From Rhodospirillaceae bacterium (GTDB lineage: Bacteria; Pseudomonadota; Alphaproteobacteria; GCA-2731375): 33,997 nt of DNA. A program made the position numbers and the translations under genes. This document shows, one piece after another, positions 1 to 33,997 of this stretch; within the stretch, counting starts at the first letter, position 1; every line of letters begins with the position of its first letter. A model generated the notes under the pieces. That model was not told the origin of the DNA, ran no database searches, and saw only the letters and a program-made list of their open reading frames with translations. Where the stretch lies: contig PCBT01000042.1 of NCBI GenBank assembly GCA_002731375.1, positions 29,681-63,677 of the forward strand, in the 5' to 3' direction.

Positions 1-112
1 GATTCGTAGCGTAGAAATTTTGCCTATTTGGGGACTGGGGGCGGTACAAGTGCTAGAATGAGCGGATACAAACCGCAATGACCTCTCAAGGCGGGATCCA
101 TATGGCCCCGGC

Positions 113-703
113 TTGCCGGACGGGACAGGCGCACGGGTCAAAACATCGCCAGCAATAGATTTCGACGCCCATAGAAAACACCTTCTATTTTTCATCATTC
201 TCATGGTGGGGGTGATCACCACTGTCGCCGGCGTGTCGCTTAACCTGCTATACTGGACGGAAGTGAACCGGCAATCGGAACTGCTGCACGAATTGGCCCT
301 GAGCGAGTCGCGCTTGATCAAGAGCGTCATTACCTCGGAAGCCGCCAGCCGTGGCTTGGAAACCATAAGCAATGAGGTTCTGGCGGAGTTGACCGGTGCG
401 CTGGCGCAACGTCTGCCCAAGGCCGCTTTTGGCGACGGAGGCAAATTCATTCTTACCCGCCGTGCCGGCGACCGCATCATTCTGTCACGGCGCGGCCATC
501 CCTTCGTGCTAGGCTCAATCCTGTCAGCACCCATGCGGTCGGATCTGGGTATACCCTTGTCAAGATCTCTGTGCCAACTGCACGGTAGCGAGCTAAAAAT
601 TAACAGCGTCAAAGGCACCGGCACGACTATCAGTGTCATGTTGCCCCCAGAGCGGATCCTGAAGGCCACCGGTTCCGACCATGCGGAGGCGCAGGCAAAA
701 TAA
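113..703 (+). pseudogene. Internally deleted sensor histidine kinase remnant
   Basis: The 196-codon frame (TTG start, no better start in frame; the frame opens at 62 after a TGA) has one clear membrane helix at about residues 24-48. A short extracytoplasmic-type segment follows, with a sensor-like FILTRRAGDRIIL stretch at about 112-124. After residue about 140 the sequence changes directly to the very end of a HATPase_c domain: LGIPLSRSLCQLHGSEL, then GTGTTISVMLPPER (the G2 box). The HisKA helix with its phospho-His and the N and G1 boxes, normally about 200 residues or more, are missing. What is seen is sensor N-terminus plus ATPase C-terminus. The inference is an in-frame deletion that leaves a non-catalytic remnant. 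It could still be expressed as a small membrane protein. Confidence 0.6.
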
Positions 704-771
704 GGCGTCCCCATAATAGGAACCCTGATGCCACGAAACAGGAAAGCGGCGGTTTGGCCCGATCGGATAGT

Positions 772-784
772 TGCACTTGGTGCA
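772..784. other. Short hairpin in the leader of the aminotransferase gene
   Basis: TGCAC and GTGCA arms are separated by TTG. The hairpin is nested inside a longer GCGGCGG (746-752) / CCGCCGC (800-806) inverted pair. It lies in the 146-nt gap before the gene at 850. No poly-T tract follows, so it is not a convincing terminator. Confidence 0.3.
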
Positions 785-810
785 CTAGAGGTCTAAATTC
801 CGCCGCCTAA

Positions 811-2996
<2,186 letters not shown>

Positions 2997-3246
2997 GCCG
3001 GGCCCGGCCCTCTCAATTATGCCCGCCAAGAAGCCGGCTAGGAGAGCTGGGAACATTGTCTAAACCAGACGTTCAATTCCGGGCGAAAATCCAGGCGAAA
3101 ATTCCGCATATTTTGGCAAATTTTTGGTTTTTGGTGCGAATCCGCTTGCGCCCGCCCCCCCGCCGTTGATTAAATTGAATCCTGGTTGATCAGAGTAGGA
3201 CGCCGTGCATGAAACAGCCCGTATCAACTCTGTATTCGATCGCGTC

Positions 3247-3271
3247 GAGCATTTCCAAATTGGAAATGCTC
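3247..3271. repeat. Perfect 25-nt palindrome
   Basis: Arms GAGCATTTCCAA and TTGGAAATGCTC are perfectly complementary over 12 bp around a single central A at 3259. The size and symmetry fit either an operator for a dimeric regulator or one arm of a repeated palindromic element. No poly-T follows, so a terminator is unlikely. Confidence 0.7.
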
Positions 3272-3286
3272 CAACACTTATGAAAA

Positions 3287-3345
3287 GAGCAATTTTTCCG
3301 ATCGCTTAGGATCGCTTTGCGATTCACATTAGATCGAAATTGCTC
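3287..3345. repeat. Nested inverted repeat (possible MITE/REP-like unit)
   Basis: The outer arms GAGCAATTT (3287-3295) and AAATTGCTC (3337-3345) are perfect complements. Inside each arm a GATCG word continues the pairing after a bulge. A second hairpin, GGATCGC-TTT-GCGATTC (3309-3325), sits in the middle. The whole unit ends about 28 nt before the EF-G-like start codon. Together with 3247-3271 it makes a structured block of about 100 nt typical of intergenic palindromic repeats. Confidence 0.5.
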
Positions 3346-3373
3346 GGGCAGACAGCGTAGATAGGGAAGCATC

Positions 3374-5401
3374 ATGACCAACACCATTCCAACCGGCCCC
3401 CGCAATATCGCCATCATCGGCCCTTATCTATCCGGCAAGACCACGCTGCTGGAAGGCCTTCTCCATACCTGCGGCGCCACCGGGCGCAAGGGCTCCGTCA
3501 ACGAAGGCAACACCGTTGGCGACAGCGCCCAGGAAGCCCGCAACCGCAACATGAGCACCGAACTCAACGTCGCGACGGCCACCTTCATGGATAGCGACTT
3601 CACTTTTCTTGATTGCCCCGGCTCCATCGAATTGCTGCAGGAAAGCCTGTTCGTGCTTTCCGGCGTCGATGCCGCCGTCGTGGTCTGCGAGCCCGATGCC
3701 GATAAGGCCCAGGCGCTGTCGCCGCTGTTGCATGCCCTTGATGCCCAAGGCATCCCGCACATGCTGTTTGTGAACAAGATCGACAAGGCGACCATCACCG
3801 TGCAGGCGCTGCTTGATGCCTTGCAACCGATCTCAACCAAGCCGCTGGTGCTGCGCCATATTCCGGTGCAGGAAGGCGACGAGATCACCGGCTATATCGA
3901 TCTAGCCTCCGAACGCGCCTATCATTACGAGCTCGACAAGACCTCCGTCGTGGTGGAGCTGCCCGGCACCGAGGAAGACGCCTTCGCCGAGGCCCGCTAT
4001 GGCATGCTCGAGGCCCTGGCCGATTTCGATGACGACCTGATGGAAAAGGTCCTCGAAGACGTCACGCCGGAAAAGGATGAACTGTACGCCAACCTGACCA
4101 AGGATTTTAGGGATGGCCAGATCATTCCGGTGCTGCTTGGTTCGGCGGAACATGACGGCGGGGTATTCCGTCTGTTGAAGGCGCTGCGCCACGAAGCACC
4201 CGGCGCCGAAGCGGCGGCTGAGCGCAATGGCGCCGACGGTGCCTCCGGCACGGTGGCGCAGGTTTTGAAAACCTATCATACCCAACATGGCGGCAAGCTC
4301 TCCATCGCCAGGGTCTGGGCCGGCGAGGTCAAGGACGGCATGACCCTAAACGGGCAGCGCGTCTCGGGCCTGTTCCGCATGATGGGGCACGAACAACAAA
4401 AGATCTCGGCCGCCAAGGCTGGCGAAGTGATCGGCCTGGGGCGCATGGAAGACGCGGTGACGGGCGAAACTCTATCGGACGGCAACGCCGATGCTCTACC
4501 CACGCCAGATATTCTACCCTCCGTCTATGCCCTTGCCATCGCCGCCGTGCACCGGGACGATGAAGTAAAATTGTCTACGGCGCTGGCCAAGGTGCGGGAC
4601 GAGGACCCCTCCATTTTCGCCGGTCATGACGAAACCACGCACCAGTTGGTATTGCGGGGCCAGGGTGATATCCATATCAAGATCACCATGGATCGACTGA
4701 ACCTGAAATACGGCCTCGAAGTCACCTCCGAGCGGCCGAAAGTGCCATACATGGAGGCGATCCGCAAAAGCGTCGAACAACACGGCCGGCACAAGAAACA
4801 ATCGGGCGGCCATGGCCAGTTCGGCGATGTGCATATCGAGATCAAGCCGCTGCCCAGGGGCTCTGGCTTTGAGTTCATCAACAAGATCGTCGGCGGCGCC
4901 ATACCTCGGCAATACATTCCGGCGGTCGAGGCGGGGGTGAAAGAGTATCTGGTCAAGGGTCCTCTTGGTTTTCCCGTGGTCGATGTTTCGGTGAAACTCT
5001 ACGACGGCCAGTTCCACGCGGTGGATTCGTCGGAAATCGCCTTCAAGACCGCCGCCCGGATCGCCATGAATGACGGCATGAAGCTCTGCAGCCCGGTGCT
5101 ATTGGAACCGATCCTGCAAGTGGATATCGCCGCACCTTCGGAACACACGCCAAAAATCAATGCCATCGTCTCGGGCCGCCGTGGCCAGATCCTCGGTTTC
5201 GACACCCGGCCGAGCTGGACCGGTTGGGATGTTGTCTCGGCCCATATGCCGCAGTCGGAGCTGCACGATCTGATTATCGAGCTGCGCTCGGCCACCCAAG
5301 GCACCGGCAGCTACACCGCCACGTTCGACCGCTTGCAGGAATTGACCGGCCGTCTGGCGGATGACGTGGTGGCGGCCCATAACGAGGATGTGGCGGCATA
5401 A
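3374..5401 (+). CDS. EF-G-like translational GTPase (EF-G2 type)
   Basis: This 675-residue protein has the EF-G domain order: GTP-binding domain, beta-barrel domain II (about 290-380), and domains III-V (the HGQFGDVHIEIKPL and LEPILQVDI segments belong to IV/V). Switch motifs deviate from true EF-G. G1 is GPYLSGKT (16-23). G3 is DCPGS (80-84) instead of DTPGH, so the His that positions the hydrolytic water is absent. G4 NKID (134-137) is normal. These traits mark the EF-G-like paralogue common in alphaproteobacteria rather than the essential fusA. It probably binds the ribosome, but whether it promotes translocation, recycling or stress tolerance is not known from sequence. A GGGAAG site lies just before the ATG. 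No rpsL, rpsG or tuf neighbours are present, which supports the paralogue reading. Confidence 0.85.
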   Translation: MTNTIPTGPRNIAIIGPYLSGKTTLLEGLLHTCGATGRKGSVNEGNTVGDSAQEARNRNMSTELNVATATFMDSDFTFLDCPGSIELLQESLFVLSGVDAAVVVCEPDADKAQALSPLLHALDAQGIPHMLFVNKIDKATITVQALLDALQPISTKPLVLRHIPVQEGDEITGYIDLASERAYHYELDKTSVVVELPGTEEDAFAEARYGMLEALADFDDDLMEKVLEDVTPEKDELYANLTKDFRDGQIIPVLLGSAEHDGGVFRLLKALRHEAPGAEAAAERNGADGASGTVAQVLKTYHTQHGGKLSIARVWAGEVKDGMTLNGQRVSGLFRMMGHEQQKISAAKAGEVIGLGRMEDAVTGETLSDGNADALPTPDILPSVYALAIAAVHRDDEVKLSTALAKVRDEDPSIFAGHDETTHQLVLRGQGDIHIKITMDRLNLKYGLEVTSERPKVPYMEAIRKSVEQHGRHKKQSGGHGQFGDVHIEIKPLPRGSGFEFINKIVGGAIPRQYIPAVEAGVKEYLVKGPLGFPVVDVSVKLYDGQFHAVDSSEIAFKTAARIAMNDGMKLCSPVLLEPILQVDIAAPSEHTPKINAIVSGRRGQILGFDTRPSWTGWDVVSAHMPQSELHDLIIELRSATQGTGSYTATFDRLQELTGRLADDVVAAHNEDVAA

Positions 5402-5440
5402 GTTGAAGAAATAGCAACACCAACGCAACATCAAAAAACT

Positions 5441-5447
5441 AAGGAAG
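5441..5447 (+). promoter_or_regulatory. Ribosome binding site that fixes a TTG start
   Basis: AAGGAAG lies 9 nt before the TTG at 5457, and no ATG or GTG gives a comparable start for the downstream hydratase gene. It therefore decides in favour of the rare start codon. Confidence 0.6.
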
Positions 5448-5456
5448 CGTTTTATT

Positions 5457-6254
5457 TTGGAACAATCAGCGGCCGCCGAAGCGGCGGAAATTTTGGCCCA
5501 GGCACGACGCGGAGGCCAAACAATCGATGGCTTGCCCGAGAATCTGCAACCACAAAATCTAGAAGACGCCTACCAAATTCAAGATGCCTTGATACCGCTG
5601 ATCGAGCGGCTTTCAAACGGCAGCCGGGCCGGTTACAAGAGCGGCGCCACCAACGAAGCGGCTTTGCAGAATTTTGGCCTGGACGAGCCCTTCGTCGGTG
5701 TCTTGATCTCGTCTTACATGCTTAAAAGCGGTGACATCATTCTCGATTCAGACTGCAAATTCAAGCTGTTGGAGCCTGAATTCGCGTTTCGCATGGGCGA
5801 GGATCTGCCCCCGGCCGCGGCGCCCTATGATCCCGGCGGCGTATGCGCAGCGGTTGCCAGTGTGATGACCTCCATCGAGGTGGTCGACCTGCGTTTCACG
5901 GGCGGCATGGCGGCGGGCGGACTCCAGGTTATCGCCGATAATTCCGCCGCCGGCTACTGGTTGGCCGGGACCGAGTACAACGATCTGGACGCCATTGATT
6001 TCGAGGATTGGCCGGTCAGCTTGCATGTCAACAGTGCCCGGGTAACCGAAGGCAATAGTGCCAACGTTATTGGTAACCCATTGAATTCATTAATATTTTT
6101 AGCTAACAATCTTTGCATGCGGGGTGGTGGGTTGAAAGCGGGCGATATTGTCACCGCCGGCTCCTGCACCGCGCCCACGCCGGTCCAGGCGGGTGATGAA
6201 TGCGTCGCCGATTTTGGCAGCCTGGGCAAGGTCAGCGTCCGCTTCGGCGGCTAA
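5457..6254 (+). CDS. 2-keto-4-pentenoate hydratase family protein (copy 1)
   Basis: This 265-residue member of the MhpD/fumarylacetoacetate-hydrolase-like family typically adds water to 2-hydroxypenta-2,4-dienoate or performs related 4-oxalocrotonate decarboxylation in meta-cleavage pathways. Metal ligands are visible as LLEPEFAFRMG, with Glu106 and Glu108, and SIEVVD, with Glu141, close to the E. coli MhpD numbering. The conserved GNSANVIGNPLNS segment is present. The start is TTG with a good AAGGAAG site 9 nt upstream. A second paralogue follows after only 5 nt. No ring-cleavage dioxygenase or aldolase is nearby, so the substrate is open. The family also contains decarboxylases. Confidence 0.85.
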   Translation: MEQSAAAEAAEILAQARRGGQTIDGLPENLQPQNLEDAYQIQDALIPLIERLSNGSRAGYKSGATNEAALQNFGLDEPFVGVLISSYMLKSGDIILDSDCKFKLLEPEFAFRMGEDLPPAAAPYDPGGVCAAVASVMTSIEVVDLRFTGGMAAGGLQVIADNSAAGYWLAGTEYNDLDAIDFEDWPVSLHVNSARVTEGNSANVIGNPLNSLIFLANNLCMRGGGLKAGDIVTAGSCTAPTPVQAGDECVADFGSLGKVSVRFGG

Positions 6255-6259
6255 GCCAA

Positions 6260-7066
6260 ATGGACGCCGTCCAGATTAACCGGGCCGCCGACTTGCTGCT
6301 ACGGGCGCGGCATGAGCGCCAGGCCATGGCTGCCCTGCCCGACACTTGCCGGCCCCGCGACGAGGCCGAGGCCTATCAGGTTCAGGACCGTTTCGTGGAC
6401 CGCCTGCTGGCGGATCACGGCGCCAAGGACGGCAGCGGTATTATCGGCTACAAGGCGGGCTGCACCAATGTCACGGCACAGCGCCAGTTGGGCCTGAGCT
6501 CGCCCTTTGCCGGACCTCTGCTGGCGGCCCTAGCCCAGATCTCGCCAACCGAAATCCCGGCCGATGCGGGCTTCATGCGCATGATCGAGGCAGAGATCGG
6601 CTTCCGTCTTGGCCGGGATCTGCCCGCCACAAGCACGCCCTACGACGCCGCATCGGTGCGCCCGGCCCTGGCGGCGGTCTTCGGCGCCATCGAGGTAGTA
6701 GACAGCCGTTACGAAGATTGGACCACCGCCGGGGCGCCGCAGTTGATCGCCGACAACGTCTGCATGGGCTTTTGGGTTTATGGCCCGGAGAGCGCGGACC
6801 TGGACAGTCTGGATCTGGCCAACCATGGGGTTCAGGTTCGGCGCAATGGAGTTGAAGCGGAGAAAGGCAATAGCGCCAATGTCTTGGGAAATCCGCTAAA
6901 TTCCGCCGCCTGGCTGGCCAATCACCTTTGCGCCAGGGGCACCTCGCTAAAAGCAGGGCAACTGATCACCACGGGCACCATGATTGCGGTCAACAACGCC
7001 CAGCAAGGCGATGTGGTGGAGGCGGACTTTGGCACCTTGGGGGTGGTCACGGTCTCGTTCACGTAG
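6260..7066 (+). CDS. 2-keto-4-pentenoate hydratase family protein (copy 2)
   Basis: This 268-residue paralogue of the preceding gene keeps the E-x-E pair in MIEAEIGFRLG (Glu110, Glu112), Glu145 in AIEVVD, and GNSANVLGNPLNS. The ATG at 6260 is chosen over an upstream in-frame start at 6200 that would overlap copy 1 by 55 nt; family N-termini also fit the shorter form. No clear Shine-Dalgarno precedes it, and the 5-nt gap implies translational coupling to copy 1. The two copies differ throughout, so this is an old duplication. One possibility is a hetero-oligomer, or a hydratase/decarboxylase pair as in MhpD/DmpH-type systems. That is inference only. Confidence 0.85.
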   Translation: MDAVQINRAADLLLRARHERQAMAALPDTCRPRDEAEAYQVQDRFVDRLLADHGAKDGSGIIGYKAGCTNVTAQRQLGLSSPFAGPLLAALAQISPTEIPADAGFMRMIEAEIGFRLGRDLPATSTPYDAASVRPALAAVFGAIEVVDSRYEDWTTAGAPQLIADNVCMGFWVYGPESADLDSLDLANHGVQVRRNGVEAEKGNSANVLGNPLNSAAWLANHLCARGTSLKAGQLITTGTMIAVNNAQQGDVVEADFGTLGVVTVSFT

Positions 7067-7159
7067 CTGATCACGGGGGTTTGAGGCGACGGCGCTTGTT
7101 ATCCGGAATAAACGCTCGACATAGCTATGGGGATAGAGAACTGAGTTAGGGGATAGTTC

Positions 7160-8137
7160 ATGTTGATCAAATCATCGCCGTCCTGGCAGATGCCGGAACG
7201 CGAGGCGACGCCGGAGCATGTATTCTTAAATAGACGGCATTTTCTGGCTGCCATAGCGGGAGGTACGGCCACGTTCGGAACGAATCTCATTGGCGGCAGC
7301 GCCTTTGCCGCCAAGGCCACCAGGTCAAAGGATCCGACGGTGGATTTGTATCCGGCCAAGCGCAACGGCGTCTATGTGCTGGACCGGCCACTGACAAAGG
7401 AATCGGACGCAGCGGCCTACAATAATTTCTACGAATTTGGCTCCCACAAGCGCATCGCCATGGAGGCGCGAAAGTTGAAAATTCGGCCCTGGACCGTATC
7501 GCTCGAGGGCCTGGTGGAAAAGCCGCGCCAGGTCGATATCGACACCCTGATCCGGGCCATGCCGATCGAGGAACGCCTCTACCGCATGCGCTGTGTCGAG
7601 GCCTGGTCCATGGCCGTGCCCTGGACCGGCTTCGCCCTGGCGGAGCTGGTGAAATACGCCAGACCGCTGTCCTCCGCCAAGTACCTCATCATGCAGACCT
7701 TCCATGCCAAGAAAATGGCATCGGGGCAAAAACAAGTCTGGTATCCCTGGCCCTATACCGAGGGCCTGACCATGGCGGAGGCCACCACTGAGTTGGCCTT
7801 CATGGTCACCGGCGTCTATGGCAAGCCCCTGCCGAAACAGTTCGGCGCGCCATTGCGCCTAGCAGTACCCTGGAAGTACGGTTTCAAGTCAGTCAAATCC
7901 ATCGTCCGTTTCGAATTCACCCACAAGCGCCCAGTGACCTTTTGGGAACAGATCCAGGCGGAGGAATACGGCTTCTGGGCCAACGTCAACCCAAAGGTCT
8001 CCCACCCCAGATGGAGCCAGGCCAGCGAACGGCTTCTCGGCACTTCGAAGCGGGTGCCGACCCTGCTGTACAATGGGTACGGCGAACAGGTCGCCCATAT
8101 GTATAAAGACCTAAAAGGCGAAAAGCTGTTTATGTAG
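7160..8137 (+). CDS. msrP: Protein-methionine-sulfoxide reductase catalytic subunit MsrP
   Basis: This is a periplasmic molybdopterin enzyme that reduces methionine sulfoxide in oxidised envelope proteins. The 325 residues match MsrP (YedY). A twin-arginine signal is visible as NRRHFLAAIAGG with Arg25-Arg26 and a following Ala-rich region ending near AFAAKA (about 49-53). The molybdenum-ligating Cys is Cys145 in RMRCVEAWSMAVPW. WYPWPYTEGLTM and the C-terminal NPKVSHPRWSQASER segments are typical. The start ATG is preceded by AGGGGA. The heme membrane partner MsrQ is not adjacent. The next gene begins on the base after the stop codon. Confidence 0.93.
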   Translation: MLIKSSPSWQMPEREATPEHVFLNRRHFLAAIAGGTATFGTNLIGGSAFAAKATRSKDPTVDLYPAKRNGVYVLDRPLTKESDAAAYNNFYEFGSHKRIAMEARKLKIRPWTVSLEGLVEKPRQVDIDTLIRAMPIEERLYRMRCVEAWSMAVPWTGFALAELVKYARPLSSAKYLIMQTFHAKKMASGQKQVWYPWPYTEGLTMAEATTELAFMVTGVYGKPLPKQFGAPLRLAVPWKYGFKSVKSIVRFEFTHKRPVTFWEQIQAEEYGFWANVNPKVSHPRWSQASERLLGTSKRVPTLLYNGYGEQVAHMYKDLKGEKLFM

Positions 8138-8782
8138 ATGGCCTATGAGTTGGTGATTTTCGATTGCGACGGGGTACTGGTCGATAGCGAACCATTGGCC
8201 AACCGCATCTTGTCCGAATGTTTTCAGGCCGCCGGCTTTCCCATCACGTATGACATCTGCGTCGCCGAGATGATCGGCCTGCCCTTGCCCCACTGTTTCG
8301 AGCTGGCCGAGGAATGGCATGGCCGTGCCGTCCCGGAGGGCTTCTTCGATATTGTACAAAGCCGAACCTACCAGGCGATCCGGAACGAGCTGCAACCGGT
8401 GCCTGGCACCCGGCAGGCAATCGAAGCCATAGCCCTGCCCCGTTGCGTCGCCTCGTCGTCGGAGAGGGACAAGATCACCTTGTCTTTGACCCAAACCGGA
8501 TTACTGCCGTTGTTCGGCGAGAAATACTACTCCGCACAGCAAGTTGCCAGGGGCAAACCGTTCCCGGATCTGTTCCTGTTCGCGGCGGAACAAATGGGTT
8601 TTGCGCCAAGCGAGTGCATCGTCATCAAGGACAGCTTTCATGGCGCCCGCGCGGCCACGGCAGCGGGCATGGCGGTGTTGGGCTATGCAGGCAGTGGCTT
8701 CGCCCAACAGCTGGCCGACGAAGGCGCCATGGTCTTTGATGACATGGCGGCCCTTCCTGGCATGCTGGGTTTCGAGTCATAA
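8138..8782 (+). CDS. HAD superfamily hydrolase, subfamily IA (phosphoglycolate/beta-phosphoglucomutase-like)
   Basis: This 214-residue cytosolic phosphatase or phosphomutase-like protein has motif I DCDGVLVDSE with nucleophile Asp9 and acid/base Asp11, then an alpha-helical cap. Motif II Ser lies in ASSSERDK, motif III Lys in ARGKPFPD, and motif IV is VIKDSFHG. Motif IV usually reads VIEDS in relatives; here the Glu is Lys, while the metal-binding Asp is kept. The ATG is contiguous with the msrP stop (TAGATG), so the two are co-translated. The substrate cannot be predicted. Confidence 0.85.
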   Translation: MAYELVIFDCDGVLVDSEPLANRILSECFQAAGFPITYDICVAEMIGLPLPHCFELAEEWHGRAVPEGFFDIVQSRTYQAIRNELQPVPGTRQAIEAIALPRCVASSSERDKITLSLTQTGLLPLFGEKYYSAQQVARGKPFPDLFLFAAEQMGFAPSECIVIKDSFHGARAATAAGMAVLGYAGSGFAQQLADEGAMVFDDMAALPGMLGFES

Positions 8783-8814
8783 TAAGAGCAAGTTGAAAAT
8801 CCGAGGAAACCGCC

Positions 8815-10002
8815 ATGAGCGAGAGTAAACTGCCCCTGGAGGGCATTCGCGTACTTGATCTGACCCACGCCCGCGCCGGGCCCACCGCCGTCCGCCAACT
8901 GGCGGATTGGGGTGCCGATGCCATCAAGATCGAGATGCCGTCGAACAAGGAGGAAGGCCTGGGCGGGGCCCGCCATGGCCCGGATTTTCTGAATTTACAC
9001 CGCAACAAGCGTGCCTTGAGTCTGAACCTGAAAACCCCCGAAGGGTTGGAGATCTTTATGGCCCTGGCCAAGGACGCCGACGTAATCGTCGAGAATTTCA
9101 GGGCCGAGGTAAAGCATCGCCTGGGCATCGATTATGACAGCGTACGCGCCATCAACCCGCGTATCATCTACGGCTCGATCTCCGGCTTCGGCCAGACCGG
9201 CCCGATATCGAAACGCGCCGGTGTCGATCAGATAGCTCAGGGCATGGGCGGGCTGATGTCAATCACAGGGCTGCCGGGACAAGGTCCGGTGCGGGTTGGC
9301 ATACCCATCGCCGATCTTACGGCGGGCATGTATCTGGCCCAGGGCATTCTGTTGGCATTGATCGAGCGCGGCCAATCAGGTGAGGGCCAGTGGGTCCATA
9401 CCTCGTTGTTGGAAGCGCAGATCTCCATGCTGGATTTCCAGGCCGCGCGCTGGTTGATCGACGAAGATGTCCCCGGCCAGGCCGGCAACGACCATCCCAC
9501 GGGCATCCCGATGGGGGCGTTCAAGACGGCTGATGGCGCGGTCAATATCGCAGCAGCAGGGGGTAGGCTATGGACCCGGTTTCTGGAAGTCGCCGACGCC
9601 CAGGAATTGGCCGACCACCCCGATTATGTTTCCGCCAAGCTACGTTCACAAAACCGCGCGGCGTTGAATGAAGTGATCGGCGGGATCATGGCCAAGCGAA
9701 CCAGCCAGGATTGGATCGAGTCGCTGAGCGAGGCTGGCGTACCCTGCGGCCCCATCAACAGTATCGATCAAACGTTTGCCGAACCCCAGGTCCGGCATCT
9801 GAGCATCGCCCAGCCCATGCATCATCCAGCCAAAGGCGTGGTCAATGTGGTGGGGCAGCCGGTGCATCTGGAACGCACGCCGCAACCGCCCAAGATCCGC
9901 AAAGCGACCCCGGATGTGGGCGGCAACACCGACGAAGTGTTGGCAGAACTGGGCTATGACCAGGCCCGCATCGACGACCTGCGGCAACGCGGCGTGGTTT
10001 AG
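8815..10002 (+). CDS. Class III CoA transferase (CaiB/BaiF family)
   Basis: This 395-residue enzyme moves CoA between carboxylic acids through an aspartyl-CoA thioester. The N-terminal LEGIRVLDLTHARAGP signature, GADAIKIE, the NLHRNKRALSLNLK segment and SISGFGQTGP are visible. IPIADLTAGMY contains the presumed catalytic Asp at about residue 167, matching the formyl-CoA transferase Asp. The C-terminal GVPCGPINSI is typical. GAGGAAA lies 5 nt before the ATG, and 32 nt separate it from the HAD gene. The donor and acceptor acids are unknown. It is the last + gene before the decayed zone. Confidence 0.88.
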   Translation: MSESKLPLEGIRVLDLTHARAGPTAVRQLADWGADAIKIEMPSNKEEGLGGARHGPDFLNLHRNKRALSLNLKTPEGLEIFMALAKDADVIVENFRAEVKHRLGIDYDSVRAINPRIIYGSISGFGQTGPISKRAGVDQIAQGMGGLMSITGLPGQGPVRVGIPIADLTAGMYLAQGILLALIERGQSGEGQWVHTSLLEAQISMLDFQAARWLIDEDVPGQAGNDHPTGIPMGAFKTADGAVNIAAAGGRLWTRFLEVADAQELADHPDYVSAKLRSQNRAALNEVIGGIMAKRTSQDWIESLSEAGVPCGPINSIDQTFAEPQVRHLSIAQPMHHPAKGVVNVVGQPVHLERTPQPPKIRKATPDVGGNTDEVLAELGYDQARIDDLRQRGVV

Positions 10003-10014
10003 AGCACGTCGCAG

Positions 10015-10432
10015 CTAATTCAGCTCGGCCATGATCTTGTTGTAAATCTCTTCCACCCGCGCCATGGCACCGGGCGTGTGGCCCCAGTTCATCAGCGCGC
10101 CGTCGGTCAGGCGGCGGGGAAGGATATGGCTGTGGTAATGGAACACGGTCTGTCCCGCCGCCAGGCTGTTGCCTAGATGATATTGATGCCTTCAGGATCC
10201 AGGGCGTTATTCAGGGCAGGAGCTATCTTTTGTGCAGTGGGAAGCACCACCGCCAGATCCTCTTTTTCCGCATCCAGGATATTGACCGAATTAGCCTTGG
10301 TGATAACCAGGCAATGCCATCATTGAAAAGATTGATATCCATCATCGCTTATGTGCGCTCATCCTCGTACAGCTTGAACGAAGGGATCTCGCCGGCGATG
10401 ATTTTGCAGAAAACGCAGTCCGTATTAAACAT
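10015..10432 (-). pseudogene. HIT-family (histidine triad) protein pseudogene
   Basis: The minus strand starts MFNTDCVFCKIIAGEIPSFK, a classic HIT N-terminus. After Arg-Thr a TAA stands where relatives have Tyr before AMMDINLFNDG. One base is then missing after NDG, and the frame resumes as CLVITKANSVNILD. A second one-base loss with a TAG occurs after GINII, and the frame again resumes as GNSLAAGQTVFHYHSHILPR with the triad H-x-H-x-H intact. It runs to IMAELN and a stop at 10015-10017. Three separate lesions in otherwise full-length coding sequence indicate a decayed nucleotide hydrolase/transferase gene rather than a single reading error. The first stop is TAA, so selenocysteine recoding is excluded. 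Confidence 0.82.
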
Positions 10433-10600
10433 GGTTGAATTCCATCTATAAGCATTAGCCCATAAATCTAAGTAACTTTGCTTGCGACCGCCAGACCGAA
10501 ATCTATATAAATGGAGGCGTAAAGGCCCTATGCCATCGAGCACTAATAGGAACCGATGGAGACGCCATTCGGGCACTTACGGGCAGGAGCGTGCGCCTAA
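10433..10600. other. Divergent gap with no credible gene
   Basis: This stretch of about 170 nt separates the HIT pseudogene from the zinc-ribbon ORF. It contains several short frames without family resemblance, an AT-rich run near 10500-10512 and AGGAG at 10585-10589. It looks like the promoter and leader of both flanking genes, now partly eroded. Confidence 0.35.
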
Positions 10601-10924
10601 CGATACACCGTATCGTCGGCGCCTCCACTCCCACCCGAGGGCGCGCGGATACCGGTCCCGCCGGGCAATGACGATTGGCCGCTGATTACGGAATTCACCT
10701 ATCGTTGCGATAGATTCAAACGCTGGGTCTTGGCGGCGGGCTTTGGCGCCTGCGTGCTTGCGCTTGCGGGCATGCCCCTCTCGGCCGTCGGCACCTTGCT
10801 GTTGTTGCCCCTATACGGCGCCCTGATACATCTGCACTGTTGCCGCTGTGACGCCATCGCCTCGCTAAAAGGTGTCACCGATGGCCACAGCTGCCGGCGT
10901 TGCGGCCAACGCCTTCGCTTTTAA
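10601..10924 (+). pseudogene. Small membrane protein with C-terminal zinc ribbon, start codon missing
   Basis: The open frame begins after a TAA at 10598-10600 and encodes SSAPPLPPEGARIPVPP, a WPLITEFTYRCDRFKRW segment, and two hydrophobic helices (WVLAAGFGACVLALAGM and AVGTLLLLPLYGALIHL). It ends with CCRC...CRRC, a likely zinc ribbon. There is no ATG, GTG or TTG between the stop and a TTG at 10730, which would discard the conserved-looking N-terminus. The bases ATACACCGTATCG at 10602 resemble ATGACCGTATCG with a one-base change, and AGGAG lies upstream. A lost start codon is therefore plausible. The family is not recognised. Its TAA shares bases with the stop of the convergent gene. Confidence 0.45.
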
Positions 10925-12105
10925 TCCAACGACTGCCGTTCGCCCTTGCGGAAAGGACCGCGCTCGGCCAGATACTCGATATCTTGACCAACCTTCTTGC
11001 GTTCATGTTCCAGATAATTGGCCACCGCGTCGCGAAAGCCCGGATCGCGAATGTAATGCGCGCTGTGAGTTTGCGTGGGGCGATAACCCCGGGCAATTTT
11101 GTGCGGACCCTGGGCGCCGGCCTCGACACGGGACAGGCCGTGCTGGATGGCATAGTCGATGGCCTGATAGTAACAGATCTCGAAATGCAGAAACGGATGA
11201 TCCTCGATGCAGCCCCAATAGCGGCCAAATAATGCCTCCGCGCCGATCAGGTTCAAGGCACCCGCGATATAGCGGCCTTCGCGTCGGCACATGATCAGCA
11301 AGGTCCGCTCCGCCATGCTTTCCGTGATCAGCGAAAAGAACTGCCGGTTCAGATAGGGCTCACCCCATTTGCGGCTGCCCGTGTCGGTGTAGAACTGATA
11401 GAAGGCGTCCCAGTGCGCCTCGGTCAAATCGGCACCGGTGATCCATTCGATCTCGATACCGTTTTCAAGCGCACGGCGCCGCTCGCGCCGGATGGTCTTG
11501 CGTTTGCGCGAGGATAGATCGTCGAGAAAATCATCGAAGCCGCCGTAACCTTGATTGTACCAATGGTACTGCTGGTCAGCGCGTTTTAGAAAATCCGCAT
11601 CCTCCAGTAGATCCCACTCCGCCTCGGGCAGGAAATTGACGCTGACCGTGGCGATATTCAGATGCTCCGCCGCGCCGATCAAACCCGCCGCCAGTTGCCG
11701 CTGCACCGTGACCTGGTCCAGCCCTTGGCGGACCAACAGGCGCACGCCGGTGGCGGGCGTAAACGGCACGGCGGCCAGCAGCTTTGGATAATATTTCCCG
11801 CCGGCGCGCTCGTACGCATCGGCCCAGCCATAGTCGAAAACGAACTCGCCCCGACTGTGACTTTTCACGTATAGGGGCACGCAGCCCGCCGGCGGCCCAT
11901 CTGATTGGCCGTCCAGCAACAGATGCACCGGTCCCCAGCCCGTGCGGCCATGCACGCAGCCGCTTTCCTCCAACGCCAGAAGAAAGGCATGGCTAAGAAA
12001 GGGATCGCTGTCACCGGCACAGGCATCCCAATGCGTAGGCGGTATATCGCCCATAGATTGGACGATGCGCACAACCACGCCTTCCTCGCCGCCACCATCC
12101 GTCAT
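10921..12105 (-). CDS. COG3146-type GNAT acyltransferase (DUF482 family)
   Basis: This 394-residue protein belongs to the peptidoglycan-recognition/N-acyltransferase-like family found in many alphaproteobacteria. Features are the N-terminal DPFLSHAFLLALEESGCV segment, GCVPLYVKSHSRGEFVFDYGWADAYERAGG, the SRKRKTIRRERR basic stretch, and GRYIAGALNLIGAEALFGRYWGC followed by FEICYYQAIDYAI and GAQGPHKIARGY, which form the double GNAT-like fold. The substrate is unknown; amino-acyl or acyl transfer is inferred from the fold. The start at 12105 (ATG) could be replaced by a GTG about 9 codons later. It lies 52 nt after RidA on the same strand and probably shares its promoter. Confidence 0.8.
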   Translation of the reverse strand: MTDGGGEEGVVVRIVQSMGDIPPTHWDACAGDSDPFLSHAFLLALEESGCVHGRTGWGPVHLLLDGQSDGPPAGCVPLYVKSHSRGEFVFDYGWADAYERAGGKYYPKLLAAVPFTPATGVRLLVRQGLDQVTVQRQLAAGLIGAAEHLNIATVSVNFLPEAEWDLLEDADFLKRADQQYHWYNQGYGGFDDFLDDLSSRKRKTIRRERRRALENGIEIEWITGADLTEAHWDAFYQFYTDTGSRKWGEPYLNRQFFSLITESMAERTLLIMCRREGRYIAGALNLIGAEALFGRYWGCIEDHPFLHFEICYYQAIDYAIQHGLSRVEAGAQGPHKIARGYRPTQTHSAHYIRDPGFRDAVANYLEHERKKVGQDIEYLAERGPFRKGERQSLD

Positions 12106-12157
12106 AGGCGTTCAGCCATACTTCATTCCGCCAAATTCCCCAGCCCAAAGAACGCCG

Positions 12158-12625
12158 CTATTTCACCTCGAACACCGCGTCTATTTCCACGGCGACATTG
12201 AAGGGCAAGGCCGGCGCACCGACGGCGAAGCGGGCATGGCGCCCGGCGTCGCCAAAAATATCGACCATCAAGTCGGAAGCGCCGTTGATGACTTGTGGGT
12301 GATTGTGGAAATCCGACGTACAATTGACGAAACCGCCCAATTTTACGCAACGGACTACCCGGTCCAGATCGCCGCCGCAGGCCGCCTTGAGCTGGGCGAT
12401 AATATTCAGAACCACGACCCGGGCTGCGGCCTGGCCCTCTTCGATGGAGAACTCCGCGCCCACCTTGCCAACAAAATTGCGCTCACCGCCAGCCCAGGGC
12501 ACTTGCCCAGAGACGAAAACCTGGTTGCCTGTTTGCACGTAAGGTACATAGTTCGCCGCCGGCGCCGGTGCATCGGGCAAGGTGATCTCCAGTTCCTGTA
12601 GCCGCGCCTCTATTTCTCCAGCCAT
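12158..12625 (-). CDS. RidA/YjgF family protein
   Basis: This 155-residue trimer-forming protein comes from the family that hydrolyses reactive enamine/imine intermediates released by PLP enzymes. It shows the family landmarks FVSGQVPW, a helix with ARVVVLNIIAQLKAACGGDLDRV, VKLGGFVNC, and the C-terminal RFAVGAPALPFNVAVEIDAVFEV with the substrate-binding Arg. The N-terminus is longer than in E. coli RidA and places it in the YjgF-like group of about 150 residues. GGGAGG lies just before the ATG. It is divergent from the cyclase gene across 94 nt. Confidence 0.88.
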   Translation of the reverse strand: MAGEIEARLQELEITLPDAPAPAANYVPYVQTGNQVFVSGQVPWAGGERNFVGKVGAEFSIEEGQAAARVVVLNIIAQLKAACGGDLDRVVRCVKLGGFVNCTSDFHNHPQVINGASDLMVDIFGDAGRHARFAVGAPALPFNVAVEIDAVFEVK

Positions 12626-12719
12626 TTCGGCCTCCCATTTATCCCAGAATCAGTTTTATGCAGAAAATCCAGTTTGCACTTCGTAACGGCGGACGTGAAT
12701 ACCTATTCTTAGAAGGGTC
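12626..12719. promoter_or_regulatory. Divergent promoter region between RidA and cyclase genes
   Basis: The 94-nt gap must drive both genes. AGAAGGGT directly precedes the cyclase ATG and GGGAGG precedes the RidA ATG on the other strand. A TTGCAC hexamer is present near 12674, but no well-spaced -10 was convincing. Confidence 0.35.
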
Positions 12720-13964
12720 ATGAATAATCTACAGGCAGCAACGGGAACGGTGCCTGAAATCAGCGAATGGCTGGTAACACGCGGCTTGGCCGGCGATACA
12801 GTGGCACAGCTGGCGACCGGGCTTTGCGACCGGCTCGCAGCCCAGGGCGTACCTCTATTGCGTGCCTTTATTGGCTTGCAGACCTTGCACCCACTTTATG
12901 ACGGCTACGCTTATGTATGGCGCCGTGGAGTAGCGGATCTGACAGTGGATTCCTATCTGCGTCAGCAAGGACACAATAAGGACTTCGTGGCCAGCCCCCT
13001 TTATCATATGCACGAGAATCGGATTTTGCGCTTCCGTCAGAACCTGGAGGCAACGGCGGAACCGAAATATGCAATCTATCGGATGTTTCGGGACGAAGGC
13101 GGCACTGACTATTTCGTTCGTCTATTCCCCTTCGCCCGCGCCGATGGGACGGAGTGGGAAGACGGTGTCATCATATCCCTCTTGTTCGTTCAGCCTGGCG
13201 GCCTGACGGACGATGAATTGGTGGCACTGGAAGCCATATTGCAAGTCTTCGCCCTATCCGCGCGCAGTGCTGCGACCTACGCCATGGCGCAAAGCGTGGC
13301 CCATACCTATCTGGGCAAGGATGCCGGCCAGCGGGTGCTGGACGGTGATATCGACCGTGGCAGCACGTCAAGCATGCGGGCGGTAATTTTCTTCGCCAAC
13401 CTACGCGGTTTCACGCCGCTGTCGGAACAGGTGCCGGGACCGGCCATGTTGAGCATGCTGGACGATTATCTCAATGCTATCGCGCGCGGCGTGTTACAAC
13501 GTGGGGGTGAGGTTCTTAAATTTTTTGGTGATGGTGCGCTCGCGGTGTTTGAAATCAGCGACGACGATACAGAATGTCAGATTGCCTGCCAGAAAGGCAT
13601 GGCGGCGGGCCAAGATGCCTTCGCCGCCATTAGCGCCCTGAATGGCGTGCGAGAAGCCCAAGGGCAACCGACCATGGCGTTGGATCTGGCACTGCATATT
13701 GGCGACGTGCTGTATGGCAATGTGGGCGCCGAGGGGCGGTTGGACTTTACCGTCATCGATCCGGCCGCGAACGAAGCCAGCCGGATTGAGACACTGTGCG
13801 GCACATTGGACCGCAACTGGCTGGCTCCGGAAAGTTTTTATCTCTCCGCACGTCATTGCAGCGATGCGATGGAGCCCATGGGCCAGCATCAATTACACGG
13901 CCTGACGGGGGAGTGGGCCTTGTACAGCCTGCCCCAGAACCAGCAGGAGGCGGGCTGGACATGA
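12720..13964 (+). CDS. Class III adenylate/guanylate cyclase domain protein
   Basis: This 414-residue protein has an N-terminal regulatory domain (about 1-190) with no membrane helix and a C-terminal class III cyclase domain (about 215-385) expected to make cAMP. The cyclase core reads AVIFFANLRGFTPLSE, then KFFGDGALAVF with metal ligand Asp271, then GDVLYGNVGAEGRLDFTVIDPAANEASRIE with the transition-state Asn and Arg. The first metal-binding Asp of the usual FADIRGFT is Asn227 here, which may weaken or abolish two-metal catalysis. The N-terminal half resembles that of other alphaproteobacterial soluble cyclases. AGAAGGGT precedes the ATG. The stop overlaps the next gene by ATGA, so the deiminase homologue is translationally coupled. 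Confidence 0.85.
   Translation: MNNLQAATGTVPEISEWLVTRGLAGDTVAQLATGLCDRLAAQGVPLLRAFIGLQTLHPLYDGYAYVWRRGVADLTVDSYLRQQGHNKDFVASPLYHMHENRILRFRQNLEATAEPKYAIYRMFRDEGGTDYFVRLFPFARADGTEWEDGVIISLLFVQPGGLTDDELVALEAILQVFALSARSAATYAMAQSVAHTYLGKDAGQRVLDGDIDRGSTSSMRAVIFFANLRGFTPLSEQVPGPAMLSMLDDYLNAIARGVLQRGGEVLKFFGDGALAVFEISDDDTECQIACQKGMAAGQDAFAAISALNGVREAQGQPTMALDLALHIGDVLYGNVGAEGRLDFTVIDPAANEASRIETLCGTLDRNWLAPESFYLSARHCSDAMEPMGQHQLHGLTGEWALYSLPQNQQEAGWT
13945..13950 (+). promoter_or_regulatory. Ribosome binding site inside the cyclase gene
   Basis: AGGAGG lies 10 nt before the ATG at 13961, inside the end of the cyclase frame. It fixes the start of the deiminase homologue, whose frame is open much further upstream (to 13796). 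Confidence 0.6.
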
Positions 13965-14980
13965 ACATCACCCCGGCGGAAGACGGCTTTTACATGCCGG
14001 CTGATTGGGGGCCGCACGAACGCTGCTGGATGGCTTGGCCCTGCCATGTGGGTGCCTGGGGTGAAAGCATGGACCAAGCCTGTCTGACCACCGCCGCCCT
14101 GGCAAGAGCCATAGCCACCTACGAGCCGGTGAACATGCTGGTGCCGCGGGAGCTCATCCCCCTGGCACGCCTGCAATTGGGCAGCCTGGTTACGATCTGG
14201 GAGGCGGAGCTGGACGATTCCTGGAGCCGGGATATCGGGCCCAGCTTTCTGATCGATGGCGAAGGCGGCCTGGCCGGCGCGGTCTTTGACTTCAATGCCT
14301 GGGGCAACAAGCACCATGACTACCGCAAGGATGCCAAGTTGGGGCAATGGCTACTGAGCGAATTGAACCTGTTCTGTTATCAGATCCCCATGACCTTGGA
14401 GGGCGGCTCCATCCACGTGGATGGATCGGGCACCTTGATCACAACCGAGCCCGTTGCCTTTAACACAGACCGCAATCCGACCCTGGACAGCCGCCAGATC
14501 GAGGAACGGCTGGCGATGTATTTCGGCATCCGCAAGGTAATCTGGCTGCGCGAGGGCCTAGTCGGCGACAAGGTCGACGGTCAGATCAACAAGGTGGCAC
14601 GCTTTGTGGCGCCGGGCCGTATGATGTGCGCCGTCGCCTCACACCGTAGCGATCCCAACCATGCCAATCTGGCCGACAATCTGATCCAACTGGCCGAGGA
14701 GCGCGATGCCCTAGGCCGGCCATTGGAGTTGTTGGAGCTGCCCCTGCCAACACCACTGCAGCACCAGGATGGCCACCTGTTAACCCGTTCGTATCTGGAT
14801 TTCTATCTTGGTACCGGCGCGGTTTACGTCCCTGCGTTTGACGATCCGGCGGATGAGACAGCGGCACGGCTGATCGGCGATGCCTTTCCCAGGCGAGAGG
14901 TGGTACAACTGGACATGGCCAAGATCGCCCACCGCGGCGGTGCCATCCAATGCATGACCCTGCAACAACCCAAGGTCTGA
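13961..14980 (+). CDS. Agmatine deiminase-family protein with altered catalytic site
   Basis: This 339-residue member of the guanidino-group-modifying superfamily (agmatine deiminase/bacterial PAD) starts at the ATG overlapping the cyclase stop. Fold landmarks are YMPADWGPHERCWMAWP at the N-terminus, DDSWSRDIGPSF with Asp91, LEGGSIHVDG with Glu147, and the C-terminal HRGGAIQCMTLQQP with nucleophile Cys331. The catalytic segment, TDGH-x-D in active relatives, reads KVDGQINKVARF. His is therefore Gln208 and the next Asp is Asn210. Without the general acid/base His, normal deimination is unlikely. It may have another chemistry or a binding role. The symbol aguA is therefore withheld. Confidence 0.85.
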   Translation: MNITPAEDGFYMPADWGPHERCWMAWPCHVGAWGESMDQACLTTAALARAIATYEPVNMLVPRELIPLARLQLGSLVTIWEAELDDSWSRDIGPSFLIDGEGGLAGAVFDFNAWGNKHHDYRKDAKLGQWLLSELNLFCYQIPMTLEGGSIHVDGSGTLITTEPVAFNTDRNPTLDSRQIEERLAMYFGIRKVIWLREGLVGDKVDGQINKVARFVAPGRMMCAVASHRSDPNHANLADNLIQLAEERDALGRPLELLELPLPTPLQHQDGHLLTRSYLDFYLGTGAVYVPAFDDPADETAARLIGDAFPRREVVQLDMAKIAHRGGAIQCMTLQQPKV

Positions 14981-14988
14981 TACAGTTC

Positions 14989-15660
14989 ATGCCCAAAAAT
15001 CTTTTCGAGCGCCTGAAAGGCGCCTACCCCGACGATTGGCGCGCCTATACCGGGCACAGCTTCGTGCGCCAGCTGGCCGCCGGCAGCCTGGCCGAGGCCT
15101 CGTTCCGCCACTACCTGGGCCAGGACTATCTATTCCTGATCCACTTCGCCCGCGCCTATGCCCTGGCCGCGTATAAGGCCACCAGCCTGAGCGAAATGCG
15201 CGGCGCCGTGGCCAGCGTGGACGGCATTCTGAATACGGAAATGGCTCTGCATGTCGAATACTGCCGGGGCTGGGGCCTGGACGAGGCCGCCATGACGGCC
15301 CTGCCGGAGGCCAATGCGACCATGGCCTATACCCGCTTTGTCCTTGAATGCGGCATGGCGGGCGACAGCTTGGATCTATACGCAGCCCTTGCCCCCTGCG
15401 TCATCGGTTATGGTGAGATCGGCACCACCCTTGCGGCGGACCCAGGAACGGTAATGGCGGGCAATCCCTATGCCAGCTGGATCGAAATGTATGCCAGCGA
15501 CGACTATCAGGGGGTCGCGCAAGGCGCCCTCGCGCAACTGGATAGTCTAGGCGAACAGCGCCTGACCTCGGCGCGTTTTGAGGCCCTGGCCCGGACGTTT
15601 CGCCAGGCCACCCGGTTGGAAGCGGATTTTTGGCAGATGGGCCTGACCCTCGCACCCTAG
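14989..15660 (+). CDS. tenA: TenA family aminopyrimidine aminohydrolase (thiaminase II)
   Basis: This 223-residue all-helical protein hydrolyses 4-amino-5-aminomethyl-2-methylpyrimidine for salvage of the thiamin pyrimidine, or cleaves thiamin. Features are HSFVRQLAAGSL, the FRHYLGQDYLFLIHFARAYA helix, the nucleophile Cys137 in LAPCVIGYGEIG, PYASWIEMYASDDY, and the C-terminal Glu211 and Phe-Trp in EADFWQMGL. The start ATG lies 8 nt after the upstream stop; a longer in-frame start at 14950 would overlap it. No other thiamin gene or TPP-riboswitch-like sequence is adjacent. Confidence 0.9.
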   Translation: MPKNLFERLKGAYPDDWRAYTGHSFVRQLAAGSLAEASFRHYLGQDYLFLIHFARAYALAAYKATSLSEMRGAVASVDGILNTEMALHVEYCRGWGLDEAAMTALPEANATMAYTRFVLECGMAGDSLDLYAALAPCVIGYGEIGTTLAADPGTVMAGNPYASWIEMYASDDYQGVAQGALAQLDSLGEQRLTSARFEALARTFRQATRLEADFWQMGLTLAP

Positions 15661-15719
15661 GACGATTCCGGCCTATACTCGATGCTAAGTTCAACAACCT
15701 TAGTGATGGAGTGGAAAGT

Positions 15720-16505
15720 ATGCAGGTCAAGGATTGGGTCGTGATCATCACGGGCGGCGGCACCGGGGTTGGCGCGGCGGCAGCATTGATGCTGGCGGAG
15801 GGCGGCACCAAGATCGCCATCAACTATTCCCGCAGCGAAAGGGAGGCCGCAGAGACCGCCCAGGTCTGCCAAAAACTCGGCGCCGAAACCCTGGTCTGTC
15901 AGGGCGATGTCTCAAGCGACGATGACTGCCGCCGCATTGTCGCCGAGACGGTGGCGAAATGGGGCCGCGTTGACGGTCTGATGAACAACGCCGGCACCAC
16001 GCAACTGGTGGCGGACGGTAATCTGGATGCGTTGTCAGCCGATGATTTCCTGCATATCTATTCCGTCAATGTGGTCGGCGCCTATCAGATGACCCGCGCC
16101 GTGGCCCCACATATGAAGGCCCAGGGCCGGGGCAGCGTGGTCAACACATCCTCCATCGCCGGCGTCATGGGCATCGGTAGTTCCGTCGCCTATGCTGCTT
16201 CGAAAGGCGCAATGAATACCATGACATTGTCGTTGGCCCGTTTGCTGGCGCCCGAGATACGCGTCAATGCCATCGCGCCGGGCTTTATCACTGGGCGCTG
16301 GTGGTTGGATAAGCTGGGCCAGGAAGGCTACGAAAAAATGGTCGCTGGCGTGGAGGCATCCGTGCCCCTGAACCATGCCGGCACGCCCGAGGACATGGCA
16401 GAAGCCGCATTGTTCCTGCTAACCAGCAGCGCCAATATAACCGGCGAAATACTCATTTCCGACGGCGGCAACCACCTGGGCGGCGCGCCCCTCATCGCCC
16501 GCTAA
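15720..16505 (+). CDS. Short-chain dehydrogenase/reductase (FabG-like)
   Basis: This 261-residue NAD(P)-dependent oxidoreductase has the cofactor motif TGGGTGVGAA near residues 11-20, the NNAG motif, the catalytic Ser in NTSSIAG and Tyr-x-x-x-Lys in YAASKGA, and the C-terminal PGFITGRWW and SDGGNHL regions. INYSRS at the end of the second strand suggests NADP preference. The ATG at 15720 follows a purine-rich GGAG/GGAAAG site. The frame is open to 15630 but that would run into tenA. The substrate is unknown. Confidence 0.88.
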   Translation: MQVKDWVVIITGGGTGVGAAAALMLAEGGTKIAINYSRSEREAAETAQVCQKLGAETLVCQGDVSSDDDCRRIVAETVAKWGRVDGLMNNAGTTQLVADGNLDALSADDFLHIYSVNVVGAYQMTRAVAPHMKAQGRGSVVNTSSIAGVMGIGSSVAYAASKGAMNTMTLSLARLLAPEIRVNAIAPGFITGRWWLDKLGQEGYEKMVAGVEASVPLNHAGTPEDMAEAALFLLTSSANITGEILISDGGNHLGGAPLIAR

Positions 16506-16553
16506 GAACTAGAAGCGCCAGATAAGAGACCATAGATTAGGAAACCCATCCCA

Positions 16554-17078
16554 ATGGCACGTATCGACTATTCCAACACCGACCACCTTAGTGACCGCGG
16601 CAAGACGATCATGGAGCGACTGAACCACAAGAATATTTTCCGCATGCTCTCGCATTCCGAATCCCACCTGGTCAACTATTGTCGCCTGGGCAATGTAATC
16701 CGCGATCATGGCAAGCTGGATGCCTGCCTGCGAGAACTGGCGATCACCCGTGTTGGCATTCTGCTGGGTGCCGAGTACGAAGTGATCGCGCACAAGAATA
16801 TCGGGCGCCGGCTCGGCATCCGCGAGGCGCAGATCAAGGCCCTGGAAGAAGGCTCGAAAAGCGATGCCTTCAATGAGCTGGAAAAGGCGGTCCTGGACTA
16901 TGCCGATGATCTTGTGGACAACGCCAATCCCGGTGCCGGAGCGGGCGAGACGTTCGAGCGCGTAGCGGCGCACTTGGATGCGGAGGAGATGGTAGAGCTA
17001 ACCATCGCGATTACCTTTTATATTATGACTTCGAAATTCCTGATCACCTTTGGCATTGATCTCGAATCCAGCAGCTAG
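16554..17078 (+). CDS. Carboxymuconolactone decarboxylase (AhpD-like) family protein
   Basis: This 174-residue helical protein has the CMD core RELAITRVGILLGAEYEVIAHKNIGRRLGI, then AVLDYADDLV and the C-terminal MVELTIAITFYIMTSKFLITFGI. The C-x-x-C redox pair of AhpD is absent, which places it with the non-peroxidatic CMD proteins of degradation clusters, where the activity is usually unknown. The His in AHKNIG is conserved. It sits 48 nt after the SDR gene and probably shares its transcript. Confidence 0.85.
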   Translation: MARIDYSNTDHLSDRGKTIMERLNHKNIFRMLSHSESHLVNYCRLGNVIRDHGKLDACLRELAITRVGILLGAEYEVIAHKNIGRRLGIREAQIKALEEGSKSDAFNELEKAVLDYADDLVDNANPGAGAGETFERVAAHLDAEEMVELTIAITFYIMTSKFLITFGIDLESSS

Positions 17079-17109
17079 GAGGCTAGCGATTTGATAGGGG
17101 GTCTGAACC

Positions 17110-17343
17110 ATTTCCGAACGCGATTACGGCCCAACGACCAGCCTGTTAAAGCGGCGCCTATGGGGTGTGGCCGGCTTGAGCATGGTGCTTGGCCTGGTCA
17201 TTGGCATGGTCGTGCTGTTTGATTCTTCAACCACCAGAGGGTCGGAGGCCCCACCCAGCCCCTGGCTATTCCTCATGGTTTCGGCCCTGGTGGTCTCGAT
17301 CCTGCTGATCGGATACCGCTGCGGCAATAGAAAGGATAAATAA
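17110..17343 (+). CDS. Small two-helix membrane protein with a non-standard start
   Basis: A 77-codon frame encodes SERDYGPTTSLLKRR, a helix LWGVAGLSMVLGLVIGMVVLF, a short loop rich in Ser, Pro and Glu, and a second helix WLFLMVSALVVSILLIGYR ending CGNRKDK. Its TAA overlaps the deformylase ATG as TAATG, which strongly supports real translation. The frame is closed by TGA at 17104, and the first candidate start is ATT at 17110, preceded by AGGGGG at a suitable distance. Otherwise GTG at 17167 gives 58 residues and cuts the N-terminal polar segment. An ATG-to-ATT change is possible. No family is recognised. Confidence 0.55.
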   Translation: MSERDYGPTTSLLKRRLWGVAGLSMVLGLVIGMVVLFDSSTTRGSEAPPSPWLFLMVSALVVSILLIGYRCGNRKDK

Positions 17344-17951
17344 TGGCTGTTCGAAAAGTAGCGGCGATGGGCAATCCCATCCTGTACCGCATCGCCGAAC
17401 ACGTCGCGGACCCGACCGATCCGAAAATCGCCCGCCTAGTGGGGGATATGAAGGATACCTTGATCGACATCGGCGGTTCCGGCATCGCCGCACCGCAGAT
17501 CTACGAAAGCCTGCGCGTAGTGGTCTATCGTTTCAGCGCCCGCCTGGACGACAATGTTGAGGAACTGGACGACCCTTGGGTAACCCTGGTCAACCCGGTG
17601 CTGACACCGGTCGGCGACGAAATGGTTTCCGGCTGGGAACGTTGTCTGTCCATACCCGGGCTGCATGGCAAGGTACCGCGCCACAAATCCTTGACCATGA
17701 CCTATCAGGATCTGTCGAGGACGGAAATCACAGTGGAGGCAAGCGGTGCCCTGGCCACCTTGTTGCAGCATGAATGCGACCATCTGGACGGCATTCTCTA
17801 TCCCATGCAGATGCCCGATATCTCGAAGCTGGAATTCAACACCGAACCGGGGCACCTGGCCCAGGACATCGCCGACGGCGTCAAGGTCTGGCCGGTGTTG
17901 CGCGATCTGGTCGACGCCTGGCCGGCGCGCGAACTATGGTTCAAGGGGTAG
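17343..17951 (+). CDS. Peptide deformylase-like protein
   Basis: This 202-residue protein is a deformylase-family metalloenzyme that removes the formyl group from nascent N-terminal methionine. All three motifs are visible: motif 1 GSGIAAPQ (about 45-52), motif 2 ERCLSIPG with metal ligand Cys101, and motif 3 QHECDHLDG with His143, Glu144 and His147. Motif 2 normally reads EGCLS; the Gly is Arg here, a change seen in secondary paralogues. No fmt gene is adjacent, so this is probably not the housekeeping def. The C-terminal extension (about 155-202) is longer than usual. The ATG overlaps the preceding stop by one base. The methyltransferase follows after 4 nt. Confidence 0.87.
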   Translation: MAVRKVAAMGNPILYRIAEHVADPTDPKIARLVGDMKDTLIDIGGSGIAAPQIYESLRVVVYRFSARLDDNVEELDDPWVTLVNPVLTPVGDEMVSGWERCLSIPGLHGKVPRHKSLTMTYQDLSRTEITVEASGALATLLQHECDHLDGILYPMQMPDISKLEFNTEPGHLAQDIADGVKVWPVLRDLVDAWPARELWFKG

Positions 17952-17955
17952 ATTA

Positions 17956-18597
17956 ATGTCTAATGAGAATGATCATAGCTGGCTGAAACAGGGCAGCACA
18001 TCAGCCGCGGACGTGGCGAAAAACTACGACGACTGGGCCTCGACCTACAACGACGACTTGGTGGATTGGGATTACCGCTCGCCCGCCGCCGCCGCACGTT
18101 TGTTGCAGGCAATGGTTTCCAGCGACGCCACCATCCTGGATGCTGGCTGCGGTACCGGACTTACGGGCTCCGCCCTCAAGGCGGCGGACTTTACCGGTCC
18201 GATCGATGGTACCGATATCTCGCAAGCTTCACTGGATGAAGCAGGCACCCATGGCGTCTACCGCAATCTGCGCCAGGCCGACATGCAGAAGCTGCCTTTG
18301 GACTTTGCCGATGATGTCTACGACGGGCTGATCTGTATCGGTGTTCTGACCTATGTCCCCGACAGCGGCGGCGTACTGCGGGAGTTCGCGCGCATGGTGC
18401 GGCCGGGCGGCGCTGTCGTGATTAGCCAACGCAGTGACCTTTTTCAGGAGCGCGCGTTTGCCAAGACTATCAAGGGGTTGACAGAGGCCGGGATCTACGC
18501 CGAAGCCACTATAACGGAGCCTCAACCCTATTTACCGGGCAATCCGGATTTCGGCACAGAAATCGAGGTACTCTACGTCGCGATGATCGTGGCTTGA
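17956..18597 (+). CDS. Class I SAM-dependent methyltransferase
   Basis: This 213-residue cytosolic methyltransferase has motif I ILDAGCGTGLTG, the acidic strand-2 end in IDGTDIS, motif III in DGLICIGVLTYVPD, and the MVRPGGAVVIS post-motif. The N-terminal SAADVAKNYDDWASTYNDDL is like that of the METTL27/WBSCR27 group. The ATG at 17956 is 4 nt after the deformylase stop; the frame is open further upstream but overlaps that gene. The substrate is unknown. Confidence 0.85.
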   Translation: MSNENDHSWLKQGSTSAADVAKNYDDWASTYNDDLVDWDYRSPAAAARLLQAMVSSDATILDAGCGTGLTGSALKAADFTGPIDGTDISQASLDEAGTHGVYRNLRQADMQKLPLDFADDVYDGLICIGVLTYVPDSGGVLREFARMVRPGGAVVISQRSDLFQERAFAKTIKGLTEAGIYAEATITEPQPYLPGNPDFGTEIEVLYVAMIVA

Positions 18598-18616
18598 GAC
18601 GGCGGGAGGAGATATC

Positions 18617-19489
18617 ATGACGACGGATTGGAATGGCCGCGCCCTGGTTGATACGGACTGGCTGGCGGCACACTTGGAAGACGAAAATCTACGCATTGTC
18701 GATGCCTCGGTCGTGATGACGCGCACGGACGAAGGCGCCTGGAAGCCCAGCAGCGGACGCGGCAGCTATGAAGGAGGACATATTCCAGGCACGCAATTCA
18801 TCGATCTGTTGACCGAGGTTCAGGACAAATCAAGTGGCCTGAATTTCACTTTGCCGGGGGCGGAGGATTTCGCCAAGGACATGGCGGGCAGAGGCATCGG
18901 CGATGATCACATGGTCGTCGTTTATGCCACCGCCGTGCCTTGGTGGGCGACGCGGTTCTGGTGGATGCTGCGGGCCAACGGCCATGACCAGGTCGCCGTG
19001 CTGGATGGCGGCCTGGATAAATGGCGCAAAGAAGGCAGAACAATCAGTACGGAGGCGACGGTCCATCCCGGCGCTAAGTTCACGGCAAACCGGCGCCCGG
19101 AACTCATCGCGGACAAGGACGATGTGCAGACCATGCTGACCAGTCGGAATGGCGCCGTCATCAATGCGCTGTCACGACAGCTATTCACGGGTGAGAGTGA
19201 TCTTGGTTACGGACGGCCCGGCCGTATCGCAGGCAGCGTGCTGTTGTCGTCGCTGGGCCTGATCGATCAAGACAACGGCACCTATTTGCCCGAGGATGCA
19301 TTGCGCCAGACTGTTCAGGATGGCTTGGGCGATCTCGGCGGCGAGGCGATCTGTTATTGCGGCGGCGGCATTGCCGCGACCATGGCCGCCCTGGTGCTGG
19401 ATTTGCTTGGTTACGACAAGGTTTCCGTCTATGACGCCTCACTGCAGGAATGGGCCGCTGACGAGAGCTTGCCCATGGAGACCGGCTGA
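18617..19489 (+). CDS. Two-domain sulfurtransferase (rhodanese / 3-mercaptopyruvate type)
   Basis: This 290-residue enzyme has tandem rhodanese domains. The first (about 1-145) lacks a Cys in the loop; the second (about 160-290) carries Cys248 in CYCGGGIAAT, the persulfide site. GSYEGGHIPGTQFID and YGRPGRIAGSVLL are the conserved second-motif segments of the two domains. The loop CGGGIAA differs from the CGSGVTA of mercaptopyruvate sulfurtransferases and the CRKGVTA of thiosulfate enzymes, so the sulfur donor is uncertain. GGGAGGAG is a strong ribosome binding site. Confidence 0.88.
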   Translation: MTTDWNGRALVDTDWLAAHLEDENLRIVDASVVMTRTDEGAWKPSSGRGSYEGGHIPGTQFIDLLTEVQDKSSGLNFTLPGAEDFAKDMAGRGIGDDHMVVVYATAVPWWATRFWWMLRANGHDQVAVLDGGLDKWRKEGRTISTEATVHPGAKFTANRRPELIADKDDVQTMLTSRNGAVINALSRQLFTGESDLGYGRPGRIAGSVLLSSLGLIDQDNGTYLPEDALRQTVQDGLGDLGGEAICYCGGGIAATMAALVLDLLGYDKVSVYDASLQEWAADESLPMETG

Positions 19490-19502
19490 CGGCTGAGAGC
19501 TC

Positions 19503-20633
19503 ATGACGGATTTTCCATCGGCTGAGTACGAGGCAAGGCTGGCGCGGGCCCAGGACGCGATGAGGGCTGCGCATCTTGATGCGCTGTTTTTCACGACTGA
19601 GGCGGAGATGCGGTATTTCACCGGATTTCGCACCTTGTTCTGGCAAAGTCCTACCCGGCCTTGGTTCTTGATAATTCCCCGCTCCGGCCTGCCCATCGCA
19701 ATTGTCCCCGAAATTGGTGCGGCGCTGATGCAAGCTACATGGCTGGACGACATCCGCACCTGGTGCTCGCCCCATGCCAGCGATGACGGCGTCTCCCTAC
19801 TGATCGAGGCTCTGCGGGGCAATGCTAGGATCGGCATGATGATGGGGCGGGAAAGCAGTCTGCGCATGCCTATGGTGGATTTTTGGAAGTTGCGGGATCG
19901 CCTGGAGAGCGCTTCATTTGTCGATGCCTCCGCATTGCTTCAGGGCCTACGCATGGTCAAGTCATCGGCAGAAATTCAGAAGATTGCAGCGATCTGCGCT
20001 ATAGCCAGCAATAGTTTCGCCAACGCCGCGCAGATTTTTCACGAAGGCCAGAGGCTGCGAGACGCATTCCGCGCCTTCAAGATCGATTTGCTCAACCAAG
20101 GCGCCGACGACGTACCCTATCTGGTCGGCGGAGCGGATCAGGGTGGATACGGCGATATAATTTCACCCCCCGGTGATGAACCGGTCAGGGCCGGCGACGT
20201 CCTGATGCTGGATACCGGCGCCACCCTGGACGGCTATTTTTGCGACTTTGACCGCAACTTCGCCTTTGGCCATGCCAGCGATGCAGCCAAAACCGCATAT
20301 GACACGCTGTTTCGCGCCACTGACGCGGCCCTACAGGCTGCCCGACCGGGCATGCGTTGCCGTGATCTGTACCGCGTCATGGCGGATGTCATTGCCCAGG
20401 ATGGCAGCGACGTGGGCCGATTCGGCCATGGCCTGGGCCTACAATTGACCGAAGCGCCGTCGCTGATCTCATTCGATGAAACCGTCCTGCGGTCAGATAT
20501 GGTCATTACCCTGGAACCAAGCATGACGGTGGGGCCGGGCAAGGTCATGGTGCATGAAGAAAACATCGTGATACATGAAAACGGCGCCGAATTGCTGAGC
20601 CGCCGCGCGCCACCTGAATTGCCCATTTTGTGA
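19503..20633 (+). CDS. M24 family metallopeptidase (Xaa-Pro peptidase / ectoine hydrolase-like)
   Basis: This 376-residue protein has an N-terminal creatinase-type domain and a C-terminal pita-bread fold. All five metal ligands are present: Asp237 in LDTGA, Asp248 in CDFDR, His309 in GHGLGLQLTEAP, Glu338 in TLEPSM and Glu352 in VHEENIV. Ligands are therefore intact and hydrolase activity is expected. The following gene is EutA-like, and the same pair (M24 hydrolase plus EutA) occurs in ectoine utilisation loci, so ectoine ring opening is a candidate role. EutB, EutC and EutE are not here, so this remains inference. It starts 13 nt after the sulfurtransferase stop. Confidence 0.88.
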   Translation: MTDFPSAEYEARLARAQDAMRAAHLDALFFTTEAEMRYFTGFRTLFWQSPTRPWFLIIPRSGLPIAIVPEIGAALMQATWLDDIRTWCSPHASDDGVSLLIEALRGNARIGMMMGRESSLRMPMVDFWKLRDRLESASFVDASALLQGLRMVKSSAEIQKIAAICAIASNSFANAAQIFHEGQRLRDAFRAFKIDLLNQGADDVPYLVGGADQGGYGDIISPPGDEPVRAGDVLMLDTGATLDGYFCDFDRNFAFGHASDAAKTAYDTLFRATDAALQAARPGMRCRDLYRVMADVIAQDGSDVGRFGHGLGLQLTEAPSLISFDETVLRSDMVITLEPSMTVGPGKVMVHEENIVIHENGAELLSRRAPPELPIL

Positions 20634-20643
20634 GGTGATGGCC

Positions 20644-21389
20644 ATGAAACTACCTTTCATTCTGGATCAAGGCATGGCGTCGCAAGCCGCCTTCGGCGTC
20701 ATCGTCCTGCAGGCGGACGAAACCCTGGAAGCCGAGTTTGCCGGTCTGTTCGATCGGCCCGGATTGGCGCTGTATCACACGCGTATTCCCAGCGGAGCCG
20801 AAGTCACGGCGGAAACACTGGCGGACATGGAACGCGAACTACCCCGCGCGGTATCCTTGCTACCTACCGCCGGGCCGCTGGATGTGGTGGCCTATGCCTG
20901 TACTTCAGGGGCGACGGTCATTGGGCCCGCGAACGTCGCCGACGCCATTCAGTCAATCCATTCCACGGCCAGTACCACCGATCCCCTGAGCGCCGTTATC
21001 GCGGCCTGCCGGCATCTTGGCATCAAGCGTCTGGGCGTCGTCAGCCCCTATGTCGCCGAAGTCTGCACGGCCATGAACAGCCTGCTCGAACAAAACGGCC
21101 TTACCATCGCCGCCTTCGGCTCGTTCGAGCAAAGCGAGGAAGCGCTCGTGGCCCGGATCACGCCTCAATCCGTGCATGACGCGGTTTGCGCCGTGGGCCG
21201 AAACGGTGATGTGGACGCCATCTTCGCCGCCTGCACCAACCTGCGCACCTTTGGAATCATAGACAGAGCGGAGGCAACGATCGACAAGCCAGTCATCACC
21301 TCCAACCAGGCTCTGGCCTGGCATATGCTGACGCTGGCCAATGCCACCACGAAAGGCGTCGGACCGGGAATGCTGTTCGACGGAAGCCC

Positions 21390-21393
<4 letters not shown>
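20644..21393 (+). CDS. Maleate isomerase / EutA-like Asp-Glu racemase superfamily protein
   Basis: This 249-residue protein has the two catalytic cysteines of the maleate isomerase, arylmalonate decarboxylase and EutA group: Cys86 in VAYACTSGA and Cys197 in FAACTNLRTF, with RLGVVSPYVAEV between. ATG at 20644 is preferred to GTG 20635 and ATG 20638 because GAGGTGA (20632-20638) then sits at normal distance. The upstream stop lies inside this site. The ORF ends in a TTAG that shares bases with the stop of the convergent bcp gene. The substrate could be a C4 dicarboxylate or an ectoine catabolite; sequence alone does not decide. Confidence 0.82.
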
Positions 21394-21863
<470 letters not shown>

Positions 21864-21876
21864 GCTTCATTCTCCC

Positions 21877-23601
21877 CTATTTGTTGTTTCGCAATGCGTC
21901 TGTCGCGCGCTCATCCACGGCACCGCTAGCATCGAGAACCACGCCATAAAGATCCCGCGCCGCGCTCAGCGAGACCATGCCGTCGCGCACGTCCACGGCG
22001 ACCTTGGCGGCATCTCGCTGAAATGGATCGCCATAGCCGCCGCCGCCCGGCATTTCCAGATGCAGACGGTCGTTGCGCGGTATGGACTGCGTGCCCTTGT
22101 TGTTCAGGACCTCACCAGAAGTAAGTTCAACATTGCCCGTGAAACCGTCCAGGCCGCCTTCCCGCCCGCGCGGGGCATGGTGCACACGGTCAAAGGTGGC
22201 AGCGATGGCAAAGGGCGCGTTTTCGGAACTGGCGATTTGCATCACCTGCCCGGTCCCGCCACGGAATTCGCCCGCGCCGCCCGAATCCGTGCGGTATTCC
22301 TTTTTCCAGACCACGATGGGCGCAATGGACTCGTTGATCTCTACCGGCGTGTTGCGCACCCCGGAGGGAAACGCCGTTGCCGACAGGCCATCCTTGTGCG
22401 GCCGCGCGCCCGCACCACCCGTATGGAACAGCCCAACCGCGAACGGCGTCGCATCGGCAAAATCTTCGCCGGGCACCAGGCCATGGCCGCCCATCAGAGC
22501 CGGGTTCCACAGACACGATGTACCTTCGGCGGGCGCCCGGCCGGCTACCGCCTTGTGCAGGCAGCCCATCACCACGTCTGGCAGCATCTGGCCCGTAATA
22601 TGCCGCGCGGCAACGGCGCAAGGGTGCGGCGCGTTCAGGATCGTGCCTTCGGGCGCGGTCACTTTCACGGCGGAGAGCGAGCCGGCATTGTTCGGCACGG
22701 TCGGCCCCACCAAGCAGCGCACGCCAAACGAAGCATAAGCCTGGGTATAGGTAATCGGCACGTTGATGCCTTTGTTGGAGACCCCGGTGGAGCCGGCGAA
22801 ATCCACATAAATACCGTCATCGGCAATGGTCAGGGCGGCGACCAGATCCAACGGCTTGTCATAGCCATCGACCCGCATGGAATTGTGGTAGGTACCCTTG
22901 GGCAGCTTGGCGATTTCATCCAGCATGGCCTGATGGGAATGTTGCACCATGTACTGGCCCAGCCCATCCAGATTATCCAGACCGAACTCGTCCATCATTT
23001 CCACCAGGCGGCGGCAACCGATTTCGTTACAGGCGGTCAGGGAATACAGATCGCCCTCGACCTGGATCGGCTCGCGCACATTGGCGCGGACAATTTCCAG
23101 AATGGCCTCGTCCATTTTGCCCGCCTTGGCTAGCGGCAAAATGGGCAGATACAGCCCCTCGTCATAGACCTGCCGGCCATCGGCGCCAAAGCCTATACCG
23201 CCCACATCTACAACGTGAGTCGTCGAGGCGAACAGGCCCACGGCCTTGCCCTGATAAAAGGTCGGCGTGACCATGGTGAAATCATGCAGATGGCCGGTGC
23301 CCAGCCAGGGATCGTTGGTGACGTAGACATCGCCGGGGCTCATAGTATCGGCGGGATACTTGTCCAAAAAGAACTCGACCGAAGCGGCCATGGCATTGAC
23401 ATGGCCCGGCGTGCCAGTGACCGCCTGCGCCAACATGCGGCCTTGAGTGTCGAAAACACCGGCGGAGAGATCGCCGGCCTCACGGGCCGCGGTGGAAAAG
23501 GCCGTGCGGATCAGGGTTTGCGCCTGTTCCTCGACAATGGCTATCAGACGGTTCCACATGATCTGGTTTTGGATTTCCGATAGGGCTGAATTCTTGCTCA
23601 T
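21877..23601 (-). CDS. hyuB: Hydantoinase B / oxoprolinase beta family subunit
   Basis: This 574-residue subunit is of the HyuB, N-methylhydantoinase B and acetone carboxylase alpha family. Landmarks are SEIQNQIMWNRLIAIVEEQ at the N-terminus, AAREAGDLSAGVFD, the metal-site stretch GDVYVTNDPWLGTGHLHD, STTHVVDVGG, NAPHPCAVAARHITGQMLPDVV, and the C-terminal MPGGGGYGDP. The protein works with HyuA in ATP-dependent opening of hydantoin-like or oxoproline rings. It overlaps hyuA by 4 nt (23598-23601), so the two subunits are made in parallel. The ring substrate is unknown. Confidence 0.9.
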   Translation of the reverse strand: MSKNSALSEIQNQIMWNRLIAIVEEQAQTLIRTAFSTAAREAGDLSAGVFDTQGRMLAQAVTGTPGHVNAMAASVEFFLDKYPADTMSPGDVYVTNDPWLGTGHLHDFTMVTPTFYQGKAVGLFASTTHVVDVGGIGFGADGRQVYDEGLYLPILPLAKAGKMDEAILEIVRANVREPIQVEGDLYSLTACNEIGCRRLVEMMDEFGLDNLDGLGQYMVQHSHQAMLDEIAKLPKGTYHNSMRVDGYDKPLDLVAALTIADDGIYVDFAGSTGVSNKGINVPITYTQAYASFGVRCLVGPTVPNNAGSLSAVKVTAPEGTILNAPHPCAVAARHITGQMLPDVVMGCLHKAVAGRAPAEGTSCLWNPALMGGHGLVPGEDFADATPFAVGLFHTGGAGARPHKDGLSATAFPSGVRNTPVEINESIAPIVVWKKEYRTDSGGAGEFRGGTGQVMQIASSENAPFAIAATFDRVHHAPRGREGGLDGFTGNVELTSGEVLNNKGTQSIPRNDRLHLEMPGGGGYGDPFQRDAAKVAVDVRDGMVSLSAARDLYGVVLDASGAVDERATDALRNNK

Positions 23602-25685
23602 GCGGCTTCTCCCGTCTTCCGCGATATTTCAATATGGCCAGCAGCATCAACCTTGGCCTGAAAATGCGATGTTACCGCCGTTGTTGTCTGCGCCTCGGCG
23701 ATCAAGGCCGGTCCCTGCAAGGTCATGCCAGGGGACATATCGGCGCGTTGATAGACAGGCGCGGCGACGAAATCGGTCAGGTCCGCATCGAACAGCTTTC
23801 GTTCGCCGCTGGCCGCTGCAGCACCGGCGTCGGAAACATCGGCCTGTGCCGGCGATGTTGGCTGTATGGTCGCAATGGATAGGGCCCAGGTCAGGATTTC
23901 CACTTCCATGGAGGGGATGTCCCGGCCGAACAGATCCACGTAAGCCTTGTCGTAGGCCGCGCGGAGAGCCGGGCCATCATCCTTGGTCAAGGCCCGCGCG
24001 GGCACCTCGACGACGATCTCATGGCCCTGGCCGATATAGCGCATGTAGGCGATTCGACGTTCTTCCAGCCGTGCATTCGGCGCACCGGAAACCACGATGG
24101 CATGGGCCTCGTCATGCATCTCCGCGAACATCTTGTTCAGGCCCTCCGGCTCGAACGCCGCCAGGTGCGTATAGCGGCTACGCACCACTTCATACGAGAC
24201 CGGCGCGGCCAGAAAACCGATGGCGGAGCCGACGCCCGCGCCTTGCGGGATGATAACCCGGTCCATGCCCAATTTTTCAGCCATACGGCAGGCATGCAGG
24301 GGCGCCGCGCCGCCAAAGGCGATCAAGGTTCGCTCGGACAGCTCCTTGCCTTGTTCCACCGCATGTACACGGGCCGCGTTGGACATGTTCTCTTCCACCA
24401 TCTCGGAGACGGCGAAGGCCGCCAGGGGCCCGTCGAGATTGAGCTTCTGCGCAATGGTTTCGTCGAGCACCGCATCCGCTAGTTCCGGCGATAGCGCCAC
24501 CGAACCACCAGCGAACCCTTCCGGCGAGATTCGGCCCAGGGCCACATCGGCGTCCGTGACCGTGGCCCCCGTCCCGCCCTGGCCATAGCAGGCCGGGCCG
24601 GGTTCGGAGCCAGCGCTTTCCGGCCCCACCTGAATGCGGCCCAGATTATCGATCTGCGCGATGGAACCGCCACCAGCGCCGATTTCGACCATCTCGATCA
24701 CAGGAATACGCAGGGGTAGGCCGCTGCCCTTGGTAAAGCGGTATTGCCGGTCGACCTCGAAAGTGCGGGAGGTTTGCGGCCGGCCCTCGTCAATCAGGCA
24801 GATTTTCGCCGTGGTGCCGCCCATGTCATAGGACAGCACCTTGTCCAAACCACATTCCATGGCGATATGCCCGGCCAGGATGGCGCCGCCGGCGGGTCCG
24901 GATTCGACCAGACGGATAGGATGCCGCCGCGCGGTTTCGACCGTGGTCAGGCCGCCGCCAGAGGTCATCATGAACAGTGGGCATGTGGCGCCCTCGTCAC
25001 GCAAACAGGCATCCAGATCCGCCAGATACGATGCCATCAAAGGCTGCACATAGGCGTTGGCTGAGGCCGTGGACATACGTTCGTATTCGCGGATTTCCGG
25101 GCAGACTTCGGACGACAGGGTGATCCACAGATCCGGCAGCTTAGCGTGCAGGATATCGGCCACCCGCTGTTCATGCGCCGCATTGGCATATGAATGCATC
25201 AATGTGATAGCAACGCTTTCCACACCATTGTCGCGCAACATGGGCACCAGCGCACGGACGCTTTTTTCATCCAGATCCAGCAGCACATCACCCTTGGCGT
25301 TGCAGCGCTCCAGTACGGGCAGGCGCAGATAGCGGGGCACCAAGGGTACCGGTTTATCAATATTGATGTCGTATTGGTCAAAGCGGTGCTCGTAGCCCAT
25401 CTCGACCGCGTCACGGAAACCTTCGGTAACGATCAAGGCGGTTTTGGCGCCCTTGCGCTGGATCACCGTGTTCGTGGCTAAGGTGGTGCCGTGGACGACG
25501 AAATCCAAGTCCTTAGCAGCGATCCCGGCCTCGGGCAAGACGGCGCGGACGCCGGCCATGACACCCTCTTCCGGTGCCTGTGGGGTGGTCAGGACCTTGC
25601 GCGTGAACATCGCGCCGCCGAGGTCGAGGGCTACATCGGTAAAGGTGCCGCCGATATCAACGGCTAAACGGGCAGTTTCAGACAT
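23598..25685 (-). CDS. hyuA: Hydantoinase A / oxoprolinase alpha family ATPase subunit
   Basis: This 695-residue ATP-dependent partner of HyuB belongs to the ASKHA fold. Visible motifs are VDIGGTFTDVALD (phosphate 1), HGTTLATNTVIQRKGAK, SSEVCPEIREYERMSTASANAYV, VLSYDMGGTTAKICLI (phosphate 2), EIGAGGGSIA, and GPACYGQGGTGATVTDADV. FGGAAPLHACRMAEKLGM and PQGAGVGSAIGFL are conserved. It is full length and apparently intact. Gene order LLM oxidoreductase, hyuA, hyuB, bcp with short gaps suggests one operon for degradation of a cyclic amide. Confidence 0.92.
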   Translation of the reverse strand: MSETARLAVDIGGTFTDVALDLGGAMFTRKVLTTPQAPEEGVMAGVRAVLPEAGIAAKDLDFVVHGTTLATNTVIQRKGAKTALIVTEGFRDAVEMGYEHRFDQYDINIDKPVPLVPRYLRLPVLERCNAKGDVLLDLDEKSVRALVPMLRDNGVESVAITLMHSYANAAHEQRVADILHAKLPDLWITLSSEVCPEIREYERMSTASANAYVQPLMASYLADLDACLRDEGATCPLFMMTSGGGLTTVETARRHPIRLVESGPAGGAILAGHIAMECGLDKVLSYDMGGTTAKICLIDEGRPQTSRTFEVDRQYRFTKGSGLPLRIPVIEMVEIGAGGGSIAQIDNLGRIQVGPESAGSEPGPACYGQGGTGATVTDADVALGRISPEGFAGGSVALSPELADAVLDETIAQKLNLDGPLAAFAVSEMVEENMSNAARVHAVEQGKELSERTLIAFGGAAPLHACRMAEKLGMDRVIIPQGAGVGSAIGFLAAPVSYEVVRSRYTHLAAFEPEGLNKMFAEMHDEAHAIVVSGAPNARLEERRIAYMRYIGQGHEIVVEVPARALTKDDGPALRAAYDKAYVDLFGRDIPSMEVEILTWALSIATIQPTSPAQADVSDAGAAAASGERKLFDADLTDFVAAPVYQRADMSPGMTLQGPALIAEAQTTTAVTSHFQAKVDAAGHIEISRKTGEAA

Positions 25686-25712
25686 GCAAATTCTACTCTT
25701 TGTCTTAGCGTT

Positions 25713-26711
25713 CTAGCGGGGAAAATTCTCGGGTGTAAAGGCCTCGAATGTACGTCGGACATCCTCCGGCGAGGCCGGCAAGGGTGCGATGATATGGGTA
25801 TGTATACCAGTTTCACCGGCCCAACGGATACGTTCGTGGCATTCGTCCGCCGTGCCAATGATGGCGATGTCGTTGGCCAATTCGTATGACAGCGCGCCCG
25901 TGGTCTTGGCCCGATCGCGCTCGGCCCAGCCTTCGCGGATGGTGGCCGCCACATCCTCGTAGCCGGCCCAGGAGAGAAAGTTGTTGTAGACCGGCGTCGC
26001 ATAATAGGGGGCCATGCGGCCCCGGAAGGCATCAATCGCGGCGTCCTTGTCATCGGTGACCAGCACCAGATGTCGGTTCACCACTTCAACCTCCGCCGGA
26101 TCCTTGCCGGCCCGTTCGGCACCGATGTGGAGATGCTCAATCATCTTGGGCAGAGCCTTTCTGGGCCACAGGTTGAAAATCACGCCATCACCGACTTCCG
26201 TCGCCATCTCGATCATCTTGGGGCGCAGGGCGGCCAGGTAAATCGGCACCTCGTGCTCCAGGGCTGGTTGGGTATAGCCCTTGGAATAGAGAGTGGAGAG
26301 ATCGAAGTTCGATTTTTCCCCCGCCAGCATGGAGCGGACCATGATGGCGGTCTCCCTCACCCTGGTCAGGGGTTTCTGCAGGGGTACCCCGTTCCATTGA
26401 TCCATCATGGTCTGGGACGAGGCGCCCAGGCCAAGAACAACCCGTCCAGGCATCAGTTGGCCCAGGGTATTGGCCGTCGCCGCCAACACCGCCGGAGTGC
26501 GGGAATAGACCGGCACGATGGCGATGCCAAGACGCAACGTCGGCGCATGCGCGGCCAGGCCGGCCATCAGGGTCAGGGAATCCGGCGATCCCGTATCCGA
26601 CATCCAGCCGTCTTCATAGCCGTTCGCCTCGGCCCATTTGACCCGCTTGATGGTGTCGGAAACGCTTTGTCCGGCAGGTATTGTGACGGCGATACGTTGG
26701 CGTGGCGGCAT
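25713..26711 (-). CDS. Luciferase-like (LLM) flavin/F420-type oxidoreductase
   Basis: This 332-residue TIM-barrel oxidoreductase of the luciferase-like superfamily resembles methylenetetrahydromethanopterin-reductase-like members. The N-terminus RIAVTIPAGQSVSDTIKRVKWAE, LRLGIAIVPVYSRTPAVLA, GRVVLGLGASS and VPIYLAALRPKMIEMATEVGDGVIFNL are typical. Whether it uses F420 or FMN cannot be read from sequence. It begins the operon with hyuA after a 27-nt gap, which hints at an oxidative or reductive step on the same substrate. It is divergent from the SMP-30 gene across 111 nt, where both promoters should lie. Confidence 0.85.
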   Translation of the reverse strand: MPPRQRIAVTIPAGQSVSDTIKRVKWAEANGYEDGWMSDTGSPDSLTLMAGLAAHAPTLRLGIAIVPVYSRTPAVLAATANTLGQLMPGRVVLGLGASSQTMMDQWNGVPLQKPLTRVRETAIMVRSMLAGEKSNFDLSTLYSKGYTQPALEHEVPIYLAALRPKMIEMATEVGDGVIFNLWPRKALPKMIEHLHIGAERAGKDPAEVEVVNRHLVLVTDDKDAAIDAFRGRMAPYYATPVYNNFLSWAGYEDVAATIREGWAERDRAKTTGALSYELANDIAIIGTADECHERIRWAGETGIHTHIIAPLPASPEDVRRTFEAFTPENFPR

Positions 26712-26822
26712 GTAATTCCCTTGCTAACTTCGAAACAGGGTTCATTGAACGACGGCAACATAGCGCCAAGACGCGGACCATGCCATGCTAGAGCAAAGAA
26801 TATTGCAACCCGGAGAGTGTTG

Positions 26823-27752
26823 ATGAGTGAAATTCGTGAAGTCGCGACAGGCCTTCAGTTCCCCGAAGGCCCCATCGCCATGCCCAACGGCGACGTCATT
26901 CTGGTGGAAATCGCGCGCGGCACCCTAAGCCGCGTCAAGCCCGGTGGCACGGTTGAGGTAGTGGCCGAAACCGGCGGTGGCCCCAATGGCGCGGCCATCG
27001 GGCCGGACAGCGCCTGTTATGTTTGCAACAACGGTGGCTTCCGCTGGCACTTCAAGGGTGACAAGATTTTGCCAGGCTATCAGGACGATGATTATTCCGG
27101 CGGCCGGATTGAGCGGGTGGACTTGGAGACCGGTGCGGTCGAAGTGCTGTACAGCGAATGCGACGGTCACCCCCTGCGCGGCCCCAACGACATCGTCTTC
27201 GATAAGGACGGCGGCTTTTGGTTCACCGATCACGGCAAGATCCGCCCGCGCGATGAAGACCGCACCGGGGTCTATTACGCCAAGGCGGATGGTTCCTGCA
27301 TTACCGAAGCGATCTTTCCCATCAGCGGCCCCAACGGTATTGGTCTGTCGGCGGACGAAAAGACGCTCTACGTGGCGGAAACCCACGCCGGACGCTGCTG
27401 GGCCTATGAAATCGCGGAACCGGGCAAGATCGTGCGCGGCCAAGGCGAGGCGCCGTGGGAGCCGGGAAAACTGTTGCTGGGCGTCTTCGACTACCGCTTC
27501 TTTGATAGTCTGGCCATGGACAGCGCCGGCAACGTTTGTATCGGCACCATCGTGCGCGGCGGTATCACGGTGGTCGCGCCGGGTGGCGGCGAAGTCGAGC
27601 ACGTAGCCACGCCAGACGATCCGTACGCCACCAATATCTGCTTTGGCGGCGAAGACCTGCGCACGGCTTATATTACTCTCTCATCCACCGGCAAGCTGGT
27701 TGCCATGGAGTGGCCCCGCCCCGGCCTGCCGCTGAACTTCCTAAATAAATAA
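26823..27752 (+). CDS. SMP-30/gluconolactonase family lactonase
   Basis: This 309-residue six-bladed beta-propeller is a metal-dependent lactonase or sugar-acid lactone hydrolase. The metal-ligand positions are visible as Glu in LQFPEGPIA, Asn in GPND and SGPNGIGL, and Asp in FDSLAMD. The ATG at 26823 follows GGAGAG. The frame is open for another 750 nt upstream, but that part is antisense to the LLM gene and has no family resemblance. Only 4 nt separate its TAA from the convergent phosphatase stop. Confidence 0.88.
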   Translation: MSEIREVATGLQFPEGPIAMPNGDVILVEIARGTLSRVKPGGTVEVVAETGGGPNGAAIGPDSACYVCNNGGFRWHFKGDKILPGYQDDDYSGGRIERVDLETGAVEVLYSECDGHPLRGPNDIVFDKDGGFWFTDHGKIRPRDEDRTGVYYAKADGSCITEAIFPISGPNGIGLSADEKTLYVAETHAGRCWAYEIAEPGKIVRGQGEAPWEPGKLLLGVFDYRFFDSLAMDSAGNVCIGTIVRGGITVVAPGGGEVEHVATPDDPYATNICFGGEDLRTAYITLSSTGKLVAMEWPRPGLPLNFLNK

Positions 27753-27756
27753 GGCT

Positions 27757-28491
27757 CTAGCTTAAACAGGCGGAACGTAACGCGGCGCGTGCAGCGTCAT
27801 CGAGTCCAAGAACCTCTTCCAGATACGACTCCACAGTGCCGCACTGGCCTTCTATCGCTGCGAATGCTGCCGTCAAATATTCCTCGCGGGCGGAAAAAAT
27901 CGAGGCGACGGTTTCGGGGTCCATGCCCGGACGTTCCCGGCCAGCCCGGTCCCAATACTGATTGGTCAGCAAATAGTCCTCGAACACGGTTTCGCGCGGC
28001 ACGCCCAGGGCCGACAGCACCAGGGCGGCGGCGGTGCCGGCGCGGTCCTTGCCGGCGGTGCAATGCACGATAACCCGGTCACCCGCCGCCAGTCGGCGCA
28101 TCAAGGTGCCGTAGCCCTTGGCATAGAGGAACGGATAATTGCTGTAATTTTCGGTTAAATATGTGCGCGCTGTTTCCGCCGCGTCGGGGGCGGCCTGAAA
28201 GCTATCCAGGAACGAAACACCGGGCCGCTCATCCAGTCCCAGCTCCAGCACCTCAACCTGATCATGGTTCAGAAACCGCGACGGCTCCTCCGCCCGCTCA
28301 TCGCCATAGCGCAGGTCAACGGCAGTGTTCACGCCCAATTCGCAAACCGTGGCAATATCGGCATCGGTAAGTGACGAGAGTGTATCGGAACGATAAAAGG
28401 TCCGCCATTTAACGCTTTCACCACTCGCGGTCCGGTAGCCACCCATATCACGAAAGTTCGAAACCCCTTCGAGTTCGATACGTCTTTCCAT
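27757..28491 (-). CDS. Tyrosine-protein phosphatase (dual-specificity-like, CX5R)
   Basis: This 244-residue protein has the P-loop IVHCTAGKDRAGTA with nucleophile Cys144 and Arg150, and the N-terminal GVSNFRDMGGYRT signature of bacterial PTPs that also act on phosphoinositides or small phosphates. Asp in the WPD-like region is not obvious. Start ATG 28491 gives the normal family N-terminus; a GTG at 28548 would add 19 residues with no resemblance. The upstream GGAG is rather distant (about 12 nt). It is the last gene of the minus-strand operon that holds the UGSC protein. Confidence 0.85.
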   Translation of the reverse strand: MERRIELEGVSNFRDMGGYRTASGESVKWRTFYRSDTLSSLTDADIATVCELGVNTAVDLRYGDERAEEPSRFLNHDQVEVLELGLDERPGVSFLDSFQAAPDAAETARTYLTENYSNYPFLYAKGYGTLMRRLAAGDRVIVHCTAGKDRAGTAAALVLSALGVPRETVFEDYLLTNQYWDRAGRERPGMDPETVASIFSAREEYLTAAFAAIEGQCGTVESYLEEVLGLDDAARAALRSACLS

Positions 28492-28591
28492 CTGCTTCGT
28501 CGTCTCCTTTTTGTTGGTCTGGGTCCATTGGCCCCACCGGTGTGCCACCGGCTAAGGCGAACACATCCACAGCGCCGACCGGCAGCGTAGC

Positions 28592-29803
28592 CTAGAACAG
28601 GTCCCGGATGGTCCGCCGGGCCAGTTGCGACATATGCACCTCGTCCGGTCCGTCAGCGACCTGGCAGAAACGAGCGGTCATATAGATATGGGACAGCGGG
28701 GTATCTTGCGTGAAGCCGGCGCCGCCATAGGCCTGGATCGCCCGGTTGGCAACGTCCAGCGCCATTTTCGGCGCGATGACCTTGACCATGGAGATATAGT
28801 CGCGCGCCTCCTTGGGGCCGTATTTGTCCATTTTGTCAGCGGCGGTCAGAACCAGCATGCGGCATTGTTCGATCTCGCAGCGGGAACGCGCGATGTCATG
28901 CTGAATGGAGGTTTTCTGGGACAGCCTTTCGCCGAACGCCTCGCGCTCCTCAACCCGGCGGCACATCAGCTCCAAACAGCGATGCGCCATGCCCACGAAC
29001 ATCATGGCATATTGGAAGCGTCCCGGCCCGAGGCGGCCTTGCGCGATCTCGAAACCCCGGCCCTCACCCAGGATCAGATTTTCTAACGGCACACGCACAT
29101 TATCGTAATGCACCTGGGCATGACCGCCCGGTGAATGCACGCCGCCAAAGACCCGCAGTGGCCGTTCCAGAATGACGCCTGGCGTATCTTTAGGCACCAG
29201 GATCATGGAGAATTGTTTGTGGCGCACGGCCTCGGTATCGGTCTTGCCCATGACCACGAAAATCTTGCACAGGGGGTTATAGGCGTTCGAGGTGAACCAC
29301 TTGCGGCCATTGATGACATATTCATCGCCGTCGCGGACGATGGTGGTTTCCAAGTTGCCCGCATCGGAGGATGCCACCGCCGGTTCCGTCATCGAGAAAG
29401 CGGAGCGGATTTTTCCGGCCAGCAGCGGCAACAACCATTTGTCCTGTTGTTCGGGCGTGCCGAATCGTGCCAGCACCTCCATATTGCCCCGGTCAGGTGC
29501 AGAGCAGTTGAAGACTTCCTGGGCCCAGGGGACCCTGGCCATATGCTCCATGATCGGGGCGAATTCCAGGTTGGAAAGGCCTGGGCTGAACTGGTCATAC
29601 TCCTTGTTCAGGAACCAGTTCCAGATGCCAGCTTCCCGGGCCTTGGCTTTCAGATCCTCGAACCACGGCGGATACTGCCAGAGGTTTTCCTGATCATCGA
29701 CCCATTCCCAATGGTCCAGTTCGCGCGGGTAGATATGCTCCTTCATGAAGACATCGACCTGCGCAATCATTTCGGCAACTTGGTCGGAATAATCTAAGTC
29801 CAT
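28592..29803 (-). CDS. Acyl-CoA dehydrogenase family protein (ACAD10/11-like)
   Basis: This 403-residue FAD enzyme introduces a double bond next to the CoA thioester of an acyl group. The features are SAFSMTEPAVASSDAGNLETTI (FAD and substrate segment), WFTSNAYNPLCKIFVVMGKT, GEGRGFEIAQGRLGPGRFQYAMM, the AYGGAGFTQDTPLSHIYMTAR segment and the C-terminal DGPDEVHMSQLARR, characteristic of the clade near ACAD10/11. It lies 59 nt after the UGSC gene on the same strand. The acyl substrate is unknown. Confidence 0.9.
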   Translation of the reverse strand: MDLDYSDQVAEMIAQVDVFMKEHIYPRELDHWEWVDDQENLWQYPPWFEDLKAKAREAGIWNWFLNKEYDQFSPGLSNLEFAPIMEHMARVPWAQEVFNCSAPDRGNMEVLARFGTPEQQDKWLLPLLAGKIRSAFSMTEPAVASSDAGNLETTIVRDGDEYVINGRKWFTSNAYNPLCKIFVVMGKTDTEAVRHKQFSMILVPKDTPGVILERPLRVFGGVHSPGGHAQVHYDNVRVPLENLILGEGRGFEIAQGRLGPGRFQYAMMFVGMAHRCLELMCRRVEEREAFGERLSQKTSIQHDIARSRCEIEQCRMLVLTAADKMDKYGPKEARDYISMVKVIAPKMALDVANRAIQAYGGAGFTQDTPLSHIYMTARFCQVADGPDEVHMSQLARRTIRDLF

Positions 29804-29862
29804 AACACTCTCCCGCTCGAATTATGTTTCCAATTTTTATGCTTATTCACTTCACTAATCCG

Positions 29863-30390
29863 TCAAGCTTGCTCCGTCAGCGCAGCGATGATCCGGTCCA
29901 CGTGGCCCTCGGCCAAGGCATGTAATTCCGCGTCCGTACGGTCCTGAATTGGATGGGGCACCCAGATGTAGGCAGGGTCGAAACCCAGCGCCTCCGACTG
30001 CACCGCCGCCGCCTCGATGAATTCGGTAGTGGCGACGCCAACGCTAGGTATGCCGCGATTTTCTAGATTCAACATATCATGCATACAGCACGATGTGCAG
30101 CTGCCTCAATCGGCAAGGCCTTCGACAACCACGTCCACTTCCTCGACGATGGCCTTTTCGATTTCCTTGGGCGCGGTCCGTGCCACGGTGGGCTTGCGGT
30201 AGCGTTTAACGGTAATGCCGCGGCCTTCCAACAGGGTGGCGAGATGTTCGACGAAGACGTCGCCGCGCACCTTGGAAATATCCAGCACCCCGACGGTCAA
30301 ACCGTCCAACGAAGTTGGGCGGGCCAAGCGCGGTTTCTCCACCGCCTCCCGCTCCCCCGTGGGGTCCAACAGGGCGTCCGCAATACTCAT
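29863..30390 (-). CDS. UGSC-family selenoprotein (in-frame TGA read as Sec95)
   Basis: The minus strand reads MSIADALLDPTGERE... to EGLAD (residues 1-94), then TGA, then GSCTSCCMHDMLNLENRG without frame change to residue 175 (TEQA) and a terminal TGA. The TGA falls exactly at the U of the U-G-S-C motif that names this (seleno)protein family. Coding similarity continues on both sides, so recoding fits better than a nonsense mutation. Sec95 and Cys98 form a U-x-x-C redox pair, with Cys101 and Cys102 close by. The N-terminal part has a Rossmann-like GLTVGVLDISKVRGDVFVE strand. The gene overlaps the thioredoxin-fused partner by ATGA. The function is unknown. SelA-D machinery should be elsewhere in the genome. 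Confidence 0.85.
30085..30104 (-). promoter_or_regulatory. Candidate stem-loop just after the Sec codon (SECIS-like position)
   Basis: On the minus strand GCAC-ATC-GTGC forms a 4-bp apical stem, extended by GCA/TGT below a three-base GCT bulge. It begins 1-8 nt after the TGA, where a bacterial SECIS is expected. The loop lacks the early G of the usual bacterial consensus, so this is only a candidate. Confidence 0.25.
30106..30108 (-). other. Recoded TGA selenocysteine codon
   Basis: The TGA stands between GLAD and GSCTSC codons in frame. It is the single internal stop of the UGSC gene, and the gene's real stop is also TGA. Confidence 0.8.
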
Positions 30391-31814
30391 GTCTTGATCT
30401 CCTTTGTGACAGGCCGGCTGGATTCGGGCGTACCGGGAGTCCAGCCGGGAATGATACCGGAAAATTTGCCCGCACCGCCGCCTGCTCGAACAATCAATAG
30501 TCCAGTGGGCAGCAGCTTCGGCACGGTCTGGCCGGCCAGTTCCGGCTTCACACCTTCGGCCATACCGTGAGCACCGCGCATGACGTCCTCTGCCGGCAGC
30601 TGCATGCGCGCCATGATTTCGGAATGGAACCGCGCCTTATCCCAGCCCCCCTGCATCAGGGTAATTTCATGCTCGGGGCACACCACTAGCAAACAATCGG
30701 GGCCGGGGATCTTGTGAATGTTATCCACGGCATGCAGAGAGGTGGCGAAGGTCTGCGCCAACTCCTCAGGCGATCGCGCCTTGTCGTCGATCACGCCCTG
30801 CAGACCATAGCCGGCAAATACGGTGACCGCGTTAGCACCCGCCTTCAAGCCGCGATCCACTGTCATTGGCTCCCAAGCGGAACCCTCCTCGTCCTCGCAG
30901 AAGCAATAACTAAGCTTGCCCGGATTGCCCAGGGTGGCCCGGTCAACACCCTGTGGCTTGCCGCCGCCAATATTGCGGACCGCCAGATTGACCGCCCGGC
31001 CAATGGTGGCGTTGGCACGGTTGCCCTGGCCCAAGGCATTGCCCTTGCCGTTCATATCGATCTGCTTGGCAATGGGACCGTTGACGATAACCACGGGGCC
31101 GACGAAGCGCGTCGTCGCCAAGGTGCCATGCAGGCAGTAATCCTCGTCCAAAACAGCCTCGATGGCGGCCAGCACCACAGGCATATAATCGGGCCGGCAG
31201 CCGGCCATCACGGCGTTGATGGCAACTTTTTCCACTGTGCAGATATCCAGGTTCGAGGGCATCAACCCCAGGACCTCATCCGCCGCACGTGTGGTGCCTT
31301 CCAACATGGCCAGGACACGTTCCTGGGTCGGCGGGACGACGGGCAGGCCGTCGCTCCAGCCCCGTTCGAAACAGGCCTCTATGGCGTCTTCCTTGGCACC
31401 AAGGGATACCAGGCGAGAAACCATGGGCGTATCGCCGTGGCGGATTTTCAGTTCCGCCAGGTAATCCTGCTCTTGATTAAGGGCGCCGCAGCCGGGCTTG
31501 AACGCGGGCAGATCCGCGCCCAGATCATCCCGACCTGTCAGGCTTTCCCACGCCACGCGGTCCCATCCGTATGTGCGCTCAACCTCCGCGCCATCCTGGA
31601 AACGCACCAACGTGGGCACGATTTCTACCTCCAGGCGGTAGGAGATATCCAGGGCCGTATCGTCGGCGACGTCCATGCCTTCAGGAAATCCGGGATCGTC
31701 CTGGCTATACACCGTCAGGCCGCCGTCGCTTTCGAGCTGCTGCAGCACCGGGGCCACCATGACGCAGGTCGGGCAGTCCCGTTTGACTATGGCGATCAAT
31801 CCATTTTCTTGCAT
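30387..31814 (-). CDS. Thioredoxin-domain fusion, large partner of the UGSC protein
   Basis: This 475-residue protein begins with a thioredoxin-like domain (about 1-95): CPTC at 14-17 and the cis-Pro in EIVPTLV (Pro67). The rest (about 130-475) starts with GWSDGLPVVPPTQERVLAML, has conserved segments VEKVAINAVMAGCRPDYMPVV and VIVNGPIAKQIDMNGKGNALG, and shows no catalytic family I can name. GGGAGAG lies upstream of the ATG. The TGA overlaps the ATG of the UGSC gene. The thioredoxin part probably recycles the U-x-x-C site of the partner; this is inference from architecture and coupling. No signal peptide is seen, so both should be cytosolic. Confidence 0.75.
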   Translation of the reverse strand: MQENGLIAIVKRDCPTCVMVAPVLQQLESDGGLTVYSQDDPGFPEGMDVADDTALDISYRLEVEIVPTLVRFQDGAEVERTYGWDRVAWESLTGRDDLGADLPAFKPGCGALNQEQDYLAELKIRHGDTPMVSRLVSLGAKEDAIEACFERGWSDGLPVVPPTQERVLAMLEGTTRAADEVLGLMPSNLDICTVEKVAINAVMAGCRPDYMPVVLAAIEAVLDEDYCLHGTLATTRFVGPVVIVNGPIAKQIDMNGKGNALGQGNRANATIGRAVNLAVRNIGGGKPQGVDRATLGNPGKLSYCFCEDEEGSAWEPMTVDRGLKAGANAVTVFAGYGLQGVIDDKARSPEELAQTFATSLHAVDNIHKIPGPDCLLVVCPEHEITLMQGGWDKARFHSEIMARMQLPAEDVMRGAHGMAEGVKPELAGQTVPKLLPTGLLIVRAGGGAGKFSGIIPGWTPGTPESSRPVTKEIKT

Positions 31815-31834
31815 TATCTTACTCTCCCGCCCGC

Positions 31835-32623
31835 CTATGGGTCCCGGCCGCCGAGGCTTTCGATCTTGTCCTGCATACGGCGCATGCCGTTCAACCAGCG
31901 TTCCAGATCGTTGGCCTTGCCATCCATCCAGGTCTGGGCGATTTCATCGGTCAAAATAAGAAAGCGTTCTTCCTCCACCGCCGTGGCCACCTGTTCGGCG
32001 ACTTCCTCCGGTTCCTTGATGGGGCCGGTAGCGGTAGCCGCGAATGGCTTTGTCACATCCCCCAGCATAGGCGTGCGCACGCCCAGCGGCGCCAGTAACG
32101 AAACCCGGATACCCTGATGATGATGGGTGATGGAAAGATACTCCGCCAGACCGACCACCGCATGTTTCGACACGGTGTAGGGTAGATTGCCGTGAGAGAT
32201 CAGAATGCCGGCCATGGATGCGGTGTGCAGCAGATAGCCGCCGCCCCGTTCGATCATGCCCGGCATCACCGCGCGGGCGGCATAGACATGGGACATGAAA
32301 TTGACCCGCCATTGATCTTCCCAGACCGACAGATCCGTATTGAGCAATTCCCGGCCCGAATTGATGCCCGCGTTGGAAAAGAAAATATCGATCGGGCCAT
32401 AGGCATCTTCCGCGGCCTTGACCAGGGCATCGATCTCGGCCTCTTCACCCACATCACAGCCGACGCCCAGACCGCCGAATTCGGCAGCCACCGCCTTGGC
32501 GCCATCACCGTTCAGATCGGCGACCACCACCTTGGCGCCGCGCGCGGCGAAGTTGCGGCAGCAGGCCGCCCCTATGCCCGAGGCGCCACCCGTTACCACC
32601 GCTACTTTATCCTTGAACTGCAT
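31835..32623 (-). CDS. Short-chain dehydrogenase/reductase
   Basis: This 262-residue NAD(P)-dependent oxidoreductase has TGGASGIGAA (cofactor), NAGINSG, the Ser in TASMAG, Tyr and Lys in YTVSKHA and LAPLGVRTPML. The ATG at 32623 gives the normal MQFKDKVAVVTGG start; a start at 32683 would add 20 unrelated residues. It is the first gene of the minus-strand operon and is followed after 20 nt by the thioredoxin-fused protein. It is therefore a candidate to supply or consume the substrate of the UGSC pair. It is divergent from the LLM gene at 32719. Confidence 0.88.
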   Translation of the reverse strand: MQFKDKVAVVTGGASGIGAACCRNFAARGAKVVVADLNGDGAKAVAAEFGGLGVGCDVGEEAEIDALVKAAEDAYGPIDIFFSNAGINSGRELLNTDLSVWEDQWRVNFMSHVYAARAVMPGMIERGGGYLLHTASMAGILISHGNLPYTVSKHAVVGLAEYLSITHHHQGIRVSLLAPLGVRTPMLGDVTKPFAATATGPIKEPEEVAEQVATAVEEERFLILTDEIAQTWMDGKANDLERWLNGMRRMQDKIESLGGRDP

Positions 32624-32718
32624 ATTTATCCCACCCGCCTGTGAATTCTCATCTAGCCTACCCCGCCCCGCTTGGGTGTACAATCAAGCCGGAAATTTTT
32701 CGAATAAAGGAAGCAGTC

Positions 32719-33681
32719 ATGAAATTTGGCGTCAGCGCACCGAACCGGGGACCGCTCTCGAACGCGGCGGATATCAAGACCATTGCCGATAAGGCCGAGG
32801 CCTTGGGCTTTACCTATCTGACCGTGTCGGATCACATCGTGGTGCCAACCGAGATAGACTCCACCTATCCCTATAGCGAAACGGGCGAATTTCCCGGCGG
32901 TGCGGGCGGCAACGTGGAAAGCATGGAACAGTTCGCCCTGCTGACCTGGCTGGCCGCCATCACCAAGGATATCCGGCTGTTGACCTCCGTCACCGTGGTG
33001 CCCCATCGCGGCCCGCTGTTCATGGCCAAGTCCCTGTCCACCATCGACAAGCTGTCGGGCGGGCGCGTCACATTCGGCTGTGGTGCCGGTTGGATGCGGG
33101 AGGAGTTCGAGGCCCTGGGCCTGCCGCCCTTCGAGGCGCGGGGCCGGGTAACGAACGAATATATCGAGGCCATTAAGGCAGTCTGGAGCCAGGACCGCCC
33201 GGTTTATGACGGCGAGTTCGTCAAATTCGACAAGATCGGCATGGACCCAAAACCAGTGCAAACGCCGCATCCGCCCATCTGGATCGGCGGCGAAAGCCTA
33301 TCCGCCATGCGCCGCACGGTGGCCATGGGCGATACCTGGTATCCCTTCGGCTCCAACCCCGCCTTCCGCATGGACAAGGTGGTGACATATCGCGCCCGTG
33401 TGGAAAAACTGCACGGTCTGGCCAATGACGTTGGCCGCGATCCCGCCTCCATCGGGCTGGCATACAACTGTGCCTTCCATTCTGAGCAGGCTGAAAAGCA
33501 CCAGGACGGCGGACGCTTGATTTTCACCGGCACAGCCGAGCAGCGCGCCGGCGACATCCGCGATTTCGCCGAGATCGGCGCCACCTCGATGATCATCAAC
33601 CTGACCGCGTTGGACCTGAACGCCATGCTGGACCGCATGGAGGATTTCGCCACCAACGTGGTGTCCGTAGTGAACAGTTAA
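32719..33681 (+). CDS. Luciferase-like (LLM) oxidoreductase, probable F420-dependent type
   Basis: This 320-residue LLM-family TIM-barrel protein has an N-terminal MKFGVSAPNRGP strand, LGFTYLTVSDHIVVP, TSVTVVPHRGPLFMAKSLSTID, SGGRVTFGCGAGWMREEFEALG and PPIWIGGESLSAMRRTVAMGDTWYP, a pattern close to F420-dependent members of the Rv2161c-like group. FMN use is equally possible in proteobacteria. The ATG is preceded by AAAGGAAG. The frame is open to 32641 but the start is fixed by that site. The TAA shares bases with the stop of the convergent YrdC-like gene. Confidence 0.87.
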   Translation: MKFGVSAPNRGPLSNAADIKTIADKAEALGFTYLTVSDHIVVPTEIDSTYPYSETGEFPGGAGGNVESMEQFALLTWLAAITKDIRLLTSVTVVPHRGPLFMAKSLSTIDKLSGGRVTFGCGAGWMREEFEALGLPPFEARGRVTNEYIEAIKAVWSQDRPVYDGEFVKFDKIGMDPKPVQTPHPPIWIGGESLSAMRRTVAMGDTWYPFGSNPAFRMDKVVTYRARVEKLHGLANDVGRDPASIGLAYNCAFHSEQAEKHQDGGRLIFTGTAEQRAGDIRDFAEIGATSMIINLTALDLNAMLDRMEDFATNVVSVVNS

Positions 33682-33997
33682 GCGGGTGGCGGTGGCAGGG
33701 TGATATCGAAGCGGCGGCGCAAGATATCGTCAATCAACTCGAAACAGGCGCCATAGCGCACGACTTCCATGTTCACCACATCCAACAAGGTGGATGAGGC
33801 CTTGTAGGGGTGATACTTGCGCAAGCCGTAGTCGACGATGACGTCTGCGATGGCTGTGATCTCCGGCTCCATATCCTCGACCCGGAACTTGGTGCCTTGC
33901 AGCGAGCGATTGGCGGAGGAGCCGAACAGCGGATGCCCCGCCGTCAGGCTTAGCCGGCTGATCGCTTCGTGAAAAGGCCCGGCGTTCATCAACAAGG
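33678..33997 (-). CDS. Sua5/YciO/YrdC domain protein, C-terminal part (cut by window edge)
   Basis: The visible 106 residues match the C-terminal half of a YrdC domain: HPLFGSSANRSLQGTKFRVEDMEPEI, then VDYGLRKYHPYKASSTLLDV, then VVRYGACFELIDDILRRRF. Members of the family bind tRNA/ATP and make threonylcarbamoyl-AMP for the tRNA t6A base, but YrdC-like paralogues of unknown function also exist. The start lies beyond position 33997. The run of Pro at the end (LPPPPA) is unremarkable. Confidence 0.75.
   Translation of the reverse strand, partial: LLMNAGPFHEAISRLSLTAGHPLFGSSANRSLQGTKFRVEDMEPEITAIADVIVDYGLRKYHPYKASSTLLDVVNMEVVRYGACFELIDDILRRRFDITLPPPPA

Follow-up and report, generated by a model that had tools for sequence, protein, structure and literature searches.

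The locus described here raises the question of whether an in-frame TGA codon that divides a bacterial gene into two adjacent open reading frames is a genuine stop or a selenocysteine (Sec) codon and, if the latter, what the selenoprotein might do. The locus lies on the minus strand of a 33,997-nucleotide stretch of DNA from a Rhodospirillaceae bacterium, which we refer to as the window. The original prediction held that two in-register minus-strand frames of a UGSC-family selenoprotein are parted only by the string TGA-GGC-AGC-TGC-ACA-TCG-TGC-TGT, and we located this string on the minus strand at 30108..30085. The TGA falls exactly at the U of the UGSC motif, as had been stated. Read-through yields a 175-residue product in which U95 lies within DUGSCTSC and is followed by 80 residues before the real stop codon at 29865-29863. 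A mechanical list of open reading frames has two entries here, 30390..30106 with 94 aa and 30084..29863 with 73 aa, just as had been anticipated for ordinary gene calling. The features of the region that are discussed below are the following.

29863..30390, minus strand: predicted UGSC-family selenoprotein gene; ATG at 30390, stop TGA at 29865-29863, 175 aa when read through; scores above the NF041046 and PF24696 cut-offs.
30106..30108, minus strand: predicted selenocysteine codon 95, an in-frame TGA; motif U-G-S-C-T-S-C; a single TGA in 98 of 104 family matches (385 genomes, counted by eye).
30076..30094, minus strand: SECIS-like hairpin of 7 bp spanning nt 15-33, where nt 1 is the U of UGA; loop UGUAU, GU at nt 23-24.
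30387..31814, minus strand: 475-aa partner gene whose stop codon overlaps the ATG of the UGSC gene (ATGA).
31479..31814, minus strand: thioredoxin-like N-terminal domain of the partner, end approximate; CxxC at residues 14-17; TIGR01068, E 2.5e-4.
30390..31478, minus strand: C-terminal domain of the partner; DGLPVVPP, AGCRP and GRA..N; no match in Pfam or NCBIfam.
28592..29803, minus strand: acyl-CoA dehydrogenase, next downstream of the UGSC gene; PF00441, E 1.2e-38.
27757..28548, minus strand: tyrosine-phosphatase-family protein (Y_phosphatase3); PF13350, E 2.2e-63.
31835..32683, minus strand: short-chain dehydrogenase, directly upstream of the partner; PF00106, E 2.8e-44.

The read-through protein scores 138.6 bits against the NCBIfam model UGSC_fam (NF041046; cut-off 125, E 1.5e-40) and 148 bits against the Pfam family UGSC (PF24696; cut-off 25), and the matches, at residues 29-172 and 7-172, respectively, span both halves around the TGA. 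Because both curated cut-offs are exceeded by matches of this extent, the read-through frame is not a chance one, and the predicted family identity is borne out. The UGSC family is already catalogued under these two accessions, and the window gene is an additional member of it; the protein matches over nearly its whole length, has U first in UGSC, and shows no difference from the family. To the known family we add a partner gene, a SECIS comparison, a predicted fold, and a link to GrdB and PrdB. The genes run on one strand in the order short-chain dehydrogenase, partner, UGSC gene, acyl-CoA dehydrogenase, and tyrosine-phosphatase-like protein, and the ATG of the UGSC gene overlaps the stop codon of the partner in an ATGA at 30390-30387. 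Elsewhere in the window, 19503..26711 holds an M24-peptidase/ectoine-hydrolase-like gene, an EutA-like gene, and a caprolactamase/hydantoinase-like pair, all scoring under curated cut-offs; homologues of the latter pair lie near the UGSC gene of a locus from the same genus (L088). A search of the window against Rfam gave no match at gathering scores.

We compared the codon at residue 95 among homologues. PF24696 was surveyed in 385 genomes of the class and was present in 38 and absent from 347. Among 104 matches, exactly one in-frame TGA was found in 98 and none in 6, a tally made by eye from a table that does not give the place of the TGA inside the match; two of the six TGA-less matches are fragments in which the site is missing. 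Reading the DNA at the motif itself placed TGA at the U in 56 distinct copies and TGC or TGT in 29 (hereafter Sec copies and Cys copies), with duplicates and copies outside the search pattern (stop or Cys) left out of the count. In all 31 TGA-less rows that were read, the residue at the site is Cys, the analogue of Sec, and the same-genus copy L088, which is 84% identical to the window gene, has TGA at the same place. Thus, the homologues carry either Sec or Cys at residue 95. Conservation also continues beyond the TGA, as had been predicted, with ten residues after the site invariant among 16 members (G96, S97, C98, C101, D105, F124, G136, H146, P147, and A160). These 16 are Sec members, and all have U95, C98, and C101; Sec members farther out in the family carry Trp, Gly, or Ala in place of C101. 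A quickly built tree covered 85 rows, 54 with Sec and 31 with Cys; within the limits set by its long branches and midpoint root, the Sec/Cys label changes 5 times versus a shuffled mean of 25.4, and 25 of the Cys rows fall into a single starred group nested within the Sec rows. A scan of genome contigs with a back-translated Cys pattern (DCGSC), which retrieves Cys forms only, found 27 Cys-type loci in Pseudomonadota, Bacteroidota, and Actinomycetota; since the pattern was restricted to Cys, these loci say nothing about the ratio of Sec to Cys. No relative was found in the viral contigs that were searched.

A search of the source genome (G000; 115 contigs, 96.2% complete, 6.66% estimated contamination; the window lies on contig C42) found selA, selB, selD, and tRNA-Sec, each over its cut-off. 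The tRNA-Sec on C7 scores 73.1 bits against a cut-off of 47 and is called tRNA-SeC with anticodon tca by ARAGORN. The selB (426.5 bits) and selA (579.7 bits) genes adjoin on C63, and selD (381.4 bits) itself contains one in-frame TGA. We also observed a second place over the tRNA-Sec cut-off (L002, C47:11040-11125; 50.5 bits vs 47) and a second selD of 313 bits inside a 756-aa frame (selD loci L018 and L019), which may be a SelD fusion of the sort that marine bacteria are known to carry. We then compared the occurrence of selA in the 38 genomes with PF24696 and in 42 of the 347 without it (those with low handle numbers, G001-G045). Of the 35 genomes with TGA copies, 34 have a selA over the cut-off, the exception being G011, which is 77% complete; such a gene is present in 1 of 3 genomes that have TGA-less copies only and in 2 of the 42 genomes without the UGSC family. 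Since selA and the TGA copies go together across genomes, the worry that contamination accounts for the machinery is eased. In four genomes (G341, G091, G123, and G057), selA and a UGSC gene are separated by 3.5 to 6.4 kb (L112, L113, L114, and L106).

We next consider the RNA that follows the UGA. A bacterial SECIS loop lies 16-37 nt from the UGA (PMC10778597) and contains a G (PMC4607533). The window hairpin begins 11 nt past the UGA, its loop (UGUAU) lies 18 nt from the UGA, and the loop contains G. By itself, the hairpin is no more stable than shuffled sequences (z 0.34; 0.1 with synonymous-codon shuffles). Covariation was analyzed in 49 of the 56 Sec copies, which the covariation tool counted as 48 distinct rows; the seven copies dropped for poor pairing in register were L084, L091, L092, L095, L102, L106, and L118. 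In this set, 92.6% of the cells of the stem (nt 15-21/27-33) are paired and 11 cells are double-changed, values each reached in 0 of 500 shuffles. The covariation score is 0.211 versus 0.121 in shuffles (0/500), pairs changed on both sides are matched in 4 of 500 shuffles, and the stem slid out of register pairs in only 5.7-45.8% of cells. When all 56 Sec copies are included, 339 of 392 stem cells (86%) are paired. The 29 Cys copies do not clearly exceed their shuffles, with 71.4% of cells paired (59/500) and a covariation value reached in 63/500. The GU at nt 23-24 is present in 48 of 56 Sec copies and in 0 of 29 Cys copies; among the remaining Sec copies, it lies one base earlier in six and is absent in two. 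Synonymous-codon shuffles gave a mean z of -1.50 for Sec copies, -0.44 for Cys copies, and 0.1 for the window gene. In five copies (L083, L089, L090, L094, and L111), C21-G27 is swapped to G21-C27, which changes Cys to Trp on one side and, on the other, Leu to Phe in four copies and Met to Ile in one. This swap is compensatory; therefore, the protein letters follow the RNA pair near the Sec codon. As judged by these alignments, the SECIS-like hairpin is conserved and covarying in the Sec copies and not in the Cys copies. By eye, a GU-loop hairpin also mostly follows 13 PrdB-like TGAs and the selD TGA of G000 and its relatives.

The original prediction had also proposed a thiol/selenol redox site formed by U-x-x-C together with a Cys-Cys pair. 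C98 is the better candidate for such a site; the Cys-Cys part fails. The C102 position is Ser in 12 of 16 members and its TGT codon lies within the apical loop of the hairpin, so C102 is no evidence of redox chemistry and the Cys-Cys pair was set aside as a redox site.

These observations bear on what happens at the UGA. If the TGA were a real stop, arising from a nonsense mutation, a sequencing error, or a pseudogene in two pieces, the two mechanically called frames would be explained. However, one in-frame TGA recurs in nearly all family matches and at the same place in L088, selA tracks the TGA copies across genomes, and the hairpin covaries; a nonsense mutation or pseudogene is thereby refuted for the family, and a real stop in the window gene is scarcely credible. 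It is only marginally less improbable that the UGA is read as another amino acid or by inefficient near-cognate read-through, so that mainly a 94-residue truncated product is made. Sec at residue 95 is indeed deduced by comparison of sequences, which leaves room for such a reading, but the complete Sec machinery, the SECIS-like hairpin, and the Cys found at the site in the 31 TGA-less rows all argue against it. We regard it as nearly certain from the comparative evidence that 30390..29863 is a genuine selenoprotein gene in which UGA95 is decoded as Sec. Decoding would be carried out by SelA, SelB, SelD, and tRNA-Sec with the aid of the hairpin.

The gene immediately upstream offers a lead to the function of the protein. 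In the partner, C14 and C17 of the thioredoxin-like domain are present in 39 of 39 sequences covering both, and PDB thioredoxins match the N-terminus at E values from 0.03 and weaker. About 100 homologous stretches conserve DG.P, AGC.P, and GRA..N, with C206 present in 95 of 99 and C304 in 90 of 98. A partner homologue lies on the same strand within 3 kb of 65 of 69 UGSC copies, a count that includes near-copies, and within 200 bp in 63 of these; it is upstream in 48 of the 65 and downstream in 17. Nine UGSC copies have two partners, in one of the nine because L116 holds two adjacent UGSC-partner pairs. Four of the 69 copies (L079, L098, L115, and L117) have no partner on the same strand within 3 kb. 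L079 lies at the end of a contig whose ends overlap by 99 bases, and a partner is found just across. This contig of G000 (C73, 82786 bases) has exactly these 99 bases in common at its ends, with a UGSC gene at the junction (L134, L079), and is probably a circular replicon, or else an assembly repeat, carrying the UGSC-partner pair. The partnerless L098 and L117 belong to one clade. In G000, nine partner-domain open reading frames were found, all of them beside its seven UGSC loci, and two of the nine have the thioredoxin part.

Given the near-constant adjacency and the ATGA overlap, the UGSC protein is very probably the selenium subunit of a two-component enzyme whose other component is the upstream partner, as far as gene arrangement can tell. 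A search against NCBIfam gave no sign of kinship between the partner and GrdE or PrdA. In divergent clades, two different partner-domain genes follow the UGSC gene (L084, L091, L095, and L106; L083, L090, L094, and L111), which suggests an enzyme of three subunits. A gene of one cluster (c8) directly follows the partner in L084, L091, and L095; the L091 copy was scanned and is a pyridine-nucleotide disulphide oxidoreductase, which we infer to be a thioredoxin reductase. A study of Global Ocean Sampling (GOS) sequences describes a fusion of UGSC with an unknown domain (PMC2398784), and that domain may be the partner.

We asked which known selenoproteins the UGSC family resembles. In hhalign comparisons, the UGSC profile scores 41.1 against PrdB-like selenoproteins, versus at most 21.9 for 400 shuffles and at most 24.5 for 38 other profiles, and the match places Sec on Sec, covering only about 70 columns around it. 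A narrow alignment (A1) gave no alignment with the PrdB-like profile in global mode. The window protein matches the NCBIfam GrdB and GrdF models with E values of 1.7e-4 and 2.5e-4, in the C-terminal part of the models and below the GrdB model cut-offs; distant UGSC members match PrdB with E values of 1.1e-3 and 2.7e-3, and 5 of 11 UGSC proteins tested have no GrdB or PrdB match at E up to 1. A search with the GrdB/PrdB family PF07355 gave no match to the window protein (E limit 0.001) or to 16 UGSC members (E limit 10). The GrdB motif is UxxCxxC (PMC13188914), and the window protein has it as U95, C98, and C101. GrdB complexes form several paralogues per genome in substrate-specific sets, one of which is proposed for C-F cleavage (PMC10838667), and the seven UGSC loci and seven PF07355 places in G000 (C46, C92, two on C89, C9, C85, and C25) look like such sets. 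Among the loci L119-L133, one of these PF07355 places (L119) and 12 from relatives continue past a TGA that lies in U-P-x-C; should the remaining six places in G000 do likewise, the organism holds about 14 selenoproteins of the superfamily.

Taken at the level of profiles, the UGSC family likely belongs to a broad superfamily that includes the Sec subunits GrdB and PrdB, with differences from each. Compared with the PrdB-like proteins, which occur in G000 alongside it, the UGSC protein has a shorter N-terminus, a third Cys (UxxCxxC) in this subfamily, and another partner. Compared with GrdB, GrdF, and GrdH, it has 175 residues where the models have 431-435, and its host is probably aerobic. 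Searches of the genome for GrdA (PF04723) and the GrdE-type, pyruvoyl-type alpha subunit (PF09338) gave no match, and the control genomes were silent too. A PDB search with one PrdB-like protein returned five matches, the best at 0.22; since these were taken as chance, no solved relative of the PrdB-like protein was found.

The structure model of the UGSC protein (pLDDT 89.2) has five alternating strands and helices (E-H-E-H-E-H-E-H-E-H), an order that differs from that of thioredoxin. The predicted fold is an alpha/beta sandwich and apparently not the thioredoxin fold suggested in print. Fold neighbours were ranked with VIA-align on Foldseek's own candidates. The 50 PDB neighbours listed include response-regulator, PurE, LarB, TIR, and other alpha/beta folds; none of the 50 is described as a thioredoxin, which alone does not exclude that fold. 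The thioredoxin profile is outside the 12 best of 39 profiles against UGSC, and the UGSC profile gave three matches to PDB sequences at E up to 10, the best of which (0.0093, ATP synthase gamma) was taken as chance. Profile ranking, model, and listed neighbours thus leave a thioredoxin fold of the UGSC protein unsupported. UGSC resembles the thioredoxin-fold selenoproteins (Prx-like, Trx-like) in its UxxC motif and in the thioredoxin-like domain of its partner, but its own predicted fold appears to differ.

To examine the genomic setting, we scanned 30 of 874 proteins called around UGSC copies. They include acyl-CoA dehydrogenase, CoA-transferase III, aldolase, enolase superfamily, and beta-keto acid cleavage enzymes; many are acyl-CoA, keto-acid, or amino-acid enzymes or transporters, and none of the 30 is named for metals or metalloids. 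In five Bacteroidota loci, one of them scanned and the others assigned by cluster, a beta-keto acid cleavage enzyme, the partner, and the UGSC gene stand in a row. The Bacteroidota cluster comprises aconitase X, an amino acid permease, 3-hydroxyacyl-CoA dehydrogenase, and AraC, then the beta-keto acid cleavage enzyme, the partner, the UGSC gene, and an S9 peptidase. This may hint at a beta-hydroxy amino acid or a betaine as its substrate. The neighbours of other UGSC copies differ from this cluster, and copies of one genome (the window, L080, L081, and L083) lie beside different genes. Since the neighbour families are common, we name no substrate. A literature search found no paper joining betaine reductase, selenoprotein, aerobic bacteria, and thioredoxin.

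With these results, we can weigh what kind of reaction the pair may catalyze. One reading makes the UGSC protein a thiol/selenol oxidoreductase or peroxidase of thioredoxin fold that acts against oxidants, with the partner as its reductant. It draws on the fold suggested in print, the UxxC motif, and the Trx-like domain of the partner, but the confident model has five alternating strands and helices, no thioredoxin is among the 50 listed neighbours, the Trx profile ranks low, and several copies per genome beside different genes fit a general antioxidant poorly; we consider it improbable. A little less improbable, though still unlikely, is a reductase for an oxidised sulphur, nitrogen, metal, or metalloid compound, in which case the likeness to GrdB and PrdB would extend only to the fold and the position of Sec. 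The restriction of the profile kinship to about 70 columns is compatible with this, as is the failure to find GrdA or the pyruvoyl-type subunit, for which the controls are silent too. That many of the 30 scanned neighbours are acyl-CoA, keto-acid, or amino-acid enzymes or transporters, and none is named for metals or metalloids, speaks against it, but weakly, because such families are common everywhere.

Our preferred explanation is that the Sec protein and its partner form a thioredoxin-driven two-subunit reductase that cleaves C-X bonds in the manner of glycine and proline reductase, and we hold this explanation as a whole to be somewhat favoured; its chemistry and substrate are inferred, and the reductive C-X cleavage, taken on its own, is put forward tentatively. 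The Sec selenolate, which the model places between the strand at 87-93 and the helix beginning at 96, would attack a carbon beside a carbonyl or thioester, displacing an amine or some other leaving group. C98, with C101 where it is present, would resolve the adduct or the oxidised Sec, and re-reduction would come from the partner's thioredoxin domain, or from a separate thioredoxin system in pairs that lack this domain. The C-terminal domain of the partner would bind the substrate, and each UGSC paralogue would serve another catabolic pathway. More speculatively still, the pair may be a new class of reductive C-X lyase in aerobic bacteria, dependent on selenium and driven by thioredoxin. Such an enzyme would be a sister of glycine and proline reductase that has another protein as its second subunit and lacks both GrdA and a pyruvoyl subunit; G000 would hold seven substrate-specific versions, and a Cys version would have passed between Pseudomonadota and Bacteroidota.

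UGSC proteins rank with the most abundant selenoproteins of aquatic metagenomes, with 255 Sec sequences in the GOS data (PMC2398784) and 8.2% of selenoprotein genes (PMC9402790). A 2026 review, which credits UGSC to a 2007 paper, lists it among selenoproteins with largely uncharacterised functions (PMC13188914), and the accessible portions of the literature searched, which included PMC9312934, PMC1088965, PMC5029168, and PMC7539508, contain no UGSC function and no link to PrdB or GrdB. The earlier statement that the function of the family is not established agrees with these sources. With the partner, the link to glycine and proline reductase, and cultivated carriers of the Cys type, among them Methylobacterium brachythecii DSM 24105 with its pair at L076, the function of UGSC becomes testable. 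Selenium-based reductive cleavage is usually associated with anaerobic amino-acid fermentation. If our explanation is true, it would be a widespread catabolic tool beyond that setting.
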